Of a stretch of 64,000 bases of DNA, positions 1 through 64,000 are shown piece by piece. The first letter of the stretch is position 1. Every line of letters begins with the position of its first letter. The notes under the pieces are model-generated. The model was not told the DNA's origin and ran no database searches. It saw only the letters and a list, made by a program, of their open reading frames with translations. Origin of the DNA: Streptomyces sp. GSL17-111 (GTDB taxonomy: Bacteria > Actinomycetota > Actinomycetes > Streptomycetales > Streptomycetaceae); the NCBI RefSeq assembly GCF_037911585.1, contig NZ_JBAJNS010000001.1, forward strand, positions 1,549,001 to 1,613,000, in the 5' to 3' direction. Made by a program: the position numbers and the translations under genes.

Positions 1-64
1 TGAAGCGAACCCTAGACGCCGACCGGGCCCCGATACAGCCCGACCCCCGCGCGCGGCGGAATCG

Positions 65-376
65 TCATGGCTTTGTGAGCGTTTCGCCCTCGATCGCGAG
101 GATGCGGTGCAGCCGGGTCGCCACCAGGAGGCGCTGCATCTGCGGCGGGACGTCCCGCAGCACCAGGCGCCGGCCGCAACGGCCGGCGCGGCGGTGGGCG
201 CCCATGATGACGCCCAGGCCGGTGGCGTCCCACGAGTCGAGCTGGGCGAGGCTGAGGACGAGGTCCCCGTTGCCGCCGTCGAGCGCGGTGTGCAGGGCGG
301 ATCGGGCGTCCGCTGCGCTGCGCACGTCGAGGCGTCCCCCGACGTACAGCTCGGCGTGGTCGCCCTTGATCTGCAT
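65..376 (-). CDS. STAS-domain anti-sigma-factor antagonist
   Basis: A 103-residue single STAS domain, the usual size of SpoIIAA/RsbV/BldG-type antagonists. In partner switching the unphosphorylated protein binds an RsbW/SpoIIAB-type kinase and so releases a sigma factor. The phospho-acceptor loop reads D50-A51-T52-G53-L54-G55, so threonine stands where most relatives have serine. The ATG start has GGGAG six bases upstream. No kinase or sigma gene lies beside it, so its partner is unknown. The family call rests on the DxTGLG loop and domain size; the biological role is inferred. Confidence 0.85.
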   Translation of the reverse strand: MQIKGDHAELYVGGRLDVRSAADARSALHTALDGGNGDLVLSLAQLDSWDATGLGVIMGAHRRAGRCGRRLVLRDVPPQMQRLLVATRLHRILAIEGETLTKP

Positions 377-542
377 AACCCGCTCCCGGTGCCCGTGGCT
401 CTTACGCTGCGTGAACCTTCATATCCGAATGTCTCACCACACCTGACCGTGGGTCCGGTGGTGAAGTTGCTGTCCGTATGTGAATCGATACGGAATTCAC
501 CCCGTCGGGTGACGTGTGCCGCCGTCCGGCCGCGCGGGCCGC

Positions 543-1394
543 TCAGTAGCGGTAGTAGCCCTCACCGCTCTTGCGGCCCAGGTCGCCCGCGTCGACCATG
601 CGGCGCATCTGCTCGGGCGCCGCGAACTTCTCGTCCTGCGACTCGGTGTAGATGTTGTTCGCCGCGTTGAGCAGGATGTCGATGCCCGTGAGGTCAGCGG
701 TGGCCAGGGGGCCCATCGCGTGCCCGAAGCCGAGCTTGCAGGCGACGTCGATGTCCTCGGCGCTGGCGACGCCCGACTCGCGCAGCTTGGCCGCCTCGAC
801 CACCAGGGCGGTGATGAGCCGGGTGGTGACGAACCCGGCGACGTCCCGGTTGACCACGATGCAGGTCTTCCCCACGCCCTCGGCGAACTCGCGCGCGGCC
901 GCGAGGGTTTCGTCGCTGGTCTTGAGGCCGCGCACCAGCTCGCACAGCTGCATCATCGGCACCGGCGAGAAGAAGTGGGTGCCGACGACCCGCTCGGGGC
1001 GGCGGGTGGCGGCGGCGATCTTGGTGATCGGGATGGCGGAGGTGTTGGACGCCAGGACGGCCTCGTCCTTCACCAGCCCGTCGAGCGTGCGGAAGATCTC
1101 CTGCTTGACCTCCAGCTTCTCGAAGACGGCCTCCACGACGACGTCGGCGTCGGCGGCGGCGTCGAGCTCCGTCGTGGTGGTGATCCGGGCGAGCGCGGCC
1201 TCGGCGTCCTCGGCGGTCAGCTTCCCCTTGGCGACGAACTTCGCGTAGGAGGCCTCGATGCCGCCACGGCCCCGGGCCAGCGCCTCGTCGGTGACATCAC
1301 GCAGCACGACGTTCCAGCCCGCCTGGGCGGAGACCTGCGCGATGCCGGAACCCATGAGTCCGGCTCCGATGACGGCGAGCTTCCTGGCTACCAA
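543..1394 (-). CDS. hbd: 3-hydroxybutyryl-CoA dehydrogenase
   Basis: NAD(P)-dependent 3-hydroxyacyl-CoA dehydrogenase of 283 residues, the normal length for single-function bacterial enzymes. It oxidises or reduces 3-hydroxybutyryl-CoA and acetoacetyl-CoA in short-chain fatty acid or polyester metabolism. The Rossmann glycine motif G10-A-G12-L-M-G15 is at the N-terminus; the catalytic segment has SNTS (116-119) followed by H140 in THFFSPVP. The start is TTG with GAGGGGA about seven bases upstream; no better in-frame ATG precedes the Rossmann strand. It is a lone gene, divergent from the cobalamin adenosyltransferase gene. Use of NAD versus NADP cannot be decided by eye. Confidence 0.9.
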   Translation of the reverse strand: MVARKLAVIGAGLMGSGIAQVSAQAGWNVVLRDVTDEALARGRGGIEASYAKFVAKGKLTAEDAEAALARITTTTELDAAADADVVVEAVFEKLEVKQEIFRTLDGLVKDEAVLASNTSAIPITKIAAATRRPERVVGTHFFSPVPMMQLCELVRGLKTSDETLAAAREFAEGVGKTCIVVNRDVAGFVTTRLITALVVEAAKLRESGVASAEDIDVACKLGFGHAMGPLATADLTGIDILLNAANNIYTESQDEKFAAPEQMRRMVDAGDLGRKSGEGYYRY

Positions 1395-1651
1395 CGTCGT
1401 GTCCCCTCATAAAACAGTCACCTGTGAGTGCTCTCAGGCGGACCATAGCGTCCGTGAGCGGGACGTGGGTGGCGAAGAGATGCGCGTCACGTCTCACCAG
1501 ACGGACATCACATCGGATCGTTATCGGCCGCGCGCTCCCGGCCAGTTGACGGCCGGAGCCGGTCCCCCCGGGCCGCCGGCCGGGGGCCCGGAGCCCACCG
1601 GAACGCGGGCGTCCGCGCGCGGCACGGCGTGTCGGGGCGGGCGGACGGCTC

Positions 1652-1690
1652 CCCCGTCCCGCTCCCCCGTCCTGCTCCCCCGGCCCGCTC
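1652..1690 (+). repeat. 13-bp tandem repeat, three copies
   Basis: Three adjoining 13-base units at 1652-1664, 1665-1677 and 1678-1690. Unit 1 is CCCCGTCCCGCTC; unit 2 differs at one base and unit 3 at one base. The array ends 22 bases before the -10-like element of the adenosyltransferase gene. Function unknown; it may be simple slippage in C-rich DNA. Confidence 0.7.
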
Positions 1691-1712
1691 CCGGCCGGGT
1701 GCCGGGCCGGGC

Positions 1713-1718
1713 TAACCT
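1713..1718 (+). promoter_or_regulatory. -10-like hexamer of a probably leaderless transcript
   Basis: TAACCT lies seven bases before the ATG at 1726, and no Shine-Dalgarno sequence is present between. This spacing places the transcription start at or next to the A of the start codon, a common leaderless layout in Streptomyces. No clear -35 hexamer is visible. Inference from spacing only. Confidence 0.45.
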
Positions 1719-1725
1719 CGGCCCC

Positions 1726-2298
1726 ATGGTCAACCTGACGCGCATCTACACCCGCACCGGCGACGACGGCACGACGGCGCTGGGCGACATGAGCCGCACG
1801 GCGAAGACGGACACCCGCATCTCGGCGTACGCCGACGCGAACGAGGCAAACGCGGCGATCGGTGTGGCCATCGCCCTCGGCGGCCTGGAGGAGGACGTCG
1901 TCACGGTCCTCACCCGGGTGCAGAACGACCTCTTCGACGTCGGTGCCGACCTCTCGACGCCCGTCGTGGAGGACCCGAAGTACCCGCCGCTGCGGGTCGT
2001 GCAGACGTACGTGGACCGGCTGGAAACCGACTGCGACACCTTCCTCGCGGAGCTGGAGAAGCTGCGCAGCTTCATCCTGCCGGGCGGGACGCCCGGTGCC
2101 GCCCTGCTGCACCAGGCGTGCACGGTCGTCCGCCGCGCCGAACGCTCCACCTGGGCGGCGCTGGCCGAGCACGGCGACACGATGAACCCGCTCACCGCGA
2201 CCTACCTCAACCGCCTCTCCGACCTCCTGTTCATCCTCGCCCGCACGGCGAACAAGGCCCGGGGCGACGTGCTGTGGGTACCCGGCGAGAACCGCTGA
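1726..2298 (+). CDS. pduO: PduO-type cob(I)alamin adenosyltransferase
   Basis: A 190-residue ATP:cob(I)alamin adenosyltransferase that transfers the adenosyl group of ATP to reduced corrinoid to make coenzyme B12. The N-terminal ATP-binding motif is YTRTGDDGTT (8-17), followed downstream by the conserved V-R-R-A-E-R segment and YLNRLSD, all hallmarks of the PduO (ACA) type rather than CobA/BtuR. Length matches the single-domain family. The ATG at 1726 is chosen because homology begins there (MVNLTRIYTR); the open frame extends upstream but that part is low-complexity. There is no ribosome site, which agrees with a leaderless mRNA. It converges on hemC. Confidence 0.93.
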   Translation: MVNLTRIYTRTGDDGTTALGDMSRTAKTDTRISAYADANEANAAIGVAIALGGLEEDVVTVLTRVQNDLFDVGADLSTPVVEDPKYPPLRVVQTYVDRLETDCDTFLAELEKLRSFILPGGTPGAALLHQACTVVRRAERSTWAALAEHGDTMNPLTATYLNRLSDLLFILARTANKARGDVLWVPGENR

Positions 2299-2491
2299 GG
2301 CGGCGCCGCAGGAGGTACCGGGTGAGCGCGGCCGGCGGAAGCGTCCCCACGGCGAGGAGGAGCCGGGGCGCGACGAGGAACCCGGCCCTGCCCTCCGCCC
2401 GGACGCCGGCCTCCGGGCCGGCGACGTGGACGGTGACGTCGCCCCGGTCCGGGGGTCAACGGGGCGTCGTACTCCCCGTTCAGGTGCGCGG

Positions 2492-3424
2492 TCAGTGCGC
2501 GATGCCGTCGATCAGCTCGCGGGCGCCCTGCCGCAGGAGCGCGACGGCGACGGACGTGCCGAGGGTGGCCGGGTCGAGTCGGCCGGCCCACTCGTGGGCG
2601 TTGAGCACCGTCTTGCCGTCGGGCGTGAACACACAGGCCCGCAGCGACAGATCGCCGTGCCCGGCCCGCGCGTACCCGGCGATCGGGCTGTTGCAGTGCC
2701 CCTGGAGCACGTGCAGGAACATCCGCTCGGCGGTGGCCTCGCGGTGGGTCGCCGGGTCGCCGAGGCCGCTGACGGCGTCGATGAGCTCGGCGTCGTCCTC
2801 CCGGCACTGGAGGGCGAGAATGCCCGCGCCGATCGGCGGGCACATCGTCTCCACCGACAGGATGTCCGTGGCGACGTCCATCCGCCCGATGCGCTCCAGC
2901 CCGGAGACGGCCAGCAGCAGCGCGTCGGCGTCCCCGGCCGCCAGCTTCTCCATCCGGCGCCCGGCGTTGCCGCGCATCGGCACGCACTCCAGGTGCGGGT
3001 GCGAGGCGGCGAGCTGCGCTCTGCGGCGCACCGACGACGTCCCGACGCGGGTACCGGCCGGCAGCTCGTCGAGGGTGAGGCCGCCGGGGTGGATCAGGGC
3101 GTCGCGCACGTCGTCGCGCTTGAGGAAGGCGGCGAACGTCGTACCGGCGGGCAGCGGACGGTCGGCCGGGACGTCCTTGACGCAGTGCACCGCGAGGTCG
3201 GCCGCACCGGCCAGCAGCGCGGCGTCCACCTCCTTGGTGAACGCGCCCTTCCCGCCGAGCCGCGCCAGGTCGCCCATCCACCGGTCGCCCGCGGTGGTGA
3301 CGGGGACGACCTCCGTGCGCACGCCCGGGTGCAGTACGGCCAACTCGGCGCGCACCCGCTCGACCTGGGCCAGGGCCATCGGGGAGGAACGCGACACGAT
3401 ACGGATCAACTCAGGCACGGCCAT
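2492..3424 (-). CDS. hemC: Hydroxymethylbilane synthase (porphobilinogen deaminase), divergent copy
   Basis: Tetrapyrrole enzyme of 310 residues that polymerises four porphobilinogens into hydroxymethylbilane. Key residues are in place: D84 in the HCVKDVP segment (usually HSxKDxP), R151 of the RGN motif, and C244 in GHCNSPI, the site that carries the dipyrromethane cofactor. Several motifs are off-consensus ([18 protein letters not shown]), which suggests a paralogue or a diverged copy. In Streptomyces the main hemC usually sits with hemA and hemD, and none of those genes is here. The ATG at 3424 is preceded by TATCGT six bases upstream and no Shine-Dalgarno, so the transcript may be leaderless. 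Confidence 0.85.
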
Positions 3425-3556
3425 GGGCACACGATAGTCCGTCAGATACCGTCCTCCCGACTCCCGCCCGACCCCCTGCCGGGCCCCCTCCCGGCCCCCG
3501 GCTGCCCCGATCAGGCACGATGGGCCCGGACGCCACGGGACGGGGGATCGGGAACC

Positions 3557-4414
3557 ATGACGAACGACGCCGGAGAGGCCGGATCCACCGACAGCACAGC
3601 GCCGACGGGAGCGCACCCGCCGTCCGCACTGCGCGCGGACTGCGGGAGCTGCTTCGCGCTGTGTTGCGTGGCACTGCCCTTCACCGCCTCGGCGGACTTC
3701 GCGGTGGACAAGGCGGCCGGTGAGCCCTGCGGCCACCTGCGGGCGGACTTCCGCTGCGGCATCCACGCCGACCTGCGGCAGCGCGGTTTCCCCGGCTGCA
3801 CGGTCTTCGACTGCTTCGGCGCCGGTCAGAAGGTCTCCCAGGTGACCTTCGGCGGGAAGGACTGGCGGTCGGCCCCGGAGACGGCGCGGCCGATGTTCGA
3901 CGTCCTGCCCGTGATGCGGCAGTTGCACGAGCTGCTGTGGTACGTGTCCGAGGCGCTGACGCTGCCCGGCGCCGCGCCCCTCCACGGCGAGTTGCGGGCC
4001 GTGCGGGACCGCGTGGAGCGGCTGACGCGGGGTGGGGCGGCGGAGGTGACGGCGGTGGACGTCCCCGGCGAGCGGCGGGTCGTCGGCGCGCTGCTCGCGC
4101 GGGTGAGCGAGCTGGTGCGGTCGGGCGTGCCCGGCCGCCGCCGCGACCACCGGGGCGCGGATCTCGTCGGTGCCCGCCTGCGGGGCGCGCGGCTGCGCGG
4201 CGCCGGCCTGCGGGGGGCGTACCTCATCGGAGCGGACCTGCGCGGAGCGGACCTGCGCGAGGCCGACGTGCTCGGGGCCGACCTGCGCGGCGCGGACCTC
4301 TCGGGAGCCGACCTGACCGGCGCCCTCTTCCTCACCCGTCCCCAGGTGAACGCGGCGCGCGGCGACGCCTCGACCACGCTGCCGCCCGGACTCGACCGCC
4401 CTACTCACTGGTAA
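3557..4414 (+). CDS. Cys-rich N-terminal domain plus pentapeptide-repeat protein
   Basis: A 285-residue protein with two parts. The first 90 residues hold eight cysteines (C29, C32, C36, C37, C58, C67, C81, C86) in CxxC, CC and spaced patterns that could bind zinc or an iron-sulfur cluster. Residues about 198-260 contain roughly a dozen pentapeptide units of the A(D/R)LxG type, which fold as a right-handed beta helix. The middle (100-190) is mostly helical. No signal peptide or membrane segment. Pentapeptide proteins include DNA mimics that act on gyrase, but nothing here proves that role. The ATG at 3557 follows a weak GGGAA. Function unknown. Confidence 0.85.
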
Positions 4415-4532
4415 CGATCGGGGGCGCGGCTCTAGGCGGACGGCCGTGCCGTGGTCTGTAATGGCCCGGTCCCGCACGTGGTGGCGCCGCTCAGGGCAGC
4501 GCTGACCGGCCCGTACCGGAGGTAGGCCCCCC

Positions 4533-5180
4533 TTGAGCACCAGCACCCTCCCCGCCCCTTCGCGCCGCAGGGTCGGTGCCCTCGGCCTCGTCCTCGGCGG
4601 GCTGACCGTGGGCGTCGTCACGGCCGGGGTCGTCCTCCTCGCCGGTGACCACGACGGTGTCCCCGACGACGGGCCGCACCGGCTGCTGCCACCGGAGGCG
4701 GCCGGTACGTCCTACCGCACCGGTGACGCCGTCCTGCCCGAGGGCGCCGAGCGGACCGTCGAGGCCTTCGGCGTCGAGGACGCGACGACCGTCAACGCCA
4801 ACTACGCCCGTGGCGAGGAGCAGTTCGCCATCTTCGCCGGGGCCTACGGCCGCGTCGAGGACCCGGCACACGCCGTGGACGCCGCCTTCGCCCAGCTCGA
4901 CGCCGCCGTGGCGCAGGCACCCGACCCGACGACGGAGCTCCGCGGCGAGCCCGAGCGCGTCACCCCGCAGGGGGCCGAGGACGCCGTCGTGAAGTGCCGG
5001 CTGGCCGTGGGTACCGGTCTGCGCTCCGAGGAGCCGCAGGAGACGCAGTTCTGCATGTGGGCGGACCACAGCACGGCGGGCATGGTCGTCGTCTCGCGGG
5101 CGAGCGGGCGGATCAGCCGGGAGGAGGCCGCGCGCTTCACCGCCGACCTGCGCCACTCCGCCCGGCTGCCCGCGTCGTAG
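4533..5180 (+). CDS. Membrane-anchored exported protein, function unknown
   Basis: A 215-residue protein with a basic N-terminus (RRR at 11-13), one hydrophobic segment (about 14-37) and a hydrophilic exterior domain. The segment has no lipobox cysteine, so it is an uncleaved anchor or a cleaved signal peptide rather than a lipoprotein. Two cysteines in the second half (KCRLA and FCMWAD) could form a disulfide outside the cell. The start is TTG with GGAGGT about nine bases upstream (4518-4523). It precedes the SDR gene by 34 bases and may share a transcript with it. I do not recognise a named family. Confidence 0.8.
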
Positions 5181-5214
5181 GGTGAGGCCCCGCCCGATCC
5201 GAGAGGACCGCCCC

Positions 5215-6033
5215 GTGCCGGACGACGCCGCACCCGCTCCGCGACGACCCGACGCCCCCGACTCCGCCGGCTTCCCCGCCACGGGCCGACGGGTGCTGGT
5301 GACGGGCGCGGCGCGCGGCCTCGGACGGGCCGTGGCGCGGGCGTTCGCCGCCGCCGGGGACCGGGTGGCCGTCCACTACGGCACCCGGCGCGCCGAGGCG
5401 GAGGCCACGGCGGCGGGCCTGGACGGCACCGGTCACGTGGTGCTCGGGGCCGACCTGGGGGCGCACGGGCGGGCGGCGGACCTCGTGGACGCGGCCGCCG
5501 CCGCACTGGGCGGCGTCGACGTGCTGGTCAACAACGCCGCCGTCAACACGCCGCACCCACCGGTCGGGACGGGCGCGGCGGAGTGGGCGGACGCCTGGGA
5601 ACGCCACGTCGCCGTCAACCTGCTGGCGCCCGCGCACGCCTCCCACGCCGCCGCGCGGCACATGATCGCCCAGGGGACGGGCGGCCGGATCGTCAACGTC
5701 GGTTCACGCGGGGCGTTCCGCGGTGAGCCCGACCATCCCGCCTACGGCGCGACGAAGGCCGGGCTGCACGCGCTGGGCCAGTCGCTGGCGGTGGCGCTCG
5801 CCCCGCACGGGATCGCCGTCGCCTCGGTGGCGCCCGGCTTCATCGACACCGACCGCGTCGCCCACCGGCTCCGTGGCGCGGAGGGGGAACGCATCCGGGC
5901 GCAGAGCCCCTTCGGCCGGGTCGCCACCCCGGAGGAGGTCGCGGCCGCCGTGCTGTGGCTGGCCTCGCCCCAGGCCCAGTGGAGCTCCGGTACCGTCCTG
6001 GACCTCAACGGCGCCTCCCACCTCCGCACCTGA
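5215..6033 (+). CDS. SDR-family NAD(P)-dependent oxidoreductase
   Basis: Classical short-chain dehydrogenase/reductase of 272 residues. It has the cofactor motif TGAARGLG (30-37), the NNAA structural motif, the catalytic serine in NVGSRG and the YxxxK pair in YGATK. The end (SSGTVLDLNGA) matches the FabG-like group that usually ends in G-x-x-x-x-V-D-G. A GTG at 5215 is preferred over the upstream GTG at 5182 because GAGAGGA (5201-5207) sits seven bases before it. The first 20 residues are Pro/Ala-rich and not conserved in the family. Substrate unknown. Confidence 0.88.
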   Translation: MPDDAAPAPRRPDAPDSAGFPATGRRVLVTGAARGLGRAVARAFAAAGDRVAVHYGTRRAEAEATAAGLDGTGHVVLGADLGAHGRAADLVDAAAAALGGVDVLVNNAAVNTPHPPVGTGAAEWADAWERHVAVNLLAPAHASHAAARHMIAQGTGGRIVNVGSRGAFRGEPDHPAYGATKAGLHALGQSLAVALAPHGIAVASVAPGFIDTDRVAHRLRGAEGERIRAQSPFGRVATPEEVAAAVLWLASPQAQWSSGTVLDLNGASHLRT

Positions 6034-6142
6034 CGTTCCCCGGCCACCCCGCCGCCGCACGCCGCCGCACCCGACGCTCGGCGGCGCCGGAGCGGCGGTC
6101 ACGGTCCCGCGAAAGGGACTGCTCACCGCCCATCCACGCGGG

Positions 6143-6148
6143 TAGCCT
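6143..6148 (+). promoter_or_regulatory. -10-like hexamer of a probably leaderless transcript
   Basis: TAGCCT lies seven bases before the ATG at 6156, without a Shine-Dalgarno in between. The geometry is the same as at 1713-1718. Inference from spacing. Confidence 0.4.
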
Positions 6149-6155
6149 GCCGCAC

Positions 6156-8948
6156 ATGTCTGCATCGGGGCCGTCGTTCACCGGGGTGCACGAGCTGCTG
6201 TCCATGATCAGGGGCCTCATCGAGCGGCGGCGGTTCCTGGCCGGCACCCCGGACACGGAGGTGCGGGGCGACCATCCGTTACCCCTGGTGTGCCTGCTCC
6301 GCGAGGAGGGCACGAACGACTTCCTCCCGGCCCTGCACCGGGGCCTAGGTGGCCATGACGCGCCCCAGGTCCCGCACGCCTACGTCGACGCGGCCACGGT
6401 GGACGATCACGTCCTGGACCGCTGGGCGAGCACGGACCGGCAGACGCCTCCCCTCCTCCCGCTGCTGGACGAGCTCAGCGCCGCGCTCGGCGCGGACCGG
6501 TTCGGCGGGCGTCCGCTGAGGTTCGGGCTCTACGGGCTCGCGGACTGGCTGACGGCCCAGCGGCTCTCCCCGGATCAGGGCGGCCACGAACAGGAGATCG
6601 TCGACCTGCTGCGGCGCCGGAGCGGCCGGGTGCGGGAGTCCGATTCGGCGGCGCTCACCACCGCGTTCGCCTCCGCACCGAACTCCGTCGGCATGGTGGG
6701 CTCGATGCTGCTCCTGCTGCTGACGGCGGGCCGACGGCTGGGGCTGCGGCGGCTCGGACGGCGCGTGCCCGGGCTGGGCCGCGAGGCACGCTGGTTCATG
6801 CGCCGCCAGCCGTACATGATCCCCCGGCACTCCACGAGCTTCGCCGGGTTCGCCGAGCGGCTCACCGAGGGCCGGCGCGCCTCGGAGAACCCGGAGCAGG
6901 TCAAGAAGCTGCTGGTGCACGCCTTCCTGGAGGACCTGCGCCGGGTCTACCGGCGGCGGCACCGGCACCTCCTGCCCAAGCGCTCCGGATGGCGGCGGAC
7001 CGCCTACACCACCGTGCTCCTGGACAACGTGACCGAGGGGAACGGCGGCTGGGAGCTGCTGCGGCTCATCAACGAAGTCCGCAACGAGACCGGCGAGCTC
7101 GATCCGCTGCTGGTCGTGGCGGCGGCCCGGCGGCGGCCGAGCTCCCCCGAGGCGGAGGAGTCGGCCGAGCCCCACCCGCCCCAGGAGGCGCACCGGGCGC
7201 TGGAGCACTGGCTGAACACCCTGCCCGGCAGGCGGCAGCGGCTGGTGGAGAACGCCAGGTACCTGTGGATCGGCCTGCCCCCGCAGGCCGATGAGGAGCC
7301 CGGTGCGCGGGACGCGTGGCGGGCCGTCGCGTCCTTCCGGCCCCGCGCCGCTCCCCTGCCGGCCCGTCGGGGCGTCGGTGAGGTGCTGCTGTCCGCCGCC
7401 CTGGTCCTGACGCTGCTTCCCGTGACCGCGAACGTGGTGAGGTCCTGGAGCGCCGACTGCGCCTACGTCCGGCCGGGTTTCGTCGACGGTGTCTCCGTGC
7501 GGGTCGCCGAGCTGGGCCGGAGCGACCGCCAGTGCATCGGCTACAGCGACAGCGCGGTACAGGTCTTCGGCGGCAACCCCCGGCTCCGCGCCGCGCAGGC
7601 CGCCATCTTCGAGCAGAACGAGGTGGCCGCCCGGCTGCACGAACAGCAGCCCGGCCGTCCCCACCTCGGCATCGTCCACTTCGTCGGCCTCACCCACCGG
7701 GCGGCCTCGCCCGACACCGACCACGCGGCCGCCGAGGAGCTGGAGGGGCTGCTCCTGCGGCAGCGGGCGCAGAACGTGAAGTCGGAGACGCAGCCGCTGC
7801 TGCGCGTCATCGTCGCCAACGGCGGGGACGGGATGCGCAGGGCCCCCGAGGTCGTGCGGGACATGCTTCGTCCACTGTTCGACGCCGACCCCTCGGTGCT
7901 GGGCGTGGTCGGGCTCGACCGGACCGTCGAGGAGACCGAGCGGGCGATCACGGAGCTCGGACTCGCCGGCATCCCGGCCGTCGGCACCACCCTCACCGGC
8001 TCCGGGCTGGCCGACCTGTCGCCGCTGTACTTCCAGATGGTCCCCGACAACACCCGGCAGGCCCGGCTGATCGCCCGGTACGCGGCGCACCTGGGGGCGG
8101 GGAAGGTCACGCTCCACCACCCGGAGGACGGGGACAGCTACGTCGACAGCCTCCTGGCCGCCACGCGGACCGAGTTGGGGGCGGCCGGTCTGGCCACGGA
8201 GTCGCGGGGCTGGCGGTCCGTCGGGCAGGTGGCGTCGCTGTGCGCGGACGACACCGACCGCAGGGACGAGATCGTCTACTACATAGGGCGCGAGAACACC
8301 TTCTTCGACTTCATCAGGTCGGTGACCAAGGGCTGCACCAGCCGTCGCGGGCTGCCGCGCATCATCGCCGCCGACGCCGTGTCGCGCTTCGTCGCCCAGA
8401 AGGAGAGCCGCAGCCACAGCTCCCTGGCGGGCCAGCCGATGGCCTACGTGGGCATGGGCGGTCTCGTCACCCTGGCCGGGGCCTCCTGCGTCGAGGAGGG
8501 GCGGCCCGCGTCCCTCCTGGGCCCGGGCACACCGCTGGACGCGTTCTGCGCCGGCTACGCGAACCTGCACCGCGAGCTGGCCCGCACGCTCCCGGAGGAC
8601 GAGGCCCCGCAGATGCCGTGGCCCGCCGAGCGCACCGGTACGACCTACGACGTGGCCGGGCTCTTCGTGGACGCGACGGCCACCCTCCACGAACGGCTCG
8701 ATCCGTCCGGGACGGGCGCCGCCCCGCACCGAGCCGCCGTGGCCCAGCAGTTCCGCGACAGCACGTTCCAGGGGGCGACGGGTGAGGTCGACTTCCGCGA
8801 GGACCGGGTGGGGAACGCCCGCAACCTCGCGGTCCTGGAGGTCGCCGACATCTACGACCTGGAGTCCGCACCCGGCTGCGTCTTCATGCTCGGCGACCTC
8901 TTCCACCCCGGCCAGCCGAGGGACACCGCCACGGGGTGCCCGCGCTGA
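6156..8948 (+). CDS. Membrane receptor-like protein: decayed NTPase-like half, TM helix, type-1 periplasmic-binding domain
   Basis: A 930-residue protein. Residues 1-400 lack a signal peptide and look cytosolic. They resemble a STAND/AAA-like NTPase that has lost its P-loop: where Walker A is expected (about 43-60) there is LVCLLREEGTNDF with no GK(S/T), while a Walker-B-like VLLDN is kept at 287-291. A transmembrane helix spans about 408-428. Residues about 500-920 form a type-1 periplasmic-binding fold like branched-chain amino acid receptors (LivJ group), with segments such as GVVGLDRTVEET and AGIPAVGTTLTGSG. The topology implies a ligand-sensing exterior and an intracellular domain. A short hydrophobic stretch at 177-190 is probably buried. 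No transporter genes are adjacent. Ligand and output are unknown. Confidence 0.8.
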   Translation: MSASGPSFTGVHELLSMIRGLIERRRFLAGTPDTEVRGDHPLPLVCLLREEGTNDFLPALHRGLGGHDAPQVPHAYVDAATVDDHVLDRWASTDRQTPPLLPLLDELSAALGADRFGGRPLRFGLYGLADWLTAQRLSPDQGGHEQEIVDLLRRRSGRVRESDSAALTTAFASAPNSVGMVGSMLLLLLTAGRRLGLRRLGRRVPGLGREARWFMRRQPYMIPRHSTSFAGFAERLTEGRRASENPEQVKKLLVHAFLEDLRRVYRRRHRHLLPKRSGWRRTAYTTVLLDNVTEGNGGWELLRLINEVRNETGELDPLLVVAAARRRPSSPEAEESAEPHPPQEAHRALEHWLNTLPGRRQRLVENARYLWIGLPPQADEEPGARDAWRAVASFRPRAAPLPARRGVGEVLLSAALVLTLLPVTANVVRSWSADCAYVRPGFVDGVSVRVAELGRSDRQCIGYSDSAVQVFGGNPRLRAAQAAIFEQNEVAARLHEQQPGRPHLGIVHFVGLTHRAASPDTDHAAAEELEGLLLRQRAQNVKSETQPLLRVIVANGGDGMRRAPEVVRDMLRPLFDADPSVLGVVGLDRTVEETERAITELGLAGIPAVGTTLTGSGLADLSPLYFQMVPDNTRQARLIARYAAHLGAGKVTLHHPEDGDSYVDSLLAATRTELGAAGLATESRGWRSVGQVASLCADDTDRRDEIVYYIGRENTFFDFIRSVTKGCTSRRGLPRIIAADAVSRFVAQKESRSHSSLAGQPMAYVGMGGLVTLAGASCVEEGRPASLLGPGTPLDAFCAGYANLHRELARTLPEDEAPQMPWPAERTGTTYDVAGLFVDATATLHERLDPSGTGAAPHRAAVAQQFRDSTFQGATGEVDFREDRVGNARNLAVLEVADIYDLESAPGCVFMLGDLFHPGQPRDTATGCPR

Positions 8949-9025
8949 TCCCCGCCGGCGTGCGAGCGTGGAGGCATGCGGAGAGCGGAGAGGCGGCGAC
9001 GGCGGTGACGGGGAGGAGCAGGCCG

Positions 9026-9643
9026 GTGTTCGCGCGGCTGTACGCGCGGCTGGCGGGGCCCGCGCTGGAGCGGGCGGGCGTGGACGAGCACCGGCGGAGC
9101 CTGCTCGCCGGGCTCACCGGCGAGGTGGTGGAGATCGGCGCGGGCAACGGGCTGAACTTCCCGCACTACCCGGCGGCGGTACGTCGGGTGGTGGCCGTCG
9201 AGCCGGAGCGGCACCTGCGCGAGATGGCCGGGCGGGCGGCACGGACGGCGCCGGTACCGGTCGAGGTCGTGGACGGCGCGGCCGAGCGGCTGCCGTTCCC
9301 CGACGGGTCGTTCGACGCGGCGGTGGCCTGCCTGGTGCTGTGCTCGGTGGCCGACCAGGAGCGGGCGCTCGGGGAACTGCGGCGGGTGCTGCGGCCGGGC
9401 GGGGAGCTGCGGTTCTTCGAGCACGTCCGGTCGGAGAGCCCGGGGATGCGCCGGGTGCAGGGGTTGCTGGACGCCACGCTGTGGCCCCGGCTGGCGGGCG
9501 GCTGCCACACCGGGCGCGACACCGGCGCCGCGATCGGGGCGGCCGGTTTCGAGGTGACCGGACTGCGTCGCCTGCGCTTCCCCGCCACCGCACGCGCGAC
9601 CCCGTCGAGCAGCCACATCCTCGGCACGGCCGTCCGCCCCTGA
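9026..9643 (+). CDS. Class I SAM-dependent methyltransferase
   Basis: A 205-residue methyltransferase with motif I VVEIGAGNG (AdoMet-binding glycine loop), an acidic residue ending strand 2 (AVEPE), the LPFPDGSFDAAV segment and a post-motif RVLRPGGEL; this is the UbiE/COQ5-like fold. The GTG at 9026 is chosen because GGGAGGAG (9011-9018) sits seven bases before it and relatives typically begin MFxRxYAR. The open frame runs further upstream, even overlapping the previous gene, but with no ribosome site. Substrate not predictable. Confidence 0.85.
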   Translation: MFARLYARLAGPALERAGVDEHRRSLLAGLTGEVVEIGAGNGLNFPHYPAAVRRVVAVEPERHLREMAGRAARTAPVPVEVVDGAAERLPFPDGSFDAAVACLVLCSVADQERALGELRRVLRPGGELRFFEHVRSESPGMRRVQGLLDATLWPRLAGGCHTGRDTGAAIGAAGFEVTGLRRLRFPATARATPSSSHILGTAVRP

Positions 9644-9671
9644 CGCACGGCCGTCCCCTGGCGGGCGACCA

Positions 9672-9698
9672 CCCCCGCGCCACGACCTCGCGCGGGGG
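9672..9698. terminator. Bidirectional terminator hairpin
   Basis: A 9-bp perfect GC-only stem (9672-9680 with 9690-9698) with a nine-base loop, between the convergent methyltransferase and antitoxin-family genes. There is no T-run, as is usual for Streptomyces. Confidence 0.6.
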
Positions 9699-9720
9699 CG
9701 TCGCCGACCCGTGCACCGCC

Positions 9721-9927
9721 TCAGGACTGCGGGGGGCGGTCCTCGCCACGTCCGCGCGGCTGCTCGTCGCCGAACCGCTCGTTGAGCTTCTCCTGGCCGG
9801 TGTCGACGTGCTTGCTGTACTTGCCACCGGTGCGCTCGTCGACGGCGTCGCCCGCCTTCTCTCCACCCTTGCGGGTCTGCTCCGGGTGACCCTTGAGCAT
9901 CCCCTTGAGCTTATCCATCATGGACAT
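9721..9927 (-). CDS. MT0933-like antitoxin family protein
   Basis: A 68-residue, highly charged protein beginning MSMMDKLKGML and containing the K-G-G-E-K-A-G-D-x-V-D-E-x-T-G-G-K pattern with a central KHVDTGQEKL. This matches the small actinobacterial family named after M. tuberculosis MT0933/Rv0909, whose members are labelled antitoxins. No partner toxin is visible: the next gene on the same strand is a GMC oxidoreductase and the neighbour on the other side is convergent. It may therefore be an orphan with a stress role. ATG start with GGAAGGAA five bases upstream. Confidence 0.75.
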   Translation of the reverse strand: MSMMDKLKGMLKGHPEQTRKGGEKAGDAVDERTGGKYSKHVDTGQEKLNERFGDEQPRGRGEDRPPQS

Positions 9928-10023
9928 GGCTGTTCCTTCCGCCGTTTGCGGTGTCCTCGTACAGCATCACCACACCTGCCGCGCATCCGCATCCGGAGCG
10001 CTGTGAGCAGCGGCGGGCCCCGG

Positions 10024-11577
10024 TCAGGCCCGCGCTTCGCCGGCGGCTCCGGCGATGAGGTCGGCGGCCCGCTCGGCCACGAGGAGGACGGTCACCATGG
10101 GGTTGATCGTCGGCATCGTGGGGAAGACGGAGGCGTCGACGACACGGACCCCGTCCACGCCGCGCAGCCGCAACGTCGGGTCCAGGACGGCCAGGGGGTC
10201 GTCGGCCGCGCCCATGCGGCAGGTGCCGGCCGGGTGGTAGACGGTGTGCGCCGCGCGGCGCCCGTAGGCGGACAGCTCCGCGTCGGACTCGACGTGCGGC
10301 CCGGGGGCGACCTCCCGCAGCAGCCAGGACTTCAGCGGCTCCTCCCTGGCGACCCGCCGGGCGAGCTTCAGGCCGTCGACGATCGTCTTCTCGTCGTAGC
10401 CCTCGGGGTCGGTGAAGTAGCGGAAGTCCAGCGCCGGTTTGTCGGTCGGGTCGGCGCTGCGCAGCCACATCCGCCCGACCGAGCGGGCGCGGGGCACGTT
10501 GGGCGTCATACAGACGCCGTACTCCGGTTCGGGGTAGCCGAGGCGGGCCGTGTTGACGGTGAAGGGGACCTGGTAGAAGTGGAACATCAGGTCCGGCCGG
10601 GGCTGGCTCCGGTCGCGCCGCACGAAGAGTCCGGCGTCGGAGTCCATCGCCGAGTTCGGCGGCAGCGGGCCGCGCGTCTCCCAGAGGATGACGGACTCGG
10701 GGTGGTCCAGCAGGTTCTCCCCCACCCCCGGCAGGTCGGCGACGATGTCGATGCCGTGGCGGCGCAGTTCCTGGGCGGGGCCGATGCCGGAGAGCATGAG
10801 CAGGCGCGGCGTGTCGATGGCGCCCGCGCAGAGCAGGATCTCCCGCTCGGCGCGGACGACGGTCGTGGAGCCGTCGGCGCGACGGACGCGGACGCGGGTG
10901 TGGCGGCCGTCCTCGTCGGGCAGCAGCCGGTAGGCCCAGGTCTCCAGCAGCAGGGTGAGGTTCGGCCGGTCCATGACGGGGTGGAGGTAGGCCACCGAGG
11001 CGGAGGAGCGGTAGCCGGTGTCGGGCTCGTAGGCGAGGGAGAAGAAGCCCGTGCCGTCGGGGAAGGGCTCGGCGTTGAAGTCGTCGATCACGGGGACGTC
11101 GAGCGCGGCGGCCGCGGCGGTGACGAAGTCGACGGCGATCGGGTTCCGGTCGGCCTCGGCGACGGGGACGATGTTGGTCCGGAGCCGGTCGCGGTAGGGC
11201 AGGACCGTCTGCGGGTCCCAGCCCGCGCAGCCGCGTTCGGTCCACTCCGTCAGGTCCTCCGGCAGGGGGAGGAAGCTGATGAGGGTGTTGTGGGAGGAGC
11301 AGCCGCCGAGGACGCGGGCGCGGGAGTGCAGGATGTGGGAGTTGCCGCGCGGCTGGTCGACGGTGGTGTAGCGGTAGTCGAAGTCCGAGTCGAGCAGGTT
11401 GATCCAGTTGCGCAGCTTCAGGATGCGTTCGTCGCCCACGTCGCTGGGACCGCCCTCGATGACGGCGACGCGGTGGTCGGGGTTCTCCGAGAGCCGGGCG
11501 GCGAGCACGGAGCCCGCCGTACCCCCGCCGATGATCACATAGTCGTACGCCGTCTCGCCGGCTGCCGTCGTCGCCAT
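10024..11577 (-). CDS. betA: GMC-family flavoprotein, probable choline dehydrogenase
   Basis: A 517-residue FAD-dependent GMC oxidoreductase. The ADP-binding motif is VIIGGGTAGSVLAARL near the N-terminus; the first GMC signature region includes RVLGGCSSHN and the second is GAIDTPRLLMLSGIGP. The C-terminal catalytic segment HTVYHPAGTCRMG supplies the active-site His. It follows the betaine-aldehyde dehydrogenase gene by 13 bases on the same strand, which fits oxidation of choline to betaine aldehyde and then glycine betaine. The pair context is the main reason for choosing choline over other alcohols. No BetI-type repressor or choline transporter gene is nearby. Confidence 0.8.
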   Translation of the reverse strand: MATTAAGETAYDYVIIGGGTAGSVLAARLSENPDHRVAVIEGGPSDVGDERILKLRNWINLLDSDFDYRYTTVDQPRGNSHILHSRARVLGGCSSHNTLISFLPLPEDLTEWTERGCAGWDPQTVLPYRDRLRTNIVPVAEADRNPIAVDFVTAAAAALDVPVIDDFNAEPFPDGTGFFSLAYEPDTGYRSSASVAYLHPVMDRPNLTLLLETWAYRLLPDEDGRHTRVRVRRADGSTTVVRAEREILLCAGAIDTPRLLMLSGIGPAQELRRHGIDIVADLPGVGENLLDHPESVILWETRGPLPPNSAMDSDAGLFVRRDRSQPRPDLMFHFYQVPFTVNTARLGYPEPEYGVCMTPNVPRARSVGRMWLRSADPTDKPALDFRYFTDPEGYDEKTIVDGLKLARRVAREEPLKSWLLREVAPGPHVESDAELSAYGRRAAHTVYHPAGTCRMGAADDPLAVLDPTLRLRGVDGVRVVDASVFPTMPTINPMVTVLLVAERAADLIAGAAGEARA

Positions 11578-11590
11578 GGGTGCGGCCCCC

Positions 11591-13057
11591 TCAGCCCTTG
11601 AACCAGCCGGACGGTGCCGGCGCGAGGTTCTGGTAGATGTGCTTGCTCTCCTGGTACTCGTGCAGCCCCGAGGGGCCCAGTTCGCGCCCGATGCCGGAGC
11701 GGCCGAAACCGCCCCACTCGGCCTGCGGCACGTAGGGGTGGAAGTCGTTGATCCACACCGTGCCGTGCCGCAGCCGGTTCGCCACCCGCTGCGCGCGGCT
11801 CGCCTCGCTCGTCCACAGCCCGCCCGCCAGGCCGTACCGCGTGTCGTTGGCCAGTGCCACGGCCTCGTCCTCGGTGTGGAAACGCTCCACGGTGACCACG
11901 GGACCGAAGATCTCCTCCTGGACGACCCGCATCGAGCGGTCGCAGTCGGCGAAGACGGTGGGCAGGAGGAAGAAACCGCGCTGGAGCTCCGGGTCGTCGG
12001 GCCGCCGTCCGCCGCAGGCCACCCGCGCGCCCTCGGCGCGGCCGATCTCCAGGTACTCCTCCACCTTCGCCCGGTGCTCGGCCGAGCTGAGCGGCCCGGA
12101 CTCCGTGCCCTCGGCCAGGCCGTCGCCCAGCCGGATGCGGGAGGCCCGGTCGGCGAGCGCCGCCACGAAGCGGTCGTGGATCGCGTCCTCGACCAGGAGC
12201 CGGGAGCCGGCCGAGCAGACCTGCCCCGAGTGCAGGAACGCCGCGTCGAGCGCGTAGTCGAGCGCGGCGTCGAAGTCCGCGTCCGCGAAGACGATGTTCG
12301 GGTTCTTCCCGCCCAGTTCGAGGGCGATCGTCTTGACGCCGTCGGCCGCCGCCGCCATGATCCGCCGCCCGGTGTCCAGCCCGCCGGTGAACGAGACGAG
12401 GTCGACCTCGGGGTGGGACGTCATCGCGGCGCCCACCGTGGCGCCCGGACCGAGCACGAGGTTGGCCACGCCGGGCGGCGCCCCCGCCTCCGCGATCAGC
12501 CGGATCATGTGGAGGGTGGTGAGCGGCGTCGTCTCGCTCGGCTTGAGGACGAAGGTGTTCCCGGCGGCGAGCGCGGGGGCGACCTTCCAGGACGCCTGGA
12601 GCAGCGGGTAGTTCCACGGGGCGATGAGCGCGCACACGCCGACCGGGTGGTGCACGACGCGGCTGAGGACGTCGGGGCCGATGTCCAGGACCCGGCCGCC
12701 GTCCTTGTCGGCGATCTCGGCGAAGTAGCGGAAGCAGTTCGCCACGTCGTCGACGTCGACGCGCGCCTCGGCGAGCGTCTTGCCCGTGTCCAGCGTCTCG
12801 CTGCGGGCGATCTCCTCCTTGTCCCGCAGCAGCAGCTGATGCACGCGGTGCAGCACGTCGGCGCGGTGGCGGGTGGGGGCGTCGGACCACACACCGGAGT
12901 CGAACGCCCGCCGCGCGGCCCGCACGGCCCGGTCGACGTCCGTCTCGTCGGCGTCGTCCACGGTGGTGACGACGGAGGCGTCGAACGGGTTGACGACGTC
13001 GTGCCGGCCACCGGCCGCCGCCGCCACCCATTCACCGTCGATGTACAGCTCGGGCAC
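11591..13057 (-). CDS. betB: Aldehyde dehydrogenase, probable betaine-aldehyde dehydrogenase
   Basis: A 488-residue NAD(P)-dependent aldehyde dehydrogenase. The catalytic Glu is in ALELGGKNP and the catalytic Cys in SGQVCSAGSR, with the N-terminal YIDGEW typical of this superfamily. Betaine-aldehyde activity is inferred from the adjacent GMC oxidoreductase gene; closely related enzymes use aminobutyraldehyde or other aldehydes. The GTG at 13057 is chosen because GAGGGAGT lies about six bases upstream and relatives start near xPELYIDGEW. It is the first gene of the pair, so the product of step two is made from the leading cistron. Confidence 0.85.
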   Translation of the reverse strand: MPELYIDGEWVAAAAGGRHDVVNPFDASVVTTVDDADETDVDRAVRAARRAFDSGVWSDAPTRHRADVLHRVHQLLLRDKEEIARSETLDTGKTLAEARVDVDDVANCFRYFAEIADKDGGRVLDIGPDVLSRVVHHPVGVCALIAPWNYPLLQASWKVAPALAAGNTFVLKPSETTPLTTLHMIRLIAEAGAPPGVANLVLGPGATVGAAMTSHPEVDLVSFTGGLDTGRRIMAAAADGVKTIALELGGKNPNIVFADADFDAALDYALDAAFLHSGQVCSAGSRLLVEDAIHDRFVAALADRASRIRLGDGLAEGTESGPLSSAEHRAKVEEYLEIGRAEGARVACGGRRPDDPELQRGFFLLPTVFADCDRSMRVVQEEIFGPVVTVERFHTEDEAVALANDTRYGLAGGLWTSEASRAQRVANRLRHGTVWINDFHPYVPQAEWGGFGRSGIGRELGPSGLHEYQESKHIYQNLAPAPSGWFKG

Positions 13058-13172
13058 GCGGACACTCCCTCGGACGGTGGCAGGAAGCACCACCATCGAA
13101 CGGCGCGCGCCACCTGGCCACCCGGCGCACCGCAGGCTTCGGCCCACCGGGCCGTGGATGCACCCTGTCGGG

Positions 13173-13769
13173 TCAGTGCCGGGCGGTCTCCCGGTCCGCG
13201 TCCGAGGCGGCGGGTGGACGGGTATCGGCCGTGCCGTTCGGCGGCCGCTTGGGCCAGAGGGTGTAGCTGAGCGCGATCACCACGGCGATGCCCACGACGT
13301 ACCGCATCCGGACCTGCCACGCGCGCAGCGGCGCCACGTCACCCGCGTCACCGACGTACCAGATCGCCGCCTGGAGCAGCCCGGCGGCGATGGCGGCGGC
13401 GCCGATCGCGCGGGCGCTCAGCCGCCACTCGTGCGCGGCACGCGCGCTCCCGTAGCGGGGCGGCCTCACCGGCGGCGGGCCGTCCGCGAAGCGGTGGGCG
13501 AACCGTGCGTCGGCCCAGCGGACGAGGTGGGGGCCGTGGGTGACGGTGACACCGAGGTAGACGGCGGCCAGGCCGTGCCGCCAACCCGGCTCACCGCCGT
13601 CCCTCAGGTCGGCGGCGGTGGCCACGAGCAGCACCACCTCCAGCAGGGGCACGCACAGCAGGACGGCCAGCCCGGTGCGGGGCATGCGGGCGAGGTAGCG
13701 GAGGGCGAGACCGAGCGCGAGCAGGACCCAGAACCCGATCTCGGCGGCGATGATGAGCGCGAGCAGCAC
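13173..13769 (-). CDS. Polytopic membrane protein, function unknown
   Basis: A 198-residue hydrophobic protein with likely membrane helices at about 3-24, 32-52, 64-80, 120-139 and 157-173 and a polar C-terminal tail. The start is GTG at 13769 with AAGGAG five bases upstream (in + coordinates 13775-13780); longer reading frames upstream run into the chiS coding sequence. It is divergent from chiS with 148 bases between. No motif identifies its function, and any link to chitin sensing is only positional. Confidence 0.75.
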   Translation of the reverse strand: MLLALIIAAEIGFWVLLALGLALRYLARMPRTGLAVLLCVPLLEVVLLVATAADLRDGGEPGWRHGLAAVYLGVTVTHGPHLVRWADARFAHRFADGPPPVRPPRYGSARAAHEWRLSARAIGAAAIAAGLLQAAIWYVGDAGDVAPLRAWQVRMRYVVGIAVVIALSYTLWPKRPPNGTADTRPPAASDADRETARH

Positions 13770-13917
13770 GGCGGCTCCTTTCCTTGCCTCCAGCCTCGCG
13801 GCCGGGGCCGCTCCGGACGTCGTCGCCGGTGACGATCCGCCGCTGCATCTTTCGATGTACCCGCCACCTCCCCGGGGGCGGACGTGGCCACCGCGTCCGA
13901 CGTGCTGGGATGGGACC

Positions 13918-15105
13918 ATGCCGCTCGCCCTCCCGTCGCGTCCGCACCGCTCGGACGCCCTGATCGCCGTCGCCGGGCTGCTCGGGGGGCTGCTGCTGTG
14001 GCGGCTGGAGGTGTTCACCACCCACCAGGGCTTCGGACGCAGGTACGGCGCCTGGGCGGTGCTGCCGCTGGTGCTCATGTGCGGGGCCGTGCTGTGGCGC
14101 CGCGACCCGAGGCCCTGGGTGCTGGGCGTCGCCTACCTCGCACTCGTCGGCGACCAGCTGACCGGCGGGCTGCTGGCGACGGTGCTGCTCTTCACCGACG
14201 TCATGTACGCCGCCGTCCTCTACGGCAGCGCCCGCCGGGCCCGGCTGCTGCCGCTGTGGACACTCGTGGTGGGCGTGGCGTTCACCCTCGGCATGCTGGC
14301 TCTGCTGCGGGAGCCGGAGGCGCTGGTGCTCGGCATGCTGTTCGCCCTGGTCACCTCCGCGCCCGCCTACACCGGCCTGCTCGTGCGCAACCACCGCGAC
14401 ACGGCCGCCGCCGAACGGCTGCGGGCCGAGCAGACGGCCCTGCTGGCGGAGATGGACCGCACCCAGGCCGTCGCGTCCGAACGGGCCCGCATGGCCCGGG
14501 AACTGCACGACCTGGTCGCCAACCACCTCTCCGCCATCGCCCTGCACGCGACGGCGGCCCAGAGCAGCGACGACACGTCCGCCACCGCGCGGGCGCTCGG
14601 CGTCATCCGGGAGAGCAGCGTGCAGGGGCTGGCGGAGATGCGGCGGCTGATCGGCATCCTGCGGGAGGAGTCCGACGACGGGGAGGAGCTCGCCACCCGG
14701 CCCACGCTGGACGGCCTGCCCGCCCTCGTCGCCCGCGCCCGCTCGGGCGGCGCGGCGGGCGGGCTGCGCTTCGCCCTCCACGACGGCCCGGCGGAGTCCG
14801 GGGGCCTGCCCGCGCCGGTGGAGCTGGCCGCCTACCGGGTCGTGCAGGAGGCCCTGACCAACGCGCTGAAGCACGCCGCGCCCGGTGAGGTGAGCGTGCG
14901 CCTGGAGCGGGCGGCGGACCTGACGGTCACCGTGTGCTCGCCGCTCGGCCGCGCGGGCCCCCGGGTCCCCGGCTCGGGGGCCGGACTCGTCGGCATGCGG
15001 GAACGGGTCGAACTGCTGGGCGGCGCGTTCGCCGCCGGGCCGGACGGGGACGTGTGGCGGGTGCGGGCCCGGCTGCCCCTGAGTGAAGGAGCTGAGCGCA
15101 CGTGA
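13918..15105 (+). CDS. chiS: Sensor histidine kinase, ChiS homologue
   Basis: A 395-residue NarL/DesK-type histidine kinase. Five or six membrane helices occupy residues about 13-157, then a helix leads to the HisKA_3 dimerisation motif MARELHDLVANHLSA with phospho-acceptor H197. The ATPase N-box is VVQEALTNALKHA and a G-box is GAGLVGMRERVELLGG. The gene overlaps chiR by four bases (GTGA), so the two are co-translated. In S. coelicolor the ChiS/ChiR pair lies directly upstream of chiC and controls it in response to chitin; the same order here supports the name. The very short extracellular loops suggest it senses within the membrane or through a partner. Confidence 0.8.
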   Translation: MPLALPSRPHRSDALIAVAGLLGGLLLWRLEVFTTHQGFGRRYGAWAVLPLVLMCGAVLWRRDPRPWVLGVAYLALVGDQLTGGLLATVLLFTDVMYAAVLYGSARRARLLPLWTLVVGVAFTLGMLALLREPEALVLGMLFALVTSAPAYTGLLVRNHRDTAAAERLRAEQTALLAEMDRTQAVASERARMARELHDLVANHLSAIALHATAAQSSDDTSATARALGVIRESSVQGLAEMRRLIGILREESDDGEELATRPTLDGLPALVARARSGGAAGGLRFALHDGPAESGGLPAPVELAAYRVVQEALTNALKHAAPGEVSVRLERAADLTVTVCSPLGRAGPRVPGSGAGLVGMRERVELLGGAFAAGPDGDVWRVRARLPLSEGAERT

Positions 15106-15752
15106 CGATCCGGGTACTCGTCGCCGAGGACCAGGCGTCCGTACGGTCCGGGCTGGTGCTCATCCTGCGCGGCGCGGCGGGGGTCGACGTCGTCGGGGAG
15201 GCCGAGGACGGGGAGGAGGCCGTGCGGCTGGCCCGGGAGCTGCGGCCCGACATCGTCCTGATGGACGTGCAGATGCCGCGCCTGGACGGCGTCTCGGCCA
15301 CCCGGGAGATCGTCGCGGAGCGGCTGGCCGATGTCCTCGTGCTGACGACGTTCGACCTGGACGCCTACGTGTTCGGGGCGCTGCGGGCCGGCGCGGCGGG
15401 CTTTCTGCTCAAGAACACCGACGCGGCGGGACTCGTCGACGCCGTCCGGACGGTGGCACGCGGCGAGGGGACGATCGCGCCCGCGGTGACCCGGCGGCTC
15501 ATCGCCGAGTTCGCCGCCCCGGCCGTCGCACCCGCACAGGCACCCCCCGAGCTGGAGACTCTGACGGCACGGGAGCGGGAGGTGCTGGCGCTCCTGGGCG
15601 AGGGCCACTCCAACGCGGACGTCGCGGCCCGGCTCTCGATGGCCGAGGCCACCGTGAAGACGCACGTCAGCCGCGTCCTGCGCAAGCTGGGGCTGCGCAG
15701 CCGCACGCAGGCCGCCGTGCTGGCCAGGGAGTGGGGCGTCTCGCCCGCCTGA
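15102..15752 (+). CDS. chiR: NarL-family response regulator, ChiR homologue
   Basis: A 216-residue response regulator with a receiver domain (1-120; acidic pocket E9-D10, phospho-acceptor D55 in IVLMDVQMP, conserved Lys in FLLKN) and a C-terminal LuxR-type helix-turn-helix (about 150-212; LTAREREVLALL and EATVKTHVSRVLRKLG). GTG start overlapping the chiS stop. It lies 293 bases upstream of the chitinase gene and is the likely activator of it, as described for ChiR of S. coelicolor. Confidence 0.85.
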   Translation: MTIRVLVAEDQASVRSGLVLILRGAAGVDVVGEAEDGEEAVRLARELRPDIVLMDVQMPRLDGVSATREIVAERLADVLVLTTFDLDAYVFGALRAGAAGFLLKNTDAAGLVDAVRTVARGEGTIAPAVTRRLIAEFAAPAVAPAQAPPELETLTAREREVLALLGEGHSNADVAARLSMAEATVKTHVSRVLRKLGLRSRTQAAVLAREWGVSPA

Positions 15753-15898
15753 CGTCTCCTGACGCCGACTCACCGCCCGCCACGCGGGCGGCGGCACGGC
15801 CCGTCACGCCGTCGTTGCAGGCGTACAGGAGGTGTCCACCGAACGACACCTTGGGCCCAACTCAGCGGCACCTTAAGGAAACCTTAGCTCGCAGCCGA

Positions 15899-15942
15899 TT
15901 TGGTCCAGACCTATTGACCAGTGGTCCAGACCTCCTTAGTGT
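15899..15942 (+). promoter_or_regulatory. Chitinase promoter with paired dre-like repeats
   Basis: Two perfect copies of the 12-mer TGGTCCAGACCT (15901-15912 and 15922-15933) are exactly 21 bases apart, about two helical turns. Between them lies TTGACC (15914-15919), a good -35, and TAGTGT (15937-15942) is a -10 at 17-base spacing, so the repeats flank and overlap the polymerase site. This is the arrangement known from Streptomyces chitinase promoters, where such repeats mediate chitin induction and glucose repression. The 16-mer at 15920-15935 matches 13 of 16 positions of the DasR dre consensus (AGTGGTCTAGACCACT). Confidence 0.85.
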
Positions 15943-16045
15943 CCCTGACAACTGCGGGAGGGCGTGAGGCACGTCACGCGCTCCACGGGCGGCGCAGAAA
16001 CCCCCATCGGACCGGCCCCCACCGGCCCCAGCTCATGGAGCGCTG

Positions 16046-17680
16046 TTGAATACACCACGCAGCACGAGACGTCGAACCGGCCGTCGGGCTCTCGCAGTCA
16101 TGGCGGCACTGCTCATCCCCGCCGGCGGCCTGGTCGTCATGGCCACCCCGGCCCAGGCGGCCGAGGAGGCCACGGCCACCTTCACCCGGACCGCCGACTG
16201 GGGAACGGGCTTCGAAGGCAAGTGGACCATCAAGAACACCGGTGACACCACGCTGAACAGCTGGGAGCTGGAGTGGGACTTCCCCTCCGGCACCACGGTG
16301 AACAGCCACTGGGAGGCGAAGGTCACCAAGAGCGGTGACCACTACACCGCCGTCAACCTGGGCTGGAACGGCACGATCGCCCCCGGTGCCAGCGTCAGCT
16401 TCGGCTTCGGCGGCAGCGGATCGGGCGACCCGAGCGGCTGCCTGATCAACGGCAAGGCGTGTGACGGCTCCGGCGAGCCGGACCCCGACCCCACCGACCC
16501 GCCGGACCCGGACCCGACGGACCCGCCGGACCCGGACCCGACCGACCCCCCGGTGCCGCCCGGTGAGCACATCAACCTCGGCTACTTCACCGAGTGGGGC
16601 GTCTACGGCCGCGACTACCACGTCAAGGACCTGGTCACCTCCGGTTCCGCCGAGAAGCTGACGCACATCAACTACTCGTTCGGCAACGTGCAGGGCGGCA
16701 AGTGCACGATGGGCGACAGCTACGCCGCCATCGACAAGGCGTACACCGCCGCCGAGTCCGTGGACGGCGTGGCCGACACCTGGGACCAGCCGCTGCGCGG
16801 CAACTTCAACCAGCTCCTCAAGCTGAAGGAGGCCTACCCGCACATCAAGATCCTGTGGTCCTTCGGCGGATGGACCTGGTCCGGCGGCTTCGGTGACGCC
16901 ATGCAGAACCCGGCCGCCTTCGCGTCGTCCTGCTACGACCTGGTGCACGACCCGCGCTGGGAGGGTGTCTTCGACGGCATCGACCTGGACTGGGAGTACC
17001 CCAACGCCTGCGGTCTGAGCTGTGACAACAGCGGCCCGGACGTGATGCGCGAGATGATGCAGGCGTTCCGCGCCGAGTTCGGCCAGGACCAGCTCGTGAC
17101 GGCCGCGATCACCGCCGACGCCTCCAGCGGCGGCAAGATCGACAAGGCGGACTACGCCGGTGCTGCGCAGTACACCGACTGGTACAACGTCATGACGTAC
17201 GACTTCTTCGGCGGCTTCAACAAGAACGGGCCGACGGCCCCGCACTCGCCGCTGACCTCGTACGACGGCATCCCCCAGGAGGGCTTCAACTCCGCCGACG
17301 CCATCGCCAAGCTCAAGGCCAAGGGCGTACCCGCCGACAAGCTGCTCCTCGGCATCGGCTTCTACGGCCGCGGCTGGACCGGCGTCACGCAGTCCGAGCC
17401 GGGCGGCACCGCCACCGGCGCGGCCCCGGGCACCTACGAGGCCGGCATCGACGACTACAAGGTGATCAAGGACAAGTGCCCGGTCACCGGCACGGTCGCC
17501 GGCACCGCCTACGCCCACTGCGGCAACGAGTGGTGGAGCTACGACACCCCCAGCACCATCCAGGGCAAGATGGACTGGGCCAAGCAGCAGGGCCTGGGCG
17601 GTGCGTTCTTCTGGGAGACCAGCGGCGACACCGCGGACGGTGAGCTGATCACCGCCATCCACCAGGGTCTGAACGGATGA
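16046..17680 (+). CDS. chiC: Secreted GH18 chitinase with CBM2 domain
   Basis: A 544-residue extracellular chitinase. A twin-Arg-like basic signal peptide ends near ATPAQA-AEE (about residue 38). Residues about 40-135 form a family-2 carbohydrate-binding module (WxxGFEGKWTIKNTG, WNGTIAPG). A Pro/Asp/Thr linker (about 146-170) leads to the GH18 barrel, whose catalytic motif is D310-x-x-D313-x-D315-x-E317 in DGIDLDWEYP. The start is TTG at 16046 with GGAG five bases upstream. Relatives such as S. plicatus Chi63 also carry a fibronectin-III domain; here a plain linker takes that place. The gene follows chiS-chiR and has its own repeat promoter. Confidence 0.92.
   Translation: MNTPRSTRRRTGRRALAVMAALLIPAGGLVVMATPAQAAEEATATFTRTADWGTGFEGKWTIKNTGDTTLNSWELEWDFPSGTTVNSHWEAKVTKSGDHYTAVNLGWNGTIAPGASVSFGFGGSGSGDPSGCLINGKACDGSGEPDPDPTDPPDPDPTDPPDPDPTDPPVPPGEHINLGYFTEWGVYGRDYHVKDLVTSGSAEKLTHINYSFGNVQGGKCTMGDSYAAIDKAYTAAESVDGVADTWDQPLRGNFNQLLKLKEAYPHIKILWSFGGWTWSGGFGDAMQNPAAFASSCYDLVHDPRWEGVFDGIDLDWEYPNACGLSCDNSGPDVMREMMQAFRAEFGQDQLVTAAITADASSGGKIDKADYAGAAQYTDWYNVMTYDFFGGFNKNGPTAPHSPLTSYDGIPQEGFNSADAIAKLKAKGVPADKLLLGIGFYGRGWTGVTQSEPGGTATGAAPGTYEAGIDDYKVIKDKCPVTGTVAGTAYAHCGNEWWSYDTPSTIQGKMDWAKQQGLGGAFFWETSGDTADGELITAIHQGLNG
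16481..16552 (+). repeat. 24-bp tandem repeat coding the chitinase linker
   Basis: Three consecutive 24-base units (16481-16504, 16505-16528, 16529-16552), each coding DPDPTDPP with only a few third-position changes. The array forms the flexible interdomain linker of the chitinase; copy number is likely to vary between strains. Confidence 0.85.
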
Positions 17681-17708
17681 CCCGCTCGCTCTGACCCACC
17701 CCCCGAAC

Positions 17709-17742
17709 GCCGGGGAGACGGCCCGCCCGCCGTCTCCCCGGC
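17709..17742 (+). terminator. Terminator of chiC
   Basis: A 13-bp perfect stem (17709-17721 with 17730-17742), eight-base loop, followed by TCTTTCGT. It lies 29 bases after the chitinase stop codon and has the clearest T-rich tail in the window. Confidence 0.85.
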
Positions 17743-18020
17743 TCTTTCGTGCGCCCGCCCGCACTCCCCCAGCGGAAGGAGCGTCCCGGGAGCAGGAGGG
17801 CGGGCGGAAGCGCCCCTCGGAGAGGCCGGACCACCCCAGGGACTCGGGCCCCTGTCGGACGCCGTGTCCCCACCGGTGCCGGGGGCGCGAGACCTGCGGG
17901 AGGAACGTCCCGGCCGCCCCGGGCAGGACCACGGACATGACACGGCCCGGCACCCCGCAGGGGGCCGGGCCGGGGAACGGGTTCCGGGAAGGAGAAGGGG
18001 AAGGGGAAGAGACGCGAAGG
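17743..18020. other. Gene-free convergent region after chiC
   Basis: Together with the chiC terminator this is a 340-base stretch without a credible gene, between the convergent chiC and DUF2550 genes. Reading frames across it have no ribosome site and no family resemblance. It ends in the hairpin at 17944-17971. Confidence 0.6.
17944..17971 (-). terminator. Hairpin downstream of the DUF2550 gene
   Basis: 8-bp stem (17944-17951 with 17964-17971), one bulged base, four more pairs (17953-17956 with 17960-17963) and a three-base loop. It lies 50 bases past the DUF2550 stop on the minus strand. Confidence 0.55.
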
Positions 18021-18473
18021 CTACGCGACGTTGACGCGTTGGCCGGGGGGCGCGGCCTCCAGCCAGGCGAGGAATCCCGTCAGCGCGTCCTCGCTCATCG
18101 CCAGCTCCACCGGCGTGCCGTCGTGCAGGCAGCTGAGGACGACGGCGTCGGAGAGCAGCGCCAGCTCCTCCTCGCCCTGCGGGGTACGCCGCCGGAGGAC
18201 CTCGACGGCCTCACGGACGAGCAGCCGGCGCGGCCGGGGAGCGTAGGAGAAGACGCGGTACCACTCGACGCGGTCACCCCGGTAGCGGGCGATGCCGTAG
18301 CTCCAGCCCTTGCCGGTCGGCTCCTCGCTCTCCTCCTTGGGCACGTCCCAGCGCATGCTGCAGTCGAACGTGCCGCCCGACCGCTGGATCAGCCGACGGC
18401 GCAGCCCGAAGACGAACAGCGCCAGCAGCACCAGCGCCACGAACAGCCCGCACAGCACCAGGGCGAGGGTCAC
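18021..18473 (-). CDS. DUF2550 family membrane-anchored protein
   Basis: A 150-residue protein with an N-terminal hydrophobic helix (about 2-23), a basic stop (RRRLIQR) and a soluble domain containing W-D-V-P, GIARYRGDRVEWYRVFS and SCLHDGTPVELAMSEDALTGFLAWLEA. This pattern is the actinobacterial DUF2550 family, whose gene is typically found just downstream of atpC, as here. GTG start with GGAGG upstream. Its role is unknown; it sits beyond a strong hairpin (18543-18589) and so probably has its own promoter. Confidence 0.8.
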   Translation of the reverse strand: MTLALVLCGLFVALVLLALFVFGLRRRLIQRSGGTFDCSMRWDVPKEESEEPTGKGWSYGIARYRGDRVEWYRVFSYAPRPRRLLVREAVEVLRRRTPQGEEELALLSDAVVLSCLHDGTPVELAMSEDALTGFLAWLEAAPPGQRVNVA

Positions 18474-18542
18474 GTGTCACCGACCTCCTCGCATCTCCCC
18501 GCATGCCGCGCGCGGTGCGCGGATACGCCCTCCATGATGACT

Positions 18543-18589
18543 CAGCCGCGGACCGTCCCGGAGCAGGGCTCCGGAGCCGTCCGCGGCTG
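18543..18589 (-). terminator. Terminator of the ATP synthase operon
   Basis: 11-bp perfect outer stem (18543-18553 with 18579-18589) enclosing a second hairpin (18558-18564 with 18568-18574, three-base loop). It begins 21 bases beyond the atpC stop on the minus strand. Confidence 0.75.
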
Positions 18590-18609
18590 ATTGACACGTA
18601 CCTGCGGGT

Positions 18610-18993
18610 TCAGCGTGCGACCGCCACGGCCCGCAGGCGGACGTCGGCGCGTCGTTCCGCCGCCGCGTCCAGGTCCGACTTGGCCTTCTCGAGCGCCCGC
18701 TCCGCGCGCTCGACGTCGATCTCGTAACTCAGTTCGGCGATCTCGGCCAGCAGCGACAGCTTGTTGTCGGCGAACGAGATGAAACCGCCGTGCACCGCCG
18801 CGATCACGGTGCCGTCGCCGCTCTCACCCGTGGTGCGGATGGTGACCGGCCCGGACTCCAGCACGCCGAGCAGCGGCTGGTGGCCGGGCATGACGCCGAT
18901 CTCACCCGAAGAGGTGCGCGCGACGACCAGCCTGGCCTCGCCCGACCAGACCCTGCGGTCGGCGGCGACCAACTCGACGTGCAGCTCAGCCAC
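18610..18993 (-). CDS. atpC: ATP synthase F1 subunit epsilon
   Basis: A 127-residue central-stalk subunit that links gamma rotation to the c-ring and can damp ATP hydrolysis. N-terminal beta-sandwich segment includes LHVELVAADRRVWSGEA and IGVMPGHQPLLGVLESG; the C-terminal part (about 85-127) is helical. GTG start with GAGGAG upstream. It is the last gene of the operon and is separated from atpD by 94 bases that contain a strong hairpin, unlike the 2-base gaps upstream. Confidence 0.97.
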   Translation of the reverse strand: MAELHVELVAADRRVWSGEARLVVARTSSGEIGVMPGHQPLLGVLESGPVTIRTTGESGDGTVIAAVHGGFISFADNKLSLLAEIAELSYEIDVERAERALEKAKSDLDAAAERRADVRLRAVAVAR

Positions 18994-19038
18994 AGTGGCT
19001 CCTCAAACTGGGATATCTCAAGAATAGGGGGTGCGGCG

Positions 19039-19069
19039 GGCGGGGGCCGGACCGGGTCCGGCCCCCGCC
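19039..19069. other. Intercistronic hairpin between atpD and atpC
   Basis: A 15-bp perfect inverted repeat (19039-19053 with 19055-19069) separated by a single base, lying 18 bases after the atpD stop inside the operon. It could be a partial terminator, an RNA-stability element or a processing site that sets epsilon apart from the other subunits. Confidence 0.7.
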
Positions 19070-19087
19070 TTCCGCTGGGCCCGGGCG

Positions 19088-21462
<2,375 letters not shown>

Positions 21463-21464
21463 GC

Positions 21465-23036
21465 TCAGCCCTCGCCCAGAAGCTTGCCGTCCGAGGTCTC
21501 GAACTGCTTCTTGAAGGACTCGACGACCTCACGCAGCTTCGCCAGGGTGTCGTCCGACATCTTGGCGCCCTCGCGGATGCCGGTCATCAGGTCCTTGTGC
21601 TCGCGGTGCATGAAGTCCAGCAGCTCCTTCTCGAAGCGGCGGACGTCCGCGACCGGGACGACGTCCATCAGACCGTTGGTGCCGGCCCAGATGGAGACGA
21701 CCTGGTCCTCGGTCGGGTACGGCGCGTACTGGCCCTGCTTGAGCAGCTCCACCATGCGCTGACCCCGCTCCAGGGCGGACTTCGAGGCGGCGTCCAGGTC
21801 CGAACCGAAGGCGGCGAACGCCTCCAGCTCACGGAACTGGGCCAGGTCCACGCGGAGCCGGCCGGAGACCTGCCGCATGGCCTTGTGCTGCGCGGAGCCA
21901 CCGACACGGGAGACGGAGATACCGACGTTCAGCGCCGGGCGCTGGCCCGCGTTGAACAGGTCCGACTCCAGGAAGCACTGGCCGTCGGTGATGGAGATGA
22001 CGTTCGTCGGAATGAACGCCGACACGTCGTTGGCCTTGGTCTCGACGATCGGGAGGCCGGTCATCGAACCGGAGCCCATCTCGTCGGAGAGCTTGGCGCA
22101 GCGCTCCAGCAGCCGGGAGTGCAGGTAGAAGACGTCGCCCGGGTAGGCCTCACGGCCCGGCGGGCGGCGCAGCAGCAGGGAGACGGCGCGGTAGGCGTCG
22201 GCCTGCTTGGACAGGTCGTCGAAGATGATCAGGACGTGCTTGCCCTGGTACATCCAGTGCTGGCCGATGGCCGAGCCGGTGTAGGGCGCCAGGTACTTGA
22301 AGCCCGCCGGGTCGGACGCCGGGGCGGCGACGATGGTGGTGTACTCCAGGGCCCCGGCCTCCTCCAGCGCGCCGCGCACGCCGGCGATGGTGGAGCCCTT
22401 CTGGCCGATGGCGACGTAGATGCAGCGGACCTGCTTGCTCGGGTCGCCGCTCGCCCAGTTGGCCTTCTGGTTGATGATCGTGTCGACCGCGAGCGCCGTC
22501 TTGCCGGTCTGCCGGTCGCCGATGATCAGCTGGCGCTGGCCCCGGCCCACCGGGGTCATGGCGTCGACGGCCTTGTAGCCGGTCTCCATCGGCTCGTGCA
22601 CCGACTTGCGCTGCATGACCGTGGGGGCCTGCAGCTCCAGGGCGCGGCGGTCGTCGGTCTCGATCTCACCGAGACCGTCGATCGGGTTGCCCAGCGGGTC
22701 GACGACCCGGCCGAGGTAGCCCTCGCCCACCGCCACCGAGAGGACCTCGCCGGTGCGGCGCACCGTCTGGCCCTCCTCGATGCCGCTGAACTCACCGAGG
22801 ACAACCGCACCGACCTCGCGCTCTTCGAGGTTCAGAGCGAGGCCGAGCGTGCCGTCCTCGAACTTCAGCAGCTCGTTCGCCATGGCCGAGGGAAGACCCT
22901 CGACCTTCGCGATGCCGTCACCGGCAACGCTGACCGTCCCGACCTCTTCGCGCGAGGCCGCGTCCGGCGTGTACGACTGGACAAAGTTCTCCAGCGCGTC
23001 CCGGATCTCATCCGGCCGGATCGTGAGCTCCGCCAT
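21465..23036 (-). CDS. atpA: ATP synthase F1 subunit alpha
   Basis: Non-catalytic nucleotide-binding subunit, 523 residues. The P-loop is GDRQTGKTA and the signature [14 protein letters not shown] precedes the C-terminal helical domain. The ATG at 23036 ([13 protein letters not shown]) is preferred to upstream in-frame starts because homology begins there and AGGGAA lies just upstream. The C-terminal extension typical of actinobacterial alpha (about 510-523) is short here. Confidence 0.97.
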
Positions 23037-23134
23037 CTGGGTTCCCTGCTCTCCTTGTTGGGCCCGTATGTATCTGCTACGGCCCAACTCGGGCCGCTAC
23101 GTACTGCTTGTTGAGTTGGTGGTGACCGGCCGGC

Positions 23135-23959
23135 TCAGCCGGCCATCCGCCGCTCGACCTCTTCGAGGCGGGCGGCCACGCTGCCGTTGATGACGTCGTC
23201 ACCGATGCGCACCGTGATCCCGCCGAGGACCGCCGGGTCCACGTCGAGGTTCAGGTGCACCTCCCGGCCGTAGAGGCGGGTCAGGGCCGCGCCGAGGCGC
23301 TGCTTCTGCCCGTCACTCAGCGGAACCGCGGAGGTGACGACCGCGACGGAGCGGTCCCGACGCTCGGCGGCCAGCTGGGAAAGGGCCTCCAGGCCACCTT
23401 CCAGGCTACGGCCTCGCGGCTGACCGACCAGGCGGATCACCAGTCGCTCGGTGGCGGGCTGGGCCCGGCCCCCCAGCAGCCGGTGCAGCAGCTCGGTCTG
23501 CGCGCCCCTGAGCGACGCGTCGCCGACCTTGCCGCTGAGCGCCGACCGCAGCTCCGCGGAGGAGGCGACGATCCGGCCGAACCGGAACAGCTCGTCCTCC
23601 ACGTCACCGAGCGTGCCCGCACGGTCGGCGGCGATCAGGTCGGCGCTGTCCGCGAGCTGCTCGACGGCGTCCACCAGGTCACGCGAGCGCGACCAGCGGG
23701 CGCGGACCATGCCGGAGACCAGGTCAACGGTCTCACCGCTGACCTGGCCGCTCAGCAGACGGCCCACGAGCTCGGCCTTCGCCTCGCCGGACCGCGCCGG
23801 GTCGGTGAGCGTCCGGCGCAGTCGCACCTCACGGTCGAGCAGCGTGGTGACGGAGGCCAGCTCGTCGGAGAGCCGCGTCGCGTCGACGGACGTGTTGTCC
23901 GTCAGCGCGTTCAGCCGCTCCCGCGCGTTGGCCAGTGCCTCGCGACTCGCTCCGTTCAT
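23135..23959 (-). CDS. atpH: ATP synthase F1 subunit delta
   Basis: Peripheral-stalk subunit, 274 residues, about 100 longer than the E. coli protein. The extra N-terminal helical part is typical of actinobacterial delta subunits (mycobacteria go further and fuse b and delta). The C-terminal segment VHLNLDVDPAVLGGITVRIGDDVINGSVAARL is the conserved OSCP/delta end. Its ATG overlaps the atpF stop by four bases. Confidence 0.95.
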   Translation of the reverse strand: MNGASREALANARERLNALTDNTSVDATRLSDELASVTTLLDREVRLRRTLTDPARSGEAKAELVGRLLSGQVSGETVDLVSGMVRARWSRSRDLVDAVEQLADSADLIAADRAGTLGDVEDELFRFGRIVASSAELRSALSGKVGDASLRGAQTELLHRLLGGRAQPATERLVIRLVGQPRGRSLEGGLEALSQLAAERRDRSVAVVTSAVPLSDGQKQRLGAALTRLYGREVHLNLDVDPAVLGGITVRIGDDVINGSVAARLEEVERRMAG

Positions 23960-24498
23960 CGGGCGGCCCCGGTCTCGGCCTTGGCCTCCAGGTCGTCCAG
24001 GAAGCGGTCGATGGTGCGGCTCTGCCGGGCGGTGTCCTCAAGGGACTCGCCGACGAGCTTCCCGGCCAGGTCGGTGGCGAGCTTGCCCACGTCCTGGCGC
24101 AGCGCCTGCGCGGCCTGCTTGCGGTCGGCCTCGATCTGGGTGTGACCGGCGGCGATGATCTCCTCACGCTGCCGCTGGCCTTCCGCACGCATCTCTGCGA
24201 TGAGCGCGGCACCCTGCTCCTGCGCCTCCTGACGCAGACGCGCGGCCTCGTGCCGGGCCTCGCTCAGCTGAGCCCGGTACTCCTCCAGCGTCTGCTGCGC
24301 CTCGGCCTGGGCAGCCTCGGCCTTCTCGATGCCCCCCTCGATCGCCTCACGCCGCTCGTCCAGGGCCTTGTTGATGGCCGGGAGGAGCTTCTTGGAGAAG
24401 ACGAAGAAGACGATGCCGAAGGCGAGCAGGCCGATGACGACCTCAGGCCAGACCGGAACCAGCGGATTCTGCGGTTCCTCGGCTGCCAGGTACATCAT
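23956..24498 (-). CDS. atpF: ATP synthase F0 subunit b
   Basis: Peripheral-stalk subunit, 180 residues: one N-terminal membrane helix (about 20-36, VVIGLLAFGIVFFVF) followed by a long charged coiled coil that binds delta and F1. Starts at either of two consecutive ATGs (24498 or 24495). Its end overlaps atpH by four bases (ATGA). Confidence 0.95.
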   Translation of the reverse strand: MMYLAAEEPQNPLVPVWPEVVIGLLAFGIVFFVFSKKLLPAINKALDERREAIEGGIEKAEAAQAEAQQTLEEYRAQLSEARHEAARLRQEAQEQGAALIAEMRAEGQRQREEIIAAGHTQIEADRKQAAQALRQDVGKLATDLAGKLVGESLEDTARQSRTIDRFLDDLEAKAETGAAR

Positions 24499-24535
24499 GA
24501 TGGACCTTTCGTCGAAATAAGGCTGCGGTCCGTCG

Positions 24536-24859
<324 letters not shown>

Positions 24860-24864
24860 CTACC

Positions 24865-25674
24865 TCAGTGGGCCTCTTCGAGCGCCTGGGAGAGGTAGGT
24901 GGCGGTCAGCACCGTGAACACGTAGGCCTGCAGTGCCTGGATGAAGAGCTCGAAGACGGTCAGCACGATCGTCATCGCGAACGAGGCCGTGGCGTAGACG
25001 GTGCCGAGGACGGTGCCGAGCATGTACCAGGTGGCGATCGTGAAGATGAGGATCAGCACGTGACCGGCGAACATGTTCGCGAAGAGTCGTACGGCCAGGG
25101 TGAAGGGCCGGACGAAGATGTTCGACACGAACTCGATCGGCGTCAGGATGACGTAGATCGGCTTCGGGAGGCCGCTGGGCACGCACAGGTTCCGGATGCC
25201 GCCGACGAAACCGTTGGTCTTGAACGTCACCGTCATGTAGGTGGCCCAGACGACGATCGCGAGACCGGCCGGGTAGGCGATGACGGAGGTCACGGGGAAC
25301 TGGGCGACCGGGATGAGGGCCCAGAGGTTCATCATCCAGACGAAGAAGAACAGCGAGACCAGCAGCGGGACGAACGGCTCGCCCTTCTTGCCGATCACCT
25401 CTCGTGCGATGCCCTTGCGGACGAACTCGTAGCCCGCCTCGGCGATCATCTGGAGCTTGCCGGGCACGACCTTCGGGTTGGAGAAGGCCATCCAGAAGAA
25501 GGTCAGGATGATGGCCGTGCCGAGGACCGCCAGCAGCATCGGCTTGTTGAAATCGATCCCGCCGACCGTGAACATCGGGTCGAAGATGAACGACCACACG
25601 CTCGGGGCCTCGAAGCCACAGCCTTTGAACAGGTGGCAGTCGGTCTCGAAGGCGAGCAACTGGTCACTACTCAC
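24865..25674 (-). CDS. atpB: ATP synthase F0 subunit a
   Basis: Proton-channel subunit, 269 residues, with five to six membrane helices. The essential arginine is in LAVRLFANMFAGH. GTG start with AAGGAGC upstream. It is separated from atpI by 270 bases and from atpE by 95 bases. Confidence 0.97.
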   Translation of the reverse strand: MSSDQLLAFETDCHLFKGCGFEAPSVWSFIFDPMFTVGGIDFNKPMLLAVLGTAIILTFFWMAFSNPKVVPGKLQMIAEAGYEFVRKGIAREVIGKKGEPFVPLLVSLFFFVWMMNLWALIPVAQFPVTSVIAYPAGLAIVVWATYMTVTFKTNGFVGGIRNLCVPSGLPKPIYVILTPIEFVSNIFVRPFTLAVRLFANMFAGHVLILIFTIATWYMLGTVLGTVYATASFAMTIVLTVFELFIQALQAYVFTVLTATYLSQALEEAH

Positions 25675-25944
25675 CGCGAGCTCCTTCGGTCGGACGCATA
25701 GGTACAGCTACCTCGATGTGTCGGCGTGGCGCAGGCCACGGAGCGGCACTGGACTGGGTATCGCGGGAGGAGGAACCGGCCGGCGCGACGGCAGGGCGGC
25801 TCGCAGCAGGAAGATGGGGAGCACGCGACGCTGTCCCGCACAGCGCACGCTCCCTCGCTCGCCACCCTCTCGGCGTCGGACCATAGCAGTCCGCCGAGGG
25901 GGTCTTTATATCGCCCCTACTTTCGGTGCACTCGCGGACGGCGC
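25675..25944 (-). promoter_or_regulatory. atpI-atpB spacer with possible internal promoter
   Basis: 270 bases without a gene inside the operon. The minus strand shows two -10-like elements, TATAAA (25915-25920) and TATGGT (read from 25885-25880), in a locally AT-rich patch just after atpI, with no convincing -35. An extra promoter or leader for the structural genes is possible; reading frames across the region look non-coding. Confidence 0.35.
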
Positions 25945-26376
25945 TCATGCACGTGGCTCCGCGTCCGCGGACCGGCCGGACTCGGACGGCTCGACGTACA
26001 GCTGCTTCACGCGCGTGTGGGTCCAGGCCTGCGCCGCGAGCCACACCAGCAGGCAGGCGAGCACGGTGAGACCGAAAACGCGCCCGTCCATCCAGGTCGC
26101 GTCCCGGAACAGGAGCAGGAGGACGAGCATGACGCCGACCTGCGTCGTGTAGACGAGGAATCCGGCGCCCAGGAGAAGCTGCGGCCAGACCTCACCGATG
26201 CGGCTGATCGCGTAGAGGCCGAGGCCGAAGAAGGCGGTGACCACGACGGTGCCGAGCGCCGCTCCCAGCGCACCCTCGGCACCCGCGACGGCCGCGCCGA
26301 CGAGGACGCCGACCAGCCCGGCGCATGCCGTGGGAATCGCGGCGCCGCGGAGAATCCGGGCGTCGTTCGACTGCAT
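25945..26376 (-). CDS. atpI: ATP synthase subunit I (assembly protein)
   Basis: A 143-residue protein with four membrane helices (about 11-31, 36-57, 67-90, 101-119) and a polar tail, at the head of the F0F1 operon. AtpI proteins help assemble the c-ring. ATG start with GGAG about nine bases upstream. Sequence is weakly conserved, so position and topology carry most of the call. Confidence 0.85.
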   Translation of the reverse strand: MQSNDARILRGAAIPTACAGLVGVLVGAAVAGAEGALGAALGTVVVTAFFGLGLYAISRIGEVWPQLLLGAGFLVYTTQVGVMLVLLLLFRDATWMDGRVFGLTVLACLLVWLAAQAWTHTRVKQLYVEPSESGRSADAEPRA

Positions 26377-26496
26377 AGGTTGCTGCTCCAGCGGGGAACG
26401 GGGGGTGTGACGTGACCGTGCGGCCGAGCGTAACCGGCGGCGCAGAGTGCGCGGATCGCGGCCCTGGTGGGGGCTCGCCGATCACCTCACCGGCTC

Positions 26497-26514
26497 TCGT
26501 GAACGGTATCACAA
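26497..26514 (-). promoter_or_regulatory. Rex-type operator (ROP) upstream of atpI
   Basis: On the minus strand the 18-mer TTGTGATACCGTTCACGA matches the Rex consensus TTGTGAAnnnnTTCACAA at 12 of 14 specified positions. It lies about 120 bases before the atpI start in an AT-rich patch (26495-26560) that differs from the rest of the window. Rex is the actinobacterial NADH/NAD+ sensor, and a ROP site upstream of the atp operon is known in S. coelicolor. A second inverted repeat, GTGTG-8-CACAC (26543-26560), lies just upstream. Confidence 0.75.
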
Positions 26515-26599
26515 ACTATTTGATGAGGTCTTTACCAAGTTGGTGTGCCAGGCGTCACACTTGAGAGTGCATCCCCTCATCCGTGCACTGACCGGTCGA

Positions 26600-27919
26600 T
26601 CACGTACGGGAGTTGACATCGCGGTGACGTGACGGCCGACGGTCGGTGAGGGCGGTGGAGCCGTGGGGGCCGGGGGCCGTGCCGCCCGAGCGCGCCGCGC
26701 CGACGGGCTCGGGATCCGTGTCGGCCAACGGCCTGGCCCGCTCGGCCGGGCCGGGCCGGCGGTAGCGCGGGGGGACGAGACGGTCGGCCCAGCCGGGGAC
26801 GCGCGGGGTGAAGCGCGGGAGGAGCAGGACGACGAGTCCGGCCGCGCACAGGACGACGACCGCGAGGACGATCACGAGGCTGCGCGACTTGACCGAGAAG
26901 GCGACGGCGCCGAAGGCGATCAGCGCGGACCAGAAGTACATGGTGATCACGGCGCGGCTGTGCGAGTGGCCGATCTCCAGCAGCCGGTGGTGGAGGTGGC
27001 CCCGGTCGGCGGCGAAGGGCGACTGGCCCTGCCAGGTCCGCCGGACGACGGCGAGCAGCAGGTCGGCTACCGGGACCGCGAGGATCGTCAGCGGCAGCAG
27101 CAGCGGCATGTACACCGGCACGGTGGCCTTGACGGCCGACTTCTCCGAGCCCTCGAACAGCCGCAGCGCGTCGGGGTCGACCTGGCCGGTGATGGAGACC
27201 GCGCCGGCCGCGAGCACGAGTCCGATCAGCATCGAGCCGGAGTCGCCCATGAAGATGCGGGCCGGGTGCATGTTGTGCGGCAGGAAGCCGAGGCACATGC
27301 CCATGAGCACGGCGGAGAAGAGCGTCGCGGGGGCCGCCGCCTCGATGCCGTAGCTGTACCAGATCCGGTAGGCGTACATGAAGAACGCCATCGCGGCGAT
27401 GCACACCATGCCGGAGGCCAGGCCGTCCAGGCCGTCCACGAAGTTCACGGCGTTGATGGTGATGACGACGAGGGCCACGGTCAGCAGCGTGCCCTGGAGC
27501 GGGGTGATGCCGACCATGCCGACGGTGGGGATGGGGAGCCACAGGATCGTCAGGCCCTGCCAGACCATGACACCGGCAGCGATCATCTGGCCGCCCAGCT
27601 TGACCAGGGCGTCCACGCCCCACTTGTCGTCCAGCACGCCCAGCAGCCAGATGATGCCCGCGCCCGCCAGGAGCGCCCTCGGTTCATCGGAAAGCGTGAA
27701 GACCTCACCGATGTTGGTGAGTTGCGAGGCCACCAGGAGACCGGCGCACAGGCCGCCGAACATGGCGATGCCGCCGAGGCGCGGGGTGGGCTCACGGTGC
27801 ACGTCGCGGGCCCGGATCTGCGGCATCGCGCCGGCCGCGATGGCGAACTTCCGGACCGGACCGGTCAGCAGGTAGGTGACCGCGGCCGTGACGCACAACG
27901 TCAGCAGATATTCCCGCAC
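26600..27919 (-). CDS. wecA: UDP-N-acetylhexosamine:undecaprenyl-phosphate phosphotransferase (WecA/MraY family)
   Basis: A 439-residue polytopic membrane glycosyltransferase that attaches a sugar-1-phosphate to a polyprenyl phosphate, starting a cell-wall polymer or teichoic-type glycan. About eleven helices; the family motifs are PTPRLGGIAMF, NFVDGLDGLASG and the Mg2+-binding GDSGSMLIG, with HHRLLEIGHSH in the last cytosolic loop. The Pro/Arg-rich C-terminal tail (about 365-439) is extra. ATG start at 27919, 102 bases downstream of the PTP-like gene. Confidence 0.9.
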   Translation of the reverse strand: MREYLLTLCVTAAVTYLLTGPVRKFAIAAGAMPQIRARDVHREPTPRLGGIAMFGGLCAGLLVASQLTNIGEVFTLSDEPRALLAGAGIIWLLGVLDDKWGVDALVKLGGQMIAAGVMVWQGLTILWLPIPTVGMVGITPLQGTLLTVALVVITINAVNFVDGLDGLASGMVCIAAMAFFMYAYRIWYSYGIEAAAPATLFSAVLMGMCLGFLPHNMHPARIFMGDSGSMLIGLVLAAGAVSITGQVDPDALRLFEGSEKSAVKATVPVYMPLLLPLTILAVPVADLLLAVVRRTWQGQSPFAADRGHLHHRLLEIGHSHSRAVITMYFWSALIAFGAVAFSVKSRSLVIVLAVVVLCAAGLVVLLLPRFTPRVPGWADRLVPPRYRRPGPAERARPLADTDPEPVGAARSGGTAPGPHGSTALTDRRPSRHRDVNSRT

Positions 27920-28021
27920 GGGCTCCCCAGAAGATGCATGGGCGACGTGGGCCCCGAAGGCCCACAGACTACGACACGGTGAGGACGGCGGCCGGTTCCC
28001 CGGCCCGTCGTGCCCACGACC

Positions 28022-28675
28022 CTACGCGGGCGCGGGTACCCCGGTCAGCGCGGTGACGACCGGGTCGAGCGCGAGGCTGATCTCCTCCCCCACGCTGCGG
28101 AAGTACGTGATCGGCGCTCCGTACGGATCGTAGACCTCGTCCGCCTCGGCGCTGGGCGCCTGGAGCCACCCCCGCAGGGCCGCCGCCGCCTGCACCAGGG
28201 CACGGGCGCGCTCGGCGACGCCGCCGGGCGAGGCGGCGTCCGGGAGGCTGGCGGCGTCGATGGCCCGCACCAGCCGGGTGAACTCCTTGAGCGTGAAGGT
28301 GCGCAGCCCCGCCGAGTGGCCCATGGAGATCACCTGCGCCCGGTGGTCACGGGTCGCCGTCAGCACCAGATCGGCGCGGATGACGTGCTCGTCCAGCAGC
28401 TCCCGCCCGGTGAAGCCGACCGGGTCGGCGCCGTAGTCGGCGAGCACCGTCGCGGCGTGCTCCTCCATCGGCGCGCCCTCGTGCCCCCAGGTGCCGGCGC
28501 TCTCCACCAGCAGCCCGCCGACCAGCTCCCCGTCCAGCCGTGCCGCGAGGGCATGCCGGGTCAGCCGCTCGGTGATCGGCGAGCGGCACACGTTGCCGGT
28601 GGAGACGTGGAGGATGCGGAAAGGCCGGCCGGCCGGGACCGTCGTCGGTATCCCACGCCCTTCAGGCGCGGTCAA
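28022..28675 (-). CDS. LMW protein-tyrosine-phosphatase homologue with Cys-to-Ser nucleophile
   Basis: A 217-residue protein of the low-molecular-weight PTP/arsenate-reductase fold. The P-loop reads HVS25TGNVC30R31SP: the position of the catalytic cysteine (normally VCxGNxCRS) is serine, coded TCC, while R31 and the general-acid pair D183-P184 (VYDPYG) remain. A classical phosphocysteine mechanism is therefore not possible, and the protein may be a phosphate-ester binder or regulator. TTG start at 28675 overlaps the tsaC stop (TTGA), with GAGGAGG five bases upstream. It lies between tsaC and wecA in one transcript direction. Confidence 0.85.
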   Translation of the reverse strand: MTAPEGRGIPTTVPAGRPFRILHVSTGNVCRSPITERLTRHALAARLDGELVGGLLVESAGTWGHEGAPMEEHAATVLADYGADPVGFTGRELLDEHVIRADLVLTATRDHRAQVISMGHSAGLRTFTLKEFTRLVRAIDAASLPDAASPGGVAERARALVQAAAALRGWLQAPSAEADEVYDPYGAPITYFRSVGEEISLALDPVVTALTGVPAPA

Positions 28676-29319
28676 CTGGCCTCCTCGAGGTCCGGCACCA
28701 CCGCGCGCAGCTCCGCCGCGCTGAGGGCACCGGCGCGCAGCAGCACCGGGACCTTCCCGGTGACGTCGACGATCGAGGAGGGCACGATGTCGGGCGTCGG
28801 CCCGCCGTCGAGGTAGACGGCCACGGAGTCCCCCAGCATCCGCTCGGCGGCGTCGCAGTCCTGCGGCGCCGGGTGGCCCGTGAGGTTGGCGGAGGAGACG
28901 GCCATGGGGCCGACGTCCGTCAGCAGTTCGATGGCCACCGGGTGCAACGGCATCCGGACGGCGACGGTGCCGCCGGTCTCGCCGAGGTCCCATGTCAGGG
29001 ACGGCTGGTGCCGGGCGACGAGGGTCAGCGCGCCGGGCCAGAAGGCGTCCACGAGCTCCCAGGCCGCCTCCGAGAAGTCGGTGACCAGACCGTGCAGGGT
29101 GTTCGGGGAGCCGACGAGCACCGGCGACGGCATGCCCCTGCCGCGGCCCTTGGCCTCCAGCAGGTCGGCGACGGCCTCGGGGGTGAAGGCGTCGGCGCCC
29201 ACGCCGTACACCGTGTCGGTGGGCAGCACGACCAGCTCACCCCGGCGGACGGCGGAGGCGGCCTCCCGCAGCCCGGTCTTCCGGTCGGTTGCTTCGGTGC
29301 AGTCGTAGCGCCGTGCCAT
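28672..29319 (-). CDS. tsaC: L-threonylcarbamoyladenylate synthase (Sua5/YrdC family)
   Basis: A 215-residue TsaC-type enzyme that makes threonylcarbamoyl-AMP for the t6A modification at position 37 of ANN-decoding tRNAs. Conserved segments include LPTDTVYGVG, the K-G-R-G..P nucleotide region and SSANLTGHPAP. There is no C-terminal Sua5 domain. The ATG overlaps the prmC stop by one base (TAATG), and GGGAGGT lies six bases upstream. Confidence 0.93.
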   Translation of the reverse strand: MARRYDCTEATDRKTGLREAASAVRRGELVVLPTDTVYGVGADAFTPEAVADLLEAKGRGRGMPSPVLVGSPNTLHGLVTDFSEAAWELVDAFWPGALTLVARHQPSLTWDLGETGGTVAVRMPLHPVAIELLTDVGPMAVSSANLTGHPAPQDCDAAERMLGDSVAVYLDGGPTPDIVPSSIVDVTGKVPVLLRAGALSAAELRAVVPDLEEAS

Positions 29320-30209
29320 TACGGCACCTCCCTGCGGGCTGTGGCGAATCGCGGACGGTTGTTGAGATCGGGGTGGTCGGCGGCGTCGGCCCAGCCGCGG
29401 TCCTCGGCGAAGATCCACGGCACCTGGCCGCCCTGGGTGTCGGCGTGCTCGACGACGACGAGGCCGCCGGGCCGCAGCAGCCGGTGCGCGGTGCGCTCCA
29501 GACCCCGGATGAGGTCGAGCCCGTCCTCGCCGGAGAAGAGGGCGAGCTGCGGGTCGTGGTCGCGGGCCTCCGGGGCGACGTACTCCCACTCGGTGAGCGG
29601 GATGTAGGGCGGGTTGGAGATCACGAGGTCGACCTGGCCGTCCAGCTCGGGCAGCGCGGTGCGCGCGTCGCCGTGGTGGAGCCGGACGCGGGAGCCCTCG
29701 GTGTTCCTGCGGGCCCAGTGCAGGGCGCCCTCGTCGAGCTCCACGGCGTGCACCCGTGAGCGGGGCACCTCCTGGGCGAGGGCGAGCGCGATGGCACCGG
29801 AACCGGTGCACAGGTCGACGATGAGCGGTTCGGCGACGTCCATGGCCCGGACGGCGTCTATCGCCCAGCCGACCACGGACTCCGTCTCCGGGCGCGGCAC
29901 GAACACGCCGTGGCCCACCTGGAGTTCGAGGTAGCGGAAGAAGGCGCGCCCGGTGATGTGCTGGAGCGGTTCGCGGGCCTCCCGGCGCGCGACCACCTCC
30001 CAGTAGCGGGCGTCGAAGTCCGCGTCCGCGACGCGGTGCAGCTCGCCGCGCTTGACGCCGTGCACGAACCCGGCCAGCTCCTCGGCGTCGAAGCGCGGCG
30101 AGGGCACTCCGGCGTCGGCGAGACGCTGCGTGGCCTGAGCGACCTCCGCCAGCAGCACGCTGCGCGCGGTCTGCGGATGCGGGGATCGCCCGCCGGGAGA
30201 CTGCTCCAT
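29319..30209 (-). CDS. prmC: Peptide chain release factor N5-glutamine methyltransferase
   Basis: A 296-residue AdoMet-dependent methyltransferase that methylates the Gln of the GGQ motif of release factors. It has the helical N-terminal domain, motif I VDLCTGSGAIALALA and the catalytic NPPY in ISNPPYIPL. The ATG at 30209 is preferred because GAGGA lies upstream; the extra upstream residues in the open frame are Arg/Pro-rich. It directly follows its substrate gene prfA (28 bases). Confidence 0.95.
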   Translation of the reverse strand: MEQSPGGRSPHPQTARSVLLAEVAQATQRLADAGVPSPRFDAEELAGFVHGVKRGELHRVADADFDARYWEVVARREAREPLQHITGRAFFRYLELQVGHGVFVPRPETESVVGWAIDAVRAMDVAEPLIVDLCTGSGAIALALAQEVPRSRVHAVELDEGALHWARRNTEGSRVRLHHGDARTALPELDGQVDLVISNPPYIPLTEWEYVAPEARDHDPQLALFSGEDGLDLIRGLERTAHRLLRPGGLVVVEHADTQGGQVPWIFAEDRGWADAADHPDLNNRPRFATARREVP

Positions 30210-30237
30210 CTGTTCCTCACCCGTCCCCTGTGTGCGC

Positions 30238-31308
30238 TCAGCCCGCCGCGGCCAGCTTGGCCGCGGCATCGGCGTCCACACACGCCTGGATGACGGCGTC
30301 GAGTTCGCCGTCGAGCACCTGGTCCAGGTTGTACGCCTTGAATCCGACCCGGTGGTCGGAGATCCGGTTCTCCGGGAAGTTGTAGGTGCGCACCCGCTCG
30401 GAGCGGTCCACCGTGCGGACCTGGCTGCGGCGGGCGTCCGACGCCTCGCGCTCCGCCTCCTCCTGGGCGGCGGCCAGCAGTCGCGCCCGCAGGATGCGCA
30501 GGGCCTGCTCCTTGTTCTGGAGCTGGCTCTTCTCGTTCTGGCAGGAGACGACGATGCCGGTCGGCAGGTGCGTGATACGGACGGCGGAGTCCGTGGTGTT
30601 GACGGACTGACCGCCCGGGCCGGAGGACCGGTAGACGTCGATGCGCAGGTCGTTCGCGCTGATCTCCACGTCCACGTCCTCGGCCTCGGGGAGGACGAGC
30701 ACCCCGGCGGCGGAGGTGTGGATGCGGCCCTGGGACTCGGTGGCGGGCACGCGCTGCACCCGGTGGACGCCGCCCTCGTACTTCAGCCGGGCCCAGACGC
30801 CCTGGCCGGGCTCGGCGTTCGCCTTGGCCTTCACGGCCACCTGGACGTCCTTGTAGCCGCCGAGGTCGGACCCCGTCGCCTCGATGATCTCGGTCTTCCA
30901 GCCCCGACGCTCCGCGTAGCGCAGGTACATGCGCAGGAGGTCACCGGCGAAGAGTGCGGACTCGTCGCCGCCCTCGCCGGCCTTGACCTCCAGGATCACG
31001 TCCTTGTCGTCGCTCGGGTCGCGCGGGACGAGGAGGAGGCGCAGGCGGTCCGTGAGCTCCTCGCGGCGCACCTCCAACTCCTTCACCTCACCGACGAACT
31101 CCGGGTCGTCGGCGGACAGTTCACGGGCCGTCTCGATGTCCTCGCCGGTGCTCCGCCAGCTCCGGTACACGCCCACGATGGGCGTCAGCTCCGCGTAGCG
31201 CTTGTTGAGCCTGCGCGCACGCGCCTGGTCGGCGTGGATCGACGGGTCGGCGAGCTGCCGCTCCAGGTCGGCGTGCTCGCCGATCAGTTCCTCGACCGCC
31301 TCGAACAT
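30238..31308 (-). CDS. prfA: Peptide chain release factor 1
   Basis: A 356-residue class-I release factor that reads UAA and UAG. The codon-recognition PxT motif is in [15 protein letters not shown] and the peptidyl-hydrolysis GGQ motif is in [15 protein letters not shown]. The start ATG at 31308 (MFEAVEELI) is chosen by homology. It is followed by prmC. Confidence 0.97.
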
Positions 31309-31374
31309 CGGGCTTTCCTCACTGGAAGAAACGGGGCGAACAGAGCGAAGGGCGGGGGCGTACGGCGACGACAA

Positions 31375-31420
31375 AGCGCCGGTCCCGCACCGCCGTGGGG
31401 CGGCTGCGGGAACCGGCGCT
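31375..31420 (-). terminator. Terminator after rpmE
   Basis: A 15-bp stem with one bulge (31375-31389 with 31405-31420), eight bases past the rpmE stop on the minus strand and before prfA. It separates the rpmE and prfA transcripts at least in part. Confidence 0.75.
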
Positions 31421-31428
31421 CAGGGTCG

Positions 31429-31647
31429 CTACTTGGCCCCGGCCTTCTTGCCGAAGCGGGCCTCGAAGCGGGCCACGCGGCCACCGGTGTCGAGGATCTT
31501 CTGCTTGCCGGTGTAGAAGGGGTGGCACTCGGAGCACACGTCGGCACGGATCGTGCCGTCCTGGACGGTGCTACGGGTGGTGAACGACGCGCCACAGGTG
31601 CAGCTGACCTGGGTCTCGACGTACTCGGGGTGGATGTCGCGCTTCAC
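31429..31647 (-). CDS. rpmE: 50S ribosomal protein L31, zinc-binding form
   Basis: A 72-residue L31 of the C+ type, with four metal ligands C16, C18, C38 and C41 (CTC and CSEC). Streptomyces usually also carries a zinc-free L31 under Zur control elsewhere; this is the zinc-dependent form. GTG start with AGGAGAG four bases upstream. It lies downstream of rho and beyond the rho terminator. Confidence 0.95.
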
Positions 31648-31810
31648 GGTCTCTCCTAGGTATCGGGAGGGCGCCGGGTCGCCGTCGCGGGATGCGGGGC
31701 GTGAACCGGGGCCGACGTACCAGTCTGCCATCACTGGCCGCACCGGCAAAAACGAGGTGCCGCCGCCGGATATTCCCGCCGCGCGGGCGGCGCGGCGGGA
31801 GCCGCGCGGA

Positions 31811-31841
31811 CGAGGGGCCGCCCGGGTGGGGCGGCCCCTCG
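31811..31841 (-). terminator. Terminator after rho
   Basis: 12-bp perfect stem (31811-31822 with 31830-31841) and a seven-base loop, 58 bases past the rho stop on the minus strand. Confidence 0.75.
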
Positions 31842-31899
31842 TGCGGGCGGGTCGTGACCCGCCGGGTCCGTCGGACGACGTCCGGCGCTGACGCGGTCG

Positions 31900-33960
31900 T
31901 CAGTCGTTGTTGCCCGGGGACGGGGTGTTCTTCTGGATCTGCATGAGGAACTCGGCGTTCGACTTGGTCTGCTTCATCTTGTCCAGCAGCAGCTCGATGG
32001 CCTGCTGCTGGTCCAGGGCGTGCAGCACCCGGCGTAGCTTCCAGACGATGGCGAGCTCGTCGCTGCCCATCAGGATCTCCTCCTTGCGGGTGCCGGACGC
32101 GTCCACGTCCACCGCCGGGAAGATGCGCTTGTCGGCGAGCTTCCGGTCGAGCTTGAGCTCCATGTTGCCGGTGCCCTTGAACTCCTCGAAGATCACCTCG
32201 TCCATCCGCGAGCCGGTCTCGACGAGCGCGGTGGCGAGGATCGTCAGGGAGCCGCCGTCCTCGATGTTGCGGGCGGCGCCGAAGAACTTCTTCGGCGGGT
32301 AGAGCGCCGTGGAGTCCACACCACCGGAGAGGATGCGCCCGGAGGCGGGGGCCGCCAGGTTGTAGGCACGGCCCAGCCGCGTGATGGAGTCCAGCAGGAC
32401 GACCACGTCGTGGCCGAGTTCGACGAGGCGCTTGGCCCGCTCGATGGCGAGCTCGGCGACCGTCGTGTGGTCCTCGGCGGGGCGGTCGAAGGTCGAGGAG
32501 ATGACCTCGCCCTTCACCGACCGCTGCATGTCGGTGACCTCTTCCGGACGCTCGTCGACGAGGACGACCATCAGGTGGCACTCGGGGTTGTTGAGGGTGA
32601 TGGCGTTGGCCACCGCCTGCATGATCATCGTCTTGCCGGTCTTCGGCGGGGCCACGATCAGGCCGCGCTGCCCCTTGCCGATGGGCGAGACGAGGTCGAT
32701 GATCCGCGTCGTCAGCGAGCCCGGGTCGTGCTCCAGGCGCAGCCGCTCCTGCGGGTACAGGGGGGTGAGCTTGGTGAAGTCCGGGCGTCCGCGGCCGGTT
32801 TCGGGCGACATGCCGTTGACCGAGTCGAGCCGGACGAGCGCGTTGAACTTCTCGCGCCGCTCGCCCTCGCGGGGCTGCCGCACGGCGCCGGTGACGTGGT
32901 CGCCCTTGCGCAGGCCGTTCTTGCGGACCTGGGCGAGGGAGACGTACACGTCGTTCGGGCCCGGCAGGTAACCGGAGGTCCGCACGAACGCGTAGTTGTC
33001 GAGGATGTCGAGGATGCCCGCGACGGGGATCAGGACGTCGTCCTCGGCGACCTGCGGCTCGAACTGCTCGTCGCGGTTGCGGCGGCCCCGGCGGTCGCGG
33101 TAGCGGCCCCGGCGACCGCGGCGGCCGCCGTCGAAGTCGTCGTCGTCGCGGTGGTCGCCGCGCTGACGGCCGGCGCCCTGGCCGCCGCCCTGCTGGCCGC
33201 CGCTCTGGCCGCCGTCGCCCTTGCCGCCACCGTCGCCCTTGCGGCGGTCGCGCTGGCGGTCGCGCTTGCTCTGGCGGTCCTGCTGCTGACCGCCCTGGTT
33301 CTGCTTGCCGTCGCCGCCCTTGCCCCCGTCGGCCCGGCCGGTGTCGCCCTTGCCGCCACCGTCGCCCTTGCCCTCGGCGGTGTCGGCGGCGGTCTCGGCC
33401 TTGGCCTGACCGCCCTGGCCGCCCTGACCGCTCCGATCGGCCTTCTCGGCACGCTCGGTCCGCGCCGCGCCCTCGGCGGGCTGCTCGCTCTTCCGGCGGC
33501 CGCCCTGGTCATCGCTGACGGGCTGGCCGGGAATGTCGATCTGCTGCTCGGCCGAGGAGTCGGCGGTCTCGTTCTGGGTGTCCTTGGCCTGTTGGTCGGT
33601 GCTCCCCGTGTCCCCGGTGCGGGCCCGCGAGGTGGCGCGACGCTTCGGCTTGGTGTCGGCGGCGCTCGGCGCGGCGGCGGCCTCACCGTCACCGGCGGGG
33701 GTGCTCCGGCCACCCGCGGCCTCGGCCTGCTTCTCCTTGATGACCTCGATCAGCTGGCTCTTGCGCATCCGCGCGGTGCCCCTGATGCCGAGGCCGGAAG
33801 CGACCTGCTGCAGCTCCGCCAGGACCATGCCCTCAAGGCCGGTGCCGGAACGGCGCCGCCGTCCGGCGGTGCCGGAAGGTGCACCGGTGGCAGGCGCGGC
33901 AGAGGCGTCCGTGGCAGGCGCGTCGGCGTTCACGCCCATCAGATCGGTGGTGTCGCTCAC
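31900..33960 (-). CDS. rho: Transcription termination factor Rho
   Basis: A 686-residue Rho. The order is a Rho_N domain (about 40-80), a long low-complexity insertion rich in Asp, Arg, Gly, Gln and Lys (about 85-305), the RNA-binding cold-shock-like domain (about 308-385), and the RecA-like ATPase with Walker A APPKTGKT (near 430) and a Walker [12 protein letters not shown]. The insertion is typical of actinobacterial Rho and can widen RNA recognition on GC-rich transcripts. ATG start. A 415-base leader lies upstream, which is long enough for autoregulation. Confidence 0.97.
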
Positions 33961-34375
33961 GAAGGGTCCTTCCCTGGAGCGGACGTCGGCCTGTCTGGCT
34001 CGGCGACCGGTTGTGCTGTCCGGCTGCGGCCCTGGTTGGGAGGACCGTGCCGGGGCGGTGGTCCCGCCTGTGCGTACGGCGGAGAGATCAATTGGTCAAA
34101 CACATCGAACACGTCGAACCCGTCGACCACATCGAGTGGGTGCGCACGTGCGTGGCGCGAGGCGCGGCAGGCTCTGCCTGCGTGGTTCGCGCCGGTTCCG
34201 GGGCAGGCTCGCCACAGCTCCGCATGCTGCTCGGACAGTGTGGGTGGCTCCCGGAAGAAGGGGTGGCCCCGGAAGGGGACGCTGTGCACCGCACCACTGT
34301 GGCTGCGGATGCAGACTTGAGGTTAACACTACCGGCTCTTTCAAACATTCCCCCTCTCCAGCACCGGCAATCGTG
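33961..34375 (-). other. Gene-free leader region of rho
   Basis: 415 bases between the thrB stop and the rho start. It contains a patch of lower GC around 34310-34370 and 34090-34140, the 9-bp tandem repeat array, and no open frame with a ribosome site and family resemblance. The long distance suggests a structured 5' leader, and Rho autoregulation is known in other bacteria, but no specific element can be named. Confidence 0.5.
34101..34136. repeat. 9-bp tandem repeat in the rho leader
   Basis: Four adjoining units: CACATCGAA, CACGTCGAA, CCCGTCGAC, CACATCGAG (34101-34136). Period nine with one or two changes per unit. It could be a repeated protein- or Rho-binding site in RNA or a remnant of coding sequence. 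Confidence 0.7.
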
Positions 34376-35377
34376 TCACTGACCCTGTCCCTGCCCCGTG
34401 CGGACAGGTCCCGCCTCCGCGCCGGTGCGCGGGGCGGGCTCGGCGCCCCCGCCGCTGTTCAGCGGCAGGACTTCGGCGCCGGACAGGTCGAGATCCAGCC
34501 GGTTCGCGGTCCAGCCGGCGCCGGCGGCCCCGGCGATCCGCTCCGCCTTCTGGGCCGTTCCGTCCCCGGTCAGGGCCAGGACGGTGGGGCCGGCACCGGA
34601 GATGACGGCGGGGACACCCTCGGCGCGCAGACGCCCGACGAGTTCCACGCTGTCGGCCATCGCGGGCGCCCGGTACTCCTGGTGGAGCCGGTCCTCGGTC
34701 GCGGGCAGCAGCAGGTCGGGACGGCGGGTGAGCGCCTCGACCAGGAGGGCCGCCCGGCCGGCGTTCGCGGCGGCGTCGACGTGCGGGACCATGCGCGGCA
34801 GGAGGCCGCGGGCGGCCTCGGTGAGCACCGGCTTGCCGGGGACGAAGACGACGGGGACGAGGCCGGGCGCCGGGTCCATGCGCAGGGCGCGGGCGGCCCC
34901 GGCGTCCGTCCAGGCGAGCGTGAAGCCGCCGAGCAGGCAGGCGGCGACGTTGTCGGGGTGGCCCTCGATCTCCGTGGCCAGCTCCAGCAGGGCCGTGTCG
35001 TCCAGCTTCTCGGGCCCGCCGGTCGTCACCGCGCGGGCGGCGACGATCCCGGCGCAGATGGCCGCCGAGGACGAGCCGAGGCCCCGTCCGTGCGGGATGC
35101 GGTTGGCGCAGACGATCTCCAGGCCGCGCGGCTGTCCGCCGAGCACCTCGAAGGCCGTGCGCAGGGAGCGGACGAGGAGGTGGCTCTCGTCGCGGGGCAG
35201 GGTGTCGGCGCCCTCACCGGCGATGTCGATGTGCAGCCCCGCGTCGGCGACGCGGACGACGACGTCGTCGTACAGGCCCAGGGACAGGCCGAAGGCGTCG
35301 AAGCCGGGCCCGAGGTTGGCGCTGGTGGCGGGCACCCGTACCCGGACGGCGGCGGCGCGGAAGGCTGGACCGGCCAT
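34376..35377 (-). CDS. thrB: Homoserine kinase
   Basis: A 333-residue GHMP-family kinase that phosphorylates L-homoserine in threonine synthesis. The ATP-binding motif is PHGRGLGSSSAA; the N-terminal VPATSANLGPGFD and the C-terminal SGAGPTVLAL are the other GHMP motifs. The ATG at 35377 is preceded by AAGGAG at a longish 12-base spacing. It follows thrC after 278 bases, so it may have its own promoter. Confidence 0.96.
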   Translation of the reverse strand: MAGPAFRAAAVRVRVPATSANLGPGFDAFGLSLGLYDDVVVRVADAGLHIDIAGEGADTLPRDESHLLVRSLRTAFEVLGGQPRGLEIVCANRIPHGRGLGSSSAAICAGIVAARAVTTGGPEKLDDTALLELATEIEGHPDNVAACLLGGFTLAWTDAGAARALRMDPAPGLVPVVFVPGKPVLTEAARGLLPRMVPHVDAAANAGRAALLVEALTRRPDLLLPATEDRLHQEYRAPAMADSVELVGRLRAEGVPAVISGAGPTVLALTGDGTAQKAERIAGAAGAGWTANRLDLDLSGAEVLPLNSGGGAEPAPRTGAEAGPVRTGQGQGQ

Positions 35378-35655
35378 CGCTCGATGACTCTCCTTGGTCG
35401 GTGGATGTGCAACGCCCCGGGCGGCCGCCGTGGGGTGCGGCTTCCTGGGTGCCGCGACAGCGCGCGGCAGTGGCCCTTGGCACATGCGTGCGCGGCGGGC
35501 GGGGATGACAACAGCCTATCGAAGGAAGGTTCAGTGGCTCCACAGGGCGCACGGGAGGCGCACGATGCGTGTCGTGCACCAACCCGTGCTTCCACTGGGG
35601 AACCCGCTGGACCGGCCGGGGAGAAGGCGGGGTGGGACGGGGGCGACGGGGGCGG
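35378..35655 (-). other. thrC-thrB spacer
   Basis: 278 bases without a gene. A short inverted repeat (35560-35565 with 35572-35577) lies near the thrC end. TAGGCT on the minus strand (35518-35513) is a possible -10 for thrB, without a clear -35. Confidence 0.35.
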
Positions 35656-36753
35656 TCAGGCCAGGCCGAGGCGCGCGGCGGCCGCCGCCGCGTCCACCGG
35701 GACGGTGACGGGCTGCGGAGCCCCGGCGACGGCCCAGTCCGGGTCCTTGAGCCCGTTGCCGGTGACCGTGCAGACGATGCGCTGCCCGGGGTCGACGCGT
35801 CCGGCCTCGGCGGCCTTCAGCAGCCCGGCGACGGACGCGGCCGAGGCGGGCTCGACGAAGACGCCCTCCTGAGCGGACAGGAGCCGGTAGGCGGCGAGGA
35901 TCTGACGGTCGGTCACCTCGTCGATGAGGCCGCCCGAGGCATCCCGCGCGGCCTCGGCGAGCTCCCAGGAGGCGGGGTTGCCGATGCGAATCGCGGTGGC
36001 GATCGTCTGCGGGTCCTTGACCGGCTCACCGCGCACGATGGGGGCCGCGCCGGAGGCCTGGAAGCCCCACATGCGCGGAGTCCGCGTGGCGATGCCGTCG
36101 GCCGCGTACTCCTGGTAGCCCTTCCAGTACGCGGTGATGTTCCCGGCGTTGCCGACGGGGAGGACGTGCAGGTCGGGGGCGTCGCCGAGGCGGTCGACGA
36201 TCTCGAAGGCGGCGGTCTTCTGCCCCTCGATGCGCACCGGGTTCACCGAATTGACCAGCGCCACCGGGTAGTTGTCGGACAGGCCGCGCGCGAGGGTGAG
36301 GCAGTCGTCGAAGTTGCCGTCGACCTGGAGGATCTTCGCGCCGTGGACGAGGGCCTGCCCCATCTTCCCGAGTGCGATCTTGCCCTGCGGGACGAGCACC
36401 GCGCAGACCATCCGCGCCCGGACCGCGTAGGCGGCTGCGGAGGCGGAGGTGTTGCCGGTGGAGGCGCAGATGACGGCCTTGGCGCCCTCCTCCCTGGCCC
36501 GGGTGATCGCCATCGTCATCCCGCGGTCCTTGAAGGAGCCGGTGGGATTGGCGCCCTCCACCTTGAGATATACGTCACACCCGGTGCGTTCGGAGAGCAC
36601 CTGGGCGGGGACGAGCGGCGTACCGCCCTCGCCCAGGGAGACCACCGGCGTGGTGTCGTCGACCGGCAGCCGGTCGCGGTACTCCTCGATGATGCCCCGC
36701 CACTGGTGGGTGGCGGCGGCGGGGGCGCCTACGGTTGCGGACATCTCTCTCAT
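35656..36753 (-). CDS. thrC: Threonine synthase
   Basis: A 365-residue PLP enzyme that converts O-phosphohomoserine to threonine. The PLP lysine is in GSFKDRGMT, and the phosphate-binding region is [10 protein letters not shown]. The ATG at 36753 overlaps the hom stop (ATGA), but an internal ATG at 36744 has a better distance from the AAGGGGA in the hom end, so either may be used. Confidence 0.96.
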
Positions 36754-38051
36754 TCCCCTTCGACCCGCATGATGCTCGCCACGCCGCGGACGGTGTCCAG
36801 ACGGCGCAGCGCCTCGACGGTCGCGCTGAGGGCGGCGTCGGATGCTCGGTGGGTGACGACGACCAGGGAGGCGTCACCGGCGACGCCCTCCTTGCCCTGC
36901 TGGCGGACGGTGTCGATCGACACCCCGTGCTCGGCGAAGACGAGCGCGCACTGGGCCAGCACGCCGGACTTGTCGGCGACGTCGAGGCTGACGTGGTAGC
37001 GCGTGACGACCTCGCCCATCGGGCTGACCGGCAGCTGGCTGTAGGCCGACTCCCCGGGCCCGCGGGCCCCGCTCAGCTTGTTGCGGCACGCGGCGACGAG
37101 GTCGCCCAGCACGGCCGAGGCCGTGGGCGCACCACCGGCGCCGGGGCCGTACAGCATGAGCTGCCCGGCCGCCTCCGCCTCGACGAACACGGCGTTGTAC
37201 GCCTCGTGGACGGAGGCCAGCGGGTGGCTGAGCGGGATCATGGCCGGGTGGACGCGGGCGGTGACGCTGCGGCCGTCGGCCGCGCGCTCGCAGATGGCGA
37301 GCAGTTTGACGGTGCAGCCCATGCGGCGCGCGGAGGCGATGTCGGCCGCGGTGACCTCGGTGATGCCCTCGCGGTGGACGTCGTCCAGGCCGACCCGGGT
37401 GTGGAAGGCGATTCCGGCGAGGATGGCGGCCTTGGCGGCGGCGTCGAAGCCCTCGACGTCCGCCGTCGGGTCCGCCTCGGCGTAGCCGAGCGCGGTGGCC
37501 TCGTCCAGGGCCTCGGCGTACCCGGAGCCCTGGGTGTCCATCCGGTCGAGGATGAAGTTGGTCGTGCCGTTGACGATGCCGAGCACGCGGTTGACCGTGT
37601 CCCCCGCCAGCGACTCGCGCAGGGGCCGCACCAGCGGGATCGCCCCGGCGACGGCCGCCTCGTAGTAGAGGTCCGCGCCGTGCTTCTCGGCGGCCTTGTG
37701 CAGGGTCGGCCCGTCCTCGGCGAGGAGCGCCTTGTTGGCCGACACGACGCTGGCGCCGTGCTCGAAGGCCGAGGTGATCAGCGTCCGGGCCGGCTCCAGG
37801 CCGCCGATGACCTCCACGACGACGTCGACGTCCTCCCGTGCGACGAGCCCCTCGGCGTCCGTGGTGACCAGGTGCTCCGGCACGCCCGCGCGCACCCGGC
37901 CGGGCCGGCGGACGGCGATGCCGGCCAGCTCCACGGGTGCGCCGATGCGGGCGGCGAGGTCGTCCGCGTGCGTCGTCATCAGGCGCGCCACCTCGGAGCC
38001 GACCACTCCACAGCCCAGCAGCGCTACCCTCAGCGGACGCGTACGCATCAT
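36750..38051 (-). CDS. hom: Homoserine dehydrogenase
   Basis: A 433-residue enzyme reducing aspartate semialdehyde to homoserine. N-terminal Rossmann motif [11 protein letters not shown], the catalytic [11 protein letters not shown] segment, and a C-terminal ACT domain (about 350-433) that usually gives threonine feedback. Starts at one of two consecutive ATGs (38051 or 38048) behind GAGG. Followed by thrC with overlap. Confidence 0.97.
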
Positions 38052-38199
38052 CTGACCTCGATTCTCGTCAATGTCGGTGCTACAAGTCTCACCCACCGGA
38101 CCGGGCTTTCCCTGCGGGGTCCAGCATGTGAAATGTCCTTCTCACGGTGTGTGCGGACGCGCGTCGCGCGGGTGCGGCCCGACGACGCGCGGGGGCCGT

Positions 38200-39591
38200 T
38201 CACCCCACGTCGAGCCGCAGCAGGTCCTCCTCGGTCTCACGGCGGACGATGACGCGGGCCGCGCCGTCGGACACGGCGACGACGGGCGGGCGCGGCACGT
38301 GGTTGTAGTTGCTCGCCATCGACCGGCAGTAGGCGCCGGTGGCGGGGACCGCCAGCAGGTCGCCGGGTGCCAGGTCGGCGGGCAGGAAGGCGTCGCGCAC
38401 GACGATATCGCCGCTCTCGCAGTGCTTGCCCACCACCCGGCTGAGCATCGGCTCGGCGGTGGAGGCGCGCGAGGCGAGGGCGACGGTGTACTCGGCGTCG
38501 TAGAGCGCGGTGCGGATGTTGTCCGACATGCCGCCGTCCACGCTCACGTAGGTGCGCAGCTGCGGCAGCGGCTTGACGGTGCCGACCTCGTAGAGGGTGA
38601 ACGTCGTCGGCCCGGAGATGGCGCGTCCCGGTTCGACGGACAGGCGGGGCACGGTCAGACCGGCCAGCTCGCACTCGCGGCGCACGATCTCGCCCAGCGA
38701 CGTGGCGATCTCGTGCGGCTCCCGGGGGTCGTCCTCGGCGGTGTAGGCGATGCCGAGGCCACCGCCCAGGTCGATCTCGGGCAGCTCGACGCCGTGCTCG
38801 TCGCGCACGTCCTTGAGCAGCCCCACGACGCGGTGGGCGGCCACCTCGAAGCCGGAGGTGTCGAAGATCTGCGAGCCGATGTGCGAGTGGACGCCGAGCA
38901 GCTCCAGCGCGTCGAGCTTCAGGGCGCGGCGTACCGCCTCGGCGGCCTGCCCCCCGGCCAGCGGGATGCCGAACTTCTGGTCCTCGTGGGCGGTGGCGAT
39001 GAACTCGTGGGTGTGCGCCTCGACGCCGACGGTGACGCGGATCTGCACCTTCTGGCGCACGCCCAGCTCGGCGGCGAGGTGCGCGACGCGGGCGATCTCC
39101 TGGAAGGAGTCGACGACGATCCGTCCGACCCCCGCCTCCACGGCGCGGCGCAGCTCGGCGGTGGACTTGTTGTTGCCGTGCAGCGCGATGCGCTCGGGCG
39201 GCATGCCGGCGGCCAGGGCGGTGGCCAGCTCGCCGCCGGTGCAGACGTCGAGGTTCAGCCCCTCCTCGCGCAGCCAGCCCACGACGGCGCGGCACAGGAA
39301 GGCCTTCCCGGCGTAGAAGACGTCGGCGTCGTCCCCGAAGGCCTCCCGCCAGGCCCGGCAGCGGGCCCGGAAGTCGGCCTCGTCCAGGAAGTAGGCGGGG
39401 GTGCCGAACTCGGCGGCGAGGTCCACGACACTCATTCCGCCGACGGTGAGCACGCCGTGCTCGTCGCGGGTGGCGGTGTGCGGCCACACGGGGGCGGCGA
39501 GGGCGTTGAGGTCGGCGGGCGGCGGGGTGTAGTGCCCCTCGGGCAGCACGTCGGCGTGGCGGGGCCCGGCGGGGTGGGCGGAACGGCTCAT
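38200..39591 (-). CDS. lysA: Diaminopimelate decarboxylase
   Basis: A 463-residue fold-III PLP decarboxylase making lysine from meso-diaminopimelate. The PLP lysine is in FYAGKAFLC; the glycine-rich phosphate loop is LGGGLGI and EPGRAI follows. The second-subunit cysteine lies in GKHCESGD. It follows the ArgRS-like gene by 19 bases and precedes hom by 148 bases. Confidence 0.96.
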
Positions 39592-39610
39592 GGCTTGCTC
39601 GTGAGTCCCC

Positions 39611-40387
39611 TCAGAGGTGGTCGGGTGCGCTGATGCCGAGCTGGGTCAGGCCGCCGGCCAGCACCGCCCCGGTGGCCTCGGCGAGGGCCAGGCGGGCGCG
39701 GTGGGCGGCCCCGGGTTTCTCGTCCCCGACGGGCAGGACCGAGCGCTGCGGGGGCGCGTACAGCACGTCGAAGAAGGCGTCGGCGGTCTTGACGAGGTGC
39801 CGGGCGAGGGCGGCGTCGGCGAGGCGGGCGGCGTCGGCGAGGAGCGCGGTCAGCACCTCCTCGGCCGCCCCGGACAGGGCGCCCGGTCGGGCCGTGAGGC
39901 CGAGGGCGCGAGCCCCCTCGCGCAGCGCGACGGTGCGCGCGCGGGCGTACTGGACGCGGAAGAGGGGGCTGGACGGGCGGCGCGCGAACGTCGGCGGCTC
40001 GCCGGTGAGGGCGGCCCAGCGGGCGGCGTCGCGGGCCGGGTCCTCGGGCAGCGTCGCGGGCCGGGGGCGGGCCAGCAGTGCGGCGACGAGGCCGACGCCC
40101 CGGTCGACCAGGGTGATGTTCAGAAAACCGGGCCCGCAGACCTCGACCCGGGCGATGCCGGGCTCGGCGGCGAGCCGGTCCCGCAGGACGGCGGCGACCT
40201 CGGCGGCGGGCCGGCCCGTGCCGGCGGCGAGGCGCAGCGCGAGGTTGGAGGCGTAGTCGGCGTCGCCGTGCGGGGGGCGTCGCAGGGTGACGCGGTCCGG
40301 TGGCTCGGCGGGTCCGGGCAGCGCTCCCTCGGCGACGGCACGGCTCCACGCGTGCCGCACGGTGCGGGAGAGCTGCGCGGGGGTCAC
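39611..40387 (-). CDS. ArgRS-like protein without catalytic core
   Basis: A 258-residue protein that keeps the two ends of arginyl-tRNA synthetase but not its middle. Residues 30-95 match the ArgRS N-terminal additional domain ([18 protein letters not shown] and GPGFLNITL). Residues about 135-258 match the DALR anticodon-binding domain ([14 protein letters not shown]-terminal [21 protein letters not shown]). The HUP catalytic domain with HIGH and KMSK is absent, so aminoacylation is not possible. The GTG at 40387 starts the homologous region. It is conserved next to lysA in Streptomyces as I recall. A role in tRNA binding or lysA control is speculation. Confidence 0.85.
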
Positions 40388-40436
40388 GGGGCAAGGGTAA
40401 GGAGCGCGGGGCGAACCAGGCGAATCCGTTTCAGCC

Positions 40437-40907
40437 TCAGGGACGCCTGACCACGTAGGCCGCATCGTCGAACACGGAGGGCGACGAGGGCAGCTGCGGG
40501 GGGACGCCGGTCGTCCGGAGCGCCTGGTGTTCCCGGGGCGTGCCCCCGCCGTGGCGCAGGCGGCGCACGAGGCGGACGAGCTCGGCCGGCTCGAAGGGCT
40601 TGGCCAGGTAGGCGTCGACGCCGCGTCCGGAGCCGGACCGGGAGCAGGCGCTGACGATGGCGACGGGGATGTGCCGGGTGCGCGGGTCGGCGTGGAGCTG
40701 TTCGGCCGTGCGCAGCCCGTCCAGCCGGGGCATGGTCACGTCGAGGGTGATGACGTCGGGGCGGACGTCGTGGACGACGTCAAGGCACTCGGCACCGTCG
40801 GTCGCGGTCAGCACCTCGAAGCCGTCCAGTTCGAGGTTGACCCTGATCAGCTGCCGGATCACCGTGCTGTCGTCGACCACCAGCACCCGGCCGGATGCAC
40901 CTGCCAC
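40437..40907 (-). CDS. Stand-alone response-regulator receiver domain
   Basis: A 156-residue protein with a full CheY-like receiver (acidic pair D12-D13, phospho-acceptor D56 in ITLDVTMP, K103 in YLAKPF) and a short Arg/Pro-rich tail (about 117-156) without a DNA-binding motif. GTG start. No histidine kinase gene is adjacent. Likely acts by protein contact. Confidence 0.88.
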   Translation of the reverse strand: MAGASGRVLVVDDSTVIRQLIRVNLELDGFEVLTATDGAECLDVVHDVRPDVITLDVTMPRLDGLRTAEQLHADPRTRHIPVAIVSACSRSGSGRGVDAYLAKPFEPAELVRLVRRLRHGGGTPREHQALRTTGVPPQLPSSPSVFDDAAYVVRRP

Positions 40908-40962
40908 CCCGTCAGGGTAGGTGGCCCTTAGTGGACCCGTCCGACTTTTCCGCTTTTCCGCC

Positions 40963-41001
40963 CGGGCGGGGCGACCGGGCGGGGCCGCCGGGCGGGGCGA
41001 C
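40963..41001. repeat. 13-bp tandem repeat upstream of the receiver gene
   Basis: Three 13-base units (40963-40975, 40976-40988, 40989-41001) of the type CGGGCGGGGCGAC, the first and third identical, followed by a decayed fourth. It lies between the receiver start and the patatin stop, in the region where the receiver promoter should be. Confidence 0.75.
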
Positions 41002-41024
41002 CGGGCGGAACGCTGGCGGGCGGC

Positions 41025-41945
41025 TCACGTCCGCCAGACGGCGGCCACGGCGTCGACGGACGCGGCGGCCTGGGCACGTCCGGCGCGGGCCGCCGGGGCC
41101 CGGCGGCCCGGATCGAGCGGATTGCGTCCGAACGCCGCGCGGGCCGCCGCGTCCGGGATCACGACGGCCACCTGAGTGCCCGCCGCCCGCAGGCCCGCCA
41201 CCTGGTCCCGCAGGGTGGGCATCGGGCCGACGGCCCGGTGCATCGGCGCGAGCACGATCACCCGTTCGCAGCCCTCGGCGAGGTCGGCGTTGACGAGGGA
41301 CCGGGCGCCCCCGTCCATCCAGCGGCGCCCGCCGATGGCGACGGGCGGCCACACGCCGGGCACCGCACAGCTGGCCGTCACGGCGTCGACGAGCTCCGCG
41401 CCCGCGTCGGCGTCGAACGCCCGGAACGCGCCGCTCTCCGCGTCCACCGCCGTGACGAGGAGCCGCCGCTGCGGCCAGGTGTGGGACGGCAGTCGCTTCC
41501 CGATGACGGTGCGCTGGTCGGCGACGTCGTGGGTGCGGGCGGCCAGGGCGATGCGGCCCAGCCGCACGCCGAGGTCGGCCGCGCTCCGGGACCGGCGGAA
41601 GGCCAGGGCGAAGCGGCCGAGCGTCACCGGCCCGACCCGGGCCGCGTGCCGCTGCCCCTCGGCCCCGGCCGGGGGCTGCGGCGGGGACGTGGCGGCGGGG
41701 CGGCCCGGACCCCGGGGCTGCGGGCGGGGCCGCGCGGCGGGGCCCAGCTGCCGCGCGTACAGCTCGTCCAGCGTGCACAGGCCCGAGGTGATCTGGGCCC
41801 CGACGAGAGACCCGGCCGACGTGCCGATCACCACGTCGGCGTCGCTCACGTCGCAGCCCGCCTCGGCGAGTCCGGCCAGGAGTCCCGTCTCCCAGCCGAT
41901 TCCGGTCATCCCGCCACCGCCCAACACCAGTGCCGTTCGGCCCAT
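41025..41945 (-). CDS. Patatin-like phospholipase
   Basis: A 306-residue patatin-fold acyl hydrolase. The oxyanion loop is GGGGMTGIGWE at the N-terminus, the nucleophile elbow is GTSAGS and the catalytic Asp is in MDGGARS. An Arg/Pro/Gln-rich stretch (about 70-100) is inserted. ATG start with GGAGGGG upstream. It is divergent from the dedA gene. Substrate unknown; bacterial members include lipases and ExoU-like toxins, but the short length favours a housekeeping type. Confidence 0.88.
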   Translation of the reverse strand: MGRTALVLGGGGMTGIGWETGLLAGLAEAGCDVSDADVVIGTSAGSLVGAQITSGLCTLDELYARQLGPAARPRPQPRGPGRPAATSPPQPPAGAEGQRHAARVGPVTLGRFALAFRRSRSAADLGVRLGRIALAARTHDVADQRTVIGKRLPSHTWPQRRLLVTAVDAESGAFRAFDADAGAELVDAVTASCAVPGVWPPVAIGGRRWMDGGARSLVNADLAEGCERVIVLAPMHRAVGPMPTLRDQVAGLRAAGTQVAVVIPDAAARAAFGRNPLDPGRRAPAARAGRAQAAASVDAVAAVWRT

Positions 41946-42108
41946 TTCACCCCTCCACCGCCCACCCGGGAACTCCCGCGGTGCGCATGACGTTGGGGGC
42001 GGGGGCGACCCCGCCCGCTTCGGCGGCGACCCCCGTCCCGGGGCCCGTCGCGCCGCACCATAGGTTCTTCCACAGGAAGGCCTCGAACTCAATCCGTGAA
42101 GGCTGTGC

Positions 42109-42765
42109 ATGCGCTCCTTGAATCTGGCCCTGGAAGGCGAGCCCACCGGTGGTATCGCGGGCTGGGCCACCTCTCTGGTGGAGACCATGGGCGGGCCGGG
42201 CGCCGGCCTGGCGATCGCGCTGGAGAACCTCTTTCCCCCGCTCCCCAGTGAGATCATCCTGCCGCTGACCGGCTTCGCCGCCGGGCAGGGTGTCCTGACG
42301 CTGGCCTCCGCGCTGTTCTGGACGACGCTCGGCTCCGTCGTGGGGGCCGTGGCCCTGTACTGGATCGGCGCCCTGCTCGGCCGGGACCGCATGTTCGCCG
42401 TGTGGGACCGGCTGCCGCTGGTCAAGACGGCCGACCTGGTGCGCACGGAGGAGTGGTTCGCCAAGCACGGCAAGAAGGCGGTGTTCCTCGGCCGGATGGT
42501 GCCGGTCTTCCGCAGCCTGATCTCGGTCCCGGCCGGCGTGGAACGCATGTCGATGCCCACGTTCCTGGTCCTGACGACGCTGGGCAGTGCGATCTGGAAC
42601 ACCATCCTGGTCCTGGCCGGTTACTGGCTGGGCGACCAGTGGCACATCGTCGAGCAGTACGTCGGCGTGCTCTCCAAGGTGGTCGTCGTCCTGACGGCGG
42701 TCGCCCTCCTCGTCTTCCTCGCCCGCCGCATGAAGCCCGCCTCCGGCCGGCACCGGCGGTCCTGA
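42109..42765 (+). CDS. DedA-family membrane protein
   Basis: A 218-residue DedA/Tvp38-type protein, a family of lipid scramblases or transporters in envelope homeostasis. Contains the LENLFPPLPSEIILPLTGF segment and the family signature region GRMVPVFRSLISVPAGVERM (F/Y-x-R-x-x-P...R-x-x-x-s-x-x-A-G), with helices about 20-45, 50-75, 145-170 and 185-208. GAAGG seven bases before the ATG. Confidence 0.9.
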   Translation: MRSLNLALEGEPTGGIAGWATSLVETMGGPGAGLAIALENLFPPLPSEIILPLTGFAAGQGVLTLASALFWTTLGSVVGAVALYWIGALLGRDRMFAVWDRLPLVKTADLVRTEEWFAKHGKKAVFLGRMVPVFRSLISVPAGVERMSMPTFLVLTTLGSAIWNTILVLAGYWLGDQWHIVEQYVGVLSKVVVVLTAVALLVFLARRMKPASGRHRRS

Positions 42766-42788
42766 GCCGGACCGCGTGACGCAGCACG

Positions 42789-42822
42789 CGAGGGCGTGCC
42801 CGGGGCACCGGGCACGCCCTCG
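42789..42822. terminator. Bidirectional terminator, dedA / S8 protease
   Basis: 15-bp perfect stem (42789-42803 with 42808-42822) with a four-base loop, between convergent genes. Confidence 0.85.
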
Positions 42823-42852
42823 TCATGTCGGGGCCTTGGTGTCGGGGGCGGT

Positions 42853-44646
42853 CTACTGGGGGAAGCAGAAGGTGCTGGTGCCGAAGTTCCAGCACTGGAG
42901 GGTGCGGGTGGCGGTGTCGGTCTGACCGGCGGTGTCGGTGACGGTGAGGCGGACGGTGTAGTTCTGCTGGGCGGCGGGGTAGCGGTGGGAGACGGTGGCC
43001 CCGGTGCCGCCGGTGCCGTCGCCGAAGTCCCAGCGGTAGGAGGCGATGTCACCGTCGGGGTCGCTGGAGCCGGAGGCGTCGAAGTCGCAGACGTCCTGCA
43101 TGCAGAAGGCGGTGAAGGAGGCGGTGGGCTCCTCACCGGCCGGGGGCCGCCCGGCGCGCACGGTGCGGGTGGCGGTGTCGCGGTTGCCGTCTCCGTCGGT
43201 GACGGTCAGCGTCACCTCGTAGCTCCCGGCCGCCGCGTAGGTGTGCGAGGGGTTCACCCCGCCGCCCGACTCCCCGTCGCCGAAGTCCCAGGCGTAGGAG
43301 GCGATGTCACCGTCGGGGTCGGAGGAGCCGGAGGCGTCGAACGCACAGCTCGGCTCGGACTCCGAGCACTGGGCCGTGAACTCCGCGCTGGGCTCACCCG
43401 GCTCCGGAGCACCGCCCAGGCCCGACACGTCCAGCAGCAGGTTCGGCGAACCACCACCCGGGTTGCCCACCACACCCTGCTCGGCCGCACCCACGATCGC
43501 GTCCCGCACCTCACGCGGAGACGCGCCCGGGTTCCCCTCCAGGTACAGGGCCGCGGCACCGGCGGCGTGCGGGGCGGCCATGGAGGTGCCGCTCATGGTG
43601 CTGGAGCCGGTGTCGGAGCTGTGGCTGGCGGAGGTGATGTTGCCGCCGGGGGCGAAGAGGTCCAGGCAGCGGCCGTAGTTGGAGAAGCTGGACCGGCCGT
43701 CGCCCCGGTCGGTCGAGCCGAGCGTCAGTGCCTCGGGCACGTCGCCGGGCGAGGTCCCGCAGGCGTCGGTGCTGGAGTTGCCCGCCGCGATGGCGAACTG
43801 GATGCCCGCGTCGATCGCCCCCTGGGTGGCCTCGCGCAGGGCCTGCGGTTCGGCGTTCGGGCCGCCGGAGGTGAGGCTCATGTTGCCGACGGAGGGACCG
43901 TCGGCGTTCTGCGCGACCCAGTCCAGGCCCTCGATGGCGTCGCGGTCCGGTGCGCTGCCGTCGCAGCCGAGGACGCGGACGGCGACGAGGTCGACGTCCT
44001 TGGCGACGCCGTACTCCGCGCCGCCGATCGTCCCGGCCACATGGGTGCCGTGGCCGTTGCAGTCCTGCGCGGTGCCGTCCTCGTCGACGAAGTCGTAGCC
44101 GTGGGAAGCACGGCCCTCGAACGTCCGGTGGCTCGTGCGGATGCCGGAGTCCAGGACGTAGGCGGTGACGCCGCTGCCCGTGCCCGGGTAGGCGTACGCG
44201 TCGTCCAGCGCGCCGTCCACCCGGTCCAGCCCCCAGGACGGCGGCGCGGGCTGGGTGTCGCCGGCGGCCCGCACGAGCTGCGACTGCTGGACGTACTTCA
44301 CCTGCGGGTCGGCGGCCAGGCGTCGGGCCTGCCGCGCCGTCATGTCCGCCGCGAAGCCGCGCAGGACGCTGGTGTAGACGTGGTCCGCCGCGCCGCCGTA
44401 GCGGTCGGTCAGCTCCTCGGCCTGAGCGGCCACCCGCGCCTCGGCGCTCGCGGCGAGCGACGTCGCGCCGTCGAGGACCACGATGTACTGGCCCTCCAGC
44501 GCCCCCGGCGCACCGGCGCCGACGACCGGGCCCTCGGCCGCGTGCGCCGGGCCCGCCGCCAGGCCCACACCGGCCAGCGCGGCCGTCATGGCCAGACCCG
44601 TGCACCAGGCCGTCAGCCGACGGCGCCGTGTTCGGACGAGCTTCAT
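42853..44646 (-). CDS. Secreted S8 subtilisin-like protease with two PKD domains
   Basis: A 597-residue extracellular protease. Signal peptide to about AHA-AEG (37), then an I9 inhibitor propeptide (52-125), the peptidase domain with catalytic D166 (VLDSG), H199 (GHGTH) and S355 (GTSMA), and two PKD domains (about 438-510 and 522-590) each with Y-x-WDFGDG. The I9 and catalytic parts match the proteinase K/aqualysin group. ATG start with GGAGGCAGG upstream. The PKD domains probably help bind insoluble protein. Confidence 0.94.
   Translation of the reverse strand: MKLVRTRRRRLTAWCTGLAMTAALAGVGLAAGPAHAAEGPVVGAGAPGALEGQYIVVLDGATSLAASAEARVAAQAEELTDRYGGAADHVYTSVLRGFAADMTARQARRLAADPQVKYVQQSQLVRAAGDTQPAPPSWGLDRVDGALDDAYAYPGTGSGVTAYVLDSGIRTSHRTFEGRASHGYDFVDEDGTAQDCNGHGTHVAGTIGGAEYGVAKDVDLVAVRVLGCDGSAPDRDAIEGLDWVAQNADGPSVGNMSLTSGGPNAEPQALREATQGAIDAGIQFAIAAGNSSTDACGTSPGDVPEALTLGSTDRGDGRSSFSNYGRCLDLFAPGGNITSASHSSDTGSSTMSGTSMAAPHAAGAAALYLEGNPGASPREVRDAIVGAAEQGVVGNPGGGSPNLLLDVSGLGGAPEPGEPSAEFTAQCSESEPSCAFDASGSSDPDGDIASYAWDFGDGESGGGVNPSHTYAAAGSYEVTLTVTDGDGNRDTATRTVRAGRPPAGEEPTASFTAFCMQDVCDFDASGSSDPDGDIASYRWDFGDGTGGTGATVSHRYPAAQQNYTVRLTVTDTAGQTDTATRTLQCWNFGTSTFCFPQ
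43017..43083. repeat. PKD-coding direct repeat, copy 2
   Basis: A 67-base segment matching 43275-43341 with only four mismatches. It codes the core of the second PKD domain and points to a recent duplication or gene conversion. Confidence 0.85.
43275..43341. repeat. PKD-coding direct repeat, copy 1
   Basis: Partner of 43017-43083, inside the first PKD domain of the same protease. Confidence 0.85.
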
Positions 44647-44812
44647 TGCCTGCCTCCGCATCGATGGCGACACCACGGCGTCCCCGGCCGTGGCGCCCCC
44701 ACGATGGGGCCGCGGGCCGGCCGGAACAATCCGGACAACGGTAGGTAGGTGCCGCTTAGGTGACCGCGGAGGTGTCGCGTGGGTGCCGTGCCGAGGCGCC
44801 CCGGGGCGGGCG

Positions 44813-45484
44813 TCAGCGGTAGGTGAGGAGGGCGGGCGTCGCGTCGAGGTGGTCGTGGGCGTTGAAGGTGACGCAGGTCAGCCCGCGTCGCCCGGAGATC
44901 ACCTTCGTGACACCGGTGTTGACGGTGACGGGGTTGAGGGCGCGCCACAGGGAGGCGTCACCGGCCAGCAGGCGGGAGACGACGAGCGAGACGGGTCCGC
45001 CGGACGTCACCACCAGCGTCGTCCCGCTCCGGGGGGCGCGCTCGGCGGCCCGCGCCAGGGCGGCGTCGACGCGGGTGGTGAAGGCGCCGAACGGCTCGGC
45101 GTAGTCCGCGTCGTGCTGCCCGCCCGTCCAGCGGGCCGTGGCCTGCTCGAACAGCTCCTGGAAGGCGCGCGGGGAGGCCAGCCGCCCGGCGGCGTCCACG
45201 AGCGGGGTGTGCGCGTCCATGACGCGCAGGTGGTCGAACTCGTCCCAGCCCGCGTCCGTCTCCACCTCGGGCGGGTCCGCCCAGCCCGCGCCCGCCAGCA
45301 GCGCCGCCGTCGTCTGGGCGTGGCGCGTGAGCGCGCCGCGCACCAGCCGCCCGGGGACGACGCCCCGGGCGGCCAGGGACGCGCCGAGGAGGCGGGCCTG
45401 CTCGTGGCCCGCCTCGGAGAGCGCGTCGTAGTCGGCGGCTCCGAAGGACGCCTGGCCGTGGCGGACGAGCAGCAGCACGCTCAC
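44813..45484 (-). CDS. Histidine-phosphatase-superfamily protein lacking the second His
   Basis: A 223-residue protein with the phosphoglycerate-mutase-like RHG motif (LVRHGQASFG, H9). The usual second catalytic histidine (VVSHGG) is replaced: the segment reads VVTSGGPVS. The protein may still bind phosphate through R8/H9, but turnover by the standard mechanism is doubtful. GTG start overlaps the phosphotransferase stop (GTGA). Last gene of the acyl-CoA dehydrogenase operon, where a phosphatase or phospho-ligand binder would fit with the kinase upstream. Confidence 0.85.
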   Translation of the reverse strand: MSVLLLVRHGQASFGAADYDALSEAGHEQARLLGASLAARGVVPGRLVRGALTRHAQTTAALLAGAGWADPPEVETDAGWDEFDHLRVMDAHTPLVDAAGRLASPRAFQELFEQATARWTGGQHDADYAEPFGAFTTRVDAALARAAERAPRSGTTLVVTSGGPVSLVVSRLLAGDASLWRALNPVTVNTGVTKVISGRRGLTCVTFNAHDHLDATPALLTYR

Positions 45485-46569
45485 CGGCCGGCCCGCCGCA
45501 TCACGCGCAGGCAGCGGCGTTCGAGCAGCCGCGTCATGAACCAGAAGTGCCGGAAGGCCGGGTTCGTGGTCTGCCGGTGGTGGTAGCGGTAGTAGATCTG
45601 CTGGCAGATGACGGCGAGCCGGAAGAGGCCGAAGACCTCGTAGAACGCCCATTCCCGCTCGGTGAGGGTCAGGCCGGTGCGGGAGGTGTAGTAGGCCACG
45701 ACCTCCGCGCGGGTGAGCATGCCGGGCAGGTGTGTCGGCTGGCGGCGGAAGCGCCGGAACACCGGCCCGTCGCCCGCCTCGACCCAGTAGGCCAGGGCGC
45801 CGCCGAGGTCCATCAGGGGGTCGCCGAGGGTGGCCATCTCCCAGTCGAGCAGACCGACCGGACGCGTCGGGTCGTCGGGGTCGAGGACGACGTTGTCGAA
45901 GCGGAAGTCGTTGTGGATGAGGCAGGTGCGTCGGTCGCCGGGCTGCTCCGCGTCCAGCCAGGCCATCACCTTCTCGAACGAACCCACGTTCCACGTCCGG
46001 GCCTTGCGGTAGCGCTGCGACCACCCGGCGACCTGCCGGGCGACGTAGCCCTCGCCCTTGCCCAGGTCGGTGAGGCCGGCCTCGTCCGGGTCGACGGAGT
46101 GCAGCGCGATCAGCAGGTCGAGGACGTTGACGCACAGCTCCCGCGTCCGCTCGGCCGTGAGCTCGACGTCGGGCGGCAGCTCCTTGCGGGGAATGGGCCC
46201 GGCCAGCCGCTCCATGACGTAGAACCGCGAGCCGATGACGGACTCGTCCGCGCAGAACGCCACCATCGCCGGGACGAACGGGAAGACGGGCGCGAGCCGC
46301 TCCTGGATGCGGTACTCGCGCCCCATGTCGTGGGCGCCCCGGGCCTTCTGACCACGCGGCGGACGGCGCAGGATCAGGTCGCGGCCGGGGTAGCGCAGCA
46401 GGTACGTGAGGTTGGACGCGCCGCCGGAGAACTGCCGCACCTGCGGCGCGCCCTCCAGGCCGGCCGGGTCGTCGGCGTGCTCCCGCAGCCAGCGGGCGAC
46501 GGCGTCGACGTCGAAGGCGTCCTCCTCGCGGACCTCACGGGCTCCGGAAACGCGCTCGGCCCCGCTCAC
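45481..46569 (-). CDS. APH/choline-kinase-like phosphotransferase (ACAD10/11- or LvaA-like)
   Basis: A 362-residue small-molecule kinase of the aminoglycoside phosphotransferase fold. The catalytic Brenner motif is LIHNDFRFDNVVLD and the metal-binding segment is GLLDWEMATLGDP; the N-lobe has SGGASNLTYLL. This branch is the one fused to acyl-CoA dehydrogenase in animal ACAD10/ACAD11 and encoded as LvaA in the levulinate operon of Pseudomonas putida, where it phosphorylates a 4-hydroxyacyl-CoA. GTG start overlaps the SDR stop. Antibiotic resistance is unlikely. Confidence 0.82.
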   Translation of the reverse strand: MSGAERVSGAREVREEDAFDVDAVARWLREHADDPAGLEGAPQVRQFSGGASNLTYLLRYPGRDLILRRPPRGQKARGAHDMGREYRIQERLAPVFPFVPAMVAFCADESVIGSRFYVMERLAGPIPRKELPPDVELTAERTRELCVNVLDLLIALHSVDPDEAGLTDLGKGEGYVARQVAGWSQRYRKARTWNVGSFEKVMAWLDAEQPGDRRTCLIHNDFRFDNVVLDPDDPTRPVGLLDWEMATLGDPLMDLGGALAYWVEAGDGPVFRRFRRQPTHLPGMLTRAEVVAYYTSRTGLTLTEREWAFYEVFGLFRLAVICQQIYYRYHHRQTTNPAFRHFWFMTRLLERRCLRVMRRAGR

Positions 46570-47318
46570 ACCAGCCTCCGGACGACGGAGAGGGGCAGGA
46601 CGCGCATGGCCAGCCCGATCGGCACCCACGGCCAGGCCGGCACGTACGCCTTGACGCGGCGCTTCTCGATGGCGGCGACCATCGCCCGGACCCCGGTCGG
46701 GGTGTCGACCATGAAGCGCGTCTTCTGCGCCACGTGGGCGTTCATCTCCGAGCGGATGTAGCCGGGGTAGATGACCGACACGTCCAGCCCGGGCACGCGC
46801 TCCGAGCGCAGCCCCTCGGCGAGCGCCGCGACGCCGGCCTTCGTGGCGGCGTACGTCGTCATGGCCTTGCGCATGCCGCGCAGCGCGGACATCGAGGAGA
46901 TCATCACCAGGTGGCCCCGGCCCTGGGCGCGGAAGACCTCCAGGGCCGCCTCGCTCTGGGCGAGGGCGCCGACGAAGTTGGTCATCGCCGTCTGCCGGTT
47001 GGCGTCGTGCCGCCCGGTGCCCAGGGCCGCGCCCTTGCCGAGGCCCGCGTTGACGATGACGCGGTCGATCGTGCCGAAGTCCTCGGCGAAGGCCCGGAAG
47101 ACGGTGTGGACGGCGTCCCCGTCGGTGACGTCGAGGGCCCGCACCTCCACCCGGCGGGCGGGGTGCGCGGCGGCGATCTCCTCCACCAGCGCCTTCAACC
47201 GGTCGGTGCGCCGGGCGCACAGCGCCAGGTCGTACCCGAGCGCGGCGAACTGCCGCGCCATCTCCTCACCGAGGCCGGCGCTGGCCCCGGTGATGAGGAT
47301 CGTGCCCTTGCCGCTCAT
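46566..47318 (-). CDS. SDR-family oxidoreductase (operon member 3)
   Basis: A 250-residue short-chain dehydrogenase with TGASAGLGEEMA cofactor motif, the NAG motif, catalytic serine in ISSMSA and YxxxK in YAATK. The C-terminal hydrophobic stretch (about 222-248) suggests membrane association. Its ends overlap both neighbours by four bases, so it is translated with them. Probable step: oxidation or reduction of a hydroxyacyl intermediate. Confidence 0.87.
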   Translation of the reverse strand: MSGKGTILITGASAGLGEEMARQFAALGYDLALCARRTDRLKALVEEIAAAHPARRVEVRALDVTDGDAVHTVFRAFAEDFGTIDRVIVNAGLGKGAALGTGRHDANRQTAMTNFVGALAQSEAALEVFRAQGRGHLVMISSMSALRGMRKAMTTYAATKAGVAALAEGLRSERVPGLDVSVIYPGYIRSEMNAHVAQKTRFMVDTPTGVRAMVAAIEKRRVKAYVPAWPWVPIGLAMRVLPLSVVRRLV

Positions 47319-48202
47319 GCCGTCCGCTCCTGCTCCCGCTGCTCGTCCGTCGACCGGTCCGATGTGTGCCGCCGGTCCGGTCCGTCCTGCTCCAGCCGTG
47401 CCTCCCCCTGTCGGATGCGCTGCCCGAAGCCGTACATCTGCCGGTCGTACAGCGGCCGCAGGAGCCGCTTGGCCCAGTACGCGCGCCGTCCCGGCCCGTC
47501 GGTGAGGATGACCGGTCTGCCCTTGCGGATCCCGGCCATGACCGTGGCGGCGATCTGGTCGGCGTCCAGGGGGGACCTGCCGATCAGCCGGGTCGCCACC
47601 TGCTCCATCAGGGGGTCGCTGCCGGGCAGGGACGCCGCGAGGTTGGTGCGGAAGAAGGACGGGCAGACGACGGACGTCGTCACGCCGTAGGGCGCGAGCT
47701 CGTAGCGCAGCGTCTCGCTCAGCGCGACGACGGCCGCCTTGACGGCGTTGTAGGAGCCGCTGGCCGGCGGGTGGGTGAGCCCTGCCATGGAGGCGGTGTT
47801 GACGATGTGCCCGGAGCCCTGCCGCTTCATCAGGGGCGTGAACGTGCGGCAGCCCCGCACGACGCCGAAGAGGTTGATGTCGGTGATCCAGCGCCAGTCG
47901 TCCATCGGGAGGACGTCGATGCGCCCGCCCGCCGCGACCCCGGCGTTGTTGACGAGGACGTCCAGGCCGCCCCAGTGCTCCTCGACCCAGGCGTGGGCGG
48001 CGGCCCAGTCCGCGTCGGAGGTGACGTCGAGCCGTAGGAAGGCCTCGCCTGGGGACGCCGCGCCTGGGGGCAGCGCGCCGGGCCGGTCCGCCGGGTCGGT
48101 GCGGTCGGTGACGAGGACGCGGTCGCCCTGGCGGGCGAAGGCGGTCGCCAGCGCCGCGCCCAGCCCGGAGGCGCCGCCGGTGATCAGGACCCGCCGGCTC
48201 AT
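47315..48202 (-). CDS. SDR-family oxidoreductase (operon member 2)
   Basis: A 295-residue short-chain dehydrogenase with TGGASGLGAALA, LVNNAG, catalytic serine in TASMAG and YxxxK in YNAVK. A charged C-terminal tail (about 255-295) is extra. ATG overlaps the acyl-CoA dehydrogenase stop (ATGA). It is not closely similar to the next SDR in its motifs, so two different redox steps are likely rather than a recent duplication. Confidence 0.87.
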   Translation of the reverse strand: MSRRVLITGGASGLGAALATAFARQGDRVLVTDRTDPADRPGALPPGAASPGEAFLRLDVTSDADWAAAHAWVEEHWGGLDVLVNNAGVAAGGRIDVLPMDDWRWITDINLFGVVRGCRTFTPLMKRQGSGHIVNTASMAGLTHPPASGSYNAVKAAVVALSETLRYELAPYGVTTSVVCPSFFRTNLAASLPGSDPLMEQVATRLIGRSPLDADQIAATVMAGIRKGRPVILTDGPGRRAYWAKRLLRPLYDRQMYGFGQRIRQGEARLEQDGPDRRHTSDRSTDEQREQERTA

Positions 48203-49458
48203 CGCCGCGCCCCGTACTTGGCCAGCTCCAGCCGGGCGACCATGCCCCGGTGGACCTCGTCGGGCCCGTCCGCCAGCCGCAGGGCGCGGGCGGTGACCCA
48301 GGAGGCGGCGAGCGGGAAGTCGTCGGAGAGCCCGGCGCCGCCGTGCAGCTGCATCGCGAAGTCGATGACCTGCTGCGCCATGTTCGGGGCCGCGACCTTG
48401 ATCTGGCTGACCTCGCTCAGCGCGTGCAGCGGTCCGCCCTGGTCGAGCTTCCAGGCGGCGTGCAGGACGAGGAGCCGGGTGGCGTCGATGGCGATGCGGG
48501 CGTCCGCCACGCGCTCGCGGTTGCCCCCGAGGTCGACCAGCGGCTTGCCGAAGCCGACCCGGGACAGGCCGCGCTCGCAGGCGAGCTCCAGGGCCTTCTC
48601 GGCCAGGCCGATGAGGCGCATGCAGTGGTGGACGCGGCCGGGGCCGAGGCGTCCCTGGGCGATCTCGAAGGCGCGGCCCGGTCCGGCGATGACGTGGGAC
48701 AGCGGCACGCGGACGTCGGTGAAGGAGACCTCGCCGTGGCCGTGCGGTTCGTCGTGGACGCCCATCGTCGGCAGCATGCGCTCGACCCGCACGCCCGGGG
48801 TGTCGCGCGGGACGATCACCATGGAGTGCCGGTGGTGCTTGTCGGCCTCCGGGTCGCTGAGAGCCATGACGATGAGCACCTGGCAGTCGGGATGCCCGAC
48901 GCCGGTGGACCACCACTTGCGGCCGTTGACGATGACCTCGTCGCCCTCGACGACGGCCCACAGGGCCATGTTCGTGGCGTCGGAGGAGGCCACGTCGGGC
49001 TCCGTCATGCAGAAGGCGCTGCGGATGCGGGCGTCGAGCAGCGGTTCGAGCCACCGCTCGCGCTGTTCCTCGTTGCCGTACTTGAGCAGCACCTCCATGT
49101 TGCCGGTGTCGGGGGCGTTGCAGTTGAAGACGTGCGGGGCGAGGAAGGAGCGCCCGGTCTCCTCGGCGATCGGCGCGTAGTCGGTGTTGCTGAGCCCGGC
49201 TCCGCCGTCGGTGCCGTAGCGCTCCGCGTAGGGGCCCTCGTGTCCGGCGGGCAGGAAGAGGTTCCACAGCCCCTGGGCACGGGCCTTGGCCCGCAGCTCG
49301 GCGATGAGGGGCAGCGGCTCCCAGGGGTCGCCGGCGCCCTCGCGGCGGGCGGCGATCTCCCGGTGATAGGCGGCCTCGGCCGGTTCGATCTCGGCGCGGA
49401 TGAAGGCTCGCACGCGCTCGGTCAGGTCGGCCGCACGAGCTGAGGGGGCGAAGTCCAT
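48199..49458 (-). CDS. Acyl-CoA dehydrogenase, ACAD10/11-like
   Basis: A 419-residue FAD enzyme of the acyl-CoA dehydrogenase superfamily, with FCMTEPDVASSDATN, WWSTG and a C-terminal QLHGGAGLSDDFPL. Near the end it reads LADGPDEVH where classical enzymes have the catalytic-Glu segment (YEGT). The DGPDEVH form marks the ACAD10/11 branch, which acts with a kinase to convert 4-hydroxyacyl-CoA to 3-hydroxyacyl-CoA through a 4-phosphoacyl intermediate. First gene of the operon. ATG at 49458 has no Shine-Dalgarno and a -10 hexamer six bases upstream, so it is probably leaderless. Confidence 0.88.
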   Translation of the reverse strand: MDFAPSARAADLTERVRAFIRAEIEPAEAAYHREIAARREGAGDPWEPLPLIAELRAKARAQGLWNLFLPAGHEGPYAERYGTDGGAGLSNTDYAPIAEETGRSFLAPHVFNCNAPDTGNMEVLLKYGNEEQRERWLEPLLDARIRSAFCMTEPDVASSDATNMALWAVVEGDEVIVNGRKWWSTGVGHPDCQVLIVMALSDPEADKHHRHSMVIVPRDTPGVRVERMLPTMGVHDEPHGHGEVSFTDVRVPLSHVIAGPGRAFEIAQGRLGPGRVHHCMRLIGLAEKALELACERGLSRVGFGKPLVDLGGNRERVADARIAIDATRLLVLHAAWKLDQGGPLHALSEVSQIKVAAPNMAQQVIDFAMQLHGGAGLSDDFPLAASWVTARALRLADGPDEVHRGMVARLELAKYGARR

Positions 49459-49464
49459 GGGCCG

Positions 49465-49493
49465 ACCCTAGGACGTTGTTGAGCGTTGCTCAA
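49465..49493 (-). promoter_or_regulatory. Promoter and palindromic operator of the acyl-CoA dehydrogenase operon
   Basis: On the minus strand TTGAGC (49493-49488), 17 bases, TAGGGT (49470-49465), six bases, then the ATG. The -35 is one arm of a hyphenated palindrome TTGAGC-GTT-GCTCAA (49479-49493), a TetR-like operator form seen at fatty-acid genes of actinobacteria. A repressor bound here would block polymerase. The regulator gene is not in view. Confidence 0.6.
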
Positions 49494-49515
49494 TAGCGTC
49501 GGGATCAGAATCACA

Positions 49516-49549
49516 CCGGCCGCACTGTGCACGTGCACAGTGCGGCCGG
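49516..49549 (-). terminator. 34-bp perfect palindrome after the FprB-like gene
   Basis: 17-bp arms (49516-49532 and 49533-49549) with no spacer, between the FprB-like stop (49589) and the acyl-CoA dehydrogenase promoter. Probably the terminator of the AurF-FprB transcript; the central GTGCAC-rich core could also bind a protein. Confidence 0.65.
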
Positions 49550-49588
49550 AGGGGTGGCCGAAGGTTGGCCGGGGGTGCGGGCGGCGGG

Positions 49589-51268
49589 TCAGCGCGGCAG
49601 CAGACGGCGCGGGCCGCGCGCGGTGGCGACGAGTTCCTCCACCGTCGCGAGCTTGACGCGCGGACGTCCGTCGCGGTGTCCACGGGCCTCCTCGGCCCGC
49701 TGGATGGCCGCCAGCCCCCGGGCGTCGACGAGGTGCCGGCTGCGGCGCCGGGCCAGGCGGTGGAAGGCCTTCGCCCCGCCGGACGGCGCGGGCAGCGCCC
49801 CGGCGGCGGCGTCCGCGATCAGCGAGCCGACGGTCTCCGCCGCGCACGTGCGGTTGGCCCCGATGCCGCCGGACGGACCGCGCTTGATCCACCCGACCAC
49901 GTACGTCCCCGGCGCTCCCGCGACCCGGCCGGCCTCGTGCGGCACCGTCCCGCTCGCCTCGTCGAACGGCAGCCCCGGCACCGCCACCCCCCGGTAGCCG
50001 ACGGCCCGCAGCAGCATCCCGGCCGGGATCTCCGCCTCGCCGTCCGCACCGGTGACCCGCAGGGCGCGGACGCCTCCCCCGGTCTCCTCCGCGCGGCCCT
50101 CGGCCGTTCCGCCGAGGGCCGCCACCGGCGCCGAGCGGAACCGGAGGACGATGCGGCGCTCCGCCCCGGGCGGACGCGACCAGTCCACCCGCTCCCGCTC
50201 GGCGCCGCGCAGCACGGCGGCCTTGTCCTGCGGCCGGGCGGCGTCGAGTGCGTCCGTGACGCGCGGGTCGTGTGCGTCCACGACCAGCCGGACGCCGTCC
50301 AGGTGCGTCAGGGCGAGCAGTTCGGACCGGGTGCAGGCGGCGTCCTCCGGGCCCCGGCGACCCAGCAGCACCACCTCGCGCACCCTGCTGCGGCGCAGGG
50401 CGGCCAGCGCGTGGTCGGCGATGTCGGTCCCGGCGAGCGCCTCGGGGTCGGCGACGAGGATGCGGGCCACGTCGAGCGCCACGTTCCCGTTGCCCACCAC
50501 GACGACCCGCTCGGCGGAGAGGTCCACCGCGTCCGGGGCGACCTCGGGGTGGGCGTTGTACCAGGCCACGAACGTGGTCGCCGCGATGCTGCCCGGCAGG
50601 TCCTCGCCGGGGACGCCGGTCCGGCGGTCCGCGGAGGCGCCGACGGCGTAGACGACGGCGTCGTGGTGCGCGGCCAGCTCCTCCGGGGTGACGTCCCGGC
50701 CGACCTCCAGGCCGAGCTCCATCCGCACCCGGGGGTGGTGGTGGAAGCGGGCGAACGTCTCCCCGACGCCCTTCGTGGCGGGGTGGTCGGGCGCGACGCC
50801 GTAGCGCACGAGGCCGCCGGCCACCGGCAGCCGGTCCACGAGCGTCACCTCGGCGTCGGTGTGGAGCAGCAGGTCCTCGGCCGCGTACATCCCGGCCGGC
50901 CCGGTGCCGACGACGGCGACCCGGAGCCTCGGGAAGTCCGGCGGCAGCACGCGCTCGAACCGGGGGCGGCCCCAGGCGTGGAAGTTCGGCCCGGTCACGG
51001 AGGTGCCGGGGTCCCTGCCCTCGAAGTACGCCGCGTTGAGGGCGGCGTACTCCTTCTGCCCCTCACGCAGCCGGTCCACGGGGACGACGGCGTCCACGGG
51101 GCAGGCGTCCGCGCACGCGCCGCAGTCGATGCACGCCCTCGGGTCGATGTGGAGCATCTCCGTGCTGCCGAAGGCCCGCTCCTCGGGCGTCGGGTGGATG
51201 CAGTTGACCGGGCAGACGGCCACGCAGGTGGCGTCGTTGCAGCAGGTCTGGGTGATGGCGTAGGCCAT
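49589..51268 (-). CDS. fprB: Ferredoxin-NADP reductase fused to a ferredoxin domain (FprB-like)
   Basis: A 559-residue fusion. Residues 1-75 are a bacterial ferredoxin with two cysteine clusters (C9/C10..C15..C19-P and C38-x-x-C-x-x-C-x-x-x-C-P), and residues about 105-540 are an adrenodoxin-reductase-like flavoprotein (VAVVGTGPAGMYAAEDLL for FAD, VVGNGNVALDVAR for NADP, GWIKRGPSGGIGANR). It passes electrons from NADPH to the fused or a separate ferredoxin. Length and order match mycobacterial FprB. It follows the AurF-type gene by 30 bases and is the obvious electron supplier for it. Confidence 0.9.
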   Translation of the reverse strand: MAYAITQTCCNDATCVAVCPVNCIHPTPEERAFGSTEMLHIDPRACIDCGACADACPVDAVVPVDRLREGQKEYAALNAAYFEGRDPGTSVTGPNFHAWGRPRFERVLPPDFPRLRVAVVGTGPAGMYAAEDLLLHTDAEVTLVDRLPVAGGLVRYGVAPDHPATKGVGETFARFHHHPRVRMELGLEVGRDVTPEELAAHHDAVVYAVGASADRRTGVPGEDLPGSIAATTFVAWYNAHPEVAPDAVDLSAERVVVVGNGNVALDVARILVADPEALAGTDIADHALAALRRSRVREVVLLGRRGPEDAACTRSELLALTHLDGVRLVVDAHDPRVTDALDAARPQDKAAVLRGAERERVDWSRPPGAERRIVLRFRSAPVAALGGTAEGRAEETGGGVRALRVTGADGEAEIPAGMLLRAVGYRGVAVPGLPFDEASGTVPHEAGRVAGAPGTYVVGWIKRGPSGGIGANRTCAAETVGSLIADAAAGALPAPSGGAKAFHRLARRRSRHLVDARGLAAIQRAEEARGHRDGRPRVKLATVEELVATARGPRRLLPR

Positions 51269-51298
51269 GGTGACGGTCAGCTCGCTCGGATCAAGGGG

Positions 51299-52222
51299 TC
51301 AGATCAGGTTCGCGCGCTTGTAGAACGCCAGCGCGGGCCTGGTGAGGAGGCGGGCGGAGGCCAGGAACTCCATCAGGCCGGAGCAGCTGGAGCGCATCAT
51401 CGCCTTGTGGTGCTGGTTCGCCTTCGCCTCGGCGACGGCCCGCTCGGCGTCCAGCCCGGCGTTCTCGTACACCTTCTTGTTCACCATGCTGGTGACGATG
51501 AAGTAGGACGCGACGGCCACGACGAAGGCGTTGATCTGGCGACGCGCCCACCCCGCCCCGCGCAGCCGCTTGCGCGTCTCGTCCCGGGCGAACTTCATGT
51601 GCCGGGACTCCTCGACGACGTGGATGTTGTTGATCGTACGGACGAACGGCACCACCCGCTCGTCCCGCATCCAGTCGCGCTGCATGACGTCCAGGACCTC
51701 CTCGGCGACGAGGATCGCCGCGTACGCCGCCTCGCCGAACGCCAGCGTCTTGAAGGCGCGGCCCAGTTCGAGGACGAGCCGGTGCGGCCGGTAGGCCGGG
51801 GCACCGAGCTTCTGCGCGCCCCGGGCGAACATGATCGAGTGCCGGCACTCCTCGGCGATCTCGGTCAGCGCCCACTGGAACTCCGCGCCGGTCGGGTCCT
51901 TGGCGTAGATGTCCCGCAGCACCATCTGCTGGAGGATCATCTCGAACCAGATCCCCGTGCTGGCGACGGACGCCGCCTCCTGCCGCGTCAGCTCCCTGCG
52001 CTGCGGCTCGGTCAGCTCGTTCCAGTACGCGGTGCCATAGAGCGTGCTCCACTCCGGGCTCGCGCCGTGGAACTCCTTGTCCAGCGGCGTCTCCCAGTCG
52101 ACCTCGGTGGGCGGGTCGTACGCGAGCTGGGCGGCCGAGTCGAGCAAGCGGCGGGCGACGTCCTGCTCGTCGGGCCGGTCCGCGCTCTCCGACAGGTCGG
52201 GCCGAACGGTGCTGCTTGCCAT
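51299..52222 (-). CDS. AurF-type diiron oxygenase-like protein
   Basis: A 307-residue ferritin-like four-helix-bundle protein. Candidate diiron ligands are E94, E125 and H128 (EECRH), E174, and E205 with H208 (EESRH), the AurF/p-aminobenzoate N-oxygenase pattern. The ATG at 52222 has GAGGAG upstream. Gene order with an FprB-type reductase suggests an NADPH-ferredoxin-driven oxygenase; from memory mycobacteria keep a similar pair (Rv0885-fprB). No biosynthetic gene cluster surrounds it, so the substrate is likely a general metabolite or lipid. Confidence 0.82.
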   Translation of the reverse strand: MASSTVRPDLSESADRPDEQDVARRLLDSAAQLAYDPPTEVDWETPLDKEFHGASPEWSTLYGTAYWNELTEPQRRELTRQEAASVASTGIWFEMILQQMVLRDIYAKDPTGAEFQWALTEIAEECRHSIMFARGAQKLGAPAYRPHRLVLELGRAFKTLAFGEAAYAAILVAEEVLDVMQRDWMRDERVVPFVRTINNIHVVEESRHMKFARDETRKRLRGAGWARRQINAFVVAVASYFIVTSMVNKKVYENAGLDAERAVAEAKANQHHKAMMRSSCSGLMEFLASARLLTRPALAFYKRANLI

Positions 52223-52288
52223 GGCGGAGCTCCTCGTGTCGAGTGCGGGGTCCTTGGTCGACGACGGCGGTGGGGCGGGCGACCACCC

Positions 52289-52325
52289 CTTGTTAGACAG
52301 ACCGTATAGCAAGCCTCGGAGGCTT
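52289..52325. promoter_or_regulatory. Two adjoining palindromes upstream of the AurF-type gene
   Basis: An imperfect 25-bp inverted repeat (52289-52297 with 52305-52313) abuts and shares three bases with a perfect hyphenated palindrome AAGCCTC-G-GAGGCTT (52311-52325). They lie 67-103 bases upstream of the start, in a locally AT-rich patch that includes TATACG on the minus strand (52310-52305 region), a likely -10. They look like operator sites for a dimeric repressor. Confidence 0.5.
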
Positions 52326-52404
52326 TCCTACCCTTCGGTAAGAAGTTTGTGCCCCACGCGCATGTGACCCCCTCCCCGTGCGCGAGGGATGAGTCCCGGA
52401 CAGG

Positions 52405-52445
52405 ACCGGAGCCGTGCGGACGGGGGTGCGCCGCACGGCTCCGGT
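52405..52445 (-). terminator. Terminator of the GH31 gene
   Basis: 15-bp perfect stem (52405-52419 with 52431-52445) and an 11-base loop, 20 bases past the GH31 stop on the minus strand. Confidence 0.8.
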
Positions 52446-52464
52446 GGTTGAGGGGGACAGGGGG

Positions 52465-55400
52465 TCAGTTGGCGAGGGCCGTCCAGCGCGCGGCCGGGGC
52501 GCCGTCGTCGGTGGCCTGGACGACGAGGCCGTCCTCGCGGGCGGCCAGGGACAGGCCGCTGTGCTTGGCCTTCAGGGTGAGCGTTCCGTCGTCGTCGGTG
52601 ATCTCCCACTGCTGGTTGGCGGTTCCGGTGCAGGTGTACTGGACGACCTCGGCGCCGTCGTCCGCCGAGCTGCCCGCGACGTCGGCACAGAGGCCGCTGC
52701 CCGCGTTCTTGAGCCGGTAGGTGCCGTTGTCGTCGCGGGTGACGTTCCACTTCTGCGCGGGTGAGGCGGACTCCCCGGCGAGCCGCAGCTGCCCGGCGTT
52801 CTCGTCGCCGGGGGCCGCGAGCCGGCCGTCGCCCGAGCCGCTGACCAGCGCGTACTGGCCGTCCTCGACGGGCGGCGGGACGACCTCCTCGGTGCCCGTC
52901 GTCAGCGCGAAGACGTGCACGGCGCTGTTCTTCGGCAGCGTGACGGCCGCGACCCGCTTCTCCGGGTCGACGCGCAGGGTCGTGGTGTAGAGGCGGTAGT
53001 CGATGTCCGGGTAGGCGGGGCCGGAGCGGGTGTTCTTGCCCTTCGTGCTGAGGGCGGTCTTCGCGCCGTACCTGTCCGTCGGCAGGCAGCACCAGTTGGG
53101 GAAGCCCAGCGTCTCCTCGGCGGTGGAGCCGTCGGTGTAGTGGACGGTGGCCGTGCCTCCGGCGGAGCCGCTGGTGCCGGTCCCGAGGAAGGCCAGGGCG
53201 TTGCCCCGCGCGTCCCCGGGGACCTTGACCGTCTGCCCGGTGGCGGCGACGTTGTCCCGCGTGCCCGGCTCGGCGTCCGGCCAGGTGAACGCGAAGCCGT
53301 TCGCCTCGACCGTGGCGCCCGGCGTCGCTCCCCGCTCCGCCAGCCTCTCGGCGATGAAGCTGGAACCGCCGCCGTCCAGGTCGCCCGGCTCCGGGTCGTC
53401 CGACGCCGTCACGCCGACGTTGTTCGCCGCCGAGGCGAGCGAGGCGTGGGCGAGGGTCGTGCTCGTCCCCGCGCGGACGTCGTAGGCCGTGCCGCGGGTC
53501 CGGTAGCGCACGGCGGCGGTCAGCTCGTGGCGTCCCGGTTCGGCGGACGCCGGGGGCGTCACCGTGTAGCGGACGGTGAACGTCTGCCCGTCGCGCAGGG
53601 CCTTCCGCGTCGTCGCGCCCTCCGCCGTGACGTCCCAGCCCTCGGGCGCGGTGACGGTGGTGCGGGTGACGTCGACGGGCTTGCCGGTGTCGTTGGTGAA
53701 CGACGCCGTGACCTCCTGCGCGGCCTCGGGCGAGCCGATCACCGGCGTCGTCGCGTCGAAGGCGACGTCACGGTCCTGCGGGTGCGTGCCGCCGACCGAC
53801 CCGGCGCCGTCGATGCGCACGGTCGTCGTGCCGTCGGTCGGCACCGTGGCCGTCCTGATGTGGACGACGCCGCTCGGGGCGTCGTAGTACCAGCCGGAGT
53901 CGGCGGCGTTCAGCGCCTCCTCGCTGCGGTACTCCGTGAGGTTGCGCTTCCCGGCCCGGACGCGCGCCGGGTCGGTGTTCGTGTGCACGGTCAGGCCGTA
54001 GCGCCGCTCGGTGGGCCTGCCCTCGTAGGTGCCCTCCAGCGCGCCGATGGCGACCGTCACCGGGCCGCGCTCGCGGGCGTCCGGCGCGGTGACCTCGAAC
54101 CGCTGCGTGGCCGACTCACCGGCCGCGTGGGCCCGGGTGCGGCCGTCGTCCTCGTAGAGGGTGAAGGAGGAGGTGCCCTGCGGGTAGACGTCCAGGTCGA
54201 GCTGCCCGGCGTTCTTGCCCTCCTGCCAGTCGAGGGTGCCCTCGGGGAACATCGGCACGACGGCGCCCGCCCGGACGAACAGCGGCAGCGTGTCCAGCGG
54301 CGCGCGGTAGCCGTCGAGCGTCTGCCCGCCCTCGTGGACGCGGCCGGTCCAGTAGTCGACCCAGCGGCCCTCGGGGAGGTAGATGCCGTCGCGGACGTCG
54401 CTGTCCTCGTAGACGGGCGCCACCAGGAAGTCGTCCCCGGCCAGGAACTCGTACTTCGCCTTGTCGCCCCAGGTGTTCGGGTCGTCCGGGTAGTTCAGGT
54501 ACAGCGGGCGGGTCGGGCCGACGCCGTCCTTCGAGGCGTTCGCGCTGTGCGTGTAGAAGTAGGGCAGCAGCCGCTCGTGGAGCAGCATGTACTTCCTGTT
54601 GATGTCGGTGTACGGCTGCCCGTAGCGCCAGGGCTGCTTGTCGGACGCCGCCCAGCCGCTCATCAGGTACGTCATCGGCAGGAACATCTTCCACTGCATG
54701 TCGCGGACGTACGTCTCGGCGCTGCCGCCGAAGATGCCGTCCACGTCACCGGTGGTCATGTGCTGGCCGGACATGGTGGAACCGGCGTAGGTGGGGATCT
54801 GCCAGCGGATGTAGTCCCAGGTGCCGGACTGGTCGCCGCTCCACATCGCGCCGCAGCGCTGCGTGCCGGCCCAGCCCTCCACCGTCAGGACGGTGGCCCG
54901 GTCCTCGCTGTGCTCCTCGATGCCGCGCTGCGACTCCTCGCAGGCGTCGAGCGCGAAGCGGTAGCCGGGGCCGACCCAGGCGACGTCGGTCTTGCGGACG
55001 CGGACGCCGGCGGAGACCTCGGACTCCTGCTCGGTGAGGTCCGACTCCGTCCACAGGCCGAGCTCGGCGCCGCGCTCGTGGAGCATGTCCGCCGTCTCGG
55101 GCAGCTGCTCGTAGCCGCAGCCGTAGCCGTCGTTGACCAGCATCCAGCCCAGCGGCAGCCCGTGCTCGGTGTAGCCGTCCGCGATCTCCGTGGAGTCCCG
55201 CAGCGTCTCGCGCTCGCCGCGGTTGGCGTTGTGCAGATAGCAGTCGGCGTCGCCGATCTCCAGGGCGTACATCGGCATCATGGCCGGACGGCCGGTCAGC
55301 TCGGTGTACCCGTCGATGACCTCCTTGGCGTCGCCGACGAAGTAGTAGGCGTCGAAGCGCTGTTCGGCGTGGGTGGTGCGCACCGGGGAGCGGAAGTCGT

Positions 55401-56094
55401 AGGCGCCCGGCGCGAAGGTGTTGCGCAGGACGCCGTAGCCCTGGCTGGAGACGTAGAACGGCACGGCGTTGGGGTTGCCGCCGTCGTTCCAGTCGTAGTC
55501 GCGGGTGATGTCGATCGTCTGGTCGCGGTGGCTGAAGCGGCCGTTCTGCATGCCGCCGCCGAAGAACTGCTCGCGCTCGCCCTGGGCGAGCGTCTGCACG
55601 GTGCCGTCGTCCGACCACGACAGCGGCGCCGTCTCACGCCACAGCTCACGGCCGTCCTCGTCGGCGAGGGCGAGCGTGGCGGGCGACTTGGTGATCGTGA
55701 GCGTGGCCTCGTCGGACCGGATGACGTGGGCGTCGTCGGTCTCGGTGTGCGTGGACCCCGCGCCGTCGTGGTCCCGCCCCACGACGATGTCGGCGTCGGG
55801 GGCGTCCGGGTCGTCGGGGTCGTCGTTCGCGGGGTCGGAGAAGGTGCCGTCGGGGGCGAGGTGGACGCGCACCAGGTCGTCGTCGTGGAACGTCACCCGC
55901 AGCTTCGCCTCGCCCGAGGACACCGTGTAGGTGTCGCCGTCGGCGGAGAAGCCGGTGACGTCCCCCAGGGAGTGGCCGGGCGGGGCGGCGGGGGCCTTCG
56001 GCACGGCCGCGTGGAGGGGTGCCGCCGCGCCGGTGGCGATCAGTGTGGTGGCCAGGACGGAGATGAGCAGGGGTGCTCTGACCGCATGGTTCAT
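52465..56094 (-). CDS. Secreted glycoside hydrolase family 31 enzyme with ricin-type lectin domain
   Basis: A 1209-residue exported enzyme: signal peptide (1 to about 29, APLHA-AVP), N-terminal beta-sandwich, GH31 barrel (about 230-560), C-terminal beta domains, a NEW3-like domain (about 765-860), a galactose-binding-like domain (about 880-1060) and a ricin-type beta-trefoil (about 1075-1209). The likely nucleophile is D383 in FALDACEES and acid/base D421 in WSGDQSGTW. The segment GDVDGIFGGS after the acid/base resembles the alpha-N-acetylgalactosaminidase branch of GH31 more than the usual glucosidases; this subfamily call is tentative. ATG start with GGAGCC upstream. Confidence 0.85.
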   Translation of the reverse strand: MNHAVRAPLLISVLATTLIATGAAAPLHAAVPKAPAAPPGHSLGDVTGFSADGDTYTVSSGEAKLRVTFHDDDLVRVHLAPDGTFSDPANDDPDDPDAPDADIVVGRDHDGAGSTHTETDDAHVIRSDEATLTITKSPATLALADEDGRELWRETAPLSWSDDGTVQTLAQGEREQFFGGGMQNGRFSHRDQTIDITRDYDWNDGGNPNAVPFYVSSQGYGVLRNTFAPGAYDFRSPVRTTHAEQRFDAYYFVGDAKEVIDGYTELTGRPAMMPMYALEIGDADCYLHNANRGERETLRDSTEIADGYTEHGLPLGWMLVNDGYGCGYEQLPETADMLHERGAELGLWTESDLTEQESEVSAGVRVRKTDVAWVGPGYRFALDACEESQRGIEEHSEDRATVLTVEGWAGTQRCGAMWSGDQSGTWDYIRWQIPTYAGSTMSGQHMTTGDVDGIFGGSAETYVRDMQWKMFLPMTYLMSGWAASDKQPWRYGQPYTDINRKYMLLHERLLPYFYTHSANASKDGVGPTRPLYLNYPDDPNTWGDKAKYEFLAGDDFLVAPVYEDSDVRDGIYLPEGRWVDYWTGRVHEGGQTLDGYRAPLDTLPLFVRAGAVVPMFPEGTLDWQEGKNAGQLDLDVYPQGTSSFTLYEDDGRTRAHAAGESATQRFEVTAPDARERGPVTVAIGALEGTYEGRPTERRYGLTVHTNTDPARVRAGKRNLTEYRSEEALNAADSGWYYDAPSGVVHIRTATVPTDGTTTVRIDGAGSVGGTHPQDRDVAFDATTPVIGSPEAAQEVTASFTNDTGKPVDVTRTTVTAPEGWDVTAEGATTRKALRDGQTFTVRYTVTPPASAEPGRHELTAAVRYRTRGTAYDVRAGTSTTLAHASLASAANNVGVTASDDPEPGDLDGGGSSFIAERLAERGATPGATVEANGFAFTWPDAEPGTRDNVAATGQTVKVPGDARGNALAFLGTGTSGSAGGTATVHYTDGSTAEETLGFPNWCCLPTDRYGAKTALSTKGKNTRSGPAYPDIDYRLYTTTLRVDPEKRVAAVTLPKNSAVHVFALTTGTEEVVPPPVEDGQYALVSGSGDGRLAAPGDENAGQLRLAGESASPAQKWNVTRDDNGTYRLKNAGSGLCADVAGSSADDGAEVVQYTCTGTANQQWEITDDDGTLTLKAKHSGLSLAAREDGLVVQATDDGAPAARWTALAN

Positions 56095-56134
56095 GAGGCA
56101 GGCTCCGATACAGGGAAGGTGCCCCCGATGAAAC

Positions 56135-56192
56135 GGCCCGGAACACGCATCCGTCAACACTGCGGATGCAAGTTCTTGCTCATTTCCGGGCC
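56135..56192. promoter_or_regulatory. Nested inverted repeats upstream of the GH31 gene
   Basis: Outer arms of 9 bp (56135-56143 with 56184-56192) enclose inner arms of 7 bp (56147-56153 with 56163-56169), all perfect. They lie 41-98 bases before the GH31 start and 65 bases past the GNAT stop on the same strand. A terminator for the GNAT gene, an operator, or both. Confidence 0.6.
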
Positions 56193-56256
56193 ACAGGACT
56201 CATGAACGCGCGTAATGTGCGCGGTGGGCGCGCGGCCCCGCGCCGTCCCGCCGACC

Positions 56257-56745
56257 TCAGCGCAGCTCCTTGCCCAACAGCACGCACACCGTCTCGTGAC
56301 GCCGCAGCGAGCCGTCGGGGCCCCGGACGTCCCAGCCGTCCGGCCGCCGGTCGAACGCCACGTACCCCAGCCGCTCGTACAGCGCCCGCGCCCGTGGGTT
56401 GCCCTCCTCCACCGCCAGCTCCGCCCGCCGCAGGCCCCGCGCCCCGATCCGCAACTCCGCCGCCCCGATCAGCCGCGTACCGATCCCGCGCGACCGCAGC
56501 CGGGGGTGCACGGCCAGCTGCCACAGCGTCCCGGCACCCTCGCGCACCCGGTAGTCGACGCCGCCGAGGGCCACCGGCCGTCCGTCGGCGGCGCAGACCG
56601 CCAGGTAGTCGACCTCACCGCGCCGGGCCCGCTCCAACTGCCCTGCCACGTTGGCCAGATGCAGCTCCGAACCCGCCCAGCCGCACTCCCGGAGGTCCGC
56701 CGGACGAAGATCGCGCACCGTGAGCCGGTCCGTCGTCCCGCTCAT
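56257..56745 (-). CDS. GNAT-family N-acetyltransferase
   Basis: A 162-residue acetyltransferase with the acetyl-CoA pyrophosphate loop RLRSRGIGTRLI (Q/R-x-x-G-x-G/A) and the terminal N-x-x-A-x-x-x-Y segment (GNPRARALYERLGY). The ATG at 56745 is preferred over that at 56751 because GGGAGG then lies eight bases upstream rather than two. Substrate unknown. Confidence 0.87.
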   Translation of the reverse strand: MSGTTDRLTVRDLRPADLRECGWAGSELHLANVAGQLERARRGEVDYLAVCAADGRPVALGGVDYRVREGAGTLWQLAVHPRLRSRGIGTRLIGAAELRIGARGLRRAELAVEEGNPRARALYERLGYVAFDRRPDGWDVRGPDGSLRRHETVCVLLGKELR

Positions 56746-56839
56746 CCTCATCGCCTCCCGGCCGCCCAGCCTCCGCCCCCACCCACCCCCGCGCAACCGG
56801 ATTCCCTGCCCCACCGGGCGGCGGCCCCACCGGGCGGAG

Positions 56840-57370
56840 CTACGCCGTGAGGGGGGCGACGTCGTCGCAGAGGTAGGCGCGCATCGCCGCCGTGTGCGTG
56901 GGGAAGGCGAGGTCGACCGGCTCGGTGAGCACCAGCCACTCCGTGGCCTCGGCCGTCGGCCGCGACGCGGGCAGTGTCTCCTCGGCCCGCTCGGGCAGGA
57001 GGGCGAAGACGTTGAGCGTGGCGACGGCACTCTGCGCGCCGAACAGGCGGACGTGGACGGCGTCGGCCGTCAGCTCCGTCTCCTCCCACAGCTCCCGGAC
57101 GGCGGCCTGCTCCCAGGTCTCGCCGAGTTCCATGTAGCCGCCCGGCAGCGCCAGTTGACCGCGGCACGGTTCGATGTCACGCCGCACGACGACCAGCCCG
57201 CGCCCGCCCGAGGCCAGCGTGACGGGCTGCAGGGCGACGGCGACCGGAAGCGGGTTGGCCCAGCGTGTCTCGCCGCACCCCGGGCAGTCCCTCGGCCATC
57301 CGGCGTCGGCCGCGTAGCCGGTCCCGCAGTAGGGGCAGTGGGTGAATCTGCGGCCCGGGGTGTACGCCAT
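56840..57370 (-). CDS. NUDIX hydrolase with N-terminal zinc ribbon
   Basis: A 176-residue protein. A CPYCG...CPGCGE zinc ribbon (about 12-34) precedes the NUDIX fold, whose box reads G-YMELG-E-TWEQAAV-RE-LW-EE-T-E-L; the glycine of the usual EExGU end is Glu. Zinc-ribbon NUDIX proteins include NADH pyrophosphatase-like and ADP-ribose enzymes. ATG start with AGAGGAA upstream. Confidence 0.87.
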   Translation of the reverse strand: MAYTPGRRFTHCPYCGTGYAADAGWPRDCPGCGETRWANPLPVAVALQPVTLASGGRGLVVVRRDIEPCRGQLALPGGYMELGETWEQAAVRELWEETELTADAVHVRLFGAQSAVATLNVFALLPERAEETLPASRPTAEATEWLVLTEPVDLAFPTHTAAMRAYLCDDVAPLTA

Positions 57371-57454
57371 GGCGAACGGTTCCTCTCTGCGACGGCGCCC
57401 CGCGGGCACCCGACGGCGGCGGCCCGTACCGCGAAGCTCCGCCGCGGGCCGCCC

Positions 57455-57482
57455 CCGCCCGCCGGCGTCGGCCGACGGGCGG
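57455..57482 (-). terminator. Terminator of leuS
   Basis: 7-bp outer stem (57455-57461 with 57476-57482) and 4-bp inner stem (57463-57466 with 57471-57474), 13 bases past the leuS stop. A second 9-bp inverted repeat follows (57418-57426 with 57445-57453). Confidence 0.65.
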
Positions 57483-57494
57483 GCGCACACGGTG

Positions 57495-59990
57495 TCAGCC
57501 GCGCGCGGGCACGAAGTTGACGAGCTTCGGGGCGCGCACGATCACCCGGGCGACGCTCGCGCCCCCGAGGGCGGCCTGCACCTTCCCGGACTGGAGCGCC
57601 AGCCGCTGGAGCTCCTCCTCGCCGATGTCGGGCGCGACCTCCAGCCGGTCGCGGAACTTGCCCGCCACCTGCACGACGCACGTCACCTGGTCCTCGACGA
57701 GCAGCGCCGGGTCCGCCTCGGGCCAGCCCGCCCGGAGCACCGAGGGCTCCTCGCCGAGCCGGACCCAGCAGTCCTCGGCGGTGAACGGCGCGAAGCAGGC
57801 CAGCATGCGGACCAGCGCGGAGGCGCCCTCGCGGACGGCCGCGTCCCCCGGTCCGGGCGTGCGGTCCACGGCCTGCCGCAGGACGTTCGTGAGCTGCATC
57901 AGGCGGGCGATGCCGACGTTGAAGCGCTTGGTCTCCATCGCCTGCGTCGCCTCGTCGACGAGCCGGTGCACGGACACCCGCAGCTCCTGGTCCGCGTCGC
58001 CGGACGCGGGGGCCGCCGCGCCGACGTCCCCGGCCAGCCGCCACACGCGCGCGAGCCACTTCACCGAGCCGGCCGGGGAGACGTCCGCCCAGTCGATGTC
58101 GTCCTCGGGCGGGCTGGCGAACAGCATCGTGACGCGCACGGCGTCGGGGCCGTGCTGGGCGATCTGCTCCTGGAGGTTGACCAGGTTGCCCAGGCTCTTG
58201 CTCATCGCCTTGCCGTTCATGATCACCTGGCCCTGGTTGGTCAGGCGGGTGAACGGCTCGGTGAAGGGGACCATCCCGAGGTCGTGCAGGACCTTGGTGA
58301 GGAACCGGGCGTACATCAGGTGGCCGGTGGCGTGCTCCTTGCCCCCGACGTACTCGTCGACGGGCAGCCAGGCGGCGATGCCGGCCGGGTCGAAGGGGCC
58401 GTCCTCGTAGCCCGGGTTCGGGTAGCGCAGGAAGTACCACGAGGAGTCCACGAAGGTGTCCATCGTGTCCGTGTCCCGGCGGGCCTCGCCCCCGCAGGAG
58501 GGGCAGTCCGTGCGCACCCACTCCGTGGCCGTCTCCAGCGGGGCCTTGCCGCCCTCCGGGCGGAGCGTGTAGCCGCTCTCGGGCAGCTTGACCGGCAGCT
58601 GGTCGTCCGGAACGGGGACCGCGCCGCACGCGTCGCAGTACACGATCGGGATGGGGGTGCCCCAGTAGCGCTGGCGGGAGAGCAGCCAGTCGCGCAGCCG
58701 GTAGGTGACGGCCCCCTGGCCGACCTCCCGCTGCTCCAGGTCGGCGATGACGCGCGCGATGGCCTCGTCCTTGCGCAGCCCGTCCAGCGAGCCGGAGTTG
58801 ACGAGGACGCCGTCCCCGGCCGTCGCGACGCCGGTCTGGGCCGGGTCGGCCTCGCCGGTGTCGACGACGACGCGCACCGGCAGGTCGAAGGCGCGGGCGA
58901 AGTTCAGGTCGCGCTGGTCGTGCGCGGGGACGGCCATGACGGCGCCCGTGCCGTAGTCGGCCAGCACGTAGTCGGAGGCGTAGACGGGCAGCTTCTCACC
59001 GCTGACCGGGTTGAGCGCGTGGCGGCCGAGGAAGACGCCGGTCATCGGGCGGTCGATCGCCAGCCGGTCCATCTCGGCCTTGGAGGCCAGGCCCGCGCGG
59101 TACTCCTCGAACCGGGTCCGGTGCTCGGCGTCGCACAGCTCGTCGGCCAGCGCGGAGTCGGCGGCCACGACGAAGAACGTCGCTCCGTACAGGGTGTCCG
59201 GCCGGGTGCTGAAGACGCGGACGGGCTCGTCCCGGCCCTCGACGGCGAAGTCGATGTGCGCACCGGTGGAGCGGCCGATCCAGTTCCGCTGCATGCTGAG
59301 GATCTCGTCCGGCCACCTGCCCTGGAGCTGGTCCATGTCGTCCAGCAGCCGCTGCGCGTACTGCGTGGTGCGGAAGAACCACTGGGTCAGGTTCCGCTTG
59401 ACGACGTCCGTGCCGCACCGCTCGCACTTGCCCTGGACGACCTGCTCGTTCGCGAGGACGGTCTCGTCGGTGGGGCACCAGTTGACCGGCGCCTCCTTGC
59501 GGTAGGCGAGACCGTGCTCGTACAGCTTCAGGAACAGCCACTGGTTCCAGCGGTAGTACTCCGGGTCGGAGGTGTGGAACCGGGTGCGCCAGTCGAAGGA
59601 GATGCCCAGCCGCTCGAAGGACGCGGCCTGGATGTCGATGTTCCCGTACGTCCAGTCGCGCGGGTCGAGGTCGCGCTTGCGGGCGGCGTTCTCGGCGGGC
59701 AGGCCGAAGGAGTCCCACGCGATGGGGTTGAGGACCTGGTGACCGCGCATGCGCGCGAAGCGGGCCATGGTGTCGCTGATGCTGTACACCTCGGCGTGGC
59801 CCATGTGGAGGTCGCCCGAGGGGTAGGGGAACATGCTGACGACAAGGGTGCGCTTGTCGTCCTTGGGGCCGGCCGGAGTGAGGTCCCCCGCCTCGAAGAG
59901 CCGCTCGTCCTTCCACACCCGGAGCCACCTGTCGATGTTGGCGTGCGGGTCGTAGGTCTCCCGGGCGGTGGCCCCGTGCTCGTCAGCCAT
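57495..59990 (-). CDS. leuS: Leucyl-tRNA synthetase, short type, probably a second copy
   Basis: An 831-residue class-Ia synthetase. Catalytic motifs are HMGH (62-65) and AMSKS (595-599; the first Lys of KMSKS is Ala, the catalytic K598 remains). A zinc knuckle is seen at NWCPTDET...CERCG, a CP1 editing domain with [12 protein letters not shown] and AVPAHDQRD (editing Asp present), and a second Cys pair (YCDACG). From memory the main LeuRS of Streptomyces and Mycobacterium is about 960 residues, so this 831-residue form looks like an additional, Firmicute/proteobacterial-sized enzyme. ATG at 59990 by homology. It may give resistance to a LeuRS inhibitor or be the sole copy in this strain. Confidence 0.9.
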
Positions 59991-60136
59991 CTGTTCCAGT
60001 CCTCGTCGCGGGCAGTGTCGGGCCCGTACGGACCCGGTGTGGCGGTGGTGGCGGGTGGGCGCTCCGGAACGCCGCAGGCCGACCGGCTCCCGCCCCCGAC
60101 AGGGTAGCGCGGCCACTCCCCGCGCCCGCCGGTGTG

Positions 60137-60172
60137 CCGAGGGCCGGGACGGGCGCCCGTCCCGGCCCTCGG
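60137..60172 (-). terminator. 36-bp perfect palindrome after the LacI-family gene
   Basis: 18-bp arms (60137-60154 and 60155-60172) with no spacer, starting ten bases past the regulator stop. As RNA it forms a very strong hairpin. Confidence 0.8.
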
Positions 60173-60182
60173 GACGGGCCGC

Positions 60183-61187
60183 TCAGGGGCGCGCCGGGCC
60201 GGACGAGCCGCGTCGGACGAGGCTGGGCCGCAGGACCGCGTGGCGGTCGGCCGTGCGCCCCTCGACCGCACGCTCCAGCAGGAGCCGCACGGCGGTCCGG
60301 CCGAGCTCCGGGCGGGGCTGGTCGACGCTGGTGAGCCGGGGCCTGACCAGCGCGGCGACGGTGCTGTTGTCGTAGCCGACGACGGACAGCCGTTCGGGTA
60401 CCGGTACGCCGAGGTCGTGCGCGGCGTCCAGCAGCGCGACGGCGGTGAGGTCGTTGTTGGCGAGCAGGGCGGTGGCGCCCGAGGTGACGAGCGGGGCGGC
60501 GTGGGCGCGCAGGTCGTCGGCGTGCTCCGCCACCACGACCCGGGGGGTCAGTCCGGCGCGACGGACCGCCGTCTCGTAGCCGCGCCGCCGCCCCTCGGCG
60601 GCCGGGCGGCGGGAGGTGGTGACGAAGACGATCTCCCGGTGGCCGAGGTCGAGCAGGTGCGCCACCGCCTGGTCCGCGCCGGCCGCGTCGTCGTTGGCGA
60701 CGGTGTCGACGCCCTCGGGCGGGTGCTCGGGGCGGCCGACGACGACGACCGGGGTGCGGCGCGCGGCGGCCCGGAGGGCGGCCCCGTCCACCCAGCTGCT
60801 GATCGCGACGACGCCGTCGACGTTCAGCTCCACCAGGGTGCCGAGCTGGGTGGCGAGCCGCTCGGCGTCGCGTCGGCCGTGGGCCAGCAGGACGCCGAAC
60901 CCCGCCTCGGCGGCGGCCTCCTCGACGCCGGCGACCACGTCGGTGTGGTACGGGTTCGCCAGGTCGGTGAGCAGGACCCCCAGCAGCATGGTGCGTCCCT
61001 GGACGAGGCCGCGCGCCAGGGCGTTGGAGCGGTAGCCCAGCTGGTCGGCGGCGGCGGCGATGCGCGCCCTGGCGCTCTCGCTGACCCCGGGGCCGCCGCG
61101 CAGCGCCAGGGACACCAGCGATTTGGACACCCCCGCGACCCGGGCGACGTCGAGGATCGTGGGGCGGCGCGAGGGGGCGTGGGGCAT
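60183..61187 (-). CDS. LacI-family transcriptional regulator
   Basis: A 334-residue repressor-type protein: N-terminal helix-turn-helix (TILDVARVAGVSKSLVSLALRG, about 9-30, with hinge helix near SNALARGL) and a type-1 PBP-like effector domain (about 66-330). ATG start at 61187 with CATACT six bases upstream and no Shine-Dalgarno, so probably leaderless. Divergent from the tandem-HAD gene, with two identical palindromes between them; it probably represses both. Effector is unknown. Confidence 0.9.
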   Translation of the reverse strand: MPHAPSRRPTILDVARVAGVSKSLVSLALRGGPGVSESARARIAAAADQLGYRSNALARGLVQGRTMLLGVLLTDLANPYHTDVVAGVEEAAAEAGFGVLLAHGRRDAERLATQLGTLVELNVDGVVAISSWVDGAALRAAARRTPVVVVGRPEHPPEGVDTVANDDAAGADQAVAHLLDLGHREIVFVTTSRRPAAEGRRRGYETAVRRAGLTPRVVVAEHADDLRAHAAPLVTSGATALLANNDLTAVALLDAAHDLGVPVPERLSVVGYDNSTVAALVRPRLTSVDQPRPELGRTAVRLLLERAVEGRTADRHAVLRPSLVRRGSSGPARP

Positions 61188-61249
61188 GCGCCCAGTATGC
61201 AGCGACGCGGGTCCGCACCGGCCCGGACCACCCCTACTCCCCTTTGACC

Positions 61250-61295
61250 TGGAACGTTCCACCGGACGACCCCACCGAGTGTTTGGAACGTTCCA
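61250..61295. promoter_or_regulatory. Twin LacI-type operators
   Basis: Two identical 12-bp perfect palindromes TGGAACGTTCCA (61250-61261 and 61284-61295), 34 bases centre to centre, about three helical turns. CG-centred palindromes of this form are typical LacI/GalR-family operators. TTGACC (61244-61249), a possible -35 for the tandem-HAD gene, touches the first operator; no good -10 is seen. Confidence 0.8.
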
Positions 61296-61384
61296 GAACC
61301 GACCCTCACCCGTTGGCCTTTCGGGCGCCGGGAGTTCACCCACCGCCCATACGTTCGCCGTCACGACACCGATCAGGGGAGCCG

Positions 61385-63010
61385 ATGAACCAGCCGCCCG
61401 CACCCGTACCGCCCGCCCTCGCCCACCGGCCGGAGGCCCTGCTGCTCGACTTCGGCGGCGTCGTCTTCCACACCGAGAAGCGGCCCGAGGGCCGTCGGGA
61501 CGCGGCCGCCCTGCTCCACCGCGAGCTGGCCACCGCCGGGCACCTGGTGCCCGAGGAGGAGCTGCGGGCCTCGCTCGACGCCGGGCTGGCGGCGCTCAAG
61601 GACTGGAAGAACGCCGCAGGCCGCCGTCGCGCGCCCGTCGAGCTGACCCACCGCGAGATCTGGGAGGACTTCCTCGCCTCCGACCTGCCCGAGCCGGTCC
61701 GGGCCGTCCTCGCGGGCAGCGCGGGCTGGCTCCTCGGCGCCCTCACGCCGCTGCTCTCGGAGCACACCGTCCGCCCCGGCGTCCGCGACCTGCTGCACAC
61801 CGCGCGGCGGCGCGGCGTCCGCGTGGGCATCGTCAGCAACGCCCACGCCGGGCGCTCGCACCGGGCGCTGCTGCGTGAGCACGGCCTGGAGGAGCTGGTG
61901 GACGTGCAGCTCTACTCCGACGAGGTCGGCGTCCGCAAGCCGCACCCGGCCATCGTCGAACGGGCCGCCCGGGCCCTGGCGACGCGGCCCGAGCGCTGCT
62001 GGTTCGTCGGCGACACCCTGGACCGCGACGTCGCCGCCGGGCGCCGGGCCGGGGTGGCGGCCGTCGTCGTCACCCGCGACAAGCACACCGACCGCCCGCC
62101 CTACCCCGTCGCCGTCCGGCCGGACGCCGTCTTCGACACCCCCGAGGGACTCGTCCCCGTCCTCGCCGCCGCCCGGGACACCCCGCCCCCGGCTCCTCCG
62201 GCCTCCCCGCCCCACACCGGCTCGCAGCGGGCCGACGGTCGCCCGGCGGCGCTGCTGCTCGACCACGGCGGCGTCATCGCCAACGCCGTCAAGGATCCTC
62301 AGGCGCAGCGGGAGTTCGGGCTGCGCCTGGCCGCACGGCTGCGCCGGGCGGGACACGACGTGCCGGACGCCGCCGCCGTCGAGGCCCTCACCACCGCGCG
62401 ACGCGCGCACCAGCGGTGGAAGGGCGAGGCCGACGCCGGGCCCCTCGTCCCCGAGGTCACCCCGGTGCAGTACTGGCAGGACTTCTTCGGCACCGCCTTC
62501 GGCCCGGACGTGCGGGCCTGGCTGGCCGCCGAGGCCGTCGCGCTCAGCCACGAGTGGGCCCACATCAAGAGCCGCCCCACCCTGCGCGAGGGCGCGGCCG
62601 ACCTCCTCGGCCGCTGCCGCGAACTCGCCATCCCCGTCGCGGTCGTCTCCAACACCGTCTGCGGGCGCAGCGTGCGCGAACGCATGGCCTCCTTCGGCAT
62701 CGCGGAGCTGGTCGGCGTGCACGTGTACTCCGACGAGCTCGGCCGCCGCAAGCCGGACCCGCTCACCGTGCGCGAGGCACTGCGCGCCCTGGCCGTGGAC
62801 GCCGGGGCGTGCTGGTTCGCCGGGGACAAGCCCGGCCGGGACATGGCCGCCGCACGGAGCGCCGGTATCGGCACCACCGTCCTCGTGCGCGGCGGCTCGC
62901 TGGACGACGCCGCGCTGGCCCGCCACCTCGCGACGCCCGGCCCCACCCGGCCCGACCGCGTCGTCACCTCCCTGGCCGAGCTGCTCCCCCTGCTCTCCCC
63001 CCGTTCCTGA
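61385..63010 (+). CDS. Tandem HAD-like hydrolase (two HAD domains in one chain)
   Basis: A 541-residue protein of two full HAD units joined by a Pro-rich linker (about 265-283). Unit 1 (about 15-262): motif I LLLDFGGVV, motif II VSNAH, motif III K-P-H-P, motif IV FVGDTLDRD. Unit 2 (about 286-540): LLLDHGGVI, VSNTV, RKPDP, FAGDKPGRD. In both units the second Asp of DxD is Gly, as in E. coli YihX, which is still a sugar-phosphate phosphatase. AGGGGAG precedes the ATG at 61385. It sits under the twin LacI operators and ahead of a transporter-like gene. Confidence 0.85.
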   Translation: MNQPPAPVPPALAHRPEALLLDFGGVVFHTEKRPEGRRDAAALLHRELATAGHLVPEEELRASLDAGLAALKDWKNAAGRRRAPVELTHREIWEDFLASDLPEPVRAVLAGSAGWLLGALTPLLSEHTVRPGVRDLLHTARRRGVRVGIVSNAHAGRSHRALLREHGLEELVDVQLYSDEVGVRKPHPAIVERAARALATRPERCWFVGDTLDRDVAAGRRAGVAAVVVTRDKHTDRPPYPVAVRPDAVFDTPEGLVPVLAAARDTPPPAPPASPPHTGSQRADGRPAALLLDHGGVIANAVKDPQAQREFGLRLAARLRRAGHDVPDAAAVEALTTARRAHQRWKGEADAGPLVPEVTPVQYWQDFFGTAFGPDVRAWLAAEAVALSHEWAHIKSRPTLREGAADLLGRCRELAIPVAVVSNTVCGRSVRERMASFGIAELVGVHVYSDELGRRKPDPLTVREALRALAVDAGACWFAGDKPGRDMAAARSAGIGTTVLVRGGSLDDAALARHLATPGPTRPDRVVTSLAELLPLLSPRS

Positions 63011-63091
63011 CCGCGCGGTGCCGCGCCCGGCCCCCACCCGCCCGCGGCACCGCCCGCCTCCCCCTCGCCCGACGAAAGGCCAAGGCACCCG

Positions 63092-64000
63092 ATGTCCTCG
63101 TCCACCGCTCCCCGCACCACCGGCTCACCCCCGCCGGCCGCCACCCGCCGCTCCCTCGACCCGACCGACCTCGGCTCGGCGCAGAAGCTCATGGTCTTCG
63201 TGCTGTCGATGACGCTCTTCGGGCTCGCCAACATCCTCACCGAGGTGCTGCCCGAGGTGAAGCTCGGGCCGGTCGAACTCTCCGTCTCCTACCTGGCGTT
63301 CGTGCCGGTGGTGATGGTCTGCCTCTTCCACCCGCTGTACGCCGCGCTCGGCGCGCCGCTCGGCGAGATCGTCTTCGTCGACCTGCTGATGGGCGACTTC
63401 TCCGGCTTCGCCGAACTGGAGGGCTACATCCAGCTCGCCCTCGGCCTCTACATCGCGGGTTCGCTGGTGCGCGACCCGCTCCGGCGGGGCCGGGTCGCGC
63501 TGGCGGCCGTCGTCGCGGTCGGGGTGGACAAGATGCTCGGCGGCATCGTCGACATCGGCAAGGTGTACGTCGGCGTGGCCGACGCCGAGTACGTCGAGGG
63601 CCTCGCGGAGAGCGTCCTGCTGCTGGAGGGCATCGCGTTCTCCACCGACCTCCTCATCAGCGGCCTGCTGTTCGGAGCCCTGCCCGCCGCCTACCTGGCG
63701 CCGCGCCTGCACGGACGGATCGAGCCGCTCCTGGGCCTCGCGCCGCGCGACCCCGCCCAGCCGCTGCGGCTGCGCGCCCGGGTGAGCGCCCGCTTCCTGC
63801 TGCTCGGCATCTTCCTGACGTTCGTCGCCATGATCGCCGCGTTCATGGAGGAGCTGGACGCCAACTTCGGCGTCTGGGAGCCGGGCTTCATCGACCAGTA
63901 CGGGGAGAAGTTCCTCTGGATCGGCGTCTCGGCCGCGCTGATCGTGCTGGTCGCGCTCGTCCTCGCGGCCCGTGCCCTGAACCGGTCCCGCGCGGCGCGC
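63092..64000 (+). CDS. ECF-transporter S-component-like membrane protein (runs off the window)
   Basis: An open frame of at least 303 codons from the ATG at 63092, truncated by the window end. After a Pro/Ser N-terminus there are about six to seven hydrophobic segments (starting near residues 33, 62, 110, 135, 170, 238 and 280). The segment VCLFHPLYAALGAPLGEIVFVD resembles the conserved region of ECF S-components (QueT/hmpT-like). ECF S-units bind vitamins or their precursors and need EcfA/EcfT partners, which may follow outside the window. Same direction as and 81 bases after the tandem-HAD gene, so probably one operon under the LacI-type regulator. Confidence 0.65.
   Translation, partial: MSSSTAPRTTGSPPPAATRRSLDPTDLGSAQKLMVFVLSMTLFGLANILTEVLPEVKLGPVELSVSYLAFVPVVMVCLFHPLYAALGAPLGEIVFVDLLMGDFSGFAELEGYIQLALGLYIAGSLVRDPLRRGRVALAAVVAVGVDKMLGGIVDIGKVYVGVADAEYVEGLAESVLLLEGIAFSTDLLISGLLFGALPAAYLAPRLHGRIEPLLGLAPRDPAQPLRLRARVSARFLLLGIFLTFVAMIAAFMEELDANFGVWEPGFIDQYGEKFLWIGVSAALIVLVALVLAARALNRSRAAR

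What the first reader, a model, noticed from the sequence alone, without database searches (positions are those of the whole stretch)
6156..8948. Receiver-like fusion: P-loop-less NTPase domain, TM helix and type-1 PBP ectodomain
The N-terminal 400 residues look like a STAND/AAA relative whose Walker A is gone while the VLLDN strand remains, and the C-terminal half is an extracellular LivJ-like ligand-binding domain. No ABC transporter genes are adjacent, so ligand binding probably signals rather than transports. It would be a little-described class of one-component membrane sensor, using a dead NTPase as a scaffold.
Basis: partly seen in the sequence, partly recalled or inferred. Interest (0 to 1): 0.7.

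Follow-up and report, generated by a model that had tools for sequence, protein, structure and literature searches.

The report
Membrane sensor with dead ATPase inside
This bacterial protein joins an ATPase-like domain that has lost its ATP-binding loop to one predicted membrane helix and a predicted outside ligand-binding domain; relatives of that outside domain are joined to immune-type parts (TIR, protein kinase, EAD1) or encoded beside an ATPase gene that often keeps the loop, so it is likely a membrane alarm receptor rather than part of a transporter.

Summary
ORF 6156-8948 (930 aa) encodes a STAND/AAA-type domain without a P-loop, one TM helix and a type-1 periplasmic-binding (Venus-flytrap) ectodomain; no ABC genes were found beside it or, within 5 kb, beside its homologues. 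New here is its origin and company. In other actinomycetes, and in this same genome (L123), the ectodomain is a separate TM-PBP gene directly behind a full-length STAND NTPase gene, mostly with intact Walker A (23 of 35 clear two-gene loci; 12 keep remnants). No fused protein examined has one (0 of 31 surveyed; 0 of 92 family rows; overlapping sets). Profile comparison links the dead domain to the intact NTPases (98.8%, E 8e-17), and on an ectodomain tree labelled fused and two-gene rows differ by one change. The same TM-ectodomain also follows TIR, kinase, TIR+kinase, TIR+NB-ARC, DUF4062 and EAD1 domains; three of these ectodomains are 34-37% identical to the window's. I read it as a single-pass receptor whose ligand likely controls a nucleotide-independent pseudo-STAND scaffold in conflict-type signalling. 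Ligand, partner and output are unknown; the immune role is inferred from domain company. PMC7159879 mentions TM+PBP behind caspases.

The parts
6156..8948 (+). whole gene, 930 aa: pseudo-STAND domain + TM helix + type-1 PBP ectodomain
6156..7340 (+). N-terminal (predicted cytoplasmic) pseudo-STAND/AAA domain, about residues 1-395
   Evidence: models; hhalign to intact STAND NTPases; VIA-align
6285..6326 (+). position of the lost P-loop, residues 44-57 (strand 44-49, loop, helix from 56); no GxxxxGK[ST]
7008..7031 (+). Walker B-like strand, residues 285-292 (VLLDN at 287-291); Asp290 is kept here and in 52 of 92 family rows
7374..7451 (+). single TM helix (predicted), residues 407-432, preceded by Arg-Arg at 404-405
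7458..8945 (+). predicted extracellular type-1 PBP / Venus-flytrap ectodomain, residues 435-930, with 8 of the protein's 9 cysteines, six invariant and two nearly invariant in 83 rows

Best explanation
The gene encodes a fusion of a P-loop-less STAND-type domain, one predicted TM helix and a type-1 periplasmic-binding domain, and it likely works as a single-pass membrane receptor in which ligand binding outside is passed to a nucleotide-independent scaffold inside. Shown by sequence: the domain order, absence of Walker A in every fused member examined, homology of the N-domain to full STAND NTPases that often keep Walker A, and the two-gene form (NTPase gene followed by TM-PBP gene) in relatives and in this genome. 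Inferred: the two-gene form is the older state; fusion went with truncation (winged-helix and C-terminal helical part gone) and with loss of ATP binding; closing of the ectodomain, probably in a dimer as in other Venus-flytrap receptors, changes the arrangement of the pseudo-STAND domains, which then recruit or release a cytoplasmic partner encoded elsewhere. Inferred from company: the output belongs to conflict/cell-death type signalling, because the same TM-ectodomain is attached to TIR, Ser/Thr kinase, NB-ARC, DUF4062 and EAD1 domains in related actinomycetes.
For: Structure of both halves. Profile-profile match of 66 dead N-domains to 8 intact NTPases, 98.8%, E 8e-17, 300 columns; an intact NTPase (L116) finds the window gene in its own genome at E 1.9e-8, 35% identity. 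Own-genome two-gene paralogue with GPHGSGKT, YTGGHP and a TM-PBP gene behind it. Survey of 85 PBPs in 84 loci: 36 two-gene (one, L204, doubtful), 31 fused, 18 other. Walker A intact in 23 of 36 two-gene NTPases, remnants in 12, L204 not aligned; strict Walker A string in 0 of 31 fused, of which 16 could be aligned at the loop, and in 0 of 92 family rows. Tree: one change between labelled fused and two-gene rows, 19 rows unlabelled; separating branch SH-aLRT 100. Loop positions 50-55 rank 131-312 of 338 in variability. Partner domains by Pfam: TIR_2+Pkinase, Pkinase, TIR_2 with weak AAA_16/NB-ARC, TIR_2, DUF4062, EAD1. Ectodomains of the kinase form L214 (37%), the TIR+NB-ARC form L212 (37%) and the TIR form L210 (34%) are closer to the window's than those of the 17 sampled two-gene loci (18-22%), and sit with it and 16 fused rows in a group of 19 (SH-aLRT 79). 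No ABC genes.
Confidence: 0.62

Rival explanations
1. The protein is a membrane-tethered substrate-binding protein that serves an ABC importer encoded elsewhere; the N-domain only anchors or regulates it.
For: PBP fold near to LivJ-type and class C receptor domains; several databases name homologues 'ABC transporter substrate-binding protein'.
Against: No ABC-ATPase motif pair in 775 neighbours within 5 kb (two at 6.0-6.4 kb among 1200) and no ABC family among the 25 commonest neighbour families (rarer families are not listed). The TM lies after a 400-aa conserved domain, not at the N-terminus. The same ectodomain sits on TIR and kinase domains.
Confidence: 0.1
2. The N-domain still binds nucleotide by an altered P-loop and works as a true STAND switch.
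For: Walker B Asp kept in 52 of 92; 12 two-gene NTPases also have altered P-loops, so an atypical loop might be tolerated.
Against: Loop positions are mostly in the more variable half and no strict Walker A is kept; Walker B Asp is Gly, Arg, Glu or other in 40 of 92; the winged-helix part that follows the core in the intact NTPases is missing.
Confidence: 0.1
3. The fused protein is a pseudo-enzyme partner or brake of the active STAND + TM-PBP pair in the same cell (heteromer or decoy), not a receptor with its own output.
For: Own genome holds both; in some other sampled genomes both forms were found, for example G280 (L183, L195) and G111 (L171, L201).
Against: Co-occurrence was not counted systematically, and the class-wide search scored at most 4 candidates per genome. 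The two groups of ectodomains are divided by a long branch (0.57); window and L123 ectodomains are 20% identical.
Confidence: 0.18

Closest known systems
EACC1-caspase two-gene membrane conflict system, 'System 4' of Kaur et al. 2020 (PMC7159879; section 33 read, passages of other sections seen)
   Same: Actinobacterial, membrane-associated, with instances of TM helices followed by an extracellular PBP domain as variable part; STAND NTPases also listed among variable parts.
   Different: There the constant part is EACC1 plus a caspase (or cyclase); here neither was found, and the partner of the TM-PBP gene is a STAND NTPase gene or its dead fused copy. Whether the PBP family is the same was not tested.
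iSTAND proteins of MoxR-vWA ternary systems (PMC7159879; passages seen)
   Same: Catalytically inactive STAND domain in a proposed conflict system, with TIR/EAD partners.
   Different: Accompanied by MoxR and vWA genes, not found among the window gene's tested neighbours; no PBP ectodomain in the passages seen.
CisA of the Streptomyces contractile injection system (PMC12237407; abstract and passages seen)
   Same: Bitopic membrane protein, cytoplasmic N-terminus, extracytoplasmic domain (residues 310-468) said to resemble solute-binding domains; needed for firing of a system linked to regulated cell death.
   Different: Encoded in the cis cluster, smaller outside domain, no STAND domain in the passages seen; homology to the window protein was not tested.
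STAND NTPases (NLR-like proteins and kin)
   Same: Core fold of the N-domain; full homologues mostly keep Walker A, Walker B and an LTxGHP-like region.
   Different: In the fused family Walker A and the part behind the core are gone, and the sensor lies (predicted) outside the cell. PMC10907252 (passages seen) describes sensors C-terminal to STAND domains that bind phage proteins, with one NACHT-CLec protein predicted to be periplasmic, so outside sensing is not wholly without parallel.
Class C GPCR / Venus-flytrap receptors
   Same: Ectodomain fold, ligand-gated signalling across a membrane as a working model.
   Different: One TM helix instead of seven; different cytoplasmic part; likely analogous use of one fold.

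Membership tests
STAND NTPase | Walker A P-loop GxxxxGK[ST] | tested here: not met
   0 of 121 in the first 140 residues, 0 of 92, 0 of 31 surveyed fused; sets overlap
STAND NTPase | Homology of the core to intact STAND/AAA NTPases | tested here: met
   hhalign 98.8%, E 8e-17; L116 NTPase hits the window gene at E 1.9e-8. The NTPases themselves match AAA_22/AAA_16 below cut-off
STAND NTPase | Winged-helix and C-terminal helical part after the core | tested here: not met
   profile alignment to the intact NTPases ends near residue 381, before their LTxGHP region; in the models little but one helix lies between strand 369-374 and the TM
STAND NTPase | Fold match to solved STAND/AAA structures | tested here: inconclusive
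ABC-importer substrate-binding protein | Type-1 PBP fold | tested here: met
ABC-importer substrate-binding protein | Adjacent permease/ATPase genes | tested here: not met
   0 of 775 neighbours within 5 kb with both ABC motifs; no ABC family among the commonest Pfam hits of 89 neighbours
EACC1-caspase system | Upstream EACC1 gene and caspase/cyclase domain | tested here: not met
   upstream gene is a short-chain dehydrogenase; no EACC1, caspase or cyclase hit
iSTAND ternary system | MoxR and vWA genes beside it | tested here: not met
   ten frames around the gene; not among the commonest neighbour families of homologues
Bacterial transmembrane signalling receptor | Ligand binding outside changes activity inside | not testable with these tools
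   needs experiment
CisA-type CIS adaptor | Encoded in a contractile injection gene cluster and homologous to CisA | not tested
   no CisA comparison was run

The most novel reading that the evidence does not exclude
Actinomycetes own a superfamily of Toll-like membrane immune receptors: one Venus-flytrap ectodomain family wired through one TM helix to interchangeable conflict modules (STAND NTPase in trans, TIR, TIR-NB-ARC, TIR-kinase, kinase, DUF4062, EAD1). The window protein is its pseudo-NLR branch, where a single fusion turned an ATP-driven NLR switch into an ATP-free, ligand-driven receptor, and from which TIR and kinase receptors were made by swapping the inside part.
Probability: 0.4. 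Interest if true: 0.88.

Novelty: new variant of a known kind. Interest (0 to 1): 0.73.

Why it matters
Most bacterial STAND/NLR-like defence proteins are thought to sense inside the cell (recalled; passages of PMC10907252 fit this, with one predicted periplasmic case). A family that puts a ligand-binding domain outside and NLR/TIR/kinase parts inside would be a bacterial counterpart of surface immune receptors and would let multicellular bacteria react to outside cues such as neighbours' metabolites or lysis products. The pair of an intact two-gene system and a dead fused one in a single genome offers a direct test of whether STAND-type signalling can run without ATP, a question also open for pseudokinases and inactive STANDs.

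Tried and rejected
Rejected: transporter part (no ABC genes nearby). Rejected: chance ORF or annotation artefact (GC3, 284 homologues, structure). Rejected: a conserved operon partner for the fused gene; shared neighbours were synteny within Lentzea and within Nocardia, plus common families (TetR regulators, amidases, dehydrogenases) at scattered distances. Considered: the hydrophobic helix 178-199 as a second membrane segment (KAP-like insertion, recalled); only 9 of 83 rows pass the threshold there, so not adopted. A second homologue search with an alignment added only four new names (P0126-P0129), because the best 120 of 281 are listed; the other roughly 160 hits were never seen. NCBIfam has no model for four NTPases tested; its only hit for the TM-PBPs tested was far below cut-off. 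VIA-align did not list KAP NTPases; this says nothing on membership. Literature searches for the arrangement. No listing pointed to STAND + TM-PBP pairs or TIR/kinase-TM-PBP proteins (96 and 97 demanded all five terms and returned none); only PMC7159879 (one section and passages), PMC12237407, PMC10907252 and PMC8195603 (passages) were opened, only openly licensed PMC texts are held, and terms are literal.

Rows set aside: L011 and L005 copies look broken in the N-part and give no P-loop reading; 8 of 100 rows lack enough N-part for the 92-row count; 19 tree rows were left unlabelled; L204 was counted as two-gene by the script but is doubtful; L199 and L205, counted as fused, have their N-part split over two frames; L120/L087 and a few other pairs are the same gene fetched twice. 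Of the 38 matches, 20 regions were enlarged.

Full report
What is there. The gene at 6156-8948 (+) encodes 930 residues. It begins 122 bases after a short-chain dehydrogenase gene, and a methyltransferase frame as called overlaps its end by 13 bases. The dehydrogenase also stands beside the nearest named homologue, Streptomyces chumphonensis (receptor 94% identical; dehydrogenase 98%). Homologues number 284 at E <= 0.001; the 120 listed are actinomycetes where a name is given, mostly called 'hypothetical protein' or 'ABC transporter substrate-binding protein'.

Structure. AlphaFold2 with 83 sequences gives mean pLDDT 88.6: an alpha/beta N-domain with five core strands (44-49, 74-78, 285-292, 318-324, 369-374) and a helical insert between the second and third, then a long helix 407-432, then a two-lobed PBP. 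The ectodomain matches mGluR, CaSR and LivJ-type structures at E about 1e-13. Eight of nine cysteines lie in the ectodomain; six are invariant in 83 sequences and two nearly so, as expected for a disulphide-bonded outside domain. A hydrophobic segment at the TM position is present in 83 of 83, preceded by Arg-Arg.

The intact relatives. A search of 61 related genomes, this one included, found relatives in 28, many of them with an open frame of only about 500-600 residues that holds the TM-PBP part. Twenty of the 38 matches were enlarged. In 17 of these 20 the PBP is a gene of its own, and in all 17 the neighbouring upstream gene on the same strand is a full STAND-type NTPase; the other three (L109, L110, L120) carry their N-part in the same frame. 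Pfam sees AAA_22/AAA_16 in eight such NTPases, below cut-off. Profile-profile comparison of 66 dead N-domains with these 8 gives 98.8% probability, E 8e-17 over 300 columns, with the dead loop aligned to GPRGSGKT. One of the NTPases finds the window gene in its own genome at E 1.9e-8. The same search found a second locus in this genome: L123 holds an NTPase with GPHGSGKT and a TM-PBP gene right behind it. So the window's organism carries both a two-gene form with an intact loop and the dead fused form.

Class-wide survey. A TM-PBP query matched 50 of 296 genomes, 18 of 105 genera, with 66 matches (at most 4 candidates per genome were scored, so this is a lower bound). Two matches lie in this genome (L123 and the window gene itself); the other 64 were fetched in 63 stretches and classed with L101-L120 and L123: 84 loci, 85 PBPs, of which 36 two-gene, 31 fused and 18 other. 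Walker A is intact in 23 of 36 two-gene NTPases; 12 keep clear remnants (eight GGPGMGK followed by Gly, Arg or Ala; two GPAGSGAS; two GHHGMGR), and one, L204, could not be aligned and is doubtful. In the 31 fused proteins the strict string occurs 0 times; 16 of them could be aligned at the loop position, the other 15 were searched as strings only, and one looser string, AVSRRGKS in L187, does not start with Gly. On a tree of 107 ectodomains (53 fused including the window, 23 two-gene intact, 12 two-gene degenerate, 19 unlabelled) labelled fused and two-gene rows differ by one change, and the branch between them has SH-aLRT 100. With the unlabelled rows counted as a state of their own, 'fused' needs 8 changes; degenerate two-gene forms need 3. 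As a lost P-loop is unlikely to return, I infer that ATP use is ancestral, that it decayed several times among two-gene systems, and that it was lost in the fused line. The tree is a quick one, with a long-branch warning and no root.

Other partners of the ectodomain. Among the 18 'other' rows and in a second search of one family (17 of 35 genomes), the same TM-ectodomain follows TIR_2 + protein kinase (L164, L167), protein kinase (L214), TIR_2 + a GMGGVGKT domain with weak, below-cut-off AAA_16/NB-ARC matches (L212), TIR_2 alone (L210, L220), DUF4062 (L215, L216, L232, L239, L240) and EAD1 (L225, L226, L227, L236; L224 just below cut-off). All of these come from that one family of genomes. 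The ectodomains of L212 (37%), L214 (37%) and L210 (34%) are much closer to the window's than those of the 17 two-gene loci in the same alignment (18-22%); those of L164, L167, L215 and L216 are 19-23%. L210, L212 and L214 group with the window and 15 other fused rows (SH-aLRT 79), inside a group of 55 rows with 49 fused (SH-aLRT 96). Kinase forms occur on both sides of the main branch, so inside parts were likely swapped more than once. Some other rows are TM-PBP genes for which no NTPase was found upstream (for example L168, L169, L172, L182). EAD1, TIR, STAND and kinase domains are parts of the conflict systems of Kaur et al. 2020 (PMC7159879, section 33 and passages), who also mention TM helices with an extracellular PBP behind caspases. 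PADLOC has no model for the window protein, for two two-gene pairs, or for L210 and L212; the kinase part of L164 matches phage-defence kinase models, as many Ser/Thr kinases might.

Mechanism. Shown: architecture by sequence, absent P-loop, two-gene homologues that often keep it, partner swapping, absence of ABC genes within 5 kb (775 neighbours) and among the commonest Pfam hits of 89 neighbours. Inferred: topology, ligand binding, dimerisation, signalling through the TM helix, scaffold action of the pseudo-STAND domain, and a conflict or cell-death output. Unknown: ligand, partner, phenotype. A published Streptomyces protein of similar layout, CisA, is needed for firing of a contractile injection system linked to regulated cell death, and its outside domain is said to resemble solute-binding domains (PMC12237407, abstract and passages); homology was not tested.

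Verdict. I rate it a new variant of a known kind, with the bolder reading of a Toll-like receptor superfamily still open.

Noticed in passing
L123:6534-10584 (G000:C1, about 4.4875-4.4916 Mb), outside the window: Two-gene paralogue in the window's own genome: STAND NTPase with GPHGSGKT followed by a TM-PBP gene.
   Followed up: yes
L164:2341-5847 and L167:1447-4491(-): TIR + Ser/Thr protein kinase + TM + PBP in one protein; no listing of the paper searches pointed to such an arrangement.
   Followed up: partly
L212:871-4533(-): TIR + NB-ARC-like domain with GMGGVGKT + TM + PBP: an NLR-like protein with an apparent outside domain, 37% identical there to the window protein.
   Followed up: partly
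L162:4360-7849: Two TM-PBP genes in tandem behind one STAND NTPase gene.
   Followed up: no
L101-L119 flanks: Scanned neighbours of the two-gene loci include ResB (5 of 86) and cytochrome c assembly proteins (6 of 86); may be plain synteny.
   Followed up: no
L108:878-4162: An NNH1 (NACHT N-terminal helical) hit occurs once among the two-gene neighbours; by its length and place this frame, upstream of a two-gene locus, is the likely bearer (not checked).
   Followed up: no
window 8936-9643: The methyltransferase frame as called begins with a GTG that overlaps the end of the receptor gene by 13 bases; its true start may be later.
   Followed up: no
window 13750-15105: Histidine kinase of the HisKA_3 type, with a further ORF (15102-15752) directly behind that could be its regulator.
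   Followed up: no
window 4533-5180: 215-aa ORF without any Pfam match at E<=1, with a Gly-rich N-terminal hydrophobic segment; possible membrane-anchored protein.
   Followed up: no
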